Assembly: GCF_015351245.1 (NCBI RefSeq)
Contig: NZ_JADKSO010000005.1
Span: forward strand, 1-64,000
DNA: 64,000 bases
From: Rathayibacter sp. VKM Ac-2879
Lineage (GTDB): Bacteria > Actinomycetota > Actinomycetes > Actinomycetales > Microbacteriaceae
Direction: 5' to 3'
The notes under the pieces are model-generated. The model searched no databases. It had not been told where the DNA came from and saw nothing but the letters and a program-made list of their open reading frames with translations. Below, piece by piece: positions 1-64,000 of this stretch (the stretch's first letter is position 1; each line of letters begins with the position of its first letter). The position numbers were made by a program, and so were the translations under genes.

Positions 1-80
1 AGCTCGCTGCTCTCGCCGCGCCCCTCGTGAAAAGCGGCTACGGCACCTACCTCCAACGACTCCCCGAACTCGGACGCTGA
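1..80 (+). CDS. C-terminal tail of an upstream gene (partial)
   Basis: An open frame entering from the left edge (codons from base 3) runs 25 codons to a TGA at 78-80 and ends LQRLPELGR. Composition fits real coding sequence and the stop lies just before the convergent GT2 gene. The fragment is too short to assign a family; its position beside sugar genes makes another glycan gene plausible, but that is inference only. Confidence 0.45.
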   Translation, partial: LAALAAPLVKSGYGTYLQRLPELGR

Positions 81-113
81 GGCGCCGCGTGCCGGGTCGG
101 GTGGAGGACCGGC

Positions 114-1058
114 TCAGCGCCGCGGGCGCAGGCGCATGAGTGCCACCCGAGCACCGAGCCCGAGTCGCATCGCTGCCCGCACCGGCGCCTGATACCAGGC
201 GTCGTACTTCTGCGAGAGGTAGAGGTAGGCGCTGCGGTGGTGCACCGCGAGCATCCGAGCAGAGGCGAGGCGCGTCGAGTGCCCGCCGAGGTGCGAGACG
301 AGGGCGTCGGCGAGGTAGACGTTGGTCCAGCCATGCCGACCCAGGGAATCGCCAAGCTGGACGTCTTCGAAGTACATGAAGTAGCGCTCGTCGAAGCCGC
401 CGATCTGCTCGAAGGCGCTCCTGCGCACCATGACGCAGGCGCCCGAGAGCCATCCCGCCTCCATGCGTCCGTGCTCGAGCGTGCCGACGGCCTTCGAGCG
501 GCGGTAGCGCGCCGACCACGGATTGCCGGGCCAGACGTGAGCGAAGACGGCGTGTCCGATGCCGGTGCCCAGCGAGGGCAGCGCCCGCGCCGAGGGGTAC
601 ACGCTGCCGTCGGAGTCGAGGATTCGGGGGCCGATGGAGCCGATGCGCCGATCGGCGACGGCCGCGTCGTAGAGCAGGTCGATCGAGCCGGGGAGGAAGA
701 CCGTGTCCGGGTTCGTCACCAGGATCCACTCGACCTCGGGGCCGAGACGGTCGACCGCGTAGTTGACGGCCTTGCCGTAGCCGAGGTTCTCTCCCGTCTC
801 GTGGAACACCACCTCGGGGTGACGCGAGACGACGGTGCGCACTGAGGAGTCGGTCGTGGCGTTGTCGACGACCACGACGCGCACGTCGTGCTCGGTCGCC
901 TCCGACACCGACTCGAGGCAGGCGCCGAGGACCTCACCCGAGAAGTGGGTGACGACGACGACCGCGATGGGCAACGTCGAGCGGGCGATGAGGGCCTCCG
1001 GGGGAACGGCGTCGGCGCGCCCTGAGGCGTCGCCGGAAGAACTCGACGAGGCTAGCAC
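114..1058 (-). CDS. GT2 glycosyltransferase, WbbL/rhamnosyltransferase-like
   Basis: This cytoplasmic GT-A enzyme is likely to add a sugar, possibly rhamnose, to a lipid-linked glycan. The N-terminal strand (LPIAVVVVTHFSG) and nucleotide-binding VVVVDNATTDSS are followed by VTNPDTVF, the NPD version of the DXD metal site typical of WbbL-type rhamnosyltransferases. The acceptor region has GWLSGACVMVRR, GGFDERYFMYFEDVQL and a basic C-terminus. I chose GTG at 1058 because AGGAGG stands just upstream (about 3 nt spacing, short); a longer reading to 1244 would overlap the GtrA gene and is Arg-rich. That gives 314 residues, normal for the family. It follows the GtrA gene on the same strand by 59 nt, suggesting co-transcription. 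Family is sure; donor and acceptor are not known. Confidence 0.85.
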   Translation of the reverse strand: MLASSSSSGDASGRADAVPPEALIARSTLPIAVVVVTHFSGEVLGACLESVSEATEHDVRVVVVDNATTDSSVRTVVSRHPEVVFHETGENLGYGKAVNYAVDRLGPEVEWILVTNPDTVFLPGSIDLLYDAAVADRRIGSIGPRILDSDGSVYPSARALPSLGTGIGHAVFAHVWPGNPWSARYRRSKAVGTLEHGRMEAGWLSGACVMVRRSAFEQIGGFDERYFMYFEDVQLGDSLGRHGWTNVYLADALVSHLGGHSTRLASARMLAVHHRSAYLYLSQKYDAWYQAPVRAAMRLGLGARVALMRLRPRR

Positions 1059-1117
1059 GGGCCTCCTGCGGGCAGGGCGGCGCCTCGCCCAGCGGCACGT
1101 GGCCCAGCGGCGACCGC

Positions 1118-1645
1118 TTAGCGGACGATGTCGACGGGCTCGGTGCTGACCGCGACCGCGGCGGGCGAGATGGTCTCGATCGCGGGCAGCGTCTCTTCGC
1201 CCGGCGCGCGGAAGACCACGAACTTGTACATGCAGAAGTTCCACACGAGGCCGACGAGGACGGCGACGGCCTTCGCGATGTTGATGGCCAGGAACGCGTT
1301 CTCTCCCGAGCTGGGGAGGAAGAGGAGAGAGTTGCCGAAGCGAGTGTCGAAGAAGACCTCGAAGCCGTAGATGATCACGGACTGCAGGACCAGCGAGCTG
1401 AACCCGGTGACGAGGAAGAACTTTGCGAAGGTCGCGATCGAGATGCGCCCGGGGTGACGGAACACGAAGAAGTGATTGAGCGCGTAGGAGATGGTGATGC
1501 CGACGAGGACGGAGACGACGTTCGCCGCGAGGGTGGGCAGATGGGACATCAGCACCAGCGCGTTGAGGATCAGGAAATCGATCGCGGTGTTGGTGCAGCC
1601 GGCGATCAGGAACCTGACCTTCTGCGACTCGAGCAGTCTCTTCAT
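1118..1645 (-). CDS. GtrA family membrane protein (lipid-linked sugar flippase type)
   Basis: GtrA proteins are small integral membrane proteins thought to flip polyprenyl-phosphate-linked sugars across the membrane for wall or O-antigen glycosylation. The protein has four hydrophobic segments (about residues 10-30, 37-63, 70-94 and 110-142), family hallmarks SYALNHFFVFRH and WNFCMYKFVVFR, and a short tail. ATG at 1645 starts MKRLLESQKVRF, the usual GtrA beginning. The frame stays open to a GTG at 1864, which sits 6 nt after a TATAAC box, but that extension is Arg/Pro-rich and unlike protein. It lies divergent to the Dpm1-like gene, a functionally sensible pair: one makes polyprenyl-P-mannose and the other could flip it. 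Confidence 0.85.
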   Translation of the reverse strand: MKRLLESQKVRFLIAGCTNTAIDFLILNALVLMSHLPTLAANVVSVLVGITISYALNHFFVFRHPGRISIATFAKFFLVTGFSSLVLQSVIIYGFEVFFDTRFGNSLLFLPSSGENAFLAINIAKAVAVLVGLVWNFCMYKFVVFRAPGEETLPAIETISPAAVAVSTEPVDIVR

Positions 1646-1871
1646 CTGGTGAGGGGTCCCGTCCCCCTCAGCGTCGATTGCTTCCGTCGGGGCCCGACGG
1701 ACGTGCATCGGCGCCCGCAGACGAGGGGTGGACCGCCGAGCGCTTTCCGTCCATCGTAACCGGCGGGCTCCGCGGGGTGGGGGATGACGACGTGGCATGT
1801 TCCTGAGAAAGCACGCGGATTCCGGCACGCGATCCGGGGGGTCGTTGACGATCGTGGAAGGCACGCATCGT

Positions 1872-1877
1872 TATACT
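1872..1877 (+). promoter_or_regulatory. -10 box of the Dpm1-like gene
   Basis: TATACT stands out in GC-rich DNA, with a predicted transcription start near 1884 and about a 49 nt leader before the ATG at 1933. A TTGACG lies at 1845-1850 but the spacing (21 bp) is too long for a normal pair. The same bases read TATAAC on the minus strand, so the site may fire both ways. Confidence 0.45.
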
Positions 1878-1932
1878 CGCAGGGCTCTCACCGGTCCGCC
1901 GGTGCACCGGAAGAACGGATTTCCCTCGAATC

Positions 1933-2679
1933 ATGCCCTCCCTCGCCGTCGTCGTGCCCACCTACAACGAGGTCGCGAACATCGCGACGGTGCTGCCACG
2001 TGTCGCCGCCGCCGCGGAGCGCAACCCCGACTTCCACATCACGGTCGCCGTAGTGGACGACAGCTCGCCCGACGGCACGGCCGCGCGGGCCCGCGAGCTC
2101 GCCGACGAGCTCGGCTCGGACTCCTTCGCGGTCCTCGTGCTCTCTCGCGAGAAGAAAGAGGGGCTCGGCGCCGCCTACATCTGGGCGTTCCAACACCTGC
2201 TCGCCGCTGAGCACGGCTATGACTACGTCCTCCAGATGGACGCCGACCTCTCGCACGACCCGGACTACATCGACGCGTTCCTCACGGAGGTACGCGGAGG
2301 GGCCGAGTTCGTTGTCGCGTCGCGATACATCGCCGGGGGTGGCACTCCCGACTGGACCCTCGACCGCAAGATCCTGAGCGGAGGCGGGAACCTTTACACC
2401 CGCCTGTTCCTCGGCTCGAAGATCACCGACTGGACCGGCGGCTTCAACCTCTTCAGCACCCGACTGTTGCGCACCCTGCACCTCGAGACCATCCGCGCCG
2501 CCGGCTACGGCTTCCAGATCGTGCTGAAGTCGCGCGCGCTGCGTCAGTATCCAGGCGTCCGCGAGATCCCGATCGTCTTCCTCGACCGCACCGTCGGGTC
2601 CTCCAAGATCCCGGGGGACACGCTGTTGAAGAACCTCCTGCTCGTACTGCGGATCCGATTCGGCCGCTCGCAGCGGTGA
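1933..2679 (+). CDS. Polyprenol monophosphomannose synthase (Dpm1/Ppm1-like GT2)
   Basis: This enzyme transfers mannose from GDP-mannose to polyprenyl phosphate, giving the donor used by extracytoplasmic GT-C mannosyltransferases. It is a 248-residue, single-domain GT2 with VVVPTYNEVANI at the N-terminus, VVDDSSPDGT, MDADLSHDPDY (DXD and the LSH motif of Dpm1 enzymes), ASRYIAGGG, and a C-terminal IPIVFLDRTVGSSKI typical of the type III soluble enzyme. There is no C-terminal membrane segment, so like mycobacterial Ppm1 domain 2 it probably acts on the inner membrane face. The next gene starts at GTG 2676 within its stop codon (GTGA overlap), so the three genes to 6150 look co-transcribed. Confidence 0.92.
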   Translation: MPSLAVVVPTYNEVANIATVLPRVAAAAERNPDFHITVAVVDDSSPDGTAARARELADELGSDSFAVLVLSREKKEGLGAAYIWAFQHLLAAEHGYDYVLQMDADLSHDPDYIDAFLTEVRGGAEFVVASRYIAGGGTPDWTLDRKILSGGGNLYTRLFLGSKITDWTGGFNLFSTRLLRTLHLETIRAAGYGFQIVLKSRALRQYPGVREIPIVFLDRTVGSSKIPGDTLLKNLLLVLRIRFGRSQR

Positions 2680-4337
2680 CGGGTCGTCCTCCCGCCCTGG
2701 TCCGGCTGCGCCCGCTGCTGCTCGACCTGCTCGCGGGCCTGCTCGTCGCCTCCGCGGCGTTCGCGGTGATCGGGACTCTGCTCGGCACGGGGTGGCAGCC
2801 CTACTTCCTCCGTGACGGCGACTCGCTCGCGCTCCCGCTCATCGTGCAGTCGCTGCTCAGCGGTGAACCGCTGCAGTGGGTCATGACGAGCCAGCTCTTC
2901 TTCTTCCCCGAGCTTCCCCTCTACGCGATCTCCTCGGTGGCCGGGAGCCCGAGCGCTTCGTTGCTGCTCAACGGCGTGCTGAACGTCGTCGTCCTCTTCG
3001 CGCTGGTGCGCTGGGTCAGCGCGCTCGTGCTCGTCGACCGGGCGGTCTGGCTGCGGCGTGCGGCGGCGACGGCCACGATCCTCCTCTTCCTCCTCCTGTG
3101 CTTGAGCGAGACCCGAGCGCTCAACAACGTCGGCGCACTCGCGACGACGTTCCTGCTGACGACCTACTACCACGGCTCGGTCCTTGTCGCGGTCGGCGGA
3201 CTGGCGCTGATCCTGCGACTGCTCGACCCGGCGGCCCGTGGCCGGGCCTTCGGAGGCGTCCTCCTGGTCGTCCTGGTCGCCGCGACGAGCCTGTCGAACC
3301 CGCTCCTCCTGGTCCATTTCACCGCCCCCGGCCTGCTCGGGCTGGCCTCGCTCTGGCTCACCGCCCAGCTCCCGGGGAGACGCGCCGTGGCCCTCGCCGG
3401 TCTGCTCCTCGGCGGTAGCATCCTCGGCTCCCTCGCACGGCTGCCGCTCGCGTCGTTCGTTGCCGCGGACGCCTCGACGTACATCCGTACGCCGCTCGCG
3501 GGCCCGGCGCTGACAAGTCTCCTCGAGCAGATCGCCGACGTGAAGTCGACGCCGAAGGGTCTCGTCGAGCTCATCACGATCGGCTTCTTGTTGCTCGCGG
3601 CCCTGGCGCTCGTCCTGGTGCGCGTGCGCGGTCTCACTCGTCGGGGTCAGGGTGGGGAGGCGGCAGGCGCCTCGCCCGCCTCTCGCGTCGTCTCGCATCG
3701 TTCGTGGTTCCTCTGTGTATTCGTGCTGTCGGAGGCGGGAGTCCTCCTCGCGGTCCAGGTCGCCTCGGGCAGCTCTGTCAGCAGATACCTGATGCCGATC
3801 GCCGTGTTCTCCTGCCTGGTCCTCCTCCCGCTCCTCGGACTCGTGCGCGTGCGCGCGCGTCGTCGCCTCCGTCTTGCCGCCGCGGGCAGCGCCGTCGTGG
3901 TGGCGAGCTCGGTTCTGCTCACCACCGTCGGAGCCTCGGGTGCCGAGCGAGCGCTCGCCGACGGACCACTTGGCGCCGACGCGGCCTGCGTGAAGGACTG
4001 GATCGGCGGTCGCGACATCGAGGGGGTGGGCTCGTTCTGGATCGTCCGGCCGCTCGCGCTCTACGATTCGCTCCCCGTCCAGCAGGTCAATCCCGACTTC
4101 AGCGTGCAGGTCTGGATGAGCAATCTGGCCTCCTATGATGAAGACTTCAGCTTCGTGCTGGTCGATCCGGCCTCGCCCTGGCCCGGCGCCACCGAGGATG
4201 CGTTCGGGCCTCCCGCCCGGACCATCGACTGCGGCGCGATCCAGATCTACGACTACGCGGGTACGGCCGGACAGCAGCGGCTCGACGAGGTCATCGCTTC
4301 CAGTCTCGAGAAGGCACGCCGAACCTATGGCTATTGA
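2676..4337 (+). CDS. Polytopic membrane protein, possible GT-C type, unknown function
   Basis: I cannot assign a named family. The 553 residues contain about ten or more hydrophobic segments, the first near residues 12-33, followed by an extracellular stretch with LRDGDSLALPL. A soluble C-terminal part (about 420-553) ends with IYDYAG and a basic tail. Such N-terminal multi-span plus C-terminal exterior layout, with acidic residues in the first loop, resembles GT-C glycosyltransferases that use polyprenyl-P-sugars. It sits directly after the polyprenyl-P-mannose synthase with a 4 nt overlap and overlaps the next gene by 11 nt, so it is probably a consumer of that lipid donor. This is inference from layout. 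Confidence 0.7.
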   Translation: MTGRPPALVRLRPLLLDLLAGLLVASAAFAVIGTLLGTGWQPYFLRDGDSLALPLIVQSLLSGEPLQWVMTSQLFFFPELPLYAISSVAGSPSASLLLNGVLNVVVLFALVRWVSALVLVDRAVWLRRAAATATILLFLLLCLSETRALNNVGALATTFLLTTYYHGSVLVAVGGLALILRLLDPAARGRAFGGVLLVVLVAATSLSNPLLLVHFTAPGLLGLASLWLTAQLPGRRAVALAGLLLGGSILGSLARLPLASFVAADASTYIRTPLAGPALTSLLEQIADVKSTPKGLVELITIGFLLLAALALVLVRVRGLTRRGQGGEAAGASPASRVVSHRSWFLCVFVLSEAGVLLAVQVASGSSVSRYLMPIAVFSCLVLLPLLGLVRVRARRRLRLAAAGSAVVVASSVLLTTVGASGAERALADGPLGADAACVKDWIGGRDIEGVGSFWIVRPLALYDSLPVQQVNPDFSVQVWMSNLASYDEDFSFVLVDPASPWPGATEDAFGPPARTIDCGAIQIYDYAGTAGQQRLDEVIASSLEKARRTYGY

Positions 4338-6150
4338 TTCCGGGACGAGTCCGCCCCGCCGCCGAGGGCTGCGCGCCCTCCGTGAACTCGCCTGGGCCGT
4401 GGCGGCAGCAGTGGTCAGTGTCGTTGCCGCGGTGTCCGCTCTGGGCATCTCGCCCGACACCCTCGGTCAACGCTGGCGCATCGGCACCGACGACCAGGTG
4501 CTGCACTACATGCTGTTCTCGAACGCGACGCAGGTGTTCTCGTTCGACAACAATCCCGCCCTGGGGTTCCCCGACGGCTTCAACGCGTTCTTCAGCGCCC
4601 AGTTCGATGTGGCGTCGGCCTTCGCCGCGGGGGCTCTGGCGCTGGTGATCCACGACGGCATCCTTCTCTTGAACGTCTTCTACGTGCTGACCTTCGCGGG
4701 GGTAGCCGTCACGGCCTATGCCTTCTTCCGGGCGCTCACGGTGCGGCCGTGGATCTCTGCCCTGGTCGCCGTCGCGTACAGCGTCGCGCCCTATCACTTC
4801 CAGCGGATCGCGGCGGGCCATGCGTTCCTGGCCAACTACTGGGCGATCCCGCTGATCGGCATCCTCGTGCTGATGGCCGCGGGTGAACGCACCGATCCCT
4901 TCCGAGCGTGGAGTCTCGCGGCTCCGTCCCGCGCCGGCCGCATCGTTCGAGGTGTCCTCCCCGCGACGGTGCTCGCACTCCTCGTGGCGACGAGCGGCGG
5001 CTATTACTACGTCTTCGGCGTCATCGTGGTCGGAGGAGTATTCCTGCTCGCGACGATCGCGCGGCTGGTCGAGCGTGGAGCGTGGCGGGAGATCCTCCGC
5101 ACCGCTGTGCCCGTCGTCGCGTTAGCGGTCTTCGTGGGCGTCGAACTGGTCGTCCTCGTTCAGGGCTTCGGAGAACGGTACGAGCCCTATTTCGAGAGTC
5201 GCGGAGTCGCGGAGTCGGAGCTCTACGCGGGCAAACTCGTCCTCCTCATCCTCCCCTGGCTCGGCTCAGGCCTGCCTCAGGCCGAATGGCTCCTCACGCG
5301 CTACACGAACCAGACAGGGTTCATCCAGACGACCGAGGCTCCCGGCTTCTCCGTTCTCGGTACGCTAGGCCTCATCCTGCTGATCCTCGGCAGCCTCGTC
5401 GTCCTGGTGTCGAACGGGAGCCGACAGCACGGAGCGGTGGGGACGTTCCTGCGGCAGCCGCGCTTCCGCCTCCTCGCGACCGCCTCCTACTGGACCTTGC
5501 TCTTCTACACGGTCACCGGGATGGGGGTGATCGTCGCGCTCGTCGCGGGCCCAACGATTCGGGCGTGGGCGCGACTGTCGATCCTGCTCCTCCTGCTCTG
5601 CCTCGGCGTGATCGCCGTGCTGCTCGAGCAGGTGACATCGCGCTGGGGGCTGCGCGCGATCCTCGCCACGGCCGTCGCAGCGCTCGTCATCGTCGACCAG
5701 CTCGTCGGGGTCTCGAGGCTCGTGACGCTCGATCCGACCGCCGATGACGAGATGCGGCAGTTCGTGACGAGCGCGGACGATCTTCTCCCCGACGCGTGCG
5801 GCGTCGTGCAGCTGCCCCTCAAGAGCTTCCCTGACACGGGGAAGATCGGGAACATGTCCGACTACGACGAGGCGCTTCCCTACCTCGTCACCGAGCACGG
5901 CGATCTCGAGTGGAGCTATGGATCGGTGACCGGCACGTACGGCTGGGACGTGTGGGGCTCGGTCCACGATGTTCCTGCCTTCCAGCAACGGGTCGAAGAA
6001 ACAGGCGCCTGTGCCGTGTACGTCGACACGTTCGGCTACACCGACAACCCCCAGGGCTGGGTTCCCTTCGTCGATGCGGCCACGGGCAGCAGCACCCCAG
6101 CTGTCACGTCGAGTTCAGGGCGCTGGCTGCTCTTCACCCGTGCGGGATGA
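4327..6150 (+). CDS. Polytopic membrane protein, possible GT-C type, unknown function
   Basis: The 607-residue protein starts at ATG 4327, inside the end of the preceding gene; the open frame runs further up but that part is a shadow. The first membrane span is at about residues 20-45. An extracellular loop with GTDDQVLHYMLFSN then FDNNPALGFPDGF follows, then about ten more spans to residue ~470, and a soluble C-terminal region containing YGSVTGTYGWDVWGS. The acidic first loop and the exterior tail recall YfhO/GT-C-like glycosyl transfer proteins, yet I see no motif that fixes it. Operon position after a Dpm1-like synthase supports a role in lipid-donor glycosylation. Its last 17 nt overlap the convergent GT4 gene. 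Confidence 0.72.
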   Translation: MAIDSGTSPPRRRGLRALRELAWAVAAAVVSVVAAVSALGISPDTLGQRWRIGTDDQVLHYMLFSNATQVFSFDNNPALGFPDGFNAFFSAQFDVASAFAAGALALVIHDGILLLNVFYVLTFAGVAVTAYAFFRALTVRPWISALVAVAYSVAPYHFQRIAAGHAFLANYWAIPLIGILVLMAAGERTDPFRAWSLAAPSRAGRIVRGVLPATVLALLVATSGGYYYVFGVIVVGGVFLLATIARLVERGAWREILRTAVPVVALAVFVGVELVVLVQGFGERYEPYFESRGVAESELYAGKLVLLILPWLGSGLPQAEWLLTRYTNQTGFIQTTEAPGFSVLGTLGLILLILGSLVVLVSNGSRQHGAVGTFLRQPRFRLLATASYWTLLFYTVTGMGVIVALVAGPTIRAWARLSILLLLLCLGVIAVLLEQVTSRWGLRAILATAVAALVIVDQLVGVSRLVTLDPTADDEMRQFVTSADDLLPDACGVVQLPLKSFPDTGKIGNMSDYDEALPYLVTEHGDLEWSYGSVTGTYGWDVWGSVHDVPAFQQRVEETGACAVYVDTFGYTDNPQGWVPFVDAATGSSTPAVTSSSGRWLLFTRAG

Positions 6151-7267
6151 CGAGCGTCGCCTCCTCGAGCACAGCGGCGGAGGCACTCCAGTCGGCCAGG
6201 ACGGCCGGCTCCGCGTCTCGAGGGGAGGCGATCTCGCGCTCGATCGCCCGAGTCCACGCGCTCACGTCGGCGGGATCGAGGAACACCGCGCTCTCCTCGT
6301 TCCCTGCGAGAGCCTCGCGGAGTCCCGGGATGTCGGCGGCCAGGACCCGGGTGCCGCACGCGAGCGCCTCCAGGGCCGGAAGTCCGAAGCCCTCGTGCCA
6401 CGACGGCATCGCGAGCGCATCGGCGCCGGCGAGCAAGGCAGGCAACTCGTCGTCGCCGACGTACTCGTCGGCGATCCTCACGTCGGCGCCCGAGGCGAGG
6501 GCCGCCGCCATGGCCCGATGGACGTCGGCATTGTCCCAGCCGTCGCCGCCGACGAGCAAGAGGCGGTGGCCGGTGGGCCGCTCTGCGGCGGCGTAGGCCG
6601 ACACGAGGGTCGCCAGGTTCTTGCGCCGCTCGATTGACCCCACGAACAGGAGGAAGCGCTCGAGCCCGTGCCGCTCGGCCGTCGCCCGGACGTGTTCCTG
6701 CGACGGCCGCTGGAAGACCGCCCGCTCGATCGTCGTCGGCACGATCAGGAGGCGCTCGGGGTCGATCCCCAGCGTCGTCGTGAGCTCGTCGGCCGCCGAG
6801 CGGCTCCCCGTGGCGACCAGGTCTGAGCGGCCGAGCCAGCGGGGGACCCAGTGAGCCAGCAGCGCACGCCGTGCTGAGGGCACGAGCTCCGGCATCACGG
6901 CAAAGCATGCGTCGTGGACGAAGGTGATCGAACGCGAGTGGGCCAGTGGCCAATTGCGGTAGTTGGGGAAGAAGTAGGTCGCCCGTCCGAGGAGGCGGTC
7001 GATACCGGGGGCGAGGGGGAGGCGGGTGAGCAGGCTCCACAGTCGCCCCGGGAGTGGCACACCGACGACCCGCGCCGACGCGAAGCCGTGGCGGAGCACG
7101 GCGGTGCGCTCGCTCGCGGGCACGACGAGCGACAGCTCGACTCCCGAGATCGGCGCGCGCTCATCCAGGGCACGCACAAGGCTCAACAGAACCCGGCCGA
7201 CACCCGTGAGGCGATCGGCCGCGAGAGGAGTCGCGTCGATGACCAGGCGCCGACGCCCCGCCGTCAC
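6134..7267 (-). CDS. GT4 glycosyltransferase
   Basis: This GT-B fold enzyme of 377 residues has an N-terminal acceptor domain (VIDATPLAADRLTGVGR). Its C-terminal donor domain shows FVGSIERRKNL, LLLVGGDGWDN and PSWHEGFGLPALEALACG, the E-x7-E motif of retaining GT4 enzymes. It starts with GTG at 7267, overlapping the wzt stop codon (GTGA), so wzm-wzt-GT4 form one minus-strand operon and this enzyme probably builds the exported chain. Many GT4 enzymes in such clusters are mannosyl- or rhamnosyltransferases; donor not determinable. Its 3' end overlaps the convergent membrane-protein gene by 17 nt. Confidence 0.9.
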   Translation of the reverse strand: MTAGRRRLVIDATPLAADRLTGVGRVLLSLVRALDERAPISGVELSLVVPASERTAVLRHGFASARVVGVPLPGRLWSLLTRLPLAPGIDRLLGRATYFFPNYRNWPLAHSRSITFVHDACFAVMPELVPSARRALLAHWVPRWLGRSDLVATGSRSAADELTTTLGIDPERLLIVPTTIERAVFQRPSQEHVRATAERHGLERFLLFVGSIERRKNLATLVSAYAAAERPTGHRLLLVGGDGWDNADVHRAMAAALASGADVRIADEYVGDDELPALLAGADALAMPSWHEGFGLPALEALACGTRVLAADIPGLREALAGNEESAVFLDPADVSAWTRAIEREIASPRDAEPAVLADWSASAAVLEEATLVIPHG

Positions 7268-8517
7268 GGCGTGGTGAGCCGGACGGTCGAGTCGATGTCG
7301 ACGACTCCGTCGTGCACGGATGAGCGCTCGACGGTGAATGTCGCGGCAACGGGAATGCGCATGGTCTCGCCCTGCGAGAACGTCGCGGCCGAGGCATGGA
7401 CGGCGTAGTTGCCGCCTCCGAGATGGAGATCTGGGAGCGTGAACGTGACGGTCATCTCGCCGTGGACGGGACGAAGGGCGGTGCCGATGCGCTCGGTGTT
7501 GGTGCCGAAGACGCGCTGGCCGAGCGGCGTGTCGATACCCATGCCGATGTTCCAGTCGGCGACGGGACGGCTCGTGCGGACCGTGACATCGAACTCGAGC
7601 GTCTCACCGCTGCGCACCACGGTGCCTCCGTGCTCGATCGACCCCCCGCGCAGCTCGCAGCCCAGGATCTCGATCAGCTGCGGCGCAGGTTCGGCGTCGG
7701 AGTCGGCGGCCGCCGCCTCGCGCTCCTGACGCGCCGCGCGCCGGTCCTCGAAGCTCTCGCGGAGCACCTGGAGGCCCTCGGAGGTCTCTCCGTCGAAGAC
7801 GACGTTGCCCTTCTCGAGGACGATGGTGCGGTCGCAGAGCTCACCGACCTGCTCGAGCGAGTGGGTCACCAGGATGATGGTCTTGCCGGCGCGCTGGAAG
7901 GCACGGATGCGGTCCATGCACTTGCGCTGGAACGGCTCGTCGCCGACGGCGAGGACCTCGTCGACCAGAAGGAGGTCGGGGTCGGTGTGGATCGCGATCG
8001 CGAAGGCGAGACGGACGTACATGCCCGAGGAATAGAACTTCACCTGGGTGTCGATGAACTCTGCGATTTCGGAGAACTCGACGATCGAGTCGAACTTGCC
8101 GTCGAGCTCGGTGCGCGAGAGCCCGAGGATCGCTCCGTTCAGGTAGACGTTCTCGCGGCCCGTGAGGTCGGGGTGGAATCCCGCTCCGAGTTCCAGGAGG
8201 GCAGCGAGGCGCCCGCGTCGCTCGACCGTGCCCGTCGTGGGCTGGACGATGCCTCCGATGAGCTTGAGCAGGGTGCTCTTGCCCGAGCCGTTCGCCCCGA
8301 TCAGGCCCACGGTCGAGCCCAGAGGGATCTCGAGGTCGACGTCGCGGAGCGCCCAGAACTCGTCGCGATGCTTACGGCCTCGACCGAAGTTGACGATCCG
8401 CTCCTTGAACGACTTGTCCTTGCGGATCACGAAGCGCTTGGAGGCATGGCGGACGCGGACGACGGTGGGTGCGCCCGCGGAGGGGGTCTCCGACTCGGAC
8501 TTGCTGGTGAGGGTCAC
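7264..8517 (-). CDS. wzt: Wzt: ATP-binding subunit of polysaccharide ABC exporter with glycan-binding tail
   Basis: Wzt powers export of a finished, lipid-linked polysaccharide through Wzm. Residues about 1-260 form the ABC ATPase: Walker A GANGSGKST, signature YSSGMYVRLAFA, Walker B LLLVDEVLAVGD, and switch His in LVTHSLEQV. Residues about 285-417 form a beta-rich Wzt C-terminal domain (VRSGETLEFDV, HLGGGNYAVHASAATF), which in O9a-type systems recognises the capped chain terminus before export. GTG at 8517 is preceded by AGGAG at 8 nt spacing. It follows wzm with the stop and start 2 nt apart and overlaps the GT4 gene. The C-terminal domain suggests chain length is controlled by a terminal modification, but no capping kinase or methyltransferase is seen nearby. 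Confidence 0.95.
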   Translation of the reverse strand: MTLTSKSESETPSAGAPTVVRVRHASKRFVIRKDKSFKERIVNFGRGRKHRDEFWALRDVDLEIPLGSTVGLIGANGSGKSTLLKLIGGIVQPTTGTVERRGRLAALLELGAGFHPDLTGRENVYLNGAILGLSRTELDGKFDSIVEFSEIAEFIDTQVKFYSSGMYVRLAFAIAIHTDPDLLLVDEVLAVGDEPFQRKCMDRIRAFQRAGKTIILVTHSLEQVGELCDRTIVLEKGNVVFDGETSEGLQVLRESFEDRRAARQEREAAAADSDAEPAPQLIEILGCELRGGSIEHGGTVVRSGETLEFDVTVRTSRPVADWNIGMGIDTPLGQRVFGTNTERIGTALRPVHGEMTVTFTLPDLHLGGGNYAVHASAATFSQGETMRIPVAATFTVERSSVHDGVVDIDSTVRLTTP

Positions 8518-8519
8518 GA

Positions 8520-9476
8520 TCAGATCTCCTGGGCGAAGTTGCCCTCGAGGCGGCGGAAGATCCGGTGGCCGATCCACACGAAGATCACGCCGATGGCGAG
8601 GACGATGAGAAGGCGGAGGTCCATGTGGGGCGGCCAGACCTGGGGCTGGATCACGTTGCCCTCGATCGTGCTCACCCGCGAGCCGTCTCCCCAGATGGCG
8701 CGCTGGAAGGCGAGGATCGCGTTCGACATCGGGTTCAAGAGGTAGAGCTGCTCGGCCCAGCCGTGACCGGTTCCCGAGGCGGCGTTCACTACCAAGTTCC
8801 AGGCGTAGACGATGGGCGAGAGCCAGAAGAAGATCTGCAGCCCGACCTCGACGAGGAACTGCACGTCGCGCAGGTAGACGTTGAGCGCCGAGAGCGCGAG
8901 CGCGAGCGCGAGGCCGTAGACGAGGGTGATCGCGAGGGCCGGGAAGATGTAGAGCAGGTCCCAGTCGAAGATGAGCGAGCCCGTGAGCGCGGCTCCCGCG
9001 ATCAGCACGACGAACTGGACGCCGAAGTTGAACAGGGCCGAGCCGATCGCCGCCACGGGGAAGATCTCGCGCGGCAGGTAGACCTTCTTGATCAGTCCGC
9101 CGTTGCCCAGGATCGAGGTCGTGCCCGCGGTGACGATCTCGCTGAAGAGCCCCCAGAGGGTGAGCCCGGAGAAGACGAAGATCGCGAAGTTGGGGACGCC
9201 CCGCGAGGCTCCGAGGATCTGGCCGATCGCCACGTAATAGATGAGGAGCATGATCAGCGGCCGCACGAGGCTCCACACGAACCCCAGGCTGCTGTCTTTG
9301 TAGCGTGACTTGAGCTCGCGGCCGACCAGGAGGCGCAGCAGTTCGCGGTGACGCAGGATCTCGGCGAGCGAGGCGATGAAGCCGCCTGAGCCGCCCCCGA
9401 CCGCTGAGGTGGTCCCGGCGAGTTGGAAGGGCTCGTCGGCGATCGCCCGCGCGCGATCGACTGGACTGCTGGGCAT
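8520..9476 (-). CDS. wzm: Wzm: polysaccharide ABC exporter permease
   Basis: This ABC-2 type permease (318 residues) forms the membrane channel for an undecaprenyl-linked glycan and pairs with the ATPase downstream. Typical features are the amphipathic start with RELLRLLVGRELKSRYKDSSLGF, SLVRPLIMLLIYYV, six hydrophobic spans, and the periplasmic-gate helix region with FFWLSPIVYAWNLV and LLNPMSNAILAFQRAIWG. The chosen ATG at 9476 has GGAG about 5-6 nt upstream and a perfect TATAAT promoter box 44 nt away. The frame stays open further up but with no coding character. In Gram-positive bacteria such pairs export teichoic acids or galactan/rhamnan; the sugar genes around it favour a neutral or 6-deoxyhexose polysaccharide. 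Confidence 0.95.
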   Translation of the reverse strand: MPSSPVDRARAIADEPFQLAGTTSAVGGGSGGFIASLAEILRHRELLRLLVGRELKSRYKDSSLGFVWSLVRPLIMLLIYYVAIGQILGASRGVPNFAIFVFSGLTLWGLFSEIVTAGTTSILGNGGLIKKVYLPREIFPVAAIGSALFNFGVQFVVLIAGAALTGSLIFDWDLLYIFPALAITLVYGLALALALSALNVYLRDVQFLVEVGLQIFFWLSPIVYAWNLVVNAASGTGHGWAEQLYLLNPMSNAILAFQRAIWGDGSRVSTIEGNVIQPQVWPPHMDLRLLIVLAIGVIFVWIGHRIFRRLEGNFAQEI

Positions 9477-9519
9477 GGAACTCCAAGGTCTGGGCCTCCG
9501 CCGGGCGACGGACCGCATC

Positions 9520-9525
9520 ATTATA
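9520..9525 (-). promoter_or_regulatory. -10 box (TATAAT) for wzm-wzt-GT4
   Basis: The minus strand carries a perfect TATAAT, rare in this GC-rich sequence, placing the transcription start near 9512 and leaving a leader of about 36 nt before the wzm ATG. No convincing TTGACA lies 16-18 bp upstream. Confidence 0.6.
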
Positions 9526-9581
9526 CGTGCGGGCTCGGCCGGGGAGCCGGGGCGGCGTGCCGCTCGGCGGCGCGTGGCGGG

Positions 9582-9587
9582 TAGTCT
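9582..9587 (+). promoter_or_regulatory. -10 box (TAGTCT) for the 9631-13029 genes
   Basis: TAGTCT matches the TANNNT form common in actinobacterial promoters. It would give a leader of about 37 nt before ATG 9631 and lies back-to-back with the wzm promoter, about 57 bp apart, so the export and assembly arms may be co-regulated. Confidence 0.4.
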
Positions 9588-9630
9588 TGCTCCCGCTTGC
9601 CGACAGAACGACACGAACGAGGTGTTCGCC

Positions 9631-9981
9631 ATGCCCACACCGCCCTCTGACGTCCCGCTGGAGCCTCAGGCCCCGAGCGCAGGCGATTCGCCAGGTGTGC
9701 CGAGCGCGCCGCTGTCCAGCGACGAGCAGGAGCGGGAGATCGCGCGCCTGCGTTCGCAGGTCGACGCCCTCCTCAACGACCCCTTCGACGAGTGGGTCGA
9801 GCGCATCCAGGTCGGGGGAGTGACCGCCTCCGGCTTCGAGCGCACACTCTCGTGGCGCGTGACGAAGCCCCTTCGACTCGTGCGCACCTTCCAGATCCGG
9901 GTGCAGCAGCTCGGCCTCCCCGGCGCGATCCGCCACACGGCGCGGTTCGCCAAGCGCCGGCTGTCCGGTCGGGCGCGATGA
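9631..9981 (+). CDS. Small coiled-coil protein upstream of two GT4 genes, unknown
   Basis: I do not recognise this 116-residue protein. It has a Pro-rich start (about 1-30), a short coiled coil (DEQEREIARLRSQVDALL, about 34-51), a segment with PFDEWVERIQVGG, and a basic amphipathic C-terminus rich in Arg (LSWRVTKPLRLVRTFQ). There is no signal peptide or membrane span, so it is likely cytosolic and perhaps membrane-associated through its basic tail. ATG 9631 has GAGGTG upstream. It overlaps the next glycosyltransferase (ATGA), which implies a linked role, for example as a scaffold or chain-length partner for the tandem enzymes. That role is inference. Confidence 0.7.
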   Translation: MPTPPSDVPLEPQAPSAGDSPGVPSAPLSSDEQEREIARLRSQVDALLNDPFDEWVERIQVGGVTASGFERTLSWRVTKPLRLVRTFQIRVQQLGLPGAIRHTARFAKRRLSGRAR

Positions 9982-11540
9982 GCGAGGGCACCGCCGCCGC
10001 GCGTCGTCGCCGCTCCGAATCGATGCTCCAGCGCCTCGAGCAGGTGGGCGCTCTCCTCTTCGACGAGGCGACCCGCTCCTCCCTGCGTTCGCGCGGTGCG
10101 GGGCTGTACCTCCACGAGGTCGCGCGGACGGTGCGCGCTCGCGAGGACGACGAGCTGACCTGGGTTGCGCTCGTCGCCTTCACCGCCGCGTACCCCACGA
10201 GCGAGCTCTTCGACTGGTTCCGCCGCGCGCTCGCCCTCGCGCCCGAGGAGGCTGCGCTGCGGATCTTCCTCGAGGCCGGCTCGCGCACCGCCACGGGCTT
10301 CGCCGATCTAGGGGCGACCGTCGAGGTCGTGACGGGCGCGGTCGTCGTCGATGTCGACTTCCCGGCGCGGCACGGACACAACACGGGTGTGCAGCGCGTG
10401 GTGCGACAAACGGTGTCGCGCTGGGCCCAGGACCACGACATCATCCCGGTCGCCTGGGTGCACGGCTCCCTCTCGTTCCGTCGCCTGAGCGAGATCGAGC
10501 ACGAGCGCGTCGTCGACTGGGCGGCGGCGGACCGCGGCGAGTGGCGGCACGGCGACCCCGACCAGGTCGCGTTCGTCGTGCCGTACCGCAGCGTCGTCGT
10601 CCTCCCGTCGGTCCCGGACTACAACCAGTGCGGCCCTCTCGCCGCTCTCGCCGAGTACTCGGGCAACGAAGTGGTGATCGTCGGGCACGATGCGATCCCC
10701 GTCGTGAGCGCCGACACGGTGCCCCCCGAGGAGACCGTGCGCTTCGTGAACTTCCTCTCGGTGGTCAAGCGTGCGGCGCGGGTCGCCACAGTGAGCTCGG
10801 CCGCGGCGCTCGAGTACGGAGGCTTCGTCCGAGCGCTTCCCGCTCAGGGGCTCGTCGGCCCGAGCATCGAGGCGGTCCCTCTGCCCGTCGAGCTTCCGGA
10901 TGGTCTGGAGGCGCCTGCGGGCGCCGCCTCGGCCGTCCCGATGGTGCTCTGCGTCGGCAGCCAGGAGCCGCGCAAGAACCACCTCGCGGTCCTCCACGCC
11001 GCCGAGATCCTCTGGCGTGAGGGTCTGCGTTTCCGTCTGCGTTTCCTCGGCGGAGCCAATCCGTGGGCGCACCAGGTCTTCGACCCGCGCGTGCGCGAGC
11101 TCGTGGTCGCCGGCCGGCCGATCGAGGTCCTTCGAGGCGTCGGCGACGACGTTCTCGTCGCGAGCTACCGCGAGGCGCGCTTCCTCGCCTTCCCGTCGCT
11201 GCACGAGGGGTACGGCCTCCCCGTCGCGGAGGCCCTCGCCGTCGGGCTCCCCGTGCTCACCTCGCGCTTCGGCAGCACGGCGCAGATCGCCGAGCACGGC
11301 GGCTGCGTGCTCGTCGACCCCGCTTCCGACGAGGAGATCATCGACGGCATGCGGCGGATGCTCACCTCGGCGGAGCTCATCGACTCGCTACGGGCCGAAG
11401 CGCTCGCGCGGCCCCAGCGCACGTGGGACGACTACGCGCGCGAGCTGTGGGAGGCGCTCATCAGGCCCTCGGCCGTCGTCGTCGATGGGACGGCGCCGGC
11501 AGCGCTCACCGAGCAGGAGGAGGCGCGCCATGCGCAGTAA
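9978..11540 (+). CDS. Two-domain GT4 glycosyltransferase, first of a tandem pair
   Basis: The 520-residue protein has an unusual helical N-terminal part (about 1-105) followed by a GT-B fold. VVVDVDFPARHGHNTGVQRVV opens the acceptor domain. SQEPRKNHLAVLHAAE, RFLGGANPW and PSLHEGYGLPVAEALA (E-x7-E) mark the donor domain. ATG 9978 overlaps the stop of the small upstream gene. It is clearly paralogous to the following gene (shared GAVVVDV, GxQRVVRQ, W-x-x-DH, PRKNHLAVLHAAE), indicating tandem duplication and perhaps alternating linkages in a repeat unit. Both belong to the unit divergent from wzm-wzt. Sugar specificity cannot be read from sequence. Confidence 0.9.
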   Translation: MSEGTAAARRRRSESMLQRLEQVGALLFDEATRSSLRSRGAGLYLHEVARTVRAREDDELTWVALVAFTAAYPTSELFDWFRRALALAPEEAALRIFLEAGSRTATGFADLGATVEVVTGAVVVDVDFPARHGHNTGVQRVVRQTVSRWAQDHDIIPVAWVHGSLSFRRLSEIEHERVVDWAAADRGEWRHGDPDQVAFVVPYRSVVVLPSVPDYNQCGPLAALAEYSGNEVVIVGHDAIPVVSADTVPPEETVRFVNFLSVVKRAARVATVSSAAALEYGGFVRALPAQGLVGPSIEAVPLPVELPDGLEAPAGAASAVPMVLCVGSQEPRKNHLAVLHAAEILWREGLRFRLRFLGGANPWAHQVFDPRVRELVVAGRPIEVLRGVGDDVLVASYREARFLAFPSLHEGYGLPVAEALAVGLPVLTSRFGSTAQIAEHGGCVLVDPASDEEIIDGMRRMLTSAELIDSLRAEALARPQRTWDDYARELWEALIRPSAVVVDGTAPAALTEQEEARHAQ

Positions 11541-13029
11541 GCAGTACCTCGTCGACCGCCTCAGCACGCTGGTGCGCACGCTCGCGCCGACGGTCGAGCC
11601 CCTGGGCAGCGTCGATGCGCTCACCGGTCAGCTCAGCGTCCTTCTGCCCACGCCGACGGACCGTGAGGTGTGGCTGGTGCTCGCGGTGCTCCGGGGGACC
11701 CTGCCGCGCCCCGAAGACGTCATCGACGGCCGCCGACGCGCGCGCCTGGACGGTACCGCCGCGCTGCTGCGGCACGCCGCCTCCACGATCGCGTCGACCA
11801 GGGTCTTCGCCCGCTTCCACCACCCCGAGGTCGAGGTCGTGGTCGGAGCGGTCGTCGTCGACGTCCACCACACCGCACGGACCGGCCTCGCGACAGGCAT
11901 TCAGCGCGTCGTCCGACAGAGCATCGCGCGCTGGACCCGCGACCACGAGATCCTCCTCGCTGGCTGGGACAGCACCCACGAGTCCCTCGTGCGCCTCACG
12001 CCAGAGCAGAGCCGCAACGCGGTCGCCGGGGACGTGCCCGACGCCCCCGAGGATCGTTCGCGCGTGATCGTGCCCTGGGAGGGGACCTACCTCCTCCCCG
12101 AGCTCGCCGTGGAGGACGAGCGCACCTCGCGGGTCGCCGCCCTCGCCGAGTTCAGCGGCAACCAGACCGGCACGATCGGCTTCGACTGCGTCCCCGTCAC
12201 GACGGCCGAGACAGCCAGCACGGGAATCAGCGCGGCTTTCTCGCGGACCCTCGTCGCGGTCTCGCACATGGACCGCATCGCGACGATCTCGGAGGCGGCC
12301 GCCGTCGAGTACTCGGGCTGGCGGCACATGCTCGGGAGCGTCGGCGTCACCGGGCCGGACATCCGCCCGGTCCTGCTGCCCTCCCAGCCGGAGGACGTCA
12401 CTCCGGAGGAGCTCGCGAAGGCCTCTCGGACGCTTCTCACCGGCTCCCTCCCGCTGGTCGTATGCGTCGGCAGCCATGAACCGCGCAAGAACCACCTCGC
12501 CGTGCTCCACGCCGCCGAGCTGCTGTGGCGCCGCGGGCTGGAGTTCAGCCTCGTCTTCATCGGCGGGAATGCGTGGAACAGCGCCGAGTTCGAGTATCGC
12601 CTTGAGGTGCTCCAGGGCTTCGGGCGTCCGGTGCGCTCGCTGTCGTCGATCACGGACGCGCTGCTCTGGAGCGCCTACCGTGTGGCGCGCTGCACGGTCT
12701 TTCCCTCGATCAACGAGGGCTACGGTCTGCCGATCGTGGAGTCCATCTCGGTCGGCACGCCCGTCATCACCTCGGGCTTCGGCAGCATGCGTGAGGTCGC
12801 CTCGCACGGCGGCGCCCTGTTCGTCGATCCGCACGACGACCACGACATCGCCGACGCGATCGAGCGCCTGCTGACCGATGACGTCCTGCTCGAACGTCTC
12901 TCGACCGAGGCGCTCGCCATCGACGGCGGCACCTGGGACGCCTACGCCGAGCGTGTGTGGAGCTATCTCGTCGAGGGCGAGGAAGTGGACTCCTCCGGCG
13001 TGGCGTCCGTGGAGACGGCCACGGCCTGA
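11530..13029 (+). CDS. Two-domain GT4 glycosyltransferase, second of a tandem pair
   Basis: This 499-residue paralogue of the previous enzyme has a helical N-terminal region (about 1-95), VVVDVHHTARTGLATGIQRVV, a donor domain with SHEPRKNHLAVLHAAE and FIGGNAW, and PSINEGYGLPIVESIS carrying the E-x7-E motif. ATG 11530 lies 11 nt inside the upstream gene, preceded by AGGAGGAGG at good spacing, so translation is probably coupled. The two enzymes differ most in the acceptor-domain loops, which fits different acceptors with the same donor. A perfect 19 bp hairpin follows the stop codon. Confidence 0.9.
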   Translation: MRSKQYLVDRLSTLVRTLAPTVEPLGSVDALTGQLSVLLPTPTDREVWLVLAVLRGTLPRPEDVIDGRRRARLDGTAALLRHAASTIASTRVFARFHHPEVEVVVGAVVVDVHHTARTGLATGIQRVVRQSIARWTRDHEILLAGWDSTHESLVRLTPEQSRNAVAGDVPDAPEDRSRVIVPWEGTYLLPELAVEDERTSRVAALAEFSGNQTGTIGFDCVPVTTAETASTGISAAFSRTLVAVSHMDRIATISEAAAVEYSGWRHMLGSVGVTGPDIRPVLLPSQPEDVTPEELAKASRTLLTGSLPLVVCVGSHEPRKNHLAVLHAAELLWRRGLEFSLVFIGGNAWNSAEFEYRLEVLQGFGRPVRSLSSITDALLWSAYRVARCTVFPSINEGYGLPIVESISVGTPVITSGFGSMREVASHGGALFVDPHDDHDIADAIERLLTDDVLLERLSTEALAIDGGTWDAYAERVWSYLVEGEEVDSSGVASVETATA

Positions 13030-13041
13030 CGCCTCGCGCAC

Positions 13042-13095
13042 CGCGGAAGAACGGCCCCGCTCCGACTCTCGTCGAGGCGGGGCCGTTCTTCCGCG
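13042..13095. terminator. Bidirectional terminator, 19 bp perfect stem
   Basis: CGCGGAAGAACGGCCCCGC at 13042-13060 pairs perfectly with 13077-13095 around a 16 nt loop. It lies between the convergent GT4 gene (stop 13029) and the Gmd-like gene (stop at 13106). The stem holds GAA/TTC runs, giving a few U residues on each strand but no long U tract. Confidence 0.85.
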
Positions 13096-13105
13096 ACCGG
13101 GCGGC

Positions 13106-14065
13106 TCAGCCGGAGCGTCGAGCCAGCTCGAGGTCGTGCTCGACCATGCGCGCCACGATCTCCTCGAAGCCCACGGTGGGCGCCCAGCCGAGCACCTCGC
13201 GGGCGCGGGAGGCGTCTCCGCGCATCTCGGGGGCGTCGACCGGTCGGGCGAAGCGCGGGTCGAGCTCGACGAAGCGCTCCCACTCGGCGATGCCGGCCGC
13301 GGCGAAAGCGGCCGCGACGAACTCGCGCACCGAGTGCGCGACTCCGGTCGCCACGACGTAGTCGCCGGGCTCGTCGGCACGGGAGGCGCGTACGAGCGCG
13401 TCGACGTAGTCCGGCGCCCAGCCCCAATCGCGGCGCGCATCGAGGGTGCCCAGCGACAGGGACGAGCGGGTGCCGGCGGCGATCATGGCGGCTCCGGCCG
13501 TGATCTTGCGCGTGACGAAGCTCGTCGGGCGCCGTGGCGACTCGTGGTTGTAGAGGATGCCGGAGGACGCGTGCAGGCCCCGCCCGCGGTAGACCGCGAC
13601 GAGGTGGTGCGCGAACGCCTTCGCGGCGCCGTAGGGCGACACAGGGCGCAGCGGAGTCGCCTCCGTCTGCGGGTTCTCGGTCGCCGCACCGAAGATCTCG
13701 GACGACGAGGCCTGCACGAAACGCACCTGTCGGCCCGAGGACTCCTGGAGCGCGAGGGTCGCCTCCAGGAGCGCGGCGACGGCGGTGCCCGTCACTTCGG
13801 CGGTGAGCACCGGCTCCTGCCATGACAGGGCCACGGACGAGAGGCCGGCGAGGTGGAAGACCGTGTCCGGCGCGGCCTCCGCGACGATCCGCTCGAGCCC
13901 GGCGGGGTCGCGCAGATCGCCGGAGAAGGCGCGGACCGCGCCGGGCAGGGCGGCGGCGTCGTCCCCGCGCACGAGCGCGGAGACGTCCCAGCCGTCGGCG
14001 AGGAGGCGTTCGACGAGGTAGCCCCCGTCCTGCCCGCTCGCTCCGGTGACGAGGGCGGCGGGCAT
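13106..14065 (-). CDS. Gmd-family NAD(P)-dependent sugar dehydratase/epimerase, second copy
   Basis: This extended SDR enzyme (319 residues) acts on a nucleotide sugar, by family GDP-mannose or a product of it. TGASGQDGGYL is the dinucleotide-binding start, QASSSEIFG carries the catalytic Ser/Glu, and SPYGAAKAF is the YxxxK. NHESPRRPTSFVTRKI and RRDWGWAPDYVDA are Gmd-specific blocks. It is clearly related to the neighbour upstream but shorter in several loops. Two such genes side by side could mean two dehydratases, or that this copy has become the 4-reductase for the keto-sugar intermediate, since no separate GDP-fucose synthase or Rmd is seen. The start lies 2 nt after the gmd stop. Confidence 0.85.
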   Translation of the reverse strand: MPAALVTGASGQDGGYLVERLLADGWDVSALVRGDDAAALPGAVRAFSGDLRDPAGLERIVAEAAPDTVFHLAGLSSVALSWQEPVLTAEVTGTAVAALLEATLALQESSGRQVRFVQASSSEIFGAATENPQTEATPLRPVSPYGAAKAFAHHLVAVYRGRGLHASSGILYNHESPRRPTSFVTRKITAGAAMIAAGTRSSLSLGTLDARRDWGWAPDYVDALVRASRADEPGDYVVATGVAHSVREFVAAAFAAAGIAEWERFVELDPRFARPVDAPEMRGDASRAREVLGWAPTVGFEEIVARMVEHDLELARRSG

Positions 14066-14067
14066 GA

Positions 14068-15051
<984 letters not shown>

Positions 15052-15174
15052 GTGGTGGTCCAATTCGTCGGGGTCGATGACAGCGGGCTACATACTACCC
15101 ACCGGCCTCCGCGGGGCCCGGATCGGTGTGCGTGGCGCGGGTATCCTGACCCGGTTCGCACCCGATTGGACGCC

Positions 15175-16290
15175 ATGCCGCACCCGCTCCCCGTCACGCT
15201 CTCCGTGCTCACCGTCGACCCGGGAGGCATGGGCGGCGGCGAGACCTACGCGCGGGCGCTCACCCGCCTCCTCGTGCCGCGCCCGGGGGAGGAGGACCTC
15301 GCGGTCCAGGTGCTTGTCCCCGAGAACGCGCGCGGCTTCAGCGAGGGGGTGCCGGAGCTCGTGGCCGAGGGCGTGCGCAGCGGCGCCGGACACCGCCGGC
15401 GGGCAATCGGGATGCTGCAGGCGCTCCTGCGGACCCCGGCGCTGCACCGCCTCCTCGGCCGCGAGGGGATCGTCTATTTCCCGTTCACGGTCCCGCTGCC
15501 CTTCCCCTCCCGGCGCCAGGGTCATGTGCAGATGCTCTTCGACCTCCAGCACCGCGACCTGCCCGAGCTGTTCCCCCGTGTCGAGCGCGTGTTCCGCCGT
15601 CTCGCCTACGAGGCGACGGCTCGCCGAGCGGACGCGATCATCACCATCAGCGCCTTCACCAAGGGTCGGATCGTCGAACTGCTCGGCATCCCGGAGGAGA
15701 GGATCCACGTCTCGCACCTCGGGGTCGACACCGAGCGCTTCCGCCCCCACCTCGGCGAGCGGGACGACTTCATCTTCTATCCGGCGCGAGCCTGGCCGCA
15801 CAAGAACCACGCGCGGCTCTTCGAGGCCGTGCGCCTCCTGCGCTCCGAGGGCCACCCGCTCCGCCTCGTGCTGACCGGGGGAGACCTCGATCGGCTCGGC
15901 CCGCTGCCGGAGGGCGTCGAGTGGCGGGGCCACGTCACTCCCGACGAGCTGGCCGAGCTATACCGTCGGGCCGCCGTGCTGGCGTTCCCGAGCCTCTACG
16001 AGGGCTTTGGCTTCCCGCCGGTGGAGGCGATGGCCTCTGGCTGCCCCGTCGCAGCCGCCGACTCCGGATCGCTCCCCGAGATCTGCGGAGACGCGGCCGT
16101 CTACGTCGACCCGCTCGACCCGCGGTCGATCGCCGACGGGATCCTCGAGGCGATCGCGCGAGCGGCGGAGCTGGGTCCACGGGGGATCGAGCGGGCGCGG
16201 CTCTTCAGCTGGGAGCGGTGTCGGGACGAGCACCTGGCGGTGTTCCGCGCGGTCGCTCGGCAGCGGGGCGCGCGCGGGAGGCGTCGCTAG
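15175..16290 (+). CDS. GT4 glycosyltransferase
   Basis: This GT-B enzyme of 371 residues opens with LSVLTVDPGGMGGGETYARA (glycine loop of the acceptor domain). MLFDLQHRDLPELFP resembles mannosyltransferases of the WbdA/MtfB type. It then has YPARAWPHKNHARL, LTGGDLDRLG and PSLYEGFGFPPVEAMASG with the E-x7-E pair, and a basic tail. ATG 15175 was chosen because the residues before it are not protein-like; the TATCCT at 15142-15147 gives a plausible short leader. It is divergently transcribed from gmd, and its stop is 3 nt from the end of the convergent ligase-like gene. The similarity suggests a GDP-mannose or GDP-6-deoxyhexose donor, which is inference. Confidence 0.9.
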   Translation: MPHPLPVTLSVLTVDPGGMGGGETYARALTRLLVPRPGEEDLAVQVLVPENARGFSEGVPELVAEGVRSGAGHRRRAIGMLQALLRTPALHRLLGREGIVYFPFTVPLPFPSRRQGHVQMLFDLQHRDLPELFPRVERVFRRLAYEATARRADAIITISAFTKGRIVELLGIPEERIHVSHLGVDTERFRPHLGERDDFIFYPARAWPHKNHARLFEAVRLLRSEGHPLRLVLTGGDLDRLGPLPEGVEWRGHVTPDELAELYRRAAVLAFPSLYEGFGFPPVEAMASGCPVAAADSGSLPEICGDAAVYVDPLDPRSIADGILEAIARAAELGPRGIERARLFSWERCRDEHLAVFRAVARQRGARGRRR

Positions 16291-16293
16291 CGT

Positions 16294-17415
16294 TCAGCGA
16301 CGAGCCGCGTCGGGCGCCTCCCGCAGCGGGGCCGCCTCGACCGCCGGCTGCTTCGTCTGCACCGCGAGCGCGGCGAGCACGAGCCAGCCCCCTTCGATCG
16401 GGACGCGGCCCTCGAGGAGTGACGACGTCAGGACGGCGACGACGATCAGTAGCGGCGCAAGAGCGAGGGGTGCGTAGGGGAGGGTCGAGGTCGCGGCCAC
16501 CCGCACCGGGTCGACCGCGCGGAACCAGGAGCGCCACAGGGTCGAGACGGCGACCGCGATGAGGAGCACGAGGGCGACGGGCCCGAGCTCCGGGGAGGTC
16601 GCGGTCACGTGCGCCAGGTCCGGCCCTCCTGCGAGGAGCACGCCGGCGGCGATCGCGACGAGGAGGACGGCAGCGCTCACGTAGACGACACCGCGCCGGT
16701 CCTCGCCGCGCCTGCGGGTCCAGAGCGCGAAGGCGGCGACGACCACGACGGCCGCGAGAGACAGCGCCGCCGTGCCCGATCGCGAGAGCAGCAGCGCCGC
16801 CGCGAAGAGCACGAGCCACAGCACGCCTCCTCGCCGCCTGGCCCTGCCGGACGCGAGCTCGATCGCGACCACGGCGAGCCCCAGCACCGCGAGCAGGCCG
16901 AGCAGCCCGGCGTCTCCGACAAGGCCCTGGATCGGTCCGCCGCGCAGGAGCGCCGCCTGCGACCACGGCTCGGGCATCGCGACGGTCAGGGGCGCGACAC
17001 TCCGGCGCACGGCGACGGCCGCGACGAGCTCGAAAACGAGCGAGAGGCCCACGAGGATCCGCAGCGCGCGTCCGAGCGCCGTCACGAACCCGTCGGGGTC
17101 GAGGATCAGTGCGACGACGGCGCCGACGACCCCGGTCGCGAGCAGCGCGAGGACTCCGGCGCTGCCTCCCGCCGACCAGGGCAACGAGAGCAGGGCGACC
17201 ACCGCGAAGGCCACGAGGGACTTCGGCGTACGGCTCCAGCGCAGTCGCGGCCGGAGGCGTCGCGCCAGCAGGATCGCGGCCACGAGGAGCAGGACGAGCG
17301 CGACCCCCCAGGCGCCCTGCCCCAGCAGGGCACGGAGAGCCGGCGCTCCCAGCACGACCGTCAGCGCCACCGCCGCGAACGCTCGAGGAGCGACGGACGC
17401 GGCGGAGCGGGGCAT
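16294..17415 (-). CDS. O-antigen ligase-like polytopic membrane protein
   Basis: Proteins of this type transfer an undecaprenyl-linked glycan to its final acceptor outside the membrane, or act as polymerases. The 373 residues hold about ten hydrophobic segments. A larger exterior loop follows MPEPWSQAALLRGGPIQGLVGDAG, then FAAALLLSRSGTAALSL, which resembles the central block of Wzy/WaaL proteins. The C-terminal tail is cytosolic. ATG at 17415 starts MPRSAASVAPR. The gene converges with the GT4 gene with a 3 nt gap and lacks a visible partner. Family membership rests on overall pattern only, so a different polymerase-like or unknown membrane role is possible. Confidence 0.6.
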   Translation of the reverse strand: MPRSAASVAPRAFAAVALTVVLGAPALRALLGQGAWGVALVLLLVAAILLARRLRPRLRWSRTPKSLVAFAVVALLSLPWSAGGSAGVLALLATGVVGAVVALILDPDGFVTALGRALRILVGLSLVFELVAAVAVRRSVAPLTVAMPEPWSQAALLRGGPIQGLVGDAGLLGLLAVLGLAVVAIELASGRARRRGGVLWLVLFAAALLLSRSGTAALSLAAVVVVAAFALWTRRRGEDRRGVVYVSAAVLLVAIAAGVLLAGGPDLAHVTATSPELGPVALVLLIAVAVSTLWRSWFRAVDPVRVAATSTLPYAPLALAPLLIVVAVLTSSLLEGRVPIEGGWLVLAALAVQTKQPAVEAAPLREAPDAARR

Positions 17416-17454
17416 GGCGATCAGTCTAGGGAGCGGCTCGACCTCGGGGCGGCC

Positions 17455-18642
17455 TCAGACGAAGGCCGCGGTGCCGGTGATCGACCGGCCGACGATCAGC
17501 GTGTTCATCTCGCGCGTCCCCTCGTAGGAGTAGAGGGCCTCCGCGTCGGCGAAGAAGCGGGCGACGCCGTAGTCGAGCACGATGCCGTTGCCGCCCATGA
17601 CCTCGCGGCACCAGGCCACGGTCTCGCGCATCCGGGCGGTCGTGAAGGCCTTCGCGAGCGCGGAGTGCTCGTCGCGCTGCTCGTCCGCGTCGAGCATCTC
17701 GGAGACGCGCGTCGCGAGCGCGATGCTCGCGGTGATGTTGCCGATGCTCTTCACCAGGAGGTCCTGCACGAGCTGGTGGCCGACGAGCGGCTTGCCGAAC
17801 TGGACCCGCTCCTTCGCGTAGCGCAGCGCTGCGTCGTAGGCGCCGATCGCGACTCCGATCGCCTGCCATGCCACTTCGGCGCGCGTCAGACGCAACACCT
17901 TCGCCGTGTCGCGGAACGAGTCGGCTCCCTGGAGGCGCAACGACTCCGGCACCCGCACGCCCTCGAGCACGATGTCGGCGTTCTGCACGGTGCGCAGACT
18001 CTGCTTGCGGGCGATGGCGGTGGCGCGATAGCCCGGGGTCGAGGTCGGCACGAGGAAGCCCTTCACCTGGCCATCGGCGACGTCCTTCGCCCAGATGACG
18101 GTGATGTCGCTGAAGGTCGCGTTGCCGATCCACCGCTTGGCCCCGTCGAGGATCCAGGTGTCGCCATCGCGACGGGCCGTCGTACGCAGGCCCTGCGCGG
18201 AGTCGGAGCCCGAGTGCGGCTCCGTCAGCCCGAAAGCGCCGATCACCTCGCCCGAGGCGAGCTTCGGGAGCCACTCCGCCCGCTGCTCCGCGGAGCCGGC
18301 GACTCCGACCGTGCCCATCACGAGGCCGTTCTGCACTCCGACGTAGGTGGCGATGCCGGCATCGACGCGGCCGAGCTCGAGCGCCACCCAGCCGCGGAAC
18401 ACCGCCGAGTTCTCGAGCGTGCGCGTCTCGGGCCAGGAGAGGCCGACGATCCCCGTCGCGTGCAGCCCGGGGAGGAGCTGCCGGGGGAACTCGGCCCGCT
18501 CCCAGTAGTCGTCGGCGATCGGGCGGACTCGCTCCTCCAGGAAGGAACGCAAGCGGGCGATCACCTCCTTCTCTCCGGGCGTGAGGCGTGCCTCGAAGCC
18601 GTAGAAATCGGCGGCCAGGATCTCGAGGGTCGTGCTGTCCAT
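17455..18642 (-). CDS. Acyl-CoA dehydrogenase, glutaryl-CoA dehydrogenase-like
   Basis: This flavoenzyme oxidises an acyl-CoA to the enoyl-CoA, passing electrons to ETF. Its 395 residues match the full family length: helical N-domain (ERVRPIADDYWERAEFP), beta domain with GAFGLTEPHSGSDSA (FAD contact) and WILDGAKRWIGNA, and a C-domain with YAKERVQFGKPL, MGGNGIVLDYGVARFFADAEAL and YEGTREMNTLIVGRSITG. The Glu in YEGT is the expected catalytic base, and that C-terminal block resembles glutaryl-CoA dehydrogenases. ATG 18642 has GGAG at 9 nt; an ATG at 18657 is also possible. It is unrelated to the sugar genes around it. Substrate is uncertain. Confidence 0.88.
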   Translation of the reverse strand: MDSTTLEILAADFYGFEARLTPGEKEVIARLRSFLEERVRPIADDYWERAEFPRQLLPGLHATGIVGLSWPETRTLENSAVFRGWVALELGRVDAGIATYVGVQNGLVMGTVGVAGSAEQRAEWLPKLASGEVIGAFGLTEPHSGSDSAQGLRTTARRDGDTWILDGAKRWIGNATFSDITVIWAKDVADGQVKGFLVPTSTPGYRATAIARKQSLRTVQNADIVLEGVRVPESLRLQGADSFRDTAKVLRLTRAEVAWQAIGVAIGAYDAALRYAKERVQFGKPLVGHQLVQDLLVKSIGNITASIALATRVSEMLDADEQRDEHSALAKAFTTARMRETVAWCREVMGGNGIVLDYGVARFFADAEALYSYEGTREMNTLIVGRSITGTAAFV

Positions 18643-18881
18643 GCTCCATCGCTCCATCGCTCGGGACGCATCGAACGGGGGCCGCGCGGGCGGCGACGAT
18701 GCGTCCGACCAGCGTACGAAGGCTGCCGCGAAGCGCCGCGTCCTCTGGTGGGGAACGTCAAGCGGACACCCTTCGCCCGCGGTCGCCGTTGTGGATCCTG
18801 CTACCGTCGGGGAGGAGCGGCCCCGGCGGATCCGGGCGCGCGACGAGGCTCCCTCTCATCCGGACGGAAGGCGATCGCCCC

Positions 18882-20099
18882 GTGTTCATCCCGATCGGCA
18901 ACACCCCCCGCGACTACGCCTGGGGCTCGCTCACCGGCATCTCGGAGGCGCTCGGCACGACCCCCTCCGGCCGCCCCGAGGCGGAGCTGTGGCTGGGGGC
19001 GCACCCCGGTTCGCCCTCGCGAGTGCTCGACCCGAGCGCGCTCGGTGTCGACACGCTCGCCGAGTGGATCGCGCGCGAGCCGGAGGAGGCGCTCGGCGGC
19101 GTGGAGGGGTCGACCGATCCGGTCTCGGGCGCGCCGCGCCTCCCCTTCCTGCTCAAGATCCTCGCCGCGGGCGGCCCGCTCTCGCTCCAGGCGCACCCGT
19201 CGGCCGACACGGCGCGTCGCCGCTTCGTCGACGAGGAGGAGTCGGGCCTCGCCCGCGACGCCGCCGAGCGCAACTACAGGGACCCCTTCCACAAGCCGGA
19301 GCTGATCTACGCGCTCAGCGAGAGCTTCGACGCCCTCTGCGGCTTCCGCGAGCCCTCCGCCTCCCGCGCGCTGCTCGCCGAGCTCGCCGGCCGCTCGACC
19401 GGAGCGGAGGCGGTGGCGATCGAGCGCTTCGCCGCGTCGCTCGAGGGCGAACCGGCCCTCGTGCTGCGCCGGGCCGTCACGTGGCTTCTCGCCGAGGGCG
19501 ACCGCGCCGAGGTCGCGAGCCTCGTCGAGGCCGTGGTGGGCGCCTCCGCCGCGGATGTCCGTCTCGAGACGACGACCGTCCGCGAGCTGGCCCAGAGCTA
19601 CCCGGGCGATCCCGGGATCGTGCTCTCGCTTCTGCTCAACCGGGTGCGGCTCGCGCGCGGCGAGGTGCTGTACCTGCCCGCCGGCAACATCCACGCCTAT
19701 CTCGCGGGCACGGGGGTCGAGCTGATGGCCGCCTCCGACAATGTGCTGCGCGGAGGGCTCACCCCCAAGCACATCGATGTGCCCGAGCTGGTCGACGTGC
19801 TCGAGTTCTCGCCGCTGCCGGTGCCCTACCTCGAGCCGGAGGAGGCGGAGCCCGGCGTGCGCGTCTATCGCCCCGACGTGCCCGACTTCGTCCTCGCGGT
19901 CGTCGAGCCCGTGTCGGAGGCGCCGGCACGCGTCGCGCTGCACGGCCCGGCGATCGCGATCGCGACCGAGGGCTCCTTCACGATCGAGGGCGCGGAGGGG
20001 TCGACGCGCGTCGAGCGCGGCGGGAGCGTCTTCGTGACCCCGGCCGAGCGCGAGCTCCTCGTCTCGGGTCGGGGGACGCTCTTCGTGGCGACGGTCTGA
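18882..20099 (+). CDS. manA: Mannose-6-phosphate isomerase, class I
   Basis: ManA interconverts fructose-6-P and mannose-6-P and so feeds GDP-mannose synthesis for Gmd and the mannosyltransferases. It is 405 residues. The zinc-site blocks of type I isomerases are visible: SLQAHPSADTA (Gln and His), DPFHKPELIYALS (Glu) and LPAGNIHAYLAGTGVELMA (His), then the family block SDNVLRGGLTPKHID and a cupin-like C-terminal domain. GTG 18882 follows GGAAGG at about 10 nt. It is divergent from the acyl-CoA dehydrogenase (239 bp apart). In Mycobacterium tuberculosis manA is also close to whiB2, which agrees with the order here. Confidence 0.95.
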   Translation: MFIPIGNTPRDYAWGSLTGISEALGTTPSGRPEAELWLGAHPGSPSRVLDPSALGVDTLAEWIAREPEEALGGVEGSTDPVSGAPRLPFLLKILAAGGPLSLQAHPSADTARRRFVDEEESGLARDAAERNYRDPFHKPELIYALSESFDALCGFREPSASRALLAELAGRSTGAEAVAIERFAASLEGEPALVLRRAVTWLLAEGDRAEVASLVEAVVGASAADVRLETTTVRELAQSYPGDPGIVLSLLLNRVRLARGEVLYLPAGNIHAYLAGTGVELMAASDNVLRGGLTPKHIDVPELVDVLEFSPLPVPYLEPEEAEPGVRVYRPDVPDFVLAVVEPVSEAPARVALHGPAIAIATEGSFTIEGAEGSTRVERGGSVFVTPAERELLVSGRGTLFVATV

Positions 20100-20145
20100 G
20101 CGGACTCCGACCGACCCCGGACGGCCGCGGAGAGCGGCGCGCGGA

Positions 20146-20151
20146 TAGGGT
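20146..20151 (+). promoter_or_regulatory. Possible -10 box (TAGGGT) for galE
   Basis: TAGGGT lies 43 nt before the galE start in the 95 bp gap after manA. It fits the TANNNT pattern but has no clear -35 partner, so galE may also be read through from manA. Confidence 0.35.
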
Positions 20152-20194
20152 GTCTCCCGGCGCGCGGCGCGCGCTGACACCGAGGAGGATGCGC

Positions 20195-21157
20195 ATGGCA
20201 TGGCTGGTCACCGGGGGAGCCGGGTACATCGGGGCGCACGTCGTGCGCGCGTTCGCCGAGCAGGGGATCGCTCCCGTCGTCGTGGACGATCTCTCGTCGG
20301 GACACGCGTCGTTCGTGCCGGAGGGAGTCCCCTTCCATCACGGCTCGATCCTCGATGGGGCGCTGCTCGAGCGGGTCTTCGCAGAGCACGAGATCGAGGG
20401 GGTCGTGCATGTCGCCGGCTTCAAGTACGCCGGCGTCTCGGTGCAGAGGCCGCTGCACACCTACGAGCAGAACGTGACGGGCACTCTGCGCGTGCTGGCC
20501 GCGATGGAGCGTGCGGGAGTCTCGTCGATCGTCTTCTCGTCGAGCGCTGCCGTCTACGGCGCGGTCGACGTCGACCTCGTCACCGAGGACACGCCCAAGA
20601 GCCCCGAGTCGCCGTACGGCGAGTCGAAGCTCATCGGCGAGTGGCTGCTCGCAGACGCGGGACGCGCGTTCGGCGTGCGCCACACCTCCTTGCGCTACTT
20701 CAATGTCGTCGGCTCGGGCTACCCGGACGTGTACGACACGAGCCCGCACAATCTCTTCCCGCTGGTGTTCGAGGCGCTGCTGGAGGGCCGCACCCCGCGC
20801 ATCAACGGCACCGACTACCCGACTCCCGACGGCACCTGCGTCCGCGACTATCTCCACGTCGCCGATCTCGCACTCGCCCACGTGGCGGCGGCGCGACGCC
20901 TGGTGGCGGGTGAGCCGATCGAGCCGGTCTACAACCTGGGCAGCGGCGCGGGGGCGTCGGTCGGGGAGATCATGCGCGCCATCGCGGAGAGCACGGGGAT
21001 CGACTTCACTCCCGAGGAGGCGCCGCGCCGCCCCGGCGACCCGCCGCGCATCGTGGCCTCGGGCGAGAGGGCCGCCCGCGACCTCGGCTGGCGGATGCGC
21101 CATTCGCTCGGCGAGATGGTCGAGAGTGCGTGGGGGGCGCGCCGCTCCGCCTCCTGA
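20195..21157 (+). CDS. galE: UDP-glucose 4-epimerase
   Basis: GalE interconverts UDP-glucose and UDP-galactose, supplying galactose residues to surface glycans. The 320-residue SDR protein has LVTGGAGYIGAHVV (NAD-binding Rossmann loop), FSSSAAVYG (catalytic Ser), SPYGESKLIGE (YxxxK), RYFNVVGS and the C-terminal RRPGDPPRIVAS block characteristic of bacterial GalE. ATG 20195 follows GAGGAGG at 6 nt; an in-frame ATG at 20189 would sit directly on that ribosome site. It follows manA by 95 nt on the same strand. The family is certain; activity on UDP-GlcNAc/GalNAc as well cannot be excluded. Confidence 0.93.
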   Translation: MAWLVTGGAGYIGAHVVRAFAEQGIAPVVVDDLSSGHASFVPEGVPFHHGSILDGALLERVFAEHEIEGVVHVAGFKYAGVSVQRPLHTYEQNVTGTLRVLAAMERAGVSSIVFSSSAAVYGAVDVDLVTEDTPKSPESPYGESKLIGEWLLADAGRAFGVRHTSLRYFNVVGSGYPDVYDTSPHNLFPLVFEALLEGRTPRINGTDYPTPDGTCVRDYLHVADLALAHVAAARRLVAGEPIEPVYNLGSGAGASVGEIMRAIAESTGIDFTPEEAPRRPGDPPRIVASGERAARDLGWRMRHSLGEMVESAWGARRSAS

Positions 21158-21171
21158 GCTGAGGGAGGGTC

Positions 21172-21219
21172 ACGACACGCCGGTGTGTCGTAAACCCTCC
21201 ACGGCGGGTTGAGGGTTTA
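21172..21219 (+). promoter_or_regulatory. Two abutting inverted repeats upstream of whiB2
   Basis: ACGACAC (21172-21178) pairs with GTGTCGT (21185-21191), and TAAACCCTC (21191-21199) pairs perfectly with GAGGGTTTA (21211-21219). The two palindromes share one T and end 11 nt before the whiB -35 box. They lie 14 nt after galE, so they could be its terminator, a regulator's operator, or both. There is no U tract. Confidence 0.6.
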
Positions 21220-21230
21220 TGGTCCGCGAC

Positions 21231-21259
21231 TTGACCTCAGCGAATGACACCGATGTAAT
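21231..21259 (+). promoter_or_regulatory. Strong vegetative promoter for whiB2 (TTGACC-17-TGTAAT)
   Basis: TTGACC at 21231-21236 and TGTAAT at 21254-21259 are 17 bp apart, five of six bases of consensus in each box. This is the best sigma-70-type promoter in the window. The predicted start near 21266 gives a leader of about 57 nt carrying AGGAGA before ATG 21323. Confidence 0.8.
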
Positions 21260-21322
21260 TACTTAGCGGCGGCTCCGGAGGAGTCGTCGAATCATCGGTC
21301 AGAACGCGGGGTAGGAGACGGT

Positions 21323-21655
21323 ATGGCGCTTCCCGACTATCGTCCCGGAGTCCCCGACGACTGGTTCGTCGATCCCGTCCGCCTCGGCGTGCCCGGCGTC
21401 CGCCGCGGCATCGACTCCGAGACCGAGGCCCCCGGCGGCGTGCTCGCCTGGCAGGTCGACTCGCTCTGCGCCCAGACCGACCCCGAGGCGTTCTTCCCCG
21501 AGAAGGGCGGATCGACGCGCGACGCGAAGAAGATCTGCACCTCGTGCGAAGTGCGCGCGCAGTGCCTCGAATACGCGCTCGAGAACGACGAGCGTTTCGG
21601 CATCTGGGGCGGCCTCTCCGAGCGCGAGCGTCGCAAACTGCGCCGCCGCGCCTGA
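21323..21655 (+). CDS. whiB2: WhiB-family iron-sulfur regulator, WhiB2/WhmD-like
   Basis: WhiB proteins are 4Fe-4S transcription factors that bind the principal sigma factor; the WhiB2/WhmD group is needed for septation. The four ligands are Cys49, Cys72, Cys75 and Cys81 (C-x22-C-x2-C-x5-C), followed by GIWGGLSERERRKLRRR, the GxWGG turn and basic DNA-binding tail. The 110 residues include an N-terminal extension of about 45 residues, longer than WhiB1. ATG 21323 follows AGGAGA. The WhiB2 assignment rests on its place between manA/galE and the GT2, DUF5719, Rv3259-like and DUF3499 genes, matching the whiB2 neighbourhood in mycobacteria as I recall it. Confidence 0.85.
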   Translation: MALPDYRPGVPDDWFVDPVRLGVPGVRRGIDSETEAPGGVLAWQVDSLCAQTDPEAFFPEKGGSTRDAKKICTSCEVRAQCLEYALENDERFGIWGGLSERERRKLRRRA

Positions 21656-21803
21656 GTCCCCTCCTCCCGGCGCTGCTCCGCGCCGACGGTGCGCCGATCA
21701 GCGAGCGCGTCCGGCGCGACCCGGTGCCGGGATGCGGTGACGGCTTCGGCAGGGCGGCGAGCCGCGGAGGGTCGGCGAGCGGCATCGCTTAGGGTGGTCC
21801 GCG

Positions 21804-24683
21804 ATGTATCCACGAGTCACCGCCGTCCTCGTCGCGCGCAATGGCGCGGCGTACCTGGAACGAACCCTCGCGGCGCTGCGGGCGCAGACCCGCCAGCCCG
21901 ACGCGACGGTGTTCGTCGACGGAGGCTCCAAGGACGGCACGGGCGAACTGCTCGCCGCCTGGGGGCCGACCCAACTCGTGCAGGTCGCCGAGAACCTCTC
22001 CTTCGGGCAGGCCGTCGCCCGCGCCACACGAGTGATGCAGTCCCCGCAGGGGCAGGACGAGTGGCTGTGGCTGCTCGCCCAGGATTCGGCTCCCGAGCCG
22101 GGGGCCCTCGCAGCGCTCCTCGGCGCCGTCGAGGTCGCCCCGTCGGTCGCGGTCGCGGGCCCCAAGGTCATGGACTGGACGCGCTCGGGCTACCTCCGCA
22201 GCTACGGCGAGTCGATCACCCGCGCCGGCACCACCGTGCACCTCGTCGAGGACGAGCTCGACCAGGGCCAACACGACTCGTCCCCCGACGTCCTCGCGGT
22301 CGCCGCCGGCGGCATGCTCGTCCGGCACACGCTGTGGGAGGAGCTCGGCGGCTTCGACCCGGGACTTCCCGTCGTCGACGATGCGCTCGACTTCTCGATC
22401 CGCACCCGTCTCGCCGGCCACCGCGTGAGCCGCGTCCCGGATGCGAGGGTCACGACCGCACGTATCGGACTCCAACGACCCGACGGCCGTCGGATCGACA
22501 GCGGAGAGCGTCGCCGTGCCCGCCAGCAGCGGGCTGCAGAGCTGCACCGGCGACTCGCCTACTCCTCCGCGCCCCTCCTCCTCGTGCACTGGCTCTCCCT
22601 CGTGCCGTTCGCGATCGGTCGCGCGATCCTCCGCCTGCTGCGCAAGCAGCCGGGGCTCGTCGGAGGCGAGCTGCTCGCGGCCATCGTCGTCGCGTTCGGG
22701 GGCACCAAGGTCCTCCGCGCCCGTCGGGCGCTGCGCTCGGCGAAGAACGTCGGCTGGAAGGCGATCGCTCCCTTGCGCATCCCGCTCGACGTGGTGCGGC
22801 AGCTGCGCTCGGTGCGACACGACGCCGTGCGGGTGCAGGCCGGGCGGGAGCGGCATCCCCTGCAGTTCTTCCAGGGCGGAGGCGTCTGGGTTGTCCTGCT
22901 CGCCGCTCTCGTCGGACTCGTCCTCTACACCCCACTCCTCGCCGCGCCCGCGATCAGTGGCGGCGGCCTGTTGACCCTCTCGCCCGAGGTGGGCGAGCTC
23001 TGGCGCAACGCCGCCTACGGCTGGCGCGACATCGGAACGGGATTCGTCGGCGCCGCTGACCCCTTCGCCGCCGTGCTGGCCGTGCTCGGCTCGGTGACCT
23101 TCTGGTCGCCGAGCTTCTCGATGGTGCTGCTCTACCTGACGGCGTTGCCGCTCGCGGCGATGGGCGCGTGGCTGATGATCGCGCGGATCACTCCGAGGAC
23201 GCTCGCCCGCGCCGCCGGCGCCCTCGTCTATGTGCTCGCCCCCGCCTTCTTCGCGGCGCAGGTGGACGGACGGCCGGGGCCGATGCTCGCGCACGTCTTG
23301 CTGCCCTGGCTGTTCTTCGCGGGCTTCGGCGCCTCCCGCTCGTGGTCGGCGTCGGCGAGCGCCTCGCTGCTCGCGGCGGCCGTCGTGGCGTGCGCGCCCG
23401 TGCTCGCCGTGCCGCTGGCCGCCGTCTGGATCGTCGTCGTCGTCACCTCGGGGCGCCGTGTCGGCCGCTTCCTGGGGTTGCCGATCCCCGCGCTCGCGCT
23501 GCTGTTCCCGCTGATCCTCGCCCGGGCGCCTCGCGGCGAGTGGCTCGCCCTGCTCGCCGATCCGGGCGTGCCGCTGCCCTCGTCGACGAGCGACTTCTTC
23601 ACGCTCCTCGCCGGCTTTCCCTCGGGGCTGCCCGGCGCCGGGCAGCCCGGTGGCTGGGTCGGCTTCCTCGAGGGGCTGAACATCCCCGCCTCCGCCGCGC
23701 CGCTCGCCACCGCGGTGCTCGTGCTGCCGCTGATCCTCGCCGCCGTGGCCGCGCTCCTGCTGCCGAACAACCTGTCGGCGCTCGGAGGCGTGGGCCTCGC
23801 GTCCGCCGGACTCGTCACCGCCACGCTCGCCCAGGGCGTGCAGCTCGCCACGGCGGGGTCGGCGACGGTCGCCGTGTGGAGCGGCACCGGCCTCAGCCTG
23901 TACTGGCTCGGCCTCGTCATCGGCTTCTCGCTGTCGATCGCGGCGCTGCCGTCGTTCCGGCTCGTGCCGGCACTGCTCGTCATGGCGGCGGTCGCGGCGG
24001 TCGTGTCGCCCTTGGCCGCGGTCTTCCCCTCGGGGCAGAGCCCCGTCACCGTCGCCTCCGAACGATCGCTGCCCGCCTACGTCGCCGCGGAGGCACAGAA
24101 CGACCCGCGGATAGGGACCATCGTGCTCGTCCCGCAAGCCGACGGCGGCATCCTCGCCCGCCTCGAACGCGGCTCCGGGGCGACCCTCGACCAGCAGTCC
24201 ACCCTGGTGTCGACCGGGGCCGAGCGGAACGACTCCCTCGACGAGCTCGCCGGCAACCTCGTGTCGCGCTCGGGCTTCGATGTCGCGTCGTCGATCCAGG
24301 AGCTGGGTGTGCGCTTCGTCGTCCTCGCCCAGCCCCAGGGTGCGCAGGCAGGGGACGCTGCCTCGGCCGTGCGCTCGCGCGCCGCCGTGTCTCTGGACGC
24401 CGATCCGACGTTCTCGGCGGTCGGCGACACCCGGTACGGCCTCCTCTGGAGCGCCGTCGACACCTCGAACACCCGTTCCGAAGCCGCCCCGAGCGGAGTC
24501 ATCGGCCCCTTCGGGCTCGCCTACACGATCGGTGTGCTCCTCATCTTCCTCGTCGCCCTGCTGCTCGCCGTGCCGACGGGGCTCTCGCTCGAGCGTGGGC
24601 GCTCCGCGGACGCGGTCGCGGGTATCGACGACGAGCCGGGCGAGGCGACCGGGCAGTTCGACGACGGGAACGACGATGTCTGA
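21804..24683 (+). CDS. GT2 domain fused to a large polytopic membrane region
   Basis: This 959-residue envelope protein joins an N-terminal cytosolic GT2 domain (about 1-220: AVLVARNGAAYLERTL, FVDGGSKDGTGELL, GGMLVRHTLWEELGGFDP) to a membrane region of roughly twelve spans (about 350-760). An exterior segment (about 760-900) follows, then a last span near 905-930. Where GT2 enzymes have a DXD motif this one reads LLAQDSAPEPGA, so the metal site is altered. A TAGGGT box at 21790-21795 lies 8 nt before ATG 21804, suggesting a leaderless mRNA. It overlaps or closely precedes the DUF5719 gene, a pairing common in actinobacteria. Function is likely assembly of a wall glycan but is unproven. Confidence 0.85.
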   Translation: MYPRVTAVLVARNGAAYLERTLAALRAQTRQPDATVFVDGGSKDGTGELLAAWGPTQLVQVAENLSFGQAVARATRVMQSPQGQDEWLWLLAQDSAPEPGALAALLGAVEVAPSVAVAGPKVMDWTRSGYLRSYGESITRAGTTVHLVEDELDQGQHDSSPDVLAVAAGGMLVRHTLWEELGGFDPGLPVVDDALDFSIRTRLAGHRVSRVPDARVTTARIGLQRPDGRRIDSGERRRARQQRAAELHRRLAYSSAPLLLVHWLSLVPFAIGRAILRLLRKQPGLVGGELLAAIVVAFGGTKVLRARRALRSAKNVGWKAIAPLRIPLDVVRQLRSVRHDAVRVQAGRERHPLQFFQGGGVWVVLLAALVGLVLYTPLLAAPAISGGGLLTLSPEVGELWRNAAYGWRDIGTGFVGAADPFAAVLAVLGSVTFWSPSFSMVLLYLTALPLAAMGAWLMIARITPRTLARAAGALVYVLAPAFFAAQVDGRPGPMLAHVLLPWLFFAGFGASRSWSASASASLLAAAVVACAPVLAVPLAAVWIVVVVTSGRRVGRFLGLPIPALALLFPLILARAPRGEWLALLADPGVPLPSSTSDFFTLLAGFPSGLPGAGQPGGWVGFLEGLNIPASAAPLATAVLVLPLILAAVAALLLPNNLSALGGVGLASAGLVTATLAQGVQLATAGSATVAVWSGTGLSLYWLGLVIGFSLSIAALPSFRLVPALLVMAAVAAVVSPLAAVFPSGQSPVTVASERSLPAYVAAEAQNDPRIGTIVLVPQADGGILARLERGSGATLDQQSTLVSTGAERNDSLDELAGNLVSRSGFDVASSIQELGVRFVVLAQPQGAQAGDAASAVRSRAAVSLDADPTFSAVGDTRYGLLWSAVDTSNTRSEAAPSGVIGPFGLAYTIGVLLIFLVALLLAVPTGLSLERGRSADAVAGIDDEPGEATGQFDDGNDDV

Positions 24684-24705
24684 CCCGGCCGATCAGGAGA
24701 CGCGC

Positions 24706-26220
24706 ATGACCGACCCCGACACGCCGTCGCGACCATCCCGGGCCGAGCGCCGAGCCGAGCGGGTCGCCGCGAAGCAGAACGCGGCGACCTCCGGCCATGA
24801 CGTGGAGCCGACGTCCCGTCGAGGCTCCAGCCCGTCCTTCGCGCGTCGTCGCAGGGCGGCGCTGCGCGTGGGCGCCGGAGTCGCCGGGGCGGCTCTCGCG
24901 GCCGCGGCCGTCGTCCTCCCGCAGCTCGTACCCGTCCCGCTCGCCTCCCGTGCCGCGGAGGGAGTCGTCGTCACCCCTGTCGCCGCCGACAGCACGCTCG
25001 TCTGCGGGGGAGACCTCGTCGACGCGAGCGAGCCCGACCAGTTGCGCGCCTTCGACGGCGCGAGCACGACCGTCTGGCCCGACGGCTCCGCGTCCGCACC
25101 CCGTCCTCTCGAGGAGAGGGACGTCGCCGCGCCGGGAACCGGCGCGACGAGGCTGAGCGTCCCCGCCGACGCCGATCCGGTGCCCGGCGGAGTCACGACC
25201 CAGGCCCTCGCGAACGACACGATCTCGGGTCTCGCCGCTCGGGGGTGCGCCGAGGCGTCAGCCGACAGCTGGCTCGTCGCCGGCTCGACGGACGTCGGAC
25301 GCACCTCTATCGTCGTGCTCGCGAACCCGAGCGCCGTCTCGGCCACGGTCGACCTCGCCCTCTACGGAGAGAACGGTTCGATCGCGGCGACCGGAGCGAC
25401 GGGGATCGTCGTACCCGCCGGATCGGTGCGCTCGCTCCCGCTCGCGGGACTCGCGCCCGACGTGGTGCAGCCGGTCGTGAGGATGACGGCACGGGGCGGC
25501 GAGATCGCGGCGAGCCTCCAGAGCAGTGCCATCTCGGGTCTGACCCCCGAGGGCGTCGAGAGCACCGGACCCGCGGCGGCGCCGAGTACCACCACCGTGA
25601 TCTCGGGGTTCACCGTCGCCTCGCCTCCCGCAGCCTCCGGCGACGACGACGGCGGAGGCAGCGCCCCGTCGCTGCGTCTGCTCGCCCCGGGCACGGCCGA
25701 CAGCACCGTGTCGATCGAGGTGGCGAACGAGGACCCGGCGGGGCTCGGGACCTCCACCCAGGTCGTCGTGCCCGCGGGGCGCGTCTTCGAAGTGCCCCTC
25801 ACGGGGCTCGGCGAGGGCTCGTACAAGGTGACGCTCACCTCGGACCAGCCCGTGGTGGCCGCGGGACGCTCGACATCGACCGGCCAGGCGGGGACCGACT
25901 TCGCATGGTTCGTCTCGGGCACCGCGACCTCGAAGGCTTTCGGCGTCGCCAACACGGGACTGCCCGGGGCGCGACTGCACCTGGCGAACGCGAGCGACAC
26001 GTCCGCCTCTGTCGTGCTGTCCTCGGCCGGAGGATCCCGCACCGTTGCGATCGGACCGTTCGCGGCGGTCTCGACCGAGCTCGGCAGCGACTCCGTCGTC
26101 GTCACGAGCGATCAGCCCGTGCAGGCCTCGGTGTCCCTCGCGGCCGAGGGACGCATCGCCTCGTATGCGATCGTGCCTCCCGGGCCGCTGTCGTCCCCGG
26201 TCACGGTCTACGCGCACTGA
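24706..26220 (+). CDS. DUF5719-type single-span secreted/membrane-anchored protein
   Basis: The function of this family is not known. The 504-residue product has a charged cytosolic start (about 1-50, Arg-rich), one membrane span (about 52-73), then an exterior region of repeated beta-rich modules (for example TSIVVLANPSAVSATVDLALYG near 200 and HLANASDTSASVVLSS near 430) that look like tandem immunoglobulin-like or adhesion-type folds. ATG 24706 has AGGAG at 7 nt. An ATG at 24676 overlapping the previous stop would add ten residues and is a real alternative. Constant pairing with the large GT2-membrane gene suggests both act on the same envelope structure. Confidence 0.8.
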   Translation: MTDPDTPSRPSRAERRAERVAAKQNAATSGHDVEPTSRRGSSPSFARRRRAALRVGAGVAGAALAAAAVVLPQLVPVPLASRAAEGVVVTPVAADSTLVCGGDLVDASEPDQLRAFDGASTTVWPDGSASAPRPLEERDVAAPGTGATRLSVPADADPVPGGVTTQALANDTISGLAARGCAEASADSWLVAGSTDVGRTSIVVLANPSAVSATVDLALYGENGSIAATGATGIVVPAGSVRSLPLAGLAPDVVQPVVRMTARGGEIAASLQSSAISGLTPEGVESTGPAAAPSTTTVISGFTVASPPAASGDDDGGGSAPSLRLLAPGTADSTVSIEVANEDPAGLGTSTQVVVPAGRVFEVPLTGLGEGSYKVTLTSDQPVVAAGRSTSTGQAGTDFAWFVSGTATSKAFGVANTGLPGARLHLANASDTSASVVLSSAGGSRTVAIGPFAAVSTELGSDSVVVTSDQPVQASVSLAAEGRIASYAIVPPGPLSSPVTVYAH

Positions 26221-26269
26221 GCCGTCCTGGCCTCCGGCGCTGCGACGCGAGGCGCGCCCGGCGCCGACG

Positions 26270-26728
26270 TCAGTGGTCGCGGTGGCGATCCGGGGAGATG
26301 TCCCACGGGTCCCGGCCGAGCAGCTCCGCGACCGCGCGGAACACGTAGCCCTCGATCAGCATCCGCTGGTGCCATTCGTCGCGCCGGTGCAGCTTCGCGA
26401 GCCGCTCGATCGGCACGCGGTAGAGGGTGATGCGGCGGCCTGCGTGGTCGACGCGCCAGCGCGCGATCCCCGTGCCCATCAGGCGTGACGGGTCGACGTC
26501 GGGAGTCGCCGCGACGTCGACGTGGATGCCGGCCAGCTCGTCGGGCCATGTGCCGCGGAGGTAGTCGATGGCGGAGCCGATCGTCGCCTCGAAGAAGTCG
26601 GTACGCGTCTGGAGCGGCGGCAGATGCGGGCCGGTGACGGGGCCGCGAACGCCCCGACCATGCCGATCGTGCGAGCTCCGGCGTGCCGAGCCCGCCTGAC
26701 GAGCGGTGGAACGGCGGGCGCGGGGCAT
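26270..26728 (-). CDS. Rv3259-like conserved protein of the 'metallopeptidase family' annotation group
   Basis: This 152-residue protein corresponds in position and pattern to M. tuberculosis Rv3259. The conserved part begins near residue 30 (GPHLPPLQTRTDFFE) and includes WRVDHAGRRITLYRVPIERLA. The C-terminal block (WHQRMLIEGYVFRAVAELLG) sits where zincin relatives have a helix with HExxH. Here only scattered His/Glu remain, so peptidase activity is doubtful. ATG 26728 lies 6 nt after a minus-strand TAGGCT box and also has GGAG, consistent with a leaderless or very short leader. It is divergent from the DUF3499 gene with only 29 bp between starts. Confidence 0.75.
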   Translation of the reverse strand: MPRARRSTARQAGSARRSSHDRHGRGVRGPVTGPHLPPLQTRTDFFEATIGSAIDYLRGTWPDELAGIHVDVAATPDVDPSRLMGTGIARWRVDHAGRRITLYRVPIERLAKLHRRDEWHQRMLIEGYVFRAVAELLGRDPWDISPDRHRDH

Positions 26729-26734
26729 GTCTCC

Positions 26735-26750
26735 AGCCTATTGCTACTGT
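26735..26750. promoter_or_regulatory. Back-to-back -10 boxes in a 29 bp divergent gap
   Basis: The minus strand reads TAGGCT (26740-26735), 6 nt before ATG 26728. The plus strand reads TACTGT (26745-26750), 7 nt before ATG 26758. Both spacings fit leaderless mRNAs. Any -35 element must lie within the opposite gene. Confidence 0.55.
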
Positions 26751-26757
26751 GGGCGCG

Positions 26758-26973
26758 ATGACCGGACGGCTGTGCTCGCGGACGGGCTGCCGGGCTCCGG
26801 CGGCCGTCACGCTCACGTACGACTACCGCGATTCGCTCGTCGCCGTGGGCCCGCTGAGCCCGACCCCGGACCCGCACGGCTACGATCTCTGCGCCGAGCA
26901 CGACCGGCGCCTCCTCGTGCCGCGGGGATGGCGCACCGTGCGCTACGGCGGTCGCGTCGATCCGCTCGACTGA
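26758..26973 (+). CDS. DUF3499 protein (Rv3258c-like), small Cys-rich
   Basis: This 71-residue protein has CSRTGC near the N-terminus and CAEHDRR near residue 45, a pattern suggesting a small zinc-binding fold, followed by a basic GWRTVRYGG tail. Its role is unknown; the family is conserved in actinobacteria next to whiB2 and the Rv3259-like gene, as here. ATG 26758 lies 7 nt after TACTGT, so the mRNA is probably leaderless. The stop codon is the first unit of a triple 8 bp repeat. Confidence 0.8.
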   Translation: MTGRLCSRTGCRAPAAVTLTYDYRDSLVAVGPLSPTPDPHGYDLCAEHDRRLLVPRGWRTVRYGGRVDPLD

Positions 26974-26994
26974 TCGACTGATCGACTGATCGAC
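26971..26994 (+). repeat. Three perfect TGATCGAC tandem copies
   Basis: Units start at 26971, 26979 and 26987. The first TGA is the stop of the DUF3499 gene; because the unit is 8 bp, the three TGA codons fall in all three frames, making a fail-safe stop. It probably arose by slippage. Confidence 0.9.
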
Positions 26995-27011
26995 CAGGCT
27001 CCGTCGAGGGC

Positions 27012-27857
27012 CTACGAGTCGCGTTCCGGGAAGCCGCGCGGCGCGCTCGCGAGGACCGGCCGGAGGCGGGCCAGGCGCTCGTCGGCGAGCCGGAGCGCCC
27101 GCTCCTCGCGCGCCCGCCGCAGCGCCGCCACCGCGAGCAGGAACTCCTCCGCGGGTGCGGCCGGAACCGGTGACACCGACCCGGCGACCTCCTGAGCGAG
27201 CGCCGCGGCGAGCTGAGAGCGCGACGGCTCGGTCATCCCCTCGCGCTGGCGGAGGAAGTGGGCGAGCCGCCGGGCGAGCGCGTCCGGGAGACGCGCGACA
27301 TCGGCCGTCCGTGCCCAGCCCACGAGCGGAGGCGGCACATCGACGAGCAGCGGAGGAGCCGCGGGCACCCGCTCGATCTGGCTGTGCGTGCCCGCCAGAA
27401 CGTCGCCGAGGCGACGAGAGTCCCGTGAGAGCAGACTCACGACCGCGGCGAGCCCGCCTCCGGTCATCAGGATCTCGAGGACGCCCGTGAGGGCACGGAC
27501 GAGGGCGTGACGGAACCCGATCGCGCCTCCATCGTCGCGCACGACCCGGGCGCCCACGACCAGCTTGCCGAGCGACCGCCCGCGCGATGCGGTCTCGACG
27601 GCGACCGGGACCAGCACGACCGAGATCACGAGGGCGGCCACGGCGACGGCCGCCGTGGCCGCCTCGTCGAGGCCATCGTCGCCCGAGAGGCTCGCGACGA
27701 GAAGGAACAGCCCCAGCGCGAGCAGCAGCTCGGCCGCCAGATCGACGATCGCGCCGACCGCCCGCACGACGAAGGAGGCGACGGGCACCTCGAGTGCGAT
27801 CGCCTCGCCGGTGACGAGAGAGGCGTCGTCGAACGAGGCGCTGCGCGTGTCGACCAT
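27012..27857 (-). CDS. RDD family membrane protein
   Basis: RDD proteins are small multi-span proteins, some of which move ions or influence transport. The 281 residues contain three hydrophobic stretches: about 28-55, 68-92 and, after SRGRSLGKLVVGARVVRDDG, 118-142. SRDSRRLGDVLAGT is the conserved RDD C-terminal element. A soluble, charged C-terminal half of about 130 residues follows, probably helical. It is divergent from the SpoIIM-like gene (54 bp). RDD and SpoIIM-type genes next to a MoxR-DUF58 operon form a recurring actinobacterial group whose shared role is not established. Confidence 0.88.
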   Translation of the reverse strand: MVDTRSASFDDASLVTGEAIALEVPVASFVVRAVGAIVDLAAELLLALGLFLLVASLSGDDGLDEAATAAVAVAALVISVVLVPVAVETASRGRSLGKLVVGARVVRDDGGAIGFRHALVRALTGVLEILMTGGGLAAVVSLLSRDSRRLGDVLAGTHSQIERVPAAPPLLVDVPPPLVGWARTADVARLPDALARRLAHFLRQREGMTEPSRSQLAAALAQEVAGSVSPVPAAPAEEFLLAVAALRRAREERALRLADERLARLRPVLASAPRGFPERDS

Positions 27858-27897
27858 GCCGCTCCTCCCTCCCCGACCGTGCGGGATACACGGTGGC

Positions 27898-27903
27898 TAT
27901 CCT
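27898..27903 (+). promoter_or_regulatory. -10 box (TATCCT) of the SpoIIM-like gene
   Basis: TATCCT ends 8 nt before ATG 27912 and no Shine-Dalgarno is present, which fits a leaderless transcript. Confidence 0.5.
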
Positions 27904-27911
27904 CTCAAGAG

Positions 27912-28907
27912 ATGGACATCGACGCGCTCTCGGCCGCCCGCCGCCCGCAGTGGACGCGGCTCGACCAGCTCTCGCGCCAGCGCAGGCTGAGCGGACGCGA
28001 GGCCGACGAGCTCGTGGAGCGATACCAGTCAGCCTCCGCCGACCTGGCGACGATCACCTCGACGGCGGGATCGACCGCGGTCGGCGCGCGTCTGGCCGTT
28101 TCGCTCTCGCGCGCCAGGGGGAGGCTCACAGGCACGAGGGGGGAGCCGCTCGCGGCGATCGCGCGCTTCGCCGTGCTCTCGCTCCCGGCCGCCCTCTACC
28201 GCCTCCGCTGGCTGACCCTCGCCGTCGCGCTCGCCACCGTGCTCGTCGCCACCCTCTTCGCCGTGTGGATCCTCGGCGACCCGGCGCTGCTCGCCTCCCT
28301 CGGCGACGATGCGCAACTGCGTCGCTTCGCGCAGAACGACTTCGTCGACTACTACTCCGAGAACCCGGCCGCGTCGTTCGCGGGCCAGGTGTGGACGAAC
28401 AACGCATGGATCGCGGCGCAGTGCGTCGCGTTCGGGATCGTGGGCGTCTACGTCCCCTACATCCTGCTGCAGAACGCGCAGAACCTGGGCACCTCGTTCG
28501 CGGTGATGCTGCACGTGGGGGAGGGCGACACGTTCTTCGCCTACATCCTTCCGCACGGACTGCTCGAGCTGACGGCGGTGTTCGTCGCCGCGGCCGCGGG
28601 GCTGCGGATCTTCTGGGCGTGGATCGCGCCCGGGCCGCGTCCGCGCGCTCAAGCGCTGGCAGAGGACGCGCGCAGCCTCTTCACGGTCGCGATCGGCCTG
28701 GTGTTCGTGCTCCTGGTGTCGGGCGTGATCGAGGGATTCGTGACCCCGGCCCCCTGGCCGTGGCCGATCAAGATCGCGATCGGCGCAGTGGCGCTCGCGG
28801 TGTTCCTCGCCTACATGATCGTGCTCGGCGGGCGCGCCGTGCGAGCCGGTGAGACCGGGGACCTCGACCGCTTCGCCGCGGGCTCGCGGAGCATCGCCGA
28901 GGCCTGA
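27912..28907 (+). CDS. Stage II sporulation protein M-like membrane protein
   Basis: The 331-residue protein has a soluble N-terminal part (about 1-90, with LSGREADELVERYQSASADLA) and then about five or six membrane spans. The SpoIIM/DUF95 signature region around NNAWIAAQCVAFGIVGVYVP and ILPHGLLELTAVFVAAAAGLR is clear. In Bacillus SpoIIM belongs to the engulfment machine, but this organism group does not make endospores, so a different envelope role is expected. It faces the convergent DUF58 gene with 37 bp between. Family certain, role unknown. Confidence 0.9.
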   Translation: MDIDALSAARRPQWTRLDQLSRQRRLSGREADELVERYQSASADLATITSTAGSTAVGARLAVSLSRARGRLTGTRGEPLAAIARFAVLSLPAALYRLRWLTLAVALATVLVATLFAVWILGDPALLASLGDDAQLRRFAQNDFVDYYSENPAASFAGQVWTNNAWIAAQCVAFGIVGVYVPYILLQNAQNLGTSFAVMLHVGEGDTFFAYILPHGLLELTAVFVAAAAGLRIFWAWIAPGPRPRAQALAEDARSLFTVAIGLVFVLLVSGVIEGFVTPAPWPWPIKIAIGAVALAVFLAYMIVLGGRAVRAGETGDLDRFAAGSRSIAEA

Positions 28908-28944
28908 CCTCACGCGGGGGGAGCCGCCACCCTCAGGCGCTCGC

Positions 28945-30252
28945 TCAGAGGCGTCCGCTCGCCTTGAGCGCCAGGTACCGGTCGGCGAGCGCCGGCGGCA
29001 GCATCGCGGGACTCGCGAGCACCACGTCACCGCCGAGCCGACGCACGGCCGCCGCGATCCGGTCGGACTCGGCCAACGAGCGTTCGGCTGCGGCGGCGGT
29101 GTACACGGAGGCGCGATCACCGCGCTCGGCCGCCATGCGCGCAAGCTCGGGATCGACCGCGCAGGCGACGACGACCGTATGACGCCGGGTGAGCGGGGGA
29201 AGGATCGCGAGCAGTCCCTCCGCGGAGCCGAGCGAGTCGAGGGCCGTCAGGAGCACCACGAGCGAGCGCTGTGACACCAGGGCGCGCAGTTGTGCCGGCA
29301 CGGCCGCCCAATCGGTCTCGAGCAGTTGCGGCTCCACGGGAGCCAGTGCCTCGACGACGCTCCGCACCGCCTCCCCGCCGCTCGCGCCGTGCACGCGGGC
29401 GCGGCGTCTGCGGTCGAAGGCGAGCACGTCGACGCGGTCGCCCGCGGAGGCGGCCAGCGCCGTGAGCAGCAGGCTCGCCTCGATCGCCGTGTCCAGGCGC
29501 GGCTCGTCCTCGATGCGGGCCGCGGAGGTGCGCCCGGTGTCGAGGACGACGACCACCCGCCGATCGCGTTCCGGCCGCCACGTGCGCACCACCGGCTCGC
29601 GCCGGCGCGCGGTCGCCCGCCAGTCGAGGGAACGCAGGTCGTCGCCGCGCACGTAGTCGCGCAGACTGTCGAACTCCGTCCCCTGACCGCGCAGCATCAC
29701 GCTCGTGCGTCCCTCGAGCTCGCGGAGCCGGGCCAGGCGAGAGGGGAGGTGACGGCGGGAGTGGAACGCCGGCAGCACCCGGATCGCCGCGGGGAGGAAG
29801 CGGGTCGCCTGCCGGCCGGCGAGACCGAGCGGGCCCAAGGACCGGAGGGTGACGTGCAGCGCCCGCCGCTCGCCGCGGCGGCGCGGCTCGAGCACGGTCG
29901 TCACGGCGCGCCGCTCTCCAGGAGGCAGCCGGAGCGCCGAGCGCGTCGCGACCGCGCCCGCGGAGGGCTCCCACGCGTCCCTGACGGTGCCGCGCAGGTG
30001 ACGCCGGCCGGTGTTCGCGAGCAGCAGCATCGCCTCCGCCCGCTCGCCGAGCCGCGCGCGTTCGGGCACCCGCCGCTCGAGCGCCACCGCCCGCGGCGAG
30101 CCTGCGACGAGGAGGTCGAGGGTCACGAGCCCGGCCCAGGCGAGCGACCAGAGCGCGAGCACGAGGGAGGCGACCTCCGCGCGCGCGCCGAAGAGCACCA
30201 CCGGCACCAGGCCGAGGAGAAGGACGAGGACACTGCGTCCGGTGAGGAACAC
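28945..30252 (-). CDS. DUF58 domain protein (MoxR-associated)
   Basis: DUF58 proteins carry a von Willebrand-like domain and work with MoxR AAA ATPases, probably as targets of chaperone action on envelope proteins. This 435-residue protein has two N-terminal spans (about 5-45), a beta-rich middle, and the family core GTEFDSLRDYVRGDDLRSLDWRATAR near 195-220. A vWA-like fold beginning VVVVLDTGRTSAAR follows. The MIDAS-like DTGRTS differs from DxSxS in true vWA domains. GTG 30252 is 4 nt after the moxR stop. It is the last gene of the five-gene minus-strand operon. Confidence 0.9.
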   Translation of the reverse strand: MFLTGRSVLVLLLGLVPVVLFGARAEVASLVLALWSLAWAGLVTLDLLVAGSPRAVALERRVPERARLGERAEAMLLLANTGRRHLRGTVRDAWEPSAGAVATRSALRLPPGERRAVTTVLEPRRRGERRALHVTLRSLGPLGLAGRQATRFLPAAIRVLPAFHSRRHLPSRLARLRELEGRTSVMLRGQGTEFDSLRDYVRGDDLRSLDWRATARRREPVVRTWRPERDRRVVVVLDTGRTSAARIEDEPRLDTAIEASLLLTALAASAGDRVDVLAFDRRRRARVHGASGGEAVRSVVEALAPVEPQLLETDWAAVPAQLRALVSQRSLVVLLTALDSLGSAEGLLAILPPLTRRHTVVVACAVDPELARMAAERGDRASVYTAAAAERSLAESDRIAAAVRRLGGDVVLASPAMLPPALADRYLALKASGRL

Positions 30253-30256
30253 GCGC

Positions 30257-31251
<995 letters not shown>

Positions 31252-31255
<4 letters not shown>

Positions 31256-32451
31256 CGGAGGGGGCCTTCCGGTCGTCGGGCGGTGGTCGGTGCGAGGGAG
31301 GCGCGGAGCGCGCCCTCGAGGCGGAGCAGTTCGTCGGAGGCGGCGACCAGGGCGGCGTCGTCCGCCGGCTCGTCGTCGAGGAGGAGGCGCCGCAGCGCGT
31401 GCGGATCGCGGCCCAGACGCGCGGCAGCGGCATCGACGATCTCGTCCGCTCCGCTCGCCGGCGGCAGGGCGAGCAGGGCCGCCATGCGGTGCAGGGTGCC
31501 GATGCGGAGGGCGTCGAGGGCGCGCAGCCGGCTGCTGCCACGGGCATACAGGCGTGCGCGGCCTCGGGTGCTCTCGCTCGCGTGCACCACGACCGGCAGC
31601 GGTTCGACCGCGAGCGGCCCGAACCGCCGCCCCCGCCAGACGGCCGCGGCCACGAAGACCCCGACGAGCAGCAGGAGCGCGGGCGTGACCCAGCCAGGCG
31701 CGAGAGGTGAGGGGTCGATGGCTGCGCCCGCCGCATCGTCGGCAGCGGTGCGGTACCAGACGAGGCGATCGCTCGCACCGAGCAGGCCGAGTGCGAGAGC
31801 CGCGCGTCCCTCCTCGGCGATGGTGCCGTTGCGGAGGAGGTCTGCGTCGCCGACGGCGGTGATCCCGACTCCTCCTGGGCCTTCGGCCGTCACGAGGGCG
31901 AACGCGTCCTCGCCCGCGGGGAAGCAGCCGGTGGTCGCAACATCGAGCACGCGGAAGGTCGTGCCGCCCGACGGGATCGTGCCGGCCCGCTCCGCGGCGG
32001 GCAGCGCGCAGTCGGCCGTCAGCACACCCGTGTCGGAGGGAGCGCCGGCGAACGCTGCGCCCGGCAGAAGGGCCTCCAGCGCGGTGCCCGTCGGCCGCAC
32101 GAGGACGACCGAGGACGCCGCGCGCGCGAGTCGCGCGTACTGGCTCGCGTCCAACGACGCCTCCGGATCGTCGACGAGAAGGGTGGAGCCCGGCGCGAGA
32201 CGGAGGAGCGCCTCTTCGTAGGAGTCGGCCCGGAGCATCTCGACGCCCTGCTCGCGCACCACCTGCGCGACCGCGCGGGCGCCGTCGGGTGCGGGGCTGT
32301 CGACATCGAGGTCGGGGGCGAGCGCTGAGCTGCCCGTCGCCACCATCAGCAGCACGGTTCCCACCGCCACGAGCGCGAGGAGGGCGGCCCAGACGCGCCC
32401 GCGACGCAGCAGCACGCCGATGCTCGGGGTCGAGACCGTGTCGACGCTCAT
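31252..32451 (-). CDS. DUF4350 membrane protein
   Basis: This 399-residue protein has a first span at about 22-42, an exterior or soluble DUF4350 domain (about 50-240, with GATGSSALAPDLDVDSPAP-type start and LLVDDPEASL), and a second span at about 262-282 (VTPALLLLVGVFVAAAVWRG). A cytosolic helical tail follows. DUF4350 genes lie between DUF4129 and moxR in many actinobacteria and are taken to be part of the same membrane complex; the activity is unknown. It overlaps both neighbours by 4 nt, so the operon is probably translated as a coupled unit. Confidence 0.88.
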
Positions 32452-33101
32452 CGGAGCAGGTCGACCGGGGCGAGGGTGCCGGTGTCGAGGCGGGGCTGCT
32501 CGGCGGCGAGGCGGCGGTCGAGCGCCGCGACGCGCTCGTAGTCGGAGGCTCCCGCCGGGAGCCCGAGGTAGCGCACGCGATCGAAGTCGTCGGCCGTGCG
32601 GCGCAACGATTCGGCGGCGGCGGGAAAGGCGGCTCCCGCGGCGAGGGAGAAGGCTCGCGCCGTCGTGCCGGGCGAGACCCGCAGCACCGTCCTCTCGTCG
32701 AGCGAGCGCACGATCGCGCGGAACCGCTCGACGAGGGCCTCCTCCCACGCGCCCCGCGTCGCAGCCGCCTCGGCCAGAGCGCGCAGCTCATCGGATCCGC
32801 GGGTGTCGTCGGCGGCGAGCACCGCCGCCGAGAGCCCGCTGCGCCGCGCCAGCCGCGGTCGACCGGCGATCAGCAGCGCCGCGACGACGAGCGCCGCCAG
32901 CACGAGCACTCCAACGACCGCGGCGATCGGGAAGGAGGGGCCGTCGGTGGGCAGGGTCAGGGAGGCGAACCAGTCGCGCACCGCCTGGACCGTTCGGTCG
33001 AACCAGCTCGGCTCGGCCGCCCGGTACCGGGGGTCCGACAGCTCCTCGAGCAGGAGTCGTCGCGCCTCGGCGGCGTCGGGGTCGAGCGGGGCGAGGATCA
33101 C
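32448..33101 (-). CDS. DUF4129 membrane protein
   Basis: The 217-residue product has a soluble N-terminus (AEARRLLLEELSDPRYR), one span at about 57-80, and a cytosolic C-terminal DUF4129 domain. Family hallmarks are EEALVERFRAIVRSLDERT and, at the end, DYERVAALDRRLAAEQP. GTG 33101 overlaps the stop of the upstream gene (GTGA), and the stop overlaps the DUF4350 start. In some transglutaminase operons DUF4129 is fused to the enzyme; no transglutaminase is present here. It probably forms a membrane complex with DUF4350, DUF58 and MoxR. Confidence 0.88.
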   Translation of the reverse strand: MILAPLDPDAAEARRLLLEELSDPRYRAAEPSWFDRTVQAVRDWFASLTLPTDGPSFPIAAVVGVLVLAALVVAALLIAGRPRLARRSGLSAAVLAADDTRGSDELRALAEAAATRGAWEEALVERFRAIVRSLDERTVLRVSPGTTARAFSLAAGAAFPAAAESLRRTADDFDRVRYLGLPAGASDYERVAALDRRLAAEQPRLDTGTLAPVDLLR

Positions 33102-34357
33102 GGTCGCTCCGGTGCCGGGAACGGGTCGGGGGAGTCGCGGCCCGCGGCCCGCTCCTCGACGTGCCGCATCAGCACGAGGTCGAAGCCCTCGAGGCGCATC
33201 CGCCTGTCGAGGTAGAGCAGCCCCGTCACGGCCGACTGCAGCACGGTGCCGACAGCGCCGACGACGAGGCCGATCGCGACCGAGAGCACCGTCACCGCGA
33301 GCGAGGCGACGAGCTGACCGTTCGGGTCGGTCGGCGAGATCAGGCTGGCCACGATCGGCAGCAGGAGGCTGATCGGCGTCGTCACGACCTGCCCCGCCAC
33401 CTGGACGATCGCGGACATCAGGGCGAGCGCTCCGAAGGTCCGCCAGAAGCCGCCGCCGACCAGACGCCAGGATCGGGCGACCGCACGCCGGAGCGGGAGG
33501 CGCTCGATCACGATCAGGCAGGGCACGAGCGCGAGCCGCGTCCCCAGCCACACGCCGAGTGCGAGGGCCGCGGTGCCGGCGAGGAGGAGGACGAGGATGC
33601 CTCCGATGATCGCGCTCGCGCCGGCGTTCTGCGCACCGAGGAGGAAGAGCGGGACGGCGAGCGCCACCGCCACGAGGGCCAGGAGCACGATGCCCACGCC
33701 CTGGAGGAGCGTCCACGCCACGAGGGCCCAGAACCGCCCCCGGAGGCGCCACACGAGGTGCGCGAGGCGTGGCCGCTCGCCGAGGACGCCGCGCGACACC
33801 TCCACGACCACCACGCCCTGCACCAGCGCGCCGGTGAGGAGCGAGACGGCCCACGGGAGGAGAGCGGCGAGGACGACGAGCGCGATCGAGCCGGCGCCGA
33901 CCGCATCGCGATCCGCCGCCTCCGCCTGCGCGATGCGGCTGACCGCGAACAGCGCCACCGCGCCGTAGGCGAGCAGAGCCAGAGTCGAGCCGAGCCCCTG
34001 CACGAGCAGCGCGACTCCGAGGGTCGTGCGCGGGCTGCGCCGCAACACCTGGAAGGGGGCGCCGAGCAGGGTGCCGAAGCCGAGCGGGCGGAGGGGGATG
34101 AGGCCCGGTCGCGGCGGAGGCGTCCATTCCCGCGAGGGCGTGACGGAGGGCGCGCCGGTCTGCCACGGCGACGTGCCCCAGCCGGCGGGGGAGGGAGGGG
34201 ACCACGCAGCAGTCGGAGCGGCCGGCGGGGCGCTCGGGGGCACGGGGCGCTGTCGAGCGGGCGCCGGCTCCGCCGCCGCGCGGGCCCCTGCGCTCGGCTG
34301 CTCGTCCGGGTGGCCTGCGGGCGGCGGCCAGGGGGCTGCGTCGGTCATCGTCCCCAT
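33098..34357 (-). CDS. Polytopic membrane protein, glycerophosphodiester-phosphodiesterase membrane-domain-like
   Basis: The 419-residue protein has a Pro/Ala-rich cytosolic N-terminus (about 1-95) and then six or more spans. The arrangement (RPLGFGTLLGAPFQVLRRSPRTTLGVALL, and near 280-300 IERLPLRRAVARSWRLVGGGFWRTFG) matches membrane domains annotated as GDPD-type. No catalytic phosphodiesterase domain is attached. ATG 34357 is preferred; ATG 34348 (MTDAAP) is equally possible. It is the first gene of the minus-strand operon and is divergent from mtrA, sharing a 150 bp regulatory gap. Confidence 0.78.
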   Translation of the reverse strand: MGTMTDAAPWPPPAGHPDEQPSAGARAAAEPAPARQRPVPPSAPPAAPTAAWSPPSPAGWGTSPWQTGAPSVTPSREWTPPPRPGLIPLRPLGFGTLLGAPFQVLRRSPRTTLGVALLVQGLGSTLALLAYGAVALFAVSRIAQAEAADRDAVGAGSIALVVLAALLPWAVSLLTGALVQGVVVVEVSRGVLGERPRLAHLVWRLRGRFWALVAWTLLQGVGIVLLALVAVALAVPLFLLGAQNAGASAIIGGILVLLLAGTAALALGVWLGTRLALVPCLIVIERLPLRRAVARSWRLVGGGFWRTFGALALMSAIVQVAGQVVTTPISLLLPIVASLISPTDPNGQLVASLAVTVLSVAIGLVVGAVGTVLQSAVTGLLYLDRRMRLEGFDLVLMRHVEERAAGRDSPDPFPAPERP

Positions 34358-34443
34358 GCTGTCACAGCCCTGCCCGCTCGGCCCCTCCCTCGGGCGCTCG
34401 CGGGTTCGAGGCCGAGCCCCGCTTCGCTCCGTCCCGTGTCGGT

Positions 34444-34449
34444 TAGCCT
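34444..34449 (+). promoter_or_regulatory. -10 box (TAGCCT) for mtrA
   Basis: TAGCCT, preceded by T to give TTAGCCT, lies 58 nt upstream of the mtrA ATG. A GGAAGA ribosome site precedes the start codon. No clear -35 is visible. Confidence 0.4.
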
Positions 34450-34507
34450 GGGGGATGTCCGCGAGCGCCCCCGGGGCGACGCGACCCGAGACGAGGAAGA
34501 CAGACTC

Positions 34508-35194
34508 ATGAGCGCGCGCATTTTGGTGGTCGACGACGACGCGGCCCTGGCAGAGATGATCGGCATCGTGCTCGGCGGCGAGACCTGGGAGGTCTCGTTC
34601 TGCGCCGACGGATCGAGTGCGCTCGAGGCCTTCCGCAAGGCTCGCCCCGATCTGGTCCTGCTCGACCTCATGCTCCCCGGGATGGACGGCATCGAGGTCT
34701 GCCGCGCGATCCGCACCGAGTCGGGCGTGCCGATCATCATGCTGACGGCGAAGTCCGACACGGCCGACGTCGTCCAGGGGCTCGAGTCGGGAGCGGACGA
34801 CTACATGGTGAAGCCCTTCGAGCCCAAGGAGCTGGTCGCGCGCATCAAGACGCGACTGCGCCCGGCGCAGGTCGCGGCCAACGCCGTGTTGCAGGTCGGC
34901 GACCTCAGCCTCGACATCGCCGGCCACGAGGTGCGCCGCGGAGAGACCCGGATCGGCCTCACTCCGCTCGAGTTCGATCTGCTGCTCGCACTCGCCTCGA
35001 AGCCGCAGCAGGTCTTCACCCGCGAGATGCTCCTCGAACAGGTGTGGGGCTACCACTACAAGGCCGACACGCGGCTCGTGAACGTGCACGTGCAGCGCCT
35101 GCGCGCGAAGGTCGAGAAGGACCCCGACGACCCTCGTATCGTGATGACCGTGCGCGGCGTCGGCTACCGCGCCGGCGCCGTGGTCCCGAGCTGA
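34508..35194 (+). CDS. mtrA: MtrA response regulator
   Basis: MtrA is the OmpR/PhoB-type regulator of the MtrAB system that controls cell division, wall hydrolases and osmotic response in actinobacteria. The 228 residues include a receiver domain with Asp10/Asp11, phospho-acceptor Asp53 in LLDLMLPGMDG, Thr80 and Lys102 in YMVKPF. The C-terminal winged helix has LTPLEFDLLLALASKP and GYHYKADTRLVNVHVQRLRAKVE. It is followed 2 nt later by mtrB and then lpqB with overlap, the conserved order of the system. Confidence 0.97.
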   Translation: MSARILVVDDDAALAEMIGIVLGGETWEVSFCADGSSALEAFRKARPDLVLLDLMLPGMDGIEVCRAIRTESGVPIIMLTAKSDTADVVQGLESGADDYMVKPFEPKELVARIKTRLRPAQVAANAVLQVGDLSLDIAGHEVRRGETRIGLTPLEFDLLLALASKPQQVFTREMLLEQVWGYHYKADTRLVNVHVQRLRAKVEKDPDDPRIVMTVRGVGYRAGAVVPS

Positions 35195-35196
35195 CC

Positions 35197-36882
35197 GTGC
35201 CTCCGGCTCGTCCGGGCGTCCCCGCCCTCCGCCGCTGGCCGGGCCGGGTCCTGCGAGTCTGGAGAACCTCGCTGCAGTTCCGCGCCGTGGCCATCACGGT
35301 GCTGCTCTCGGGCATCGCCATCGGCTCGACCGGGGGGTACCTCTCGTACAGCATCAGCGACAACCTCTTCCAGTCGCGACTGTCGCAGGTCACCGGCGAC
35401 ACCTCTCGCGCCACGCGAGCCGCGCAGGGCTACCTGGACGCGGCGACGGTGTCGACGCGGCAAGACATGGAGGAGGTGATGAGCTCGGTCCGCACCGCCA
35501 TCCGCGACGCGTCCTCCTCGGCGCTGATCGCCGTGGTGCGGGCGCCCGGCCAGGACGCGTCTCCGCTCGCCCCGCAGGACGTCTACAACCGGGAGCTGCA
35601 AGACGGCATCATCAGCTCCCAGCTCCGTGCGCGGGTGCAGGCCGGCTCCGACGGGCAGTACTGGCAGTCGGTGACGCTCGGCGACCCGGGTCAGGAGCAG
35701 CCGGGCATCCTCGTCGGCTCGACCCTCGAGCTGCCGAGCTCGGCGGGGCGGTACGAGCTCTATATCGGCTACTCCCTCGTCGACGCCGAGCGGACGCTGC
35801 AGTTCGTGCAGCAGGTGCTCGCCATCGCGGGCGTTCTGCTCATCCTCCTGATCGGCGCAGTGAGCTGGGTCGTGGTGCGCCTCGTCGTAGCGCCCGTGCG
35901 CGTCGCGGCGGTCACGAGCCAACGTCTCGCGGCGGGCGATCTCGAGGTACGGATCCCCGAGCGCGGTCAGGACGTGATCGCGACGCTCGCCCGTTCCTTC
36001 AACGGCATGGCCGACAGCCTCCAGGATCAGATCAGCGAGCTCGCGACACTCAGCCAGGTGCAGCAGCGCTTCGTCTCGGACGTGTCGCACGAGCTGCGCA
36101 CGCCGCTGACGACGATGAAGCTCGCGGGAGACGTGCTGTATCACCAGCGCGAGGACTTCCCGCCGGTCGCCGAGCGGACCGTCGAGCTGCTGCACGGCCA
36201 GATCGCGCGGTTCGAGAGCCTCCTCGCCGATCTGCTCGAGATCTCACGGCACGATGCGGGTTCTGCCGAGCTCGAACTCGAGCCCGTCAACCTCGTCCGG
36301 CTCGCCGACGACGAGATCGAGAGCATGCGGGGCATCGCCACGGCGAACGGCTCCGTCCTCACGCTGTCGGCGCCCGGCGGCTACTTCGACGCCGACCTCG
36401 ATCCGAGGAGGATCCGACGCATCGTGCGTAACCTCCTCGGCAACGCGATCGAGCACGGCGACGGTCGTGAGATCGTCGTCACCGTCGACAGCAACGAGTC
36501 GGCGGTCGCGCTCGCCGTCCGCGACTACGGCCACGGCATGAACGATGAGGAGGTGGCGCGCGTGTTCGATCGCTTCTGGCGCGCCGATCCCTCACGCCGC
36601 CGCACCCTGGGCGGCACGGGACTCGGCCTCTCGATCGCACAGGAGGACACGGCCCTGCACGACGGCTGGCTCCAGGTGTGGTCGATGCCCGACCACGGCG
36701 CGTGCTTCCGTCTGACCGTGCCGCGCCGACGCGGCCAGCGGATCGAGTCCTCGCCGCTCCCGCTTCCGCCCGCGGACGCGGGGGAGCAGGCCTTCACCGG
36801 CCCGATCGTGCTCCCGCCGCTCCTCCTGCCGCCCGAGCAGCGCCCCGAGGCCCCGCAGCCCACGACGGAGGCGGCACCGTGA
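35197..36882 (+). CDS. mtrB: MtrB sensor histidine kinase
   Basis: MtrB phosphorylates MtrA. The 561 residues show a first span (about 30-52) and an exterior sensor domain (53-205). A second span (about 206-232), HAMP (APVRVAAVTSQRLAAGDLEV), the dimerisation helix with His298 in VSDVSHELRTPLT and the HATPase domain follow. Its N box is RNLLGNAIEHG, G1 is DYGHGMND and G2 is GGTGLGLSIA. A Pro-rich C-terminal tail follows, of variable length in the family. GTG 35197 is 2 nt after mtrA and its stop overlaps the lpqB start. N-box NAIEHG is the usual MtrB version. Confidence 0.96.
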   Translation: MPPARPGVPALRRWPGRVLRVWRTSLQFRAVAITVLLSGIAIGSTGGYLSYSISDNLFQSRLSQVTGDTSRATRAAQGYLDAATVSTRQDMEEVMSSVRTAIRDASSSALIAVVRAPGQDASPLAPQDVYNRELQDGIISSQLRARVQAGSDGQYWQSVTLGDPGQEQPGILVGSTLELPSSAGRYELYIGYSLVDAERTLQFVQQVLAIAGVLLILLIGAVSWVVVRLVVAPVRVAAVTSQRLAAGDLEVRIPERGQDVIATLARSFNGMADSLQDQISELATLSQVQQRFVSDVSHELRTPLTTMKLAGDVLYHQREDFPPVAERTVELLHGQIARFESLLADLLEISRHDAGSAELELEPVNLVRLADDEIESMRGIATANGSVLTLSAPGGYFDADLDPRRIRRIVRNLLGNAIEHGDGREIVVTVDSNESAVALAVRDYGHGMNDEEVARVFDRFWRADPSRRRTLGGTGLGLSIAQEDTALHDGWLQVWSMPDHGACFRLTVPRRRGQRIESSPLPLPPADAGEQAFTGPIVLPPLLLPPEQRPEAPQPTTEAAP

Positions 36883-38579
36883 GCCGGCTGCGCGCGCTCG
36901 CCGGCGTCCTCCTGCTCGCCCTCGCGCTCGCGGGCTGCGCGGGCATCCCGCGTGACGGCGACGTGGGGGTCGGTCAGCCCGACGCGGCCCCGCAGGATCT
37001 GCAGTACGACTTCCTCCCGTCCGGCCCCGCCGCCGGAGCCTCGCAACGCGACATCCTGAACGGTTTCATCGACGCCGCGTCCAGCCCGCAGAACAACTAC
37101 AAGATCGCGCGGGAGTTCCTCGCGAGCGGAGCCGCCTGGACGCCGGGCGAGCACGTCACCGTCGACGAGGGCCAGCGCACCGCGACCACGAAGTCGGACT
37201 CGGTGCTCTCCCTGTCCCTCACTCCGGTGGCCGAGGTCGACGCGACCGGGGTGTACGCCGACGTGGCAACGACCGCCGCGCTCACCCTCGACTACGGCTT
37301 CGTCCAGGAGGGCGGCGAGTGGCGGATCAGCGCGCCGCCCAGCGGCGTGGTCATCGACCGCACCACCTTCGGCCAGGTGTTCTCGACCCACGCGCTCTAC
37401 TTCTTCGACCCGAGCTACAGCTACCTGGTCCCGGATCTGCGCTGGTTCGCCTCCCGGGCCGACAGCTCGACCAGCACCACGATCGTCACCGAGCTCTTGC
37501 GCGGTCCGACCGCATGGATGCGCGACTCGGGCGCCGTCGTCTCGGCGTTCCCGAGCGGCTCGGCGCTCGCCGCCGAGACGGTGCCCGTCGAGGCGCAGCG
37601 CGCGGTGGTCGACCTCAACTCCGCCGCGCTCGGCGCCGACCAACGCCAGTGGCGCCTGATGGCGCTCCAACTCAACCGGAGTCTCGCCAACATCTCCAAC
37701 GTCACCGGCGTCACACTCTCGGTCGAGCAGAATCCGATCGAGGTGCCGGCGGAGGTGACGGGGCTGCCGACCTCGCCCCGCGTCGACACGAGGCCTCTCG
37801 TGCTCACCGATCAGGGCTTCGGCTTCCTCGGCTCGTCGGGGCTCGCCGAGCTCGGGATCTCGGACCGCGTGCGCGCGCTCTCGCCGCGAGCCGCCGTCCT
37901 CGGCGTCCAGAAGGGCACCGGCTCCGACGCGAGCGCTGTCGTCTTGGCGAACGCGGGAGTCACGGTCGTCGCTCCCGGTCGCCCCGACCTGCTGCTCGAC
38001 GCGCGATCGGGCCTGGTGGCGCCCACCGTGGATCCGCTCGGCTACGTCTGGTCGGTGCCCTCCTCGGCCCCCAACCAGCTCGTCGCCTACGCCGGCGACG
38101 GCTCGACCTCCTTCCAAGTGGCGACCGCGTGGTCCGAGATCGACTCGATCGCCTCGATCGCGGTGTCCCGAGACGGCACGAGGATGCTCGCCCTCGCGCA
38201 GGACGGCCAGCAGGCGACGGTCCTCGTCGCGGGCATCACACGCGCCGGGGACGGCCAGCCGGTCGCCGTCGGTGAGCCCGTCGTCCTGCGTTCGACGCCG
38301 GGGACGGCCGTCGCCGCGAGCTGGACGGACGAACTCGACGTCGCCTCCGTCGTGCGCTCCTCGAACGGCGAGGACACGGTGACGATGGACGTCGTCGGAG
38401 GCGGAGAGACTCCGCTCGGCACCACCAGCGGCACGCGTCAGATCGCCGCGGGCAACGCGTCCACGCAGATCCGGCTGTTGGCCGAGGGGGGCGAGCTGCG
38501 CCAGCAGCGCGGCTCGGCCTGGCAGACGATCGCGACCCAGGTCCGGGTGCTCGCGTCGCAGACCGGGATGGGGTCGTGA
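36879..38579 (+). CDS. lpqB: LpqB lipoprotein, MtrAB accessory
   Basis: LpqB is an exterior lipoprotein that interacts with MtrB and modulates its signalling. The signal peptide ends in LALAGC, giving a lipidated Cys near residue 19. A GerMN domain (about 200-320: DLRWFASRADSSTSTTIVTELLRGPTAWM) and a C-terminal beta-propeller-like LpqB domain (about 330-560, with SIASIAVSRDGTRMLAL) follow. The 566 residues match family length. GTG 36879 overlaps the mtrB stop (GTGA), so the three genes are translationally coupled. Confidence 0.96.
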   Translation: MSRLRALAGVLLLALALAGCAGIPRDGDVGVGQPDAAPQDLQYDFLPSGPAAGASQRDILNGFIDAASSPQNNYKIAREFLASGAAWTPGEHVTVDEGQRTATTKSDSVLSLSLTPVAEVDATGVYADVATTAALTLDYGFVQEGGEWRISAPPSGVVIDRTTFGQVFSTHALYFFDPSYSYLVPDLRWFASRADSSTSTTIVTELLRGPTAWMRDSGAVVSAFPSGSALAAETVPVEAQRAVVDLNSAALGADQRQWRLMALQLNRSLANISNVTGVTLSVEQNPIEVPAEVTGLPTSPRVDTRPLVLTDQGFGFLGSSGLAELGISDRVRALSPRAAVLGVQKGTGSDASAVVLANAGVTVVAPGRPDLLLDARSGLVAPTVDPLGYVWSVPSSAPNQLVAYAGDGSTSFQVATAWSEIDSIASIAVSRDGTRMLALAQDGQQATVLVAGITRAGDGQPVAVGEPVVLRSTPGTAVAASWTDELDVASVVRSSNGEDTVTMDVVGGGETPLGTTSGTRQIAAGNASTQIRLLAEGGELRQQRGSAWQTIATQVRVLASQTGMGS

Positions 38580-38704
38580 CGCGCGGGCGGCTGGTGCCGG
38601 GGCGGTGACGTCGAGCCTCCTCCACAGTGCGGTCCCCGCGGCGTGTCCTCCCCGGAGGGCGTCCACCAGGCCCGGCCGCGGGCGGCGACGATCATGCTCG
38701 GAGG

Positions 38705-39406
38705 ATGCTGCGCGATCACCTCCTCGATGCCCTCGCCGTCCTCCTCCCGCTCGACTGCCCTGCGTGCGGCGGCGAGACCACCCGCGCGCCGTGCGGTCCC
38801 TGCTCCGCTGAGCTAGCGCATCAGGCCGTGCTCGGTCACCGTGTGCTCGGACCTCCCGACGATCCGCTCGAGGTCGTGACCGGAGCCGCCTACACGGGGG
38901 TCGTTCGGCGTCTGGTGCTCGCGCTCAAGGAGGAGGCGCGCACCTCGGCCGTTCCGGCGCTCGCCGGGGTGCTCCGCCCCGCGCTCCTGGCCGGCCTCGC
39001 ACCGCGCGACGCTCGCGCTCCCGCGACCCTCGTCGTCCCTCCCGGATCCTTCCTGCGCCGGCTTCGGCGCGGCTTCGATCCGGTGCCCCTGCTTGTGCGT
39101 GCTGCGGGCGCTCGGGCGAGTTCTCCCGCCCGCCGGAGGCGTCTCGTGTTCGATCAGGTCGGCCTCGGCCGGCTCGAGCGCAGCGGCAACGTCGACGGCG
39201 CGTTCCGCGTCCGGCGCCCGCTCGACGGCGAGGTCGTGCTCGTCGACGACGTCGTCACTTCCGGGGCGACCCTGCTCGAGCTGCGCCGAGCGGTCAGGGC
39301 GGGGGGAGGCGGGGTACGCGGAGCCGTCGTGCTCGCGGGTACGCCGCTCCGTCACGCCGACAGATCCGCCGACCGCCCCTCGCGGTCCCCGGCGAGTTCC
39401 CGATGA
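38705..39406 (+). CDS. comF: ComF family phosphoribosyltransferase-like protein
   Basis: ComF proteins pair an N-terminal zinc finger with a PRTase fold; in naturally competent bacteria they help take up single-stranded DNA. CPACGGETTRAPCGPC gives four Cys for zinc at residues 18-33, then the PRTase domain with VVLVDDVVTSGATLLELRRA, the PRPP loop, near residue 180. It is 233 residues. GGAGG abuts ATG 38705, so the true start may be elsewhere, but nothing better is seen. No other competence gene is present in the window. The order lpqB-comF-hpf-secA is conserved in actinobacteria. Confidence 0.9.
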   Translation: MLRDHLLDALAVLLPLDCPACGGETTRAPCGPCSAELAHQAVLGHRVLGPPDDPLEVVTGAAYTGVVRRLVLALKEEARTSAVPALAGVLRPALLAGLAPRDARAPATLVVPPGSFLRRLRRGFDPVPLLVRAAGARASSPARRRRLVFDQVGLGRLERSGNVDGAFRVRRPLDGEVVLVDDVVTSGATLLELRRAVRAGGGGVRGAVVLAGTPLRHADRSADRPSRSPASSR

Positions 39407-39413
39407 ACGTTCG

Positions 39414-39442
39414 GTGACAGTTCGGGGGCCGGGGGCTACGGT
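39414..39442 (+). promoter_or_regulatory. Promoter of hpf (GTGACA-17-TACGGT)
   Basis: GTGACA at 39414-39419 and TACGGT at 39437-39442 are 17 bp apart, with the transcription start expected about 60 nt before ATG 39509. The -35 lies just past the comF stop. Confidence 0.55.
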
Positions 39443-39508
39443 GGGGGTCACGGCGCGAACGGTCCGCCCGGAGCAGGGCGGCACGCCGTACTCGACTGGG
39501 AGGTTGTC

Positions 39509-40198
39509 ATGGACATCGACATCACAGGACGCAACGTGGACATCACCGATCGTTTCCGCGCGTATGCGACGGAGAAGTCGGAGAAGATCTCGCACCTGGC
39601 CGATCGTGCGCTCGCACTCGAGATCAAAGCGAGCCGGCACAGCGAGGGCAAGGGCGCGGGCAACGGAGATCGCGTCGAACTGACCTTGATCGGCAAAGGG
39701 CCCGTGGTTCGTGCCGAAGCGAGCGGAGCCGACAAGTACGCCGCGTTCGACGTCGCGATCGGCCGCCTCCTCGAACGCGTGAGACGCGCCAAGGATCGCA
39801 AGAAGGTGCATCGTGGACAGCATCGGCCCACCTCGCTTCGCGACGCGGCGGCCGACGACTTCAGCGTGGTCGCCATCCAGCCCGCAGACGCCGAGGTCCT
39901 CGAGAAGCTCAGCACCGGCGTGGTCCCGGTGCAGGAGCAGAGCGCGCCAGAACCCGCGGACGACGACGCCGAGGAGCCGTACTGCCCCGTCGTGATCCGC
40001 AAGAAGGTCTTCGCCTCCGTGTCGATGACCGTGGACGACGCCGTCGACTACATGGAGCTGGTCGGTCACGACTTCTACCTCTTCATCGACTCCGAGACCG
40101 ACCGGCCGAGCGTCGTCTACCGCCGCAAGGGGTGGGACTATGGCGTGATCGGCCTCGGCGACGAGGCCGACGAGCTGGCCGAGCAGGCGGCGGGCTGA
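39509..40198 (+). CDS. hpf: Ribosome hibernation promoting factor, long form
   Basis: Long HPF dimerises 70S ribosomes into inactive 100S particles during starvation or stress. The 229 residues comprise the N-terminal S30AE domain ([20 protein letters not shown], about 1-105) with basic residues that contact 16S rRNA. A linker and a C-terminal dimerisation domain follow (about 165-220: [31 protein letters not shown], then [13 protein letters not shown]). GGGAGG precedes ATG 39509. A strong terminator follows, so it is a single-gene unit between comF and secA. Confidence 0.96.
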
Positions 40199-40216
40199 GC
40201 CCCACGACCCCCTGGA

Positions 40217-40251
40217 GGGGCCCCGGCACCGAGCGTGTCGGGGCCCCTTTT
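40217..40251 (+). terminator. Rho-independent terminator of hpf
   Basis: GGGGCCCCGGCAC (40217-40229) pairs with GTGTCGGGGCCCC (40235-40247) with one G-T wobble around a 5 nt loop, followed at once by TTTT. This is the most canonical terminator in the window. Confidence 0.92.
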
Positions 40252-40329
40252 CTGCTCGGTCCTCCCTCCTCTCCTGCACGTCCGCCGAGGGAGGACGGCA
40301 TCTCCGGTCCGCGCACAGCGCTCCGCGAC

Positions 40330-40335
40330 TAGGCT
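40330..40335 (+). promoter_or_regulatory. -10 box (TAGGCT) for secA
   Basis: TAGGCT lies in the gap after the hpf terminator, giving a leader of about 50 nt that contains a run of six T just before the GGAG ribosome site of secA. Confidence 0.45.
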
Positions 40336-40391
40336 GGTCGCGCTCCGCGCTCCGGCGCGCAGTCCTGTCTTCTACTTTTTTGGAGTACCCC

Positions 40392-43184
<2,793 letters not shown>

Positions 43185-43203
43185 GCCGCGCTCTCGCGCT
43201 GCA

Positions 43204-43239
43204 GGGGTTCCGGTGCCGCAGCTGCGGGGCCGGGACCCC
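43204..43239 (+). terminator. Possible secA terminator hairpin
   Basis: GGGGTTCCGG pairs with CCGGGACCCC (one mismatch) about 20 nt after the secA stop, with a GC-rich loop and no U tract. Further palindromes follow up to 43294, so this whole convergent gap is highly structured. Confidence 0.45.
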
Positions 43240-43313
43240 CGCACGCTCGGCGACTGAGGACCCGTCGGGCTCGGCGGCCGGCGCCGCGACGGGTACGCGG
43301 CCGACCGGTGCGC

Positions 43314-43766
43314 TCAGAGCACCGTGATCGCCGTCGCTCGCCATCGCGCGTCCCGTCCCTCGAGCCGGATCGCGACGGCGCGGGTGCGGATCCGGCTGTG
43401 CACGAGGATGACGCCCTCGATCACGCCGTCGCGCGGCTCGGTGGTCAGCACTCGGCCGATCGTGAACGGGATCCGCTGACCTGTGCGTCCTGTGACGCTC
43501 CGCGAGCGTGCGGCGAGCACCACGCGGCGCTGGAGGTTCGTGTAGACCTCGTCACTCAGCCAGCGCGCGATCTGGTCGATGTCGCGCGATCCCTCCATGA
43601 TCTCGAGGACGAGCAGGGTGAGCCGCGCGAGCACCGGCTCCGGATCGGGCAGCTCCTCTCGGGCCGTCGGCTGCGGCGCGAAGTACGCAGCGACCGGGGA
43701 CCGCGGTAGCGTGTCGGGCTCGAGCGGCAGCGTCCGGTAGTCGAACGCGGTCAACGGGAGGCTCAT
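43314..43766 (-). CDS. Rv3235-like conserved protein
   Basis: The 150-residue protein is a Rv3235-family member with a disordered Pro-rich start (about 1-40) and a small alpha/beta domain: VLARLTLLVLEIMEGSRDIDQIARWLSDEVY, then VILVHSRIRTRAVAIRLEGRD and WRATAITVL at the end. No signal peptide or membrane span is present. The domain recalls SseC-like or nuclear-transport-factor-type small folds, but function is unknown. It stands alone, convergent with secA and divergent from pdtaS, at the same relative place as in mycobacteria. Confidence 0.85.
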   Translation of the reverse strand: MSLPLTAFDYRTLPLEPDTLPRSPVAAYFAPQPTAREELPDPEPVLARLTLLVLEIMEGSRDIDQIARWLSDEVYTNLQRRVVLAARSRSVTGRTGQRIPFTIGRVLTTEPRDGVIEGVILVHSRIRTRAVAIRLEGRDARWRATAITVL

Positions 43767-43987
43767 CGATGGGGCTCCTAGGACAGGACGAGCGTGTCAC
43801 GGGTCGGGTCTCCTTCGGCTCGGTCGGGGCGGGTGCGCAGAGGGCGTTGCGCAGGATGTGCCCATCGAAGCAGGTGAGAGATGCTCGTTATCGGCTCGAC
43901 GCCAAGCTGTGGATAACCCGGCGCGGTCCGTCGAGGTGCGGTGCGCCTCCTGCCCCGAGCCGCCCGAAGGTGCCGCTCGGAAGCGCC

Positions 43988-43993
43988 TAGTCT
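43988..43993 (+). promoter_or_regulatory. -10 box (TAGTCT) of pdtaS, leaderless
   Basis: TAGTCT ends 6 nt before GTG 44000 and there is no ribosome-binding site, so transcription probably begins at the start codon. Confidence 0.65.
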
Positions 43994-43999
43994 TGACGG

Positions 44000-45499
44000 G
44001 TGTCGACCCTCAGTGATCTCGTCCTCTCCCACGGCCGCTCCACCGAGGCGGATGTCGAGTGGATGCACCTCCTCGTCGGCGACCTGCAACTGCTCGCCGA
44101 TCTCGCGTTCGCCGACATCGTGCTCTGGGCGCCGACGGCCGACGAGAGCTTCGTCGCGGTCGCCCACGCCCGCCCCTCCAGCGCGGCGACGCTCTTCTAC
44201 CGCGACTTCGTCGGCCAGCGGCTCAAATCGGAGTGGCGGGCGCAGGTCGTCGAGGCCTTCGAGACGGCGCGCATCGTCGACACCTCGGCACCTGACTGGT
44301 TCGAGGAGACGCCCACGCGCGTGCGGGCGGTGCCGGTCCTGCGTCGGCTGGGTGCCTCCGACAGTCGCACATCGGCCCGGCCGATCGCCGTCGTCACGCG
44401 GCACACCAACCTCAGCGAGACGCGGACGCCCAGCCGTCAGGAGCTGACGTTCAACGACTGCGCGAACGACCTCTTCTCGATGATCGCCTCGGGCGACTTC
44501 CCCGACCTCGGTGCGCCCACCGGTCCCCGGCGCGGGGCTCCTCGCGCGTCAGACGGACTGATCCGTCTTGACGTCGACGGCATCACCACGTTCGCCAGCC
44601 CCAACGCCCTCTCGGCCTTCAACCGCATCGGCTTCGCGGACGAGCTCGAGGGGGAGTCGCTCGCCGAGGTCACCACCCAGCTCCTCACCGGCAAGATCGT
44701 CATCGACGAGTCGCTCCCCCTCGTCGTCACGGGCCGGGCGCCCTGGCGCACCGACATCGAGGCGCGTGGGGTCACTGTCTCGTTGCGTGCGATCCCCATT
44801 CGCGACCGGGGCGAGCGCGTCGGGGCCGTGGTGCTGTGCCGCGACGTGACCGAGCTGCGTCACCAGGAACGCGAGCTCATCACGAAGGACGCGACGATCC
44901 GCGAGATCCACCACCGGGTCAAGAACAACCTGCAGACCGTCGCCTCCTTGCTGCGCATCCAGGCCCGCCGCACCCACTCCGACCTCGCCAGAGAGGCGCT
45001 CACCCAGGCGATGCGTCGGGTCGCCGCGATCGCGGTCGTCCACGACACGCTCTCGGAGGGGCTCAATCAGAACGTCGACTTCGACGCCGTCTTCGATCGC
45101 GTGCTGCTGTTGATCGCCGAGGTCGCCTCGACCCACAACACCACCGTCCACCCGACGTTGAACGGAAGCTTCGGCAACCTGCCGAGCGAGTACGCGACTC
45201 CGCTCGCCCTAGCGCTGACCGAACTCGTCACCAACGCGGTCGAGCACGGACTCGCCGGTCGCGAGGGCGACGTCGAGATCGTGGCGACCCGCGTCGACGA
45301 CGAGCTGACGGTGAAGGTCCGCGACACCGGAGTCGGGCTGCCGGAAGGGAAAGTGGGGTCCGGGCTCGGGACGCAGATCGTCCGCACCCTCATCCAGGGC
45401 GAGCTGGGCGGCACCATCGACTGGCACACTCTCGTCGGACGCGGGACCGAGGTCACGATCGAGGTGCCGCTGCGGTGGCTGGAGCGCTCGCGGTCCTGA
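44000..45499 (+). CDS. pdtaS: PdtaS-type cytosolic sensor histidine kinase
   Basis: PdtaS phosphorylates the ANTAR-domain antiterminator PdtaR, which binds RNA hairpins. The 499 residues show an N-terminal GAF-like domain (about 1-165), a PAS domain (about 185-290), and a HisKA_2 dimerisation helix with the phospho-acceptor His305 in REIHHRVKNNLQTVASLLRIQ. A HATPase follows with ALTELVTNAVEHG, VRDTGVGLPEG and GSGLGTQIVRTL. There are no membrane spans. Length and order match M. tuberculosis Rv3220c (501 residues), and it is convergent to whiB1 as there. The partner pdtaR is not in this window. Confidence 0.95.
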   Translation: MSTLSDLVLSHGRSTEADVEWMHLLVGDLQLLADLAFADIVLWAPTADESFVAVAHARPSSAATLFYRDFVGQRLKSEWRAQVVEAFETARIVDTSAPDWFEETPTRVRAVPVLRRLGASDSRTSARPIAVVTRHTNLSETRTPSRQELTFNDCANDLFSMIASGDFPDLGAPTGPRRGAPRASDGLIRLDVDGITTFASPNALSAFNRIGFADELEGESLAEVTTQLLTGKIVIDESLPLVVTGRAPWRTDIEARGVTVSLRAIPIRDRGERVGAVVLCRDVTELRHQERELITKDATIREIHHRVKNNLQTVASLLRIQARRTHSDLAREALTQAMRRVAAIAVVHDTLSEGLNQNVDFDAVFDRVLLLIAEVASTHNTTVHPTLNGSFGNLPSEYATPLALALTELVTNAVEHGLAGREGDVEIVATRVDDELTVKVRDTGVGLPEGKVGSGLGTQIVRTLIQGELGGTIDWHTLVGRGTEVTIEVPLRWLERSRS

Positions 45500-45519
45500 C
45501 GCCGCACGGGCCTCCGAGA

Positions 45520-45561
45520 CGACGAGACCCCCACTGCCCTCAGGCGGCGGGGGTCTCGTCG
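45520..45561. terminator. Bidirectional terminator between pdtaS and whiB1
   Basis: CGACGAGACCCCC (45520-45532) pairs perfectly with GGGGGTCTCGTCG (45549-45561), a 13 bp stem with a 16 nt loop, placed between the two convergent stop codons. Confidence 0.85.
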
Positions 45562-45589
45562 ATACCGCCGCGGGAACGGCGGAGATGCT

Positions 45590-45838
45590 CTAGGAGGCGC
45601 GGCGGGCGCGTGCCGCTCGGCGCTTGAGGGCGCGGCGCTCGTCCTCGCTGAGTCCGCCCCACACGCCCGAGTCCTGGCCGGTCTCGAGGGCATACTGGAG
45701 GCACACCTCGGTGACGGTGCAGCGTGCGCACACCGACTTCGCCTTCTCGATCTGGTCGACGGCGGGTCCGGTGTTGCCGACCGGGAAGAAAAGCTCGGGG
45801 TCAGCGGTGAGGCAAGCGGCCTTGTCGCGCCAGTCCAT
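45590..45838 (-). CDS. whiB1: WhiB1 iron-sulfur transcription factor
   Basis: WhiB1 is an essential, nitric-oxide-sensitive 4Fe-4S regulator that binds the principal sigma factor. The 82 residues carry Cys9, Cys37, Cys40 and Cys46, the same positions as in the mycobacterial protein as I recall them. GVWGGLSEDERRALKRR and a basic tail follow. ATG 45838 has AAGGAG at 8 nt; upstream residues in the same frame are not protein-like. An inverted repeat, TGCGTGG-5-CCACGCA, lies 25-43 nt before the start and could be a regulatory site or leader hairpin. Pairing with pdtaS supports the name. Confidence 0.95.
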   Translation of the reverse strand: MDWRDKAACLTADPELFFPVGNTGPAVDQIEKAKSVCARCTVTEVCLQYALETGQDSGVWGGLSEDERRALKRRAARARRAS

Positions 45839-46203
45839 GCAGGTGCTCCTTGTGTGAAGGCGTGCGTGGAGGAACCACGCAGTGTTCGGGTGGGATGATC
45901 GAGTCACGCCGACGATCCCGACGAACACTCCGACCCGGCACGGGCACCAACCCAGCGCACTCGCCGGCGCACGCCTCGATGCCCCGAGCGAAGGCTCGGG
46001 GTGGACCGGGGAGGTGGACGGGACGGCGCTCGATTCGTGCCTCGTGCTGGGGGCACTGTTGACCGTCCGGCTCGTGGCCGTGCCTCGCGGCGCGGCTGGA
46101 TCGGATGGTCACATCGGCGGAAACCCACGACCCTGTGAGCGGTGAAACGAACTGGACTAGCCTGTCACGGTGCTGAGCCCGAATCAAGAGTCCTGGATGG
46201 GAT
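45839..46203. other. 365 bp gene-free divergent region
   Basis: This gap between whiB1 and the small membrane protein holds the whiB1 leader with inverted repeat TGCGTGG/CCACGCA (45863-45869 and 45875-45881). It also holds a compact hairpin CCCCGAGC-gaag-GCTCGGGG (45982-46001), and a TAGCCT box at 46158-46163 with weak TGTGAG 18 bp upstream, likely the promoter of the plus-strand gene. Short open frames on both strands look like shadows. No recognisable small RNA family. Confidence 0.6.
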
Positions 46204-46644
46204 GTGGCTGTGATCAGTGAGCAGAACAGGCCGATCGACGGGCGCCGCGCACGGCGCCTACCCCCCGGTCTGGTGGTCCTGATCGTCGTCCTGGCGGTCG
46301 AGACCGTCGCCGTCAGCCTCGTCGCCCTCTGGCTCGTGGTCGAACTGCTGAGCACTCCGGCCGACACGGTGGGCGGAGGCGTTGCGATCGTCGTGCTGGC
46401 ACTCATCGCTCTCGGGTGGGCGGCCGCGACGACGGCAGGCGCAGTGCGCCGGCGCGGCTGGATGCGCGGCTCCGCCCTCACGATGCAGCTCGTTCAGGCG
46501 GCGGTCGCCCTCGGAACGTTCCAGGGGCACTATGCGGTGCCGGAGGTCGGCTGGGCCCTTCTGGCTCCCGCGGCGCTCGGGGCGGCCATGGTGCTGCTGC
46601 CCAGCGTCGTTGCCGCCACACGGCGCGAGGAGGGGCCCGTCTGA
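46204..46644 (+). CDS. Small four-span membrane protein, Rv3217c-like by position
   Basis: I do not recognise a functional family. The 146 residues hold four hydrophobic spans (about 20-50, 58-80, 93-108 and 113-133), short basic loops with RRRGWMRGS, and no large domains. GTG 46204 is used; GTG 46210 (VISEQNRP) is equally plausible. A TAGCCT box lies about 40 nt upstream. Its place beyond whiB1/pdtaS parallels a small integral membrane protein gene in mycobacteria, so it may be a conserved neighbour; this is from memory of gene order only. Confidence 0.75.
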   Translation: MAVISEQNRPIDGRRARRLPPGLVVLIVVLAVETVAVSLVALWLVVELLSTPADTVGGGVAIVVLALIALGWAAATTAGAVRRRGWMRGSALTMQLVQAAVALGTFQGHYAVPEVGWALLAPAALGAAMVLLPSVVAATRREEGPV

Positions 46645-46750
46645 GGCGTCTCGTGGGCCTCAGTGTCGGAGGAGAGTCAGCACCGGCTGGCGCTCGGCGT
46701 GGCCGGGTGCGACCCTGAGGCATCCCCTCCACCGACACGGGAAGCGACCC

Positions 46751-47728
46751 ATGGACTCCACACGACTCGGCACCAGCGGACTCCAGGTGTCCGCCATCAT
46801 CCTCGGCTGCATGAGCTTCGGTGCGCCCGACCGGGGCGCTCACGGTTGGACCATGGGCGAGGAGGAGTCCCGTCCCTTCCTCCGCCGCGCCCTCGAGCTG
46901 GGCATCACGACCTTCGACACGGCCGACATCTATTCGGACGGGACGAGCGAGGAGTTCGTCGGACGCGCCCTGGCCGACTTCGCGGTGCGCGAGGACGTGG
47001 TCATCGCGACGAAGGTCCACGGGCGGATGCGCCCGGGACCCAATGGGGGCGGACTCTCGCGACGACACATCCTCAGCGCGATCGACGACAGCCTCCGTCG
47101 CCTCGGCACCGACTACGTCGACCTCTACCAGATCCATCGCTGGGACCCGGAGACGCCGATCGAGGAGACGATGGAGACGCTGCACGACGTCGTCCGTTCG
47201 GGGAAGGCGCGGTACATCGGCGCCTCGAGCATGTGGGCGTGGCAGTTCGCGAAGGCGCAGTACACCGCCGATCTCGGCGGGTGGACGCGTTTCGTCTCGA
47301 TGCAGGACCAGTACAACCTGATTCAGCGCGAAGACGAGCGCGAGCTGCATCCGTTCTGTCTCGACCAGGGGGTCGGCGTCATCCCGTGGTCGCCGCTGGC
47401 GCGTGGGCGCCTCACTCGCGACGCGGAGACGACCACGCCGCGCACCGAGACCGACGCCTTCGGCGCGACGCTCTACCACCAGCAGGAGGAGTCGGACCGG
47501 CGCACGATCGCGGCTGTCGCTCACGTCGCCGAGCAGCGCGGAGTGCCGAGGGCGCAGGTCGCGCTCGCCTGGGTTCGCCAGCACGAGGTGGTGACGGCGC
47601 CGATCGTGGGCGCGACCACGCTGCACCACCTCGACGACGCGGTGGCTTCGCTCGCGCTCGAGCTCACGGCGGAGGAGCTCGAGACACTGGGCGCCGACTA
47701 CGCGCCGAGGTTCAACGAGGGTTTCTGA
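46751..47728 (+). CDS. Aldo/keto reductase
   Basis: This NADPH-dependent reductase of aldehydes and ketones has the TIM-barrel AKR fold over 325 residues. Catalytic residues are visible: Asp/Tyr in FDTADIYSDGTSEEFVG, Lys in VIATKVHGRM and His in DLYQIHRWDPETPIEETM. The cofactor site has IPWSPLARGRLTR and PIVGATTLHHLDDAV. The sequence resembles YghZ/GSP69-type reductases for aldehydes or methylglyoxal. ATG 46751 starts MDSTRLGTSG. It lies alone at the left border of the type VII-like locus and is probably not part of it. Confidence 0.92.
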   Translation: MDSTRLGTSGLQVSAIILGCMSFGAPDRGAHGWTMGEEESRPFLRRALELGITTFDTADIYSDGTSEEFVGRALADFAVREDVVIATKVHGRMRPGPNGGGLSRRHILSAIDDSLRRLGTDYVDLYQIHRWDPETPIEETMETLHDVVRSGKARYIGASSMWAWQFAKAQYTADLGGWTRFVSMQDQYNLIQREDERELHPFCLDQGVGVIPWSPLARGRLTRDAETTTPRTETDAFGATLYHQQEESDRRTIAAVAHVAEQRGVPRAQVALAWVRQHEVVTAPIVGATTLHHLDDAVASLALELTAEELETLGADYAPRFNEGF

Positions 47729-47831
47729 TCGGCGCACGTGAGGGCGACGATCGCGCCCGATGACCGGCGCTGCTCGCGCCTCCCGCTACACTTCTCGCCG
47801 AAGTCGACGAAAGCTCGGGAAGGAGGCGCCG

Positions 47832-49769
47832 ATGGCGCGGGGCTCCGGCGAGGCGTTGGGCGCGCATTACCGTCTGCTCGAGCGGATCGGAGCAGGCGCG
47901 TTCGGCGAGGTCTGGCGCGTCCGTGACTCCCGAGACGGCTCGGAGCTCGCCGCGAAGCTGCTGAGGCGCGAGCTCGTCCACGATCCGGGGCTGGTCGAGA
48001 GGTTCGTCCGCGAGCGCTCGGTACTGACCAGGCTCCGGCATCCGCGAGTGGTGGCCGTGCGCGATCTGGTGGTGGAGGGCGAGACGCTCGCGCTGGTGAT
48101 GGAACTCGTCGGAGGAGGGTCGCTGCGCGACCTCCTCGTCGCCGAGGGGCCGTTGGCGCCGGAATGGGCGCTCGCGGCGACGGGCGCTGTGCTCGAGGCC
48201 CTCGCGGCGGCGCATGCGATCGGCATCGTCCATCGCGACGTGAAGCCCGACAACGTCCTGCTCGCCGCGGGGATCGACGACCTCGGCCAGGCGGTCCGCG
48301 TCTCGGACTTCGGGATAGCCCGGGTGGTCTCGGAGGGGCCGCGCTCGACGACGGGCGTCATCGGCACCCCCGAGTACCTCTCGCCCGAGATGCTGACGGT
48401 CGGAGAGGCGGGGCCTCCGAGTGACGTCTATGCCGCCGGCATCCTGCTGTACGAGCTGTTGAGTGGACGGACGCCCTTCGCTGGAGCCGGCACCGACCTG
48501 ACCGTGGCATATCGGCACGTGTCGACGGTGCCGCCACAGCTCGAGCTGCCGGAGCGTGTCGCTCGGGTTCTCGACCGGATGCTCGCGAAGGATCCAGCCG
48601 CGAGGCCGACGGCCGCCGAGGCGGCTGGGCTCCTGCGTGCGCTCGAAGGAGCGGTCGCCGGGCTCCCCGCCCGTCCCCGCGCCGTCGAGGCCCCGTCGTT
48701 CGAGGAGGCGGCGCGGCCCGCGACGCTCCTGCGGGGCGGGCCGGCGATCGAGGAGCGCGGGGCGGAGGTGTCTCCGGGGCCTGTTCCCGAGCTCGGCCCG
48801 GCGTCGAGCCCCACGATCGTGCGCCCGGTGACCCGGCGGGAGCTGCGTGCGGCGGCTCCTGCCGCCTCCGCTCCCGCGACGCCCGCTTCTCGGCGCCGGG
48901 AGGTGCGGATGATCCTGGCCGCGGTCGGCGCGGCCCTGGTCCTTGTGGGGGCGGTCCTCGTTGCGATCCTGCCGCGCGCAGAGGGGCCTCCTTCGGAGTC
49001 GTCGGGTGGCACGTTCGCGGTCCAGCAGCAGGACCGCCCGCTCCCCGCAGGCCTGGGAGTCGCTCGCAGCGCGAGCTACGACTCCGAGAGCCGCGTCCTG
49101 TCGCTGAGATTCTCGTACTCGGCCCAGAGCGCGCCGCTGAGCGCGCCGCTGCTCGAGGTGCTGCCCGGCATGGCGGCGGAGTGCCCGGCCGTCTCGTGGT
49201 CGGGAGCCGTGGGTGTCCGGAACCGGCCGAGCGTGACGGGGGTCGGGGTCGACTGCGGGTGGAGTCTCACCGGAGTGGAGATCCCGGCTCAGGGCTCGGT
49301 CGAGGTCGCCGCGAGCATGGTCCTCGACGTCGGCGATCCGGGCGCCCTGCGTGCGTGGCTCGATCGAGCGGCCGCGGCGACGGCCGCCGCCGTGTCGGAT
49401 GTCGGTGTCAGCGGCACCGCCTACGCGGTCCAACGGATCCGCGACGTCAGGATCGAGACACCGGCACGCACGGTCAGCCAGACCGCCCTGCCGGTGACCC
49501 TCGTGCCGGTGTGGCCGGCGGGTGTCGATCCCGTGAACCCGCTCTTCACGAGCCCGTCCACGGGGCGGGCGAGCGGCATGCTCGACGCGATCGCGGGCGG
49601 AGTCTCGGGGGTGCGCCTCAGCGACGGCTGCGGCGGGGCCGTCGCGGTGTCGTCCGACGGGTTGACGGTGACGGCGCTCTCAATGACGCCGGCGTGTGAG
49701 CTGCGCGCCCGCGTGGGCAACTTCGCCGATCTCGCGAGCGATCCGTTCGCGATCACGACACGCGAGTAG
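47832..49769 (+). CDS. Transmembrane Ser/Thr protein kinase with a unique exterior domain
   Basis: This eukaryotic-type kinase (645 residues) has glycine loop GAGAFGEV at 20-27, Lys42, catalytic loop HRDVKPDN at 134-141, DFG at 159-161, activation-loop Thr173/Thr174 and SPE at 184-186. A Pro/Ala linker (280-355), one span at about 360-380, and an exterior region of about 265 residues follow. That region has no PASTA repeats; instead it is beta-rich with a Cys pair (about 465 and 487) and another near 610-628. ATG 47832 has AGGAGG at 6 nt. It precedes the WXG100 gene and faces the FHA-containing ATPase, so it is a candidate to phosphorylate Thr residues read by that FHA domain. Confidence 0.93.
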   Translation: MARGSGEALGAHYRLLERIGAGAFGEVWRVRDSRDGSELAAKLLRRELVHDPGLVERFVRERSVLTRLRHPRVVAVRDLVVEGETLALVMELVGGGSLRDLLVAEGPLAPEWALAATGAVLEALAAAHAIGIVHRDVKPDNVLLAAGIDDLGQAVRVSDFGIARVVSEGPRSTTGVIGTPEYLSPEMLTVGEAGPPSDVYAAGILLYELLSGRTPFAGAGTDLTVAYRHVSTVPPQLELPERVARVLDRMLAKDPAARPTAAEAAGLLRALEGAVAGLPARPRAVEAPSFEEAARPATLLRGGPAIEERGAEVSPGPVPELGPASSPTIVRPVTRRELRAAAPAASAPATPASRRREVRMILAAVGAALVLVGAVLVAILPRAEGPPSESSGGTFAVQQQDRPLPAGLGVARSASYDSESRVLSLRFSYSAQSAPLSAPLLEVLPGMAAECPAVSWSGAVGVRNRPSVTGVGVDCGWSLTGVEIPAQGSVEVAASMVLDVGDPGALRAWLDRAAAATAAAVSDVGVSGTAYAVQRIRDVRIETPARTVSQTALPVTLVPVWPAGVDPVNPLFTSPSTGRASGMLDAIAGGVSGVRLSDGCGGAVAVSSDGLTVTALSMTPACELRARVGNFADLASDPFAITTRE

Positions 49770-49925
49770 GCGACGTCCTGCGCCGGGTGTCGTCCGATGC
49801 TGTCGTCACCTCTCAGGGGTAAGAGGTCGGCTTCTACACTAGCGAGATATCCTCACTCTTGCCGCGCGGCGGGAGGAGGAGCCGAGCGGGAGGGTCCCGT
49901 CTCGAACACAAGAAGGGTGTGGTTC

Positions 49926-50207
49926 ATGTCACGTGTCCTCTCGACCGAGCAGGCGAAGTCGGCGATCCAGCAGATCCAGTCGATCGTCAACGGCGGTCTG
50001 AGCGATCAGATCAACCAGTTAGACGCACAGGGTCGGACCCTGTCGGATCCGAACGTCTGGGACGGTCCGCTGGCCTCGCAGTTCCGGTCCTCGACCTGGC
50101 CCGAGACCAGATCGGCCCTCGACAGGGCCAAGCACGAGCTGGAGGAGCTGCGCACGCAGCTCGCGACGATCTCACAGAACATCTTCGCGGCCGGCGGCGG
50201 CAGCTGA
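49926..50207 (+). CDS. WXG100 (ESAT-6-like) type VII secretion protein
   Basis: WXG100 proteins are small helical hairpins, substrates and often signals of type VII secretion. The 93 residues form two helices (about 7-33 and 53-86) around a turn containing VWDGPLASQF, the WxG motif, and end NIFAAGGGS. There is a single such gene, so it may act as a homodimer, as in Firmicutes EsxA. The classical C-terminal YxxxD/E is not obvious. ATG 49926 has AAGGGTG upstream and a TACACT box at about 49833. It is convergent with the ATPase gene, separated by a hairpin. Confidence 0.85.
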   Translation: MSRVLSTEQAKSAIQQIQSIVNGGLSDQINQLDAQGRTLSDPNVWDGPLASQFRSSTWPETRSALDRAKHELEELRTQLATISQNIFAAGGGS

Positions 50208-50215
50208 TCGGGGCC

Positions 50216-50247
50216 TTCCGCCCCCTCCGGCGATGGGCGGGGCGGAA
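50216..50247. terminator. Bidirectional terminator between WXG100 and ATPase genes
   Basis: TTCCGCCCC (50216-50224) pairs perfectly with GGGGCGGAA (50239-50247) around a 14 nt loop, in the 46 bp gap between the convergent stop codons. Confidence 0.75.
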
Positions 50248-50253
50248 CACGCC

Positions 50254-53200
50254 CTACCTCGGGCGCGCGGGCGTTGGCGACACCGACTGCACGAAGTGGA
50301 GCGCCCCCGCGAGGCACGCGTAGCCGCGGCCGATCGTCGCGGGCACCGGGGTGCGCCTCGGGAGCGCGATGCCGAACAGGCTCCCGTCGCTGTCGACGTC
50401 GGGTTGGAGGAGGAGGCCGCATCGGGAGCGGGCGAGGGTCTTCGTCCAGTGCGAGTAGGAGTTCCGCAGCTCGGTCGAGCGGCCGGCCGCGACGACGCGG
50501 AGACCCGGACGAGGCGTCGTGATCAGCGTCGCGATCGCCTGGTCGGGGTCGTCCCAGCGCTCGGCGTCGTCGATGAGCAGCAGCACCGTGCTCGTCTCTA
50601 CGAGGAGGCCGGCAAGGAGGTCTGCGAGCCCGCCCACGTCGACGGCGAGCCGGTCGAGCCCTGCGTCGAGGAGCGGCGATCGCCGACCGCAGGCACCCCA
50701 CACCGCGACGGGGTGCTCCGGCGTCGAGGCCGCACGGGCCGCCTCCGCGATCGCGAGGAGCACCGTCGACTTGCCCGAGCGTGCGGGGCCGGCTACGAGG
50801 GCGTGCTCGCCCTCGAAGACCTCGAGCGAGACGGGGGCGAGATCGGCCTCGTCCAGCCCGATCGGGATCGACCACGGCTCGGAGTCGAAGCGCGCGTGTA
50901 CGCCGAGGTCGCCCACCGCGACCCGCTCGGGCAGGATTCCGATCGCGGGGTGCTTCGCAAGGCTTGGAGGCGCGGTCGCCGTGATCTCGGCGACGGCGTC
51001 GATCAGGGGGGTCACCGTGGCCGCGACGTGCGACTGGAGGAGCGAAGTGGTCATCACGCAGCGACCCGGCACTGGCGGCGGCGTGTGTGTCGCCTTCAGC
51101 CCGGCGAAGGAGTAGTCCTGCGGATCGGCGAGGCGGAACAGCCACTTCTGCGTGGTGACCTCCTCCATCGCTGACGGCAGAGCCCTCACTCGCGTGGTGG
51201 TCACGGCGAAGTGCAGGCCGAGCGCCGGTCCGTCGGCGTAGGCGCGGTAGAGCCCGTCGAGGAGAGCTAGCCCCTCGATGTCCGAGAACTCGTCCCGGAG
51301 GGCGGCCAGTCCGTCGATCATCACGATGGTGCGGCGCCGGGCGTCGGCGGAGGCACGCCGACGGCGGACCTCGTCGCGCACGTGGCGGAGGAAGCGTGTC
51401 TGCGTCTCGTGCGCTCCGGGCCCCGCGCCGACGTACGCCACGGTGTGCGGGAGGGCCTCGAGCGGCGCACCCTCGCGGCCCGTGGCGTCGAGGACGAGAA
51501 GATCGAGCTCGTCGGGCGGGAAGTGCCGTGCGGCCGTGAGAGCGAGCGAGGCGAGAGCGGTGCTGGTGCCGCTGCCCGGGATCCCGATCAGCAGCAGGTT
51601 TCCCTCCCGGATATCCCATCCTGCCGCGATCTGCCGTTGGTGCTCCGGATCGTCTGACAGGGCGACCCGCACGACATCGTCGAGGACGGTTCCGAGCTCG
51701 GACTCCGCTGTGCCGCCTCCCAGGAGCACCCGCTCGCCGAGGGGCTCCGGCCAGACCGGACGCGGAGGCGCAAGATGAGCCTCCGCGTTCGCGGCGACCA
51801 CGGCATCGAGGAGGAGGTCGAGGTCGCTCGGAGAGGACTCGTCGACCGTGGGGGGCGGCGGCGCAGTGGAGGCTCCCGTGAAGCCGACGGGCTGGATCTC
51901 GACCGTCTCGGCCGGCTCTGCCTCCGCTCGGCCCGTGACGAGCGCGGTCTGCACCGGCGTGATGTCGTTCTGCCCGAGCTTGACGTAGGCGCGGCCGGTC
52001 TGGGTGCGCGAGATCTCGGAGGCGCTCGGTGCGCCGATCACATGGACGGAGTCGTCGCGGCTCTGGACCCGCAGGGCGACTCGGAGGTTGGTGTTGGCGA
52101 GGATGTCGTCGGTGACGACTCCGGCTGGCCGCTGGGTCGCGAGGATCATGTGCACGCCGAGCGTACGGCCGACGGCGCCGATGCTCACGAGCGAGGAGAG
52201 CACCTCCGGATGCTCTTTCGCCAGCATGGCGAACTCGTCGACCACGAGCAGCAGGCGGGGCATGGGCTCGGAGGGCAGGGTCGCCGTGTAGGCGTCGAGC
52301 GTGTCGATCCCCTCGCCGGCCGCCGCGAAGATGCGCTGTCGTCGCTGCATCTCGGCTTCGAGCGAGCGAAGCGCACGGTCGGCCAGCTGGGCGTCGAGGT
52401 TGCTGATAGTGCCGATGGTGTGCGGGAGCCGCTCGCACGCGGCGAATGCCGCGCCGCCCTTGAAATCGATCAGGATGAAGTTCAGCCTCGTCGGGTCGTT
52501 CCTGGCCGCGAGCCCTGCGACGAACGAACGCAGGAACTCGCTTTTACCCGATCCCGTGGTGCCGCCGACGAGGCCGTGTGGCCCGTCTTTCACGAGGTCG
52601 AGCAGGAGCGGTCCGTGCTCGCTCGTCCCGACCGGTGCCTCGATCCCCTGCGCCGACGACCACCAGGCGAGCACGGCGTCGGCCGTGGGTCGCGAGACTC
52701 CCAGGAGCGGGGGCAGGCGCACCAGGGAGGGGAGGGAGGCGTCGCCGGTGGCCAGTTCCGGATCCTCGAGTCGAGCGAGGTCGCGCGCGCACCGCTCGGC
52801 GGTCGCGACGCTCAGCCCCGCGAGGACGACGTCGTCGACCCGCGTGCGCGCGTTCGGGCGGATCACGCTCGCCGCGGCGTCGGGTTCGACGGGGACCACG
52901 ATGCTGCACGAGGCGGGCAGCTGCTCCTCGGTGGCTGCGATGACGATGCCGGCGATCCGGGTCGCGGGGGTGCGCTCGCCGCGCCCTGTCCCCAGCAGCT
53001 CCCGCGCGAGCGCGTCACGGCCGGCGAGGAGAACCTCGGAGTCGAGGACGAGGAGGAGCCCGGCCGTGGCGCTGTCGCGGAGGGCGCGGAGGAGCGCAGT
53101 GCTCCGCTCGCGCTCGCTCGAGAGTCGGCTCTCGCCTCCCGTCGTGCGCGTGTGCGGAAGCCAGGAGGTCCAGCTCCACTCGGCCTCTCGGCCCCGATCG

Positions 53201-54477
53201 CAGAACACTCCGACGGCCAGGTCGGCCGGACCGCAGTGCACGGCCGCCTGACAGAGCAGGCTGCGCGCGAGTGCCAGGGCCCCGGCTCGCTCGCCGACGA
53301 TCCCCACGACTCCGGCGTCGCTGAGGTCGATGGCGACGGGGGCTGCGGTGATGACGCACGACCCGGCGATCTCTCGCACCTCCTCGTCGGCGCGCAGCCC
53401 CGGGCGCTCGTCGAGCGGTGGACTCCACGGGACGTCGCCGACCCCGGCGTGGAGCGACAGGAAGCCGGTCGAGTGGCCGCGACGCTGCCAGAGCGAGGTC
53501 GTCGGGAGAGCGGCGCGGCGCACGGCGGTGGCGGGATCGGGCGCGTCCTCCTCGAGCCGGCACCTCTCGGAGCGGCAGGCATGTGCCAGCTCGTCGCGGA
53601 ACGTCTGTAGCGCCGCGGTGAAGCGCGCCTCCTCGGCCCGCGTCGATCGGGTGTGTCGGTGTCTCTGCTCGAACCACATGCCGACGCCGGCGATCGGGCT
53701 GAGCGCCGCGAAGAGGGCATATCGAGCGTCGCCCATGATGACCACCATCGCGAAGGCGAGAACCAGCGGCGCCGCCAGGGTGACCGCGCTGAACCGGGAG
53801 ACGGAGGGGATCGAGACCCGCGCCGGCGGCACGACAGGCGGTACCGGCTCTGAGCGACCCGGCCGGGGCGGTCGATTGAACGGCACCGTAGCAGCGCGGG
53901 TGACGGTGCGCGGACGGTCGGGTCCTGGGACGCGTGGCTCGTCGAGCTCGGGTCGGAGGAGCAGGCTGACCCCACCGGCGATCATGACTGAGGTCGTGGT
54001 CACGAGGACGCCGGACTCATCGACCGCGGCACCCTCGACGAGAGTGCCGTTGGTGGAGTCGCAGTCGCGCACCCGCACTCCGTCCCCCTCGCGGATGAGC
54101 GTGAGGTGCGCCCAGGAGGCGCTTGCGCTCGGGAGGACGAGGTCGGCCTGCGGAGCCCGGCCGACTGTGAGCGGGCGGCTCCGTGGCACCTCTGCTATTG
54201 CTCCCGCGTCCGGCCCGCCGGACATCGTCACGGTCCAGCCGCGGACGGAGCGGGGGAGCTCTTGCGGGGAGCGGGCGATCCTGGTCCCCTCGAGCAGCAG
54301 GAGCTCGTCGAGCGGCGTCTCGGCCACGTGGAGCGCCGTGTCGACGGCGAGCACGCTCTCCGCCTCCGGTCGACGACCGGTGGCCGTCTCGACCAGATCG
54401 CTGAGGGTGGCGCCGGGGCGATGGCGGCCGAGTCGGATGTCGTGACGCTCGTCGTCGAGCTCGAGGAGCAGGCGCAT
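50254..54477 (-). CDS. EssC/EccC-type FtsK-SpoIIIE secretion ATPase with N-terminal FHA domain
   Basis: This is the motor of a type VII-like secretion system (1407 residues). Residues 1-75 are a small beta domain, and about 83-172 form an FHA domain with GR at 106-107, SASWAH and TNG at 142-144. Two spans follow at about 231-247 and 251-268. ATPase 1 has Walker A GGTTGSGKS (638-646) and Walker B LLLVVDEFA (Asp747/Glu748). ATPase 2 has GIPGSGTST (965-973) with Thr in place of the P-loop Lys. ATPase 3 has GPARSGKST (1230-1238). The single FHA and joined ATPases resemble Firmicutes EssC more than split EccCa/EccCb. ATG 54477 follows the binding-protein gene by 8 nt. Confidence 0.93.
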   Translation of the reverse strand: MRLLLELDDERHDIRLGRHRPGATLSDLVETATGRRPEAESVLAVDTALHVAETPLDELLLLEGTRIARSPQELPRSVRGWTVTMSGGPDAGAIAEVPRSRPLTVGRAPQADLVLPSASASWAHLTLIREGDGVRVRDCDSTNGTLVEGAAVDESGVLVTTTSVMIAGGVSLLLRPELDEPRVPGPDRPRTVTRAATVPFNRPPRPGRSEPVPPVVPPARVSIPSVSRFSAVTLAAPLVLAFAMVVIMGDARYALFAALSPIAGVGMWFEQRHRHTRSTRAEEARFTAALQTFRDELAHACRSERCRLEEDAPDPATAVRRAALPTTSLWQRRGHSTGFLSLHAGVGDVPWSPPLDERPGLRADEEVREIAGSCVITAAPVAIDLSDAGVVGIVGERAGALALARSLLCQAAVHCGPADLAVGVFCDRGREAEWSWTSWLPHTRTTGGESRLSSERERSTALLRALRDSATAGLLLVLDSEVLLAGRDALARELLGTGRGERTPATRIAGIVIAATEEQLPASCSIVVPVEPDAAASVIRPNARTRVDDVVLAGLSVATAERCARDLARLEDPELATGDASLPSLVRLPPLLGVSRPTADAVLAWWSSAQGIEAPVGTSEHGPLLLDLVKDGPHGLVGGTTGSGKSEFLRSFVAGLAARNDPTRLNFILIDFKGGAAFAACERLPHTIGTISNLDAQLADRALRSLEAEMQRRQRIFAAAGEGIDTLDAYTATLPSEPMPRLLLVVDEFAMLAKEHPEVLSSLVSIGAVGRTLGVHMILATQRPAGVVTDDILANTNLRVALRVQSRDDSVHVIGAPSASEISRTQTGRAYVKLGQNDITPVQTALVTGRAEAEPAETVEIQPVGFTGASTAPPPPTVDESSPSDLDLLLDAVVAANAEAHLAPPRPVWPEPLGERVLLGGGTAESELGTVLDDVVRVALSDDPEHQRQIAAGWDIREGNLLLIGIPGSGTSTALASLALTAARHFPPDELDLLVLDATGREGAPLEALPHTVAYVGAGPGAHETQTRFLRHVRDEVRRRRASADARRRTIVMIDGLAALRDEFSDIEGLALLDGLYRAYADGPALGLHFAVTTTRVRALPSAMEEVTTQKWLFRLADPQDYSFAGLKATHTPPPVPGRCVMTTSLLQSHVAATVTPLIDAVAEITATAPPSLAKHPAIGILPERVAVGDLGVHARFDSEPWSIPIGLDEADLAPVSLEVFEGEHALVAGPARSGKSTVLLAIAEAARAASTPEHPVAVWGACGRRSPLLDAGLDRLAVDVGGLADLLAGLLVETSTVLLLIDDAERWDDPDQAIATLITTPRPGLRVVAAGRSTELRNSYSHWTKTLARSRCGLLLQPDVDSDGSLFGIALPRRTPVPATIGRGYACLAGALHFVQSVSPTPARPR

Positions 54478-54485
54478 GGATGTCC

Positions 54486-55796
54486 TCAGGGTCGGGGCTG
54501 CTCGGCGAACCAGAGCAGAGGCGTGGCCGCCGTGCGGGGGCGCAGGCCCAGGTCGTGTGCCGTGGCGTGCAGGGGGACGAGCGCGGCCGAGAGAGCGGAT
54601 CGCCTGCCGAAGTCGAGCGGGGGGCCGGCGAGTCCTTCGGCGGTGCCCATCGTCGAGCCGCGGAGGGCGGCGGTGACGGCGGAGGGCTCGCCGCTGCCCG
54701 CCCTCGCCGCCGCGCGAACGAGTGCGACGACCGCGTCGTGACTGGGCGCATCGGCCGAGGCCGCGACGTCGGCGAACGGTCGGTCGTCGAAGAGGGCCGT
54801 GCGGCGGGCGTCGCCGGCGGCGATCCGCACTCCTGCGAGGAACGCCGACATGGCGAGCCCCGCTTCGTCGCCGCGCAGGGCGACGGCGTCGCCCGACTCG
54901 ACCCCGACGGTGCTCATCTCTCCGGAGAGGGTGCCGCCCGCGGCGAGCAGCGCCGGCGCGAAGGCGGGACTGCGCGCATCGGGCGTCAGCAGGAGAGGGA
55001 GAGAAGCCCCCGCCGATTGGAGCGCTCCGACGGCCGCTCCTTGTTGTTCCGCCGGACCGGACACGAGAACCCGTTCGGCGGGTGCGTCGCCCGTGAGGTG
55101 ACTCCGTACGGAGTCGATGAACGCTCCCGCAGGGTCCCCCGGCGCGAAGCGGAGCTCGGCCTCGGCGTCGAGTCCCTCGGGTGCGTCTCCTCCTCCGTTG
55201 ACGAGAAGCAGCCGGGTCGGCGAGGTCGAGGGGGTGCCGAGAGAGGCGAGCGCGGTATCGATTCGGGCCCGGTCGGGTGCGATCAGCCAGGCGTCGTCGC
55301 CGATCGATGTGGCGTCCTGCGGGTAGGGGAGGATCGCGGCGAGGCCGTTCGACCGTGCGGCGTCGATCGCGGCGGACAGGTGGGGACCGCTGGTCGCGAG
55401 GACCACTCCGGCGACGCCGGAGTCCGCGAGGTCGGTGAGGGCGGAGCGGGCACCCTCGGCTGTTCCGTGATCGTCGGCCGCCACCAGACGGACCGTGCAG
55501 CCGCCGAGCGCGAACCTCTGCGCCGCGACGACGGCGCCGTTTGCGGCGTCCTTCCACTCGGCGCCTTCGCCCGGCGCGGAGCTCAGCGAGGCGACCACGC
55601 CGAGCGTGAGCGCAGAGGGCGCCCCGGCGCAGTCGAGGTCGACCGGCACCGAGGCTGCGGCCGACGTGCGGTTCGCCGAGCCGGTGCCGGCGGCGAGGAG
55701 GCTACCGCCCGCGAGGAGGAGGACCGCCACGCCGCCTCCGAGAGCGAGCAGGGAACGCTGCGGGCGCGCTCGTCGCCGTCGGCCGACGCGTCTCAT
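54486..55796 (-). CDS. Periplasmic-binding-protein type I fold, exported (LivJ-like)
   Basis: The 436-residue protein has an N-terminal Arg-rich segment and a hydrophobic stretch at about 16-37 acting as signal or anchor. A Leu/Ile/Val-binding-type fold follows: LTLGVVASLSSAPGEGAEW, VRLVAADDHGTAEGARSALTDLADS, GVVLATSGPHLSAAIDAARS, SIGDDAWLIAPDRA and DAPSHDAVVALVRAAARAG. No ABC permease or ATPase lies nearby, so uptake is unlikely. It overlaps the upstream lipoprotein gene (ATGA) and precedes the secretion ATPase by 8 nt, so it is an operon partner of type VII-like secretion, perhaps as an exterior sensor or assembly factor. That is inference. Confidence 0.82.
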   Translation of the reverse strand: MRRVGRRRRARPQRSLLALGGGVAVLLLAGGSLLAAGTGSANRTSAAASVPVDLDCAGAPSALTLGVVASLSSAPGEGAEWKDAANGAVVAAQRFALGGCTVRLVAADDHGTAEGARSALTDLADSGVAGVVLATSGPHLSAAIDAARSNGLAAILPYPQDATSIGDDAWLIAPDRARIDTALASLGTPSTSPTRLLLVNGGGDAPEGLDAEAELRFAPGDPAGAFIDSVRSHLTGDAPAERVLVSGPAEQQGAAVGALQSAGASLPLLLTPDARSPAFAPALLAAGGTLSGEMSTVGVESGDAVALRGDEAGLAMSAFLAGVRIAAGDARRTALFDDRPFADVAASADAPSHDAVVALVRAAARAGSGEPSAVTAALRGSTMGTAEGLAGPPLDFGRRSALSAALVPLHATAHDLGLRPRTAATPLLWFAEQPRP

Positions 55797-58540
55797 GGTC
55801 GACCGCCGAGGTGGATCGAATACACCGTCCGGGTCACGGTCCCGGCGTCCACGTCGCGAGGGAAGGCGGGAAGCGCAGCCCCGGCGTCGAGCGAGGCGCG
55901 CTCCTGCGCCTGCGCGAGGAGGATCCCCGAGATGTCCTCCGCGCGAACGGCGGCGTAGCCCCGAGAGGCCTGCGAGGCGAGGGCGAGCTGCACATCGGCC
56001 GTACCGACCTTTGCGGCACTTGTCGTCATCGAGCCGAGGAGACCCGAGCCTCCCACCGTGCGGTCGCCGAGATCGAGAAGGACCTTGTGGAGATCGGCGG
56101 CGAGGAGGGCGGAGGCGGCATTGGTGTCGCGGGTGGAGGCCCCGATCGTCGCGGCGATCTTCGCGAGCGACTCGTGGGTGCTCTCCGCGACCGCGGCACC
56201 GATCGTCGACTCCGCTGAGTCGAGGGCGTCGTGTTCGGCGTCGAGCGTCGCGGCCCCCTCGCTCCGGATGTCGTCGGCGGTCGCGCGCAGGCCCGCGATC
56301 GACCGGTCGAACAGTGCCGTGACCGCGGCCGTGTCGGAGTCCGAGCGGGACGTCACGTGCCGCACCTGCTCGTCGATGACCGCCGTGACGGCGGAGGAGG
56401 CGTGCGAGTCGGCGTCCGCGAACGCCTCTCGGATCGCGACCGCGAGCCCCGCCTGCTGCTGGGAGAGTTCCGCGACCCTGCCGCCGAGAGCCTCGCGCTG
56501 CAGCCTGAGTGACGTGGTGGTCCGCGTGAGATCGGCGAGCAGTGCGGCGCGCGAGGAGCCCTCGGCGCTCGTGGCCGCGGCGGCGGCCGTCGCTGCGGTG
56601 CGCAGGACGCCGAGCGCATCGCGAACTCGGGAGAGCTCGCCGCCCGCACCGCTCGAGCCGGTGAGTCGGGCGACTGCTCGCCACTGTTCCGTCTGCTCGG
56701 CGAGCCGTTGGTCGAGGGGCGCCGGATAGCCCGTCGGCGCATCGAGGTCGCCGATGCCCGAGCACGGGACATCGGTGAGGTAGGAGCGGATCCGTTCGAT
56801 CGCCTCCCGGCCCAGTGCGGGGGATGCGCGCGGCGTGGGAGAGGCGGTGCCCGCCGGGCTCGGAGTGAGGTCGCACAGCTGTCGTGCCACGTCTGCGGTC
56901 TGTGCCGCGATCGATTCTCTGTCGGTACGGGAGCCGAGTGGGGCGAGCGCCGTCGATGCCGCCGTCCCGATCGCGTCGAGAGCCGTTCCCAGTGCCGCCG
57001 CGCGATCGTCCAGGGCGTCCACCGTCGTCGTCAGAGTCGCGAGCTGTGGGGAGACCATGCTGTCGGGAGTCGCCGCGAGTGCATCGGAGGTCGCGGCGAC
57101 CTCGTCGATGCGGGCGGAGAGTGATCGGTACTCGGCCGAGAGCCCGCTCCTCAGCTCGGGCTGCAAAGAGGTGACGAGGGCGCGTCCCTCGTTCACGAGA
57201 CCCTGCAGGATCCCGTCCACCGCGCTCCGTGTCGTCGAGAGCGCGCAGGTCACCGATGCCGTCGTACAGCTCTCGGCGCTCGGCGACTCCGGGCCCACCG
57301 CATCGCGCAGCGAGGCGACGAGCTGCTGCCTGCAGGAGTCGGCTGCGGCGCCGTAGCCGTCGAGCTCGGCGACCAGCCGCAGCAGGTCTCCGTAGATCGT
57401 GGTCGCGTCCTCGGGGGCCCGGGCGATGATGGCGCACCCCGAGCCGGAGAGCGTCGAGGTGGGGGCGGGGGCCGAGGTGTCGCCGAGCATCGCGTCGACG
57501 GCGCCGACGGCGTGCGAGAGCTGCCGCACCAGCTCCGACTCCGTGCCGTCGACCGTCGCGGAGAGCTCGTCGCGCAACGCACTGAGCTGCCCTGAGAGGC
57601 CCTGCATCGACGAGGCGGTCGAGGCGGCGCTGCGCCTCAGCTCCTCAGCCGTACGGACGCCGAGCGTCTCGGCCGTGGCGTCGAGGGAGGTGCGCACTTC
57701 GGCGACTGTCGTGCCTGCGCGGGTGAGCAGCTCGTCGACCGAGGTGATGACGTCGATGGTGCGGCGCTCGAGCGCGAGGGGCGAGGTCACGCTCGTGTCG
57801 AAGGCCGCGCCGATCGCTCCGGACGGACTCGCATCGCTCGTGAGCCCGGGCTGGACCGCGAGGTCGAACGACGGCACGGCGAAGTCGCCGACGTCGGCCA
57901 CCAGACGGAGCGTCGCGGTGGCGCCCCCTGTCGGTGGCGTGAGCAGGGCGGCCCACTGCACCACAGCGTCGCCCGTGTCGTCGCGGCTGAGCACGCCGTT
58001 GGTCGCCGCACCGGTCTCGGCCTGCGTCACGACGTGGCTGGGAGCGACACCGTGCAGAGAGGTCGAGGCGACGATCGTGAGTGGCGCGCCGACCAGGGCG
58101 GCCCGACTGGCCGCGCGCCCCGCGACATCGAACGTCAGCTCCTCGGGGTGCACGGTGAGGTTCTCGACCACGATCTCGATTTCGACGCGACCCGAGCGCC
58201 CGGCGAGATCGGCGAGGTCGCTCCCGGAGGCGTCGCCCGCGCGGTAGGAGGTGCGCACGCGCACCGGGAGGTCGCCCGCGACCTTGGCCGGGTCGTAGCT
58301 CGTGCTCGCCGTGCTGATCTGCGTCGGGTCGGCCCCGACTCCCACGGCCGTGCCGTCGATCCGCACCACGGACCCGTCCGTGCCGGCCACGACCGCCACC
58401 GATTGCAGCACTCGGGCGGCGTGGCCGAGGTCGGGAGGCTGGGGCGTGCAGCCCGCGAGAAGGATCGCGGCGACCGCGACTCCGAGTGCCGGTCGGTGGC
58501 CGCCACGCCTCTGCGGGCCAGGTGCTGTCGAGCGCTGCAT
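55793..58540 (-). CDS. Large coiled-coil lipoprotein of the type VII-like operon
   Basis: This unknown protein (915 residues) has a lipobox ILLAGC with Cys31 as the lipidation site. A beta-rich N-domain (about 60-265) contains DLAGRSGRVEIEIVVENLT and AVVQWAALLTPP. A very long helical region (about 270-880) has Ala/Ser/Thr-rich heptads, several Cys (for example CAII, CRQQL, CTTASVTC), a Pro-rich break and a C-terminal VYSIHLGG. The N-domain pattern recalls the exterior part of YhgE/Pip/EsaA-like proteins of Firmicutes type VII systems, though with a lipid anchor and no C-terminal spans. ATG 58540 has GAGGGGA upstream. It could form an exterior conduit or tether; no function is proven. Confidence 0.8.
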   Translation of the reverse strand: MQRSTAPGPQRRGGHRPALGVAVAAILLAGCTPQPPDLGHAARVLQSVAVVAGTDGSVVRIDGTAVGVGADPTQISTASTSYDPAKVAGDLPVRVRTSYRAGDASGSDLADLAGRSGRVEIEIVVENLTVHPEELTFDVAGRAASRAALVGAPLTIVASTSLHGVAPSHVVTQAETGAATNGVLSRDDTGDAVVQWAALLTPPTGGATATLRLVADVGDFAVPSFDLAVQPGLTSDASPSGAIGAAFDTSVTSPLALERRTIDVITSVDELLTRAGTTVAEVRTSLDATAETLGVRTAEELRRSAASTASSMQGLSGQLSALRDELSATVDGTESELVRQLSHAVGAVDAMLGDTSAPAPTSTLSGSGCAIIARAPEDATTIYGDLLRLVAELDGYGAAADSCRQQLVASLRDAVGPESPSAESCTTASVTCALSTTRSAVDGILQGLVNEGRALVTSLQPELRSGLSAEYRSLSARIDEVAATSDALAATPDSMVSPQLATLTTTVDALDDRAAALGTALDAIGTAASTALAPLGSRTDRESIAAQTADVARQLCDLTPSPAGTASPTPRASPALGREAIERIRSYLTDVPCSGIGDLDAPTGYPAPLDQRLAEQTEQWRAVARLTGSSGAGGELSRVRDALGVLRTAATAAAAATSAEGSSRAALLADLTRTTTSLRLQREALGGRVAELSQQQAGLAVAIREAFADADSHASSAVTAVIDEQVRHVTSRSDSDTAAVTALFDRSIAGLRATADDIRSEGAATLDAEHDALDSAESTIGAAVAESTHESLAKIAATIGASTRDTNAASALLAADLHKVLLDLGDRTVGGSGLLGSMTTSAAKVGTADVQLALASQASRGYAAVRAEDISGILLAQAQERASLDAGAALPAFPRDVDAGTVTRTVYSIHLGGRP

Positions 58541-58693
58541 GCCGCTTTCCCCTCTCGTCGCGGCATGCCCCGAAGGCCGCTCTCTCAATATGAGAGATGC
58601 TCGCATAAAGCGGGAGGTTGCGACGTCTACTGGCGTAGGACGTCGCCTCGGAGAGGGAGACGAGAAAGGAGGAGCGGGCGCGCGCCCGCACGC

Positions 58694-59194
58694 TCAGAGC
58701 AGCGCGAGCTTCTTGCGGAGCGCCTGCACGTGGCCCGTGGCGCGCACGCCGTATTGCGCGAACTCGAGCACACCCTCCTGCCCGACCACGAAGGTCGAGC
58801 GCAGCACGCCCACGACCGCCTTGCCGTAGAGGTTCTTCTCGCCCCACACGCCGTAGGCGCGGTGTGCGGCCATGTCGGGGTCGCTGAGCAGCGGGTAGGC
58901 GATGCCCTGCGCATCCGCCCAGCGACGCAGCGCCTCCGGGGTATCGCGCGAAAGACCGAGGATCTCGTAGCCCGAGTCGCGCAGCGACGCGGCATTGTCA
59001 CGGAAGTCACACGCCTCGGTCGTGCAGCCCGGGGTGTCGGCCTCCGGGTAGAAGAAGAGGATCACGCGCCGCCCGCGGTACTCCTCGAGCGAGACGGGCC
59101 GGCCGTCCTGGTCGGGGAGGGTGAACGCGGGGGCGGTGTCGCCCGCGGCGAGCCGCTCGTCGGCGGGGATCGGGGGGAGGGTGCTGCCGGTCAT
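58694..59194 (-). CDS. bcp: Bcp-type thioredoxin-dependent peroxiredoxin
   Basis: Bcp reduces hydrogen peroxide and organic peroxides using thioredoxin. The 166-residue protein has the thioredoxin fold with PAFTLPDQDGRPVSL, peroxidatic Cys57 and resolving Cys62 in PGCTTEACDFRD, YEILGLSRDTPE, and STFVVGQEGVLEF. The two Cys in the C-x4-C pattern mark the atypical two-Cys class. ATG 59194 overlaps the rsgA stop (ATGA), so aroA-rsgA-bcp form one minus-strand operon. The nearby sigR suggests thiol-stress linkage but bcp has no visible SigR promoter of its own. Confidence 0.95.
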   Translation of the reverse strand: MTGSTLPPIPADERLAAGDTAPAFTLPDQDGRPVSLEEYRGRRVILFFYPEADTPGCTTEACDFRDNAASLRDSGYEILGLSRDTPEALRRWADAQGIAYPLLSDPDMAAHRAYGVWGEKNLYGKAVVGVLRSTFVVGQEGVLEFAQYGVRATGHVQALRKKLALL

Positions 59195-60267
59195 CGTCTG
59201 CTTCCGTCGGTCGTGGCGAAGGTGGTCAAGAGTCGCTGGAGGGAGTCGAGCCGCTCGGGGCCGCTCGCGCCGAGGCGCCCCTCCTCGACCGCCTCGACGA
59301 TGGCGCAGTCGGGGGAGTCGGGGAGGTGCGTGCAGCCGCGGGGGCAGTCCTCGGCGATCTCGGCGAGGGTCGTGAAGGCGCCGAGGATGTTGTCGGTGTT
59401 CACGTGGCCGAGCCCGAACGAGCGCACGCCGGGCGTGTCGATCACCCAGCCGTGCCGGTTTCCGCGCTCGACGCGGAGCGAAACGGTGGAGGAGGAGGTG
59501 TGGCGACCGCGGCCGGTGACGGTGTTGACGTGTCCGGTGGCGCGATGCGCGTCCGGGACGAGCTTGTTGACCAGCGTCGACTTGCCGACACCCGAGTGCC
59601 CGACGACCACGGTCTCGTGGCCGAGCAGCGCCTCGGCGATCTCCTCGACCGGGGGCTCGTCCTGGCTCGAGAGGAACACGCGCAGGTCCAGGCCCTCGAA
59701 ATTGCGCAGGAACGGGACAGGGTCGGCGAGGTCCGTCTTGGTGATGCAGAGCATCGGTGTGATCCCCGCGTCGAACGCGGCGACGAGGTAGCGGTCGACG
59801 AGTCGTGTGCGCGGCTCGGGGTCGGCCGCCGCGACGACGCAGAGCATCTGGTCGGCATTGGCGACGATCACGCGCTCGATCGCGTCGGTGTCGTCGGCGC
59901 TCCGGCGGAGGAGGGTCGTGCGCTCGCGGATCCGAACGATCCGCGCAAGCGTGCCGTCGTCGCCGCTGGAGTCTCCGACCACATCGACGCGGTCTCCGGC
60001 GACGATCGCCTGGCGACGCAGCTCTCGCGCCCGCGCAGCGGTGAACTCGTGCTCTTCGGGAGTGCCGTCGCCGCTCATCACCGTGTAGCGGCCGCGGTCG
60101 ACGCCGAGCACCATCGCGATCTCGGCGTCCTCGTAGGCGGGCCGGTTCTTGGTGCGCGGCTTGGTGCCCTTCGGGTTCGGCCGCACGCGCGCATCCGACT
60201 CGTCGTAGCCGTCGAAGTCGTCGAGGGCGCCCTCGGCGTCGAGTCCGCTGTCGGTCCACCACGACAC
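59191..60267 (-). CDS. rsgA: Ribosome small-subunit GTPase RsgA
   Basis: RsgA is a late 30S-assembly GTPase. The 358 residues comprise an N-terminal extension, an OB domain (GRYTVMSGDG, then VAGDRVDVVGD), and a circularly permuted GTPase with G4 CITKTDLADP before G1 GHSGVGKSTLVN and G3 DTPGVRSFGLG. A zinc-binding C-terminal domain follows with CPRGCTHLPDSPDC. GTG 60267 starts three bases after the aroA stop. The aroA-rsgA order is the same in M. tuberculosis (Rv3227-Rv3228). Confidence 0.95.
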   Translation of the reverse strand: MSWWTDSGLDAEGALDDFDGYDESDARVRPNPKGTKPRTKNRPAYEDAEIAMVLGVDRGRYTVMSGDGTPEEHEFTAARARELRRQAIVAGDRVDVVGDSSGDDGTLARIVRIRERTTLLRRSADDTDAIERVIVANADQMLCVVAAADPEPRTRLVDRYLVAAFDAGITPMLCITKTDLADPVPFLRNFEGLDLRVFLSSQDEPPVEEIAEALLGHETVVVGHSGVGKSTLVNKLVPDAHRATGHVNTVTGRGRHTSSSTVSLRVERGNRHGWVIDTPGVRSFGLGHVNTDNILGAFTTLAEIAEDCPRGCTHLPDSPDCAIVEAVEEGRLGASGPERLDSLQRLLTTFATTDGSRR

Positions 60268-60270
60268 GGC

Positions 60271-61626
60271 TCAGACCGATCCCGCGAGGGTCGTCCAGAG
60301 GTCGGGGAACTGCGGGAGGGTCTTAGAGGTCGTGGCGATGTCCTCGATCACGACTCCGGGGACCACGAGGCCGATCAGCGCCCCGGCGTGGGCCATCCGG
60401 TGGTCGGAGTAGGTGCGCCACGGTCCGCCGTGGAGCGCGGCCGGCTCGATGCGCAAGCCGTCGTCGAGCTCGGTCACAGCGCCGCCGAGGCCGTTGATCT
60501 CGGTCGCGAGCGCGGCGAGGCGATCGGTCTCGTGGTGGCGGATGTGCCCGATCCCCGTGAGGGTGCTCGGCGTGCTCGCGAGGGCGGCGAGGGCGGCGAG
60601 GGCCGGCGCGAGCTCGCCTCCCTCCGAGAGGTCGAGCTCGACGCCGAGGATCTCGTCGCCCCCGGTGACGACGAGGGTGTCGCCGTCGTGAGAGACCCGA
60701 GCGCCGAACAGCGGCAGGATGCGCTCGAGGTGCGCTCCCACCTGTGTCGTCGCGGCGGGCCAGCGGCGCATGCGCACGGTGCCTCCCGTGACGAGGGCGG
60801 CGGCGAGGAACGGCGCCGCGTTGGAGAGGTCGGGCTCGATCAGGACCTCCAGGCCTCGGATGGGCTGCGGCGCGACGGTCCATTCGCCCGCCGCCGGGGT
60901 GCCGACCTCCACGCCGCGTGCCGCGAGTGCCGCGGTGGTCATCTCGATGTGCGGCTGGCTCGGCAGCGGCCCGCCCTCGTGCCGCAAGTGCAGGCCCTCG
61001 TCGAAGCGGGCGCCCGCGAGCAGCAGCGCCGAGACGAACTGGCTCGACCGCGAGGCGTCGACCACGGCGTCGCCTCCGCGGATCGCACCGGAGCCGTGCA
61101 CGGTGAAGGGCAGGGAGCCGCGGCCGTCGTCGGCGACGTCGACGCCGAGCGAGCGGAGGGAGGTGATAGTGGCGCCCATCGGGCGCTGGTAGGCGTAGGC
61201 GTCGCCGTCGAACGTCGTGGGCCCGAGCGCGAGGCCCGCCAGCGGGGGCACGAAACGCATCACGGTCCCGGCGAGGCCGCAGTCGATCGTGGTCGAGCCC
61301 AGCAGCTCTGCCGCGGGCTCGACGACGAGATCGGGTCCGAAGTCGCCTGTGGCGCCCGACTCGCGCACCGTTGTGCCGAGCGATCGCAGTGCCTCGATCA
61401 TCAGGGCGCTGTCGCGCGAGTGCAGCGGGGCTCGGAGGGTCGAGGGCTCCTCGGCGAGGGCGGCAAGCACGAGCTCGCGATTCGTCAGCGACTTCGAGCC
61501 GGGCAGCCCGATCTCGGCGTCGAGGGCTCCGGCGGCGAGGGGTGCGGGCCAGGCGTCGTCGCCGGGGAGCGCACGGGCGTCGCCGTACGGATCGAACTCG
61601 GGAGCGGAATACCGTGAGAAGACCAT
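60271..61626 (-). CDS. aroA: EPSP synthase (3-phosphoshikimate 1-carboxyvinyltransferase)
   Basis: AroA joins shikimate-3-phosphate and PEP in chorismate synthesis. The 451 residues show [19 protein letters not shown] (Lys/Ser of the S3P site), [49 protein letters not shown], and [19 protein letters not shown]. The GLAGTxMR motif, with Ala after Leu, is intermediate between the LPGSxS/GNAGTAxR pattern and insensitive class variants. A TATTCT box 8 nt before ATG 61626 implies a leaderless mRNA. The divergent sigR promoter lies within this gene's 5' end. Confidence 0.95.
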
Positions 61627-61631
61627 CGGTT
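61606..61631 (+). promoter_or_regulatory. SigR-dependent promoter of sigR (GGAAT-18-GTT)
   Basis: GGAAT at 61606-61610 and GTT at 61629-61631 (GTTG with the next base) are exactly 18 bp apart, matching the SigR/SigH consensus of actinobacteria (GGGAAT-N18-GTTG in Streptomyces). The start would be near 61638, giving a leader of about 44 nt before ATG 61682. The site overlaps the first codons of aroA on the other strand. Confidence 0.85.
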
Positions 61632-61634
61632 GTC

Positions 61635-61640
61635 AGAATA
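61635..61640 (-). promoter_or_regulatory. -10 box (TATTCT) of aroA, leaderless
   Basis: The minus strand reads TATTCT, ending 8 nt before ATG 61626, with no ribosome site between. It overlaps the predicted start of the sigR SigR-type transcript. Confidence 0.6.
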
Positions 61641-61681
61641 GTCGGCCCACACGGGGCGGACGGGAGAGAAGGAGACGGAGC

Positions 61682-61813
61682 ATGACGGCAGCCGCCGCGA
61701 CGATCCCGCGACCGACCCGGCCCGTCTCTCGGAGGCGCCCGCTGACCCCGATGGCGGCGTCCGGCGCCTCCCGCCCGGCCCCCGTGGTGCCCGCCGTCCT
61801 AGAATCTCTCGTG
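61682..61813 (+). other. In-frame N-terminal extension of SigR (predicted SigR' isoform)
   Basis: ATG 61682, with GAAGGAG about 6 nt upstream, reads 44 codons in frame into SigR with no stop, ending ...VLESLV before MTRDDVP. The extension is Pro/Arg/Ala-rich and probably disordered. This matches the unstable, stress-induced SigR' of Streptomyces, which is made from the longer transcript. Translation from here would need the GGAAT-GTT promoter. Confidence 0.75.
61800..61805 (+). promoter_or_regulatory. Constitutive -10 box (TAGAAT) of sigR, leaderless
   Basis: TAGAAT ends 5 nt before GTG 61811 and 8 nt before ATG 61814. There is no ribosome site before these codons, so a leaderless transcript would make the short, stable SigR. 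Confidence 0.65.
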
Positions 61814-62503
61814 ATGACTCGCGACGACGTACCCCGCACGACCCCCGCCGCCGAGATGCCGGCGCCCGCCGACGCGGAGCAGACGATCGAGGAGTCGCTC
61901 GACGACGTCGCTCCCGCGGCACCCGCCGACCTGCGCTCCCTGTTCGAGCAGCAGGCTCTGCCCTTCATCGACCAGCTGTACGCCGCCGGTCTGCGGATGA
62001 CGAAGAACCCCTCTGATGCGCAGGATCTCGTGCAGGAGACGTTTGCCAAGGCGTTCGGCGCCTTCCGGCAGTTCGAGCAGGGCACGAACCTCAAGGCGTG
62101 GCTCTACCGCATCCTCACGAACACCTTCATCAACTCGTACCGCAAGAAGCAGCGCGAGCCCTACCAGTCCGCGATCGACGAGCTCGAGGACTGGCAGCTG
62201 GGCGGAGCCGAGTCGACCACCGCCACCGCGAGCCGCTCGGCCGAGGCCGAGGCCATCGACCACCTCCCCGACACCGCCGTCAAGGAGGCGCTCCAGGCGA
62301 TTCCGGAGGACTTCCGACTCGCCGTCTATTTCGCCGATGTCGAAGGGTTCTCGTACCAGGAGATCGCCGACATCATGAAGACCCCCGTCGGGACCGTGAT
62401 GAGCCGGCTGCACCGCGGTCGCCGCATGCTGCGCGAACGACTCACCGACTACGCACGCGAGCGCGGGTTCCGCGTCGCCTCCACCTCCGGGAGTAAGAAA
62501 TGA
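61814..62503 (+). CDS. sigR: SigR/SigH family ECF sigma factor
   Basis: This sigma factor controls the thiol-oxidative stress regulon with the redox-sensing anti-sigma RsrA. From ATG 61814 it has 229 residues: region 2 with [23 protein letters not shown] and [18 protein letters not shown], a linker, and region 4 with [28 protein letters not shown], the SigR-type recognition helix. In-frame alternatives are GTG 61811 and the extended ATG 61682 (273 residues). Its stop overlaps rsrA (ATGA). The upstream GGAAT-18-GTT site predicts positive autoregulation. Confidence 0.95.
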
Positions 62504-62769
62504 CCGACTGCGGCTGCACGAAGGCGAAGGCAGAACTCGAGGAATACCTCCACAACGAGCTGTGCAAAGAAGACGCCGCCGACATCCGCGAGCACATGGC
62601 CGGCTGCGTCGATTGTGCCGGTGAGGCCAAGGTCGGTGTCATGCTGACGGTCGCCGTGCAGCGTGCCTGCACGGAGACGGCGCCGGAGGATCTCCGCGCA
62701 CAGGTGCTCGGGATGCTCCGAGACGCGCAGGCCTCGCACACGTCGAGCTCCGCTTCCGTAGGCGCCTAA
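62500..62769 (+). CDS. rsrA: Zinc anti-sigma factor RsrA
   Basis: RsrA holds SigR inactive and releases it when its thiols form disulfides. The 89 residues contain the ZAS signature His32-x3-Cys36-x2-Cys39 (HMAGCVDC), additional Cys4, Cys6 and Cys22, and Cys57. Cys pairs of this kind are the redox switch in Streptomyces RsrA. ATG 62500 overlaps the sigR stop, ensuring coupled synthesis. A 21 bp hairpin follows before the convergent kgd gene. Confidence 0.94.
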
Positions 62770-62822
62770 GGCCCGACGAGAGCGGCCCCGCTCGTCGGCG
62801 CCCGCTCCGCGGGACGACCCGC

Positions 62823-62877
62823 GCGCACACGTTCGGCTCGTCAAGGCCGAGGGCCCTGACGAGCCGAACGCGTGCGC
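62823..62877. terminator. Bidirectional terminator between rsrA and kgd
   Basis: A 21 bp stem (62823-62843 with 62857-62877) has one A-C mismatch; its inner 14 bp, CGTTCGGCTCGTCA and its complement, are perfect. The loop is 13 nt. It lies 54 nt after rsrA and ends just before the kgd stop codon. Confidence 0.85.
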
Positions 62878-62880
62878 CGC

Positions 62881-64000
62881 TTAGCGGGTGAGGGCCCGCG
62901 CGAGCAGATCCGCCTGCTCGGAGGCGTGGCGCTTGGCGGAGCCGGCGGCCGGTGAGGCCGCGGCCCGGCGCGAGACGACCCGGACGGGGCGGCCGAGCTG
63001 CGGAGCCACCTCCAGCGCGATGAACGGCCACGCGCCCTGGTTCTCGGGCTCGTCCTGTACCCAGACGAACTCCGCGTCGGGGTAGCGGTCGGCGATCGAG
63101 CGCAGCTCCGACACGGGAGCCGGGTAGTACTGCTCGACCCGGACGAGCGCGATGCCCGCGTCAGGCTTCTTCTCGAGCTCTGCCTTGAGGTCGTAGTGCA
63201 CCTTGCCGGCGTGCAGCAGCACGCGCTTCACGGCCGACGCATCCTGAATGCGCGCATCGTCGAGCACGGGCTCGAAGCGACCCGAGGTGAAGTCCTCGAC
63301 GGGGCTCGAGGCGCCTCGGAGGCGCAGCATCGCCTTCGGCGTGAAGACGACGAGCGGGCGGCGCGGCCTCGAGTACGCCTGGCGGCGCAGCAGGTGGAAG
63401 TACGACGCCGGGGTGGACGGGCGCGCGACGGTCATGTTGCGCTCAGCGCACAGCTGCAGATAGCGCTCGATGCGGGCCGAGGAGTGGTCGGGGCCCTGAC
63501 CCTCGTAGCCGTGGGGGAGGAGGAGGACGAGCGACGAACGCTGGCCCCACTTCTGCTCGGCCGAGGAGATGAACTCGTCGATCACGATCTGCGCGCCGTT
63601 CGCGAAGTCGCCGAATTGCGCCTCCCACAGCACGAGCGAGTCGGGCCGCTCGACCGAGTAGCCGTACTCGAACGCCATCGCCGCGTACTCCGAGAGCAGC
63701 GAGTCGTAGATCCAGAGCCGTGCCTGCTGCTCGGACAGGTTCATCAGCGGCAGCCACTCCTGGCCGTTCTCGCGGTCGTGCAGCACGGCGTGGCGCTGGA
63801 CGAAGGTGCCCCTGCGGGTGTCCTGTCCGACGAGGCGCACCGGGGTGTCCTCGAGCAGGAGCGAGCCGAGCGCCAGCAGTTCGCCGAACGCCCAGTCGAT
63901 CGAGCCCGAGCGACTCATCTCCTGGCGCTTGGTCAGCAGCTGCTGGAGCTTGGGGTGCACGGTGAAGCCCTCGGGCGGCGAAGTGAACGCGTCGCCGATC
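62881..64000 (-). CDS. kgd: 2-oxoglutarate dehydrogenase/decarboxylase Kgd, C-terminal part (cut by window)
   Basis: Kgd is the actinobacterial E1 (often fused to an E2-like domain) of the 2-oxoglutarate dehydrogenase complex. Only the last 373 residues are visible: SPPEGFTVHPKLQ, GSIDWAFGELLALGSLL, VRLVGQDTRRGTFVQRHAV (the pyrimidine-side binding region), FEYGYSV, WEAQFGDFANGAQIVIDEFISS, LLLPHGYEGQGPDHSSARIERYLQL, and the C-terminal transketolase-like domain with VWVQDEPENQGAW. The frame is open to the right edge without a stop, and the start lies outside. The full family length is about 1230 residues. It converges on rsrA. Confidence 0.96.
   Translation of the reverse strand, partial: IGDAFTSPPEGFTVHPKLQQLLTKRQEMSRSGSIDWAFGELLALGSLLLEDTPVRLVGQDTRRGTFVQRHAVLHDRENGQEWLPLMNLSEQQARLWIYDSLLSEYAAMAFEYGYSVERPDSLVLWEAQFGDFANGAQIVIDEFISSAEQKWGQRSSLVLLLPHGYEGQGPDHSSARIERYLQLCAERNMTVARPSTPASYFHLLRRQAYSRPRRPLVVFTPKAMLRLRGASSPVEDFTSGRFEPVLDDARIQDASAVKRVLLHAGKVHYDLKAELEKKPDAGIALVRVEQYYPAPVSELRSIADRYPDAEFVWVQDEPENQGAWPFIALEVAPQLGRPVRVVSRRAAASPAAGSAKRHASEQADLLARALTR

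Follow-up and report, generated by a model that had tools for sequence, protein, structure and literature searches.

A five-gene locus in Rathayibacter sp. VKM Ac-2879 probably encodes a self-contained type VII secretion (T7SS) machine, of a subtype outside the published T7SSa-T7SSj, with secretion itself predicted from sequence. The genes specify a transmembrane (TM) Ser/Thr kinase (P1), a WXG100 protein (P2), an EssC-like ATPase with an FHA domain (P3), a protein with a periplasmic-binding fold (P4), and a lipoprotein (P5), and they form one unit. The locus lies within a 64,000-nucleotide stretch of DNA, called the window below. General features of type VII systems are present there, as both an EssC/EccC FtsK-type ATPase and a WXG100 protein are matched. 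Related loci were collected in a scan with the ATPase as bait, which yielded 100 relatives, and the best 80 loci were kept.

Organization and constraint of the locus

All five frames are open and intact at 47832-58540, where the initial annotation had placed them, and they form the two convergent units it described: P1 and P2 on the plus strand, and P5-P4-P3 on the minus strand (Table 1). P4 and P3 are spaced by 8 bp and P5 overlaps P4 by 4 bp. The neighbouring genes bcp, aroA and rsgA are ~84-96% identical to Rathayibacter proteins.

Table 1. Features of the locus and its flanks, in window coordinates
Feature	Position	Strand	Length	Description and basis
Flanking aldo/keto reductase	46751..47728	+	325 aa	ORF coordinates; function from the initial annotation and by eye
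P1, transmembrane Ser/Thr kinase	47832..49769	+	645 aa	Kinase domain, linker, one TM (~361-379), extracellular domain with 4 Cys; Pkinase E 2e-51 (Pfam/NCBIfam)
Candidate FHA docking stretch in P1 linker	48723..48824	+		TLLR (residue 298), TIVR (residue 328)
P2, WXG100 protein	49926..50207	+	93 aa	WDG motif
Cargo slot, empty in the window	50208..50253		46 bp	Lies between the P2 and P3 ends
P3, EssC-like ATPase	50254..54477	-	1407 aa	FHA, hydrophobic membrane region (~229-270), three ATPase domains
FHA domain of P3	53950..54216	-		Pfam FHA / Yop-YscD_cpl; pThr-binding R107, S121, H124, N143 retained
P4, type-1 periplasmic-binding fold with N-terminal TM anchor	54486..55796	-	436 aa	Profile and hydrophobic N-terminus
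P5, lipoprotein	55793..58540	-	915 aa	Conserved N-domain, long helical region, conserved Cys, no second TM
Flanking bcp-type peroxiredoxin	58694..59194	-	166 aa	Function by eye

The five genes are constrained, as judged from their pN/pS values. Against R. iranicus these are 0.33 for P3, 0.40 for P4 and 0.47 for P5, and against Microbacterium they are 0.49, 0.68 and 0.73, with 0.50 for the kinase. The WXG100 gene gives 0.15 against R. tanaceti. P4 and P5 are the fastest-diverging of the set: they stand at ~61-64%, whereas the ATPase is at 71-73%, WXG100 at 91% and the kinase, over the part seen, at 70%. Surface parts often diverge fast. A promoter scan of the locus predicted no promoter, and terminator predictions numbered 2, versus 0.9 in shuffles.

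The description of the locus as a compact T7SS-like set lacking canonical Ecc/Esa partners held up in a Pfam/NCBIfam scan, where the five proteins matched none of these families except ATPase models. Two other identities were considered and set aside. A PADLOC search for defence genes (E up to 0.01) returned kinase-domain and FtsK/HerA-type matches and one marginal ZorA match, and no system. A phage-borne locus was rejected after a search of viral_contigs gave no match.

Motifs of the kinase, the ATPase and the WXG100 protein

The kinase family keeps its catalytic motifs, with HRD in 24/24 and DFG in 21/24 members by pattern. Its linker is variable except for a recurrent threonine motif. T[VIL][VIL]R occurs 92 times in 62 distinct linkers (drawn from 63 kinases of usable length), versus a mean of 1.2 and a maximum of 5 in 500 shuffles, and shared descent explains part of this excess because the linkers come from homologous kinases. 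At least one copy is found in 55 of the 62 linkers and at least two in 37, while seven have none. In the same kinases the motif is absent from the kinase domain and the ectodomain. These linker threonines could be docking sites for the FHA domain of the ATPase.

P3 matches the EssC model TIGR03928, its best NCBIfam match, with 461 bits (E 8e-138), which is under the equivalog cut-off of 778; the FHA domain is matched as well. The pThr-binding residues of this domain are invariant in 20/20 ATPases. Walker motifs are intact in D1 and D3, and the Walker-A Lys of D2 is replaced, by Thr in 19/20 ATPases. The WXG100 protein taken alone gives weak matches (TIGR03930 E 4e-4, Pfam E 0.0017), both under cut-off. 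Its WDG motif is retained in all 40 aligned rows, which comprise the window protein and 39 relatives, several of them near-identical.

P4 and P5 as paired surface proteins

A single P4 sequence reaches a family match only at E 0.12, but when 30 P4 sequences are combined into a profile, it matches amino-acid-binding proteins in the PDB (4nqr, E 5e-8), and 10 of the 30 members match Peripla_BP_6 in Pfam. On this profile evidence P4 is assigned a type-1 periplasmic-binding fold, with ligand binding putative.

P5 has a lipobox at residue 31 and no later strongly hydrophobic stretch. No Pfam/NCBIfam family matches it above cut-off. What matches there are belongs to a general helical or coiled-coil type: Apolipoprotein at E 6e-5, SMC-like models, matched by as many as 11 of 29 relatives, and 382 sequences of the PDB (E up to 1), led by apolipoprotein A-IV. 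The N-domain of P5 finds nothing in the PDB up to E 10 and only weak single-member matches in Pfam (best E 0.007). Profile comparison does not support an EsaA/YhgE relationship for P5. When its N-domain is set against an EsaA/YhgE profile built from 10 sequences, the probability is 0.1%; the whole protein gives 77%, but over a coiled-coil stretch only. The P5 profile also has weak matches of 16 bits at a T7SSd-type locus (L123) and 29 bits in another genome (G389), which we took as helical chance and did not count.

The distribution of lipid anchors hints that the two proteins form one complex. Over 71 P4/P5 pairs, a strict lipobox pattern falls on P5 only in 63, on P4 only in five, on neither in three and on both in none. 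In each of the three pairs without a strict lipobox, one partner has a near-lipobox by eye. This pattern, which rests on few evolutionary switches, may reflect a complex that needs a single lipid anchor.

The ATPase lineage and T7SSd

Among the variants T7SSa-T7SSj, T7SSd is the only added subtype in Actinomycetota, and it is the minimal kit with a kinase that has been published for actinobacteria, according to Garrett et al. 2024 (PMC11217815). Its genes are given there as kinase, TsdH, TsdI, WXG100 and EssC, where TsdI is a large Ig-like protein with a C-terminal TM and TsdH a short single-TM protein. Olsenella and Bifidobacterium are named as members, and Rhs and LXG candidate substrates are reported (PMC11217815). 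The initial annotation had regarded WXG100 plus EssC as a known minimal kit in actinobacteria; the published kit of this kind with a kinase is T7SSd, and the window ATPase falls outside the clade of the T7SSd-type rows tested.

Two trees, of 54 and 52 ATPases, place the window lineage in a clade separate from the T7SSd-type rows, with support of 96-100 and a long stem (quick method, midpoint root, composition bias flagged). The T7SSd-type rows are three loci from the family of B. apri (L122-L124), not the published TsdC set. They carry T7SSd-type genes for a kinase, TsdH-like and TsdI-like proteins, WXG100 and EssC, although the TsdI-like gene of L122 is not resolved and the kinase of L123 lies outside the stretch. 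EssC/EccC-like ATPases in general are common: 125 of 296 genomes have one in a class-wide sample (E 1e-80), and 78 of 150 in a sample of the R. iranicus family (E 1e-100). Across 18 other actinobacterial EssC loci that were scanned, L122-L124 among them, P4 was found in none, and one gave a weak P5 score of 16 bits.

The window locus might be a T7SSd system whose TsdH and TsdI have diverged, which we consider unlikely. The core is the same, with one WXG100, an FHA-EssC with an intact pThr motif, a TM kinase, rare YukD, and a home in Actinomycetota (PMC11217815), and B. apri has a window-type ATPase beside a WXG100 gene and an Rhs ORF. However, the ATPase clades stand apart in both trees, and in the B. 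apri family the ATPase of B. apri itself scores 2227 bits, whereas the three T7SSd-type ATPases reach 570-575 and three others 397-427. As for the partners, no TsdI is found at the locus. P5 was considered for that role and finds no support in it: it has no later TM and matches a TsdI profile, which consists of two sequences only, with a probability of 0.2-0.4%. Judged from intergenic distances, no gap in the locus can hold a TsdH gene. We favour a subtype of its own, in which P4 and P5 are present instead of TsdH and TsdI.

The module does move. Its flanks differ across genera and the ATPase tree mixes families, placing Leucobacter with Enteractinococcus, for example, which is in line with transfer. 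The initial annotation had proposed an insertion between the aldo/keto reductase and bcp genes. In this lineage the insertion is not a recent one, because the bcp-P5 junction is shared with R. iranicus (L001) and with R. tanaceti (L147).

Rhs genes and the empty slot

Rhs cargo beside WXG100 in relatives is a feature that the initial annotation missed. The commonest extra neighbour (cluster 4) is an Rhs/YD-repeat giant, present in 52 of the 80 loci, where L054 is an antisense artefact. It lies at most 600 bp from WXG100 in 29 of the 40 loci in which WXG100 was found. The other 11 have no Rhs-cluster gene within 600 bp, although three have one within ~2 kb and some are cut contigs. These large ORFs beside WXG100 were first guessed, by size, to be TsdI, a candidate that was dropped on finding Rhs repeats in them; one scanned giant has 19 RHS stretches. 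A WXG-like [DE]FxGx[FY] turn lies near the N-terminus of 29 of the 41 Rhs members that are uncut at the 5′ end. In Curtobacterium, small and often repeated ORFs follow the Rhs gene. They look like immunity genes, and those scanned match no family above cut-off. The Rhs toxins near related loci probably target competing bacteria.

In R. tanaceti (L017), the space from WXG100 to the ATPase is occupied by Rhs ORFs and a transposase-like ORF (the latter by eye). The 64-kb window contains no Rhs gene anywhere, and the corresponding WXG100-ATPase gap is the 46-bp slot. The window strain keeps the machine, and its cargo must be outside the slot, either elsewhere in the genome or lost. The slot that is filled in R. 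tanaceti and empty here would also suit a locus in decay whose toxin is already gone. We judge this improbable, since all five frames are open and constrained, and cargo may lie elsewhere in the genome.

It is less plausible still that the genes make a signalling or envelope-homeostasis device with no exporter, in which WXG100 regulates the ATPase. A TM kinase with HRD and DFG, an FHA domain, a sensor-like P4 and a window free of Rhs genes would all suit such a device. Yet Rhs genes sit near WXG100 in most relatives where WXG100 was found, and the Rhs and LXG candidates reported for T7SSd (PMC11217815) likewise point to export. A secretion machine remains the reading we prefer.

Co-occurrence, conserved order and mobility on plasmids

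The clade ATPase occurs in 3 of 150 and 9 of 149 genomes of two family samples, and P5 occurs in exactly the same 3 and 9. One genome of each sample was its chosen centre, which accounts for 2 of the 12 positives among 299 genomes. Clade membership was set at more than 2000 bits after the gap had been seen, the next best scores being 1296 and 616 bits. In the class-wide sample of 296 genomes, scored for two candidates per genome only, the sole clade member was the centre genome itself, so the system is not common.

Among the best 80 of the 100 loci, P4 is found in 73, P5 in 72, the kinase in 69 and WXG100 in 40. The last count is held down by the limit on flank length, as one Curtobacterium shows: in the single genome of that genus checked (L171), the WXG100 gene (E 1e-55) lies beyond the 10-kb flank. 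The order P5-P4-P3 on one strand is kept in 71 of the 80 loci, or in 72 of the 72 that have all three genes if L024 is counted, which fails by an over-long ATPase ORF only. The 4-bp overlap of P5 with P4 recurs in 51 of the 66 pairs in which it could be measured. The identical set of 12 genomes and the conserved order show that the binding protein and lipoprotein, which the initial annotation called distinctive partners, are conserved ones.

Eight loci lack P4 or P5. Three of them are cut by contig ends (L017, L031, L044), while in five (L042, L054, L062, L068, L079) the absence of P4/P5 appears real, and window P5 finds nothing in the whole genomes of four of the five (all but L068). As these five ATPase loci have no P4/P5 within reach, the pair is not absolutely required. 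Most members without P4/P5 are nested inside the ATPase clade, which we read as several losses; L079 and a P5-less pair (G416/G483) are at the base.

Two of these loci have features of their own. In Leucobacter 7(1) (L079, 9267-16169), a WXG100 gene and a diverged ATPase gene stand without P4/P5, and the ORF after them (644 aa) has an N-terminus that looks WXG-like by eye; this is possibly a reduced form. In Propioniciclava (L042, 8315-14260), P4/P5 are missing and a partial kinase match (35%, 419 aa) has the ATPase on one side and a bcp gene on the other; the arrangement looks like a shrunken copy at a bcp site.

The lineage is found in Curtobacterium, Arthrobacter, Microbacterium, Rothia, Cutibacterium and others. 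Plasmid p2 of Rothia terrae carries Rhs-WXG100-kinase and P5-P4-ATPase, and p1 carries the same five genes with an RHS-core gene beside the ATPase. Profiles confirmed all five genes on p1, and the kinase and WXG100 on p2. Protein accessions are identical on p1 (L148) and p2 (L149), copper-handling genes are near, and the Rothia terrae WXG100 protein is annotated as a 'pyrophosphorylase'.

It is very unlikely that P4 and P5 are mere passengers, such as components for ABC uptake, that happen to adjoin a minimal WXG100/EssC locus: the amino-acid-binding-protein fold of P4 and the five relatives without either protein would allow it, but exact co-occurrence in 299 genomes, gene overlap, and an order kept across families and on plasmids oppose it, and no permease or ABC ATPase gene is seen in the unit.

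Proposed mechanism

From gene content, conservation, co-occurrence, motifs and the position of cargo genes, all observed, we infer a mechanism in which secretion, phosphorylation, docking, a P4-P5 complex and the role of each part are predictions. The extracellular domain of the kinase would sense an envelope signal, upon which the kinase would phosphorylate itself on the linker threonines of TLLR and TIVR. The EssC-like ATPase would then dock on the phosphorylated linker through its FHA domain, and the machine would thereby be assembled or switched on. The ATPase would then drive export of WXG100 and, in relatives, also of the Rhs toxin, whose N-terminal WXG-like hairpin may act as the export signal. 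On the outer side of the membrane, P4 and P5 would form a lipid- and membrane-anchored pair in place of EsaA or TsdI. By its composition and by analogy, P5 may be a stalk or conduit through the wall, and P4 a ligand-binding sensor or gate.

A more specific version is tentative. The system might be a ligand-gated, kinase-switched subtype, in which P4 captures a small-molecule ligand in the wall zone, the P4-P5 pair signals its state to the ectodomain of the kinase, the ATPase is recruited via its FHA domain once the linker has autophosphorylated, and WXG100-guided Rhs toxin is fired at neighbours. Such a subtype would spread between actinobacterial families and on plasmids.

Comparison with known type VII secretion systems

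T7SS genes in Rathayibacter have been noted before, as the R. toxicus genome paper mentions T7SS proteins together with YD/RHS-repeat proteins in one sentence, with no system described in that passage (PMC5552033). The Pontimonas genome paper states, in the passage concerned, that the species is without a type VII system (PMC6106888). A search for T7SSd and later letters, with preprints and subscription papers outside its scope, found only the 2024 paper (PMC11217815). Its main text, to the extent covered, has no mention of Arthrobacter, Propionibacterium, Cutibacterium, Microbacteri-, lipoprotein or binding protein. Searches joining type VII secretion with Microbacteriaceae, Arthrobacter or Micrococcales gave nothing on this system among the matches listed, and those listed for a search over several genera were mostly microbiome surveys. 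The locus probably represents an unnamed T7SS subtype, which would count as new if secretion is shown, and it differs from T7SSd in those tests that could be made.

The locus resembles T7SSa/ESX in having an EccC-type motor and WXG100. Unlike ESX, no EccB, EccD or mycosin is seen at the locus. EccB was found in 1 of 16 clade-positive genomes, and control genomes were positive in 0/14, so the sensitivity of this search rests on one match. That genome (G384) is also the YukD case, and its ESX-type gene set is on another contig.

With T7SSb (Ess/Yuk) the locus shares a single WXG100 and an FHA-EssC-type ATPase. In contrast to T7SSb, no EssA, EssB, EsaA or EsaB is seen at the locus, and the kinase keeps its catalytic motifs, whereas EssB is a pseudokinase (PMC11217815). 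YukC/EssB (EssB) and YukD (EsaB) were each found in 1 of 16 clade-positive genomes, with a positive B. subtilis control. R. iranicus is the sole EssB case and also has EsaA; its EssB adjoins a separate EssC in two ORFs. The T7SSb-like set of this genome comprises EsaA above cut-off on one contig (L141, 1-9417) and, on a second contig (L170, 9588-11507), EssB, the EssC in two adjacent ORFs and an LXG-like ORF (by eye). The initial annotation had raised the prospect of canonical genes elsewhere that partner this ATPase. Such genes do exist elsewhere in R. iranicus and G384, but EssB of R. iranicus adjoins its own EssC. P5, as a proposed long extracytoplasmic part, is like EsaA/YhgE-Pip, and unlike it in having no TM bundle.

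The nearest published system by gene content is T7SSd. Shared with it are WXG100, an FHA-EssC with an intact pThr site, a TM Ser/Thr kinase, a nearby candidate Rhs, and a lack of YukD at the locus. T7SSd-type loci have T-[VI]-L or TTL in the TsdH-like tail (by eye), whereas the threonine motifs here are in the kinase linker. This suggests that the FHA ligand may be offered by TsdH in T7SSd and by the kinase linker in the present lineage. The lineage would add another actinobacterial subtype beside T7SSd, with two unnamed surface components. Its compact form in soil members would lend itself to testing how a type VII machine gets through the cell wall when EsaA and the Ecc complex are lacking, and whether EssC FHA domains really link phosphorylation to secretion. 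Set beside T7SSd, the window system is distinguished by an ATPase in a separate clade and by having P4 and P5 but no TsdH or TsdI at the locus.
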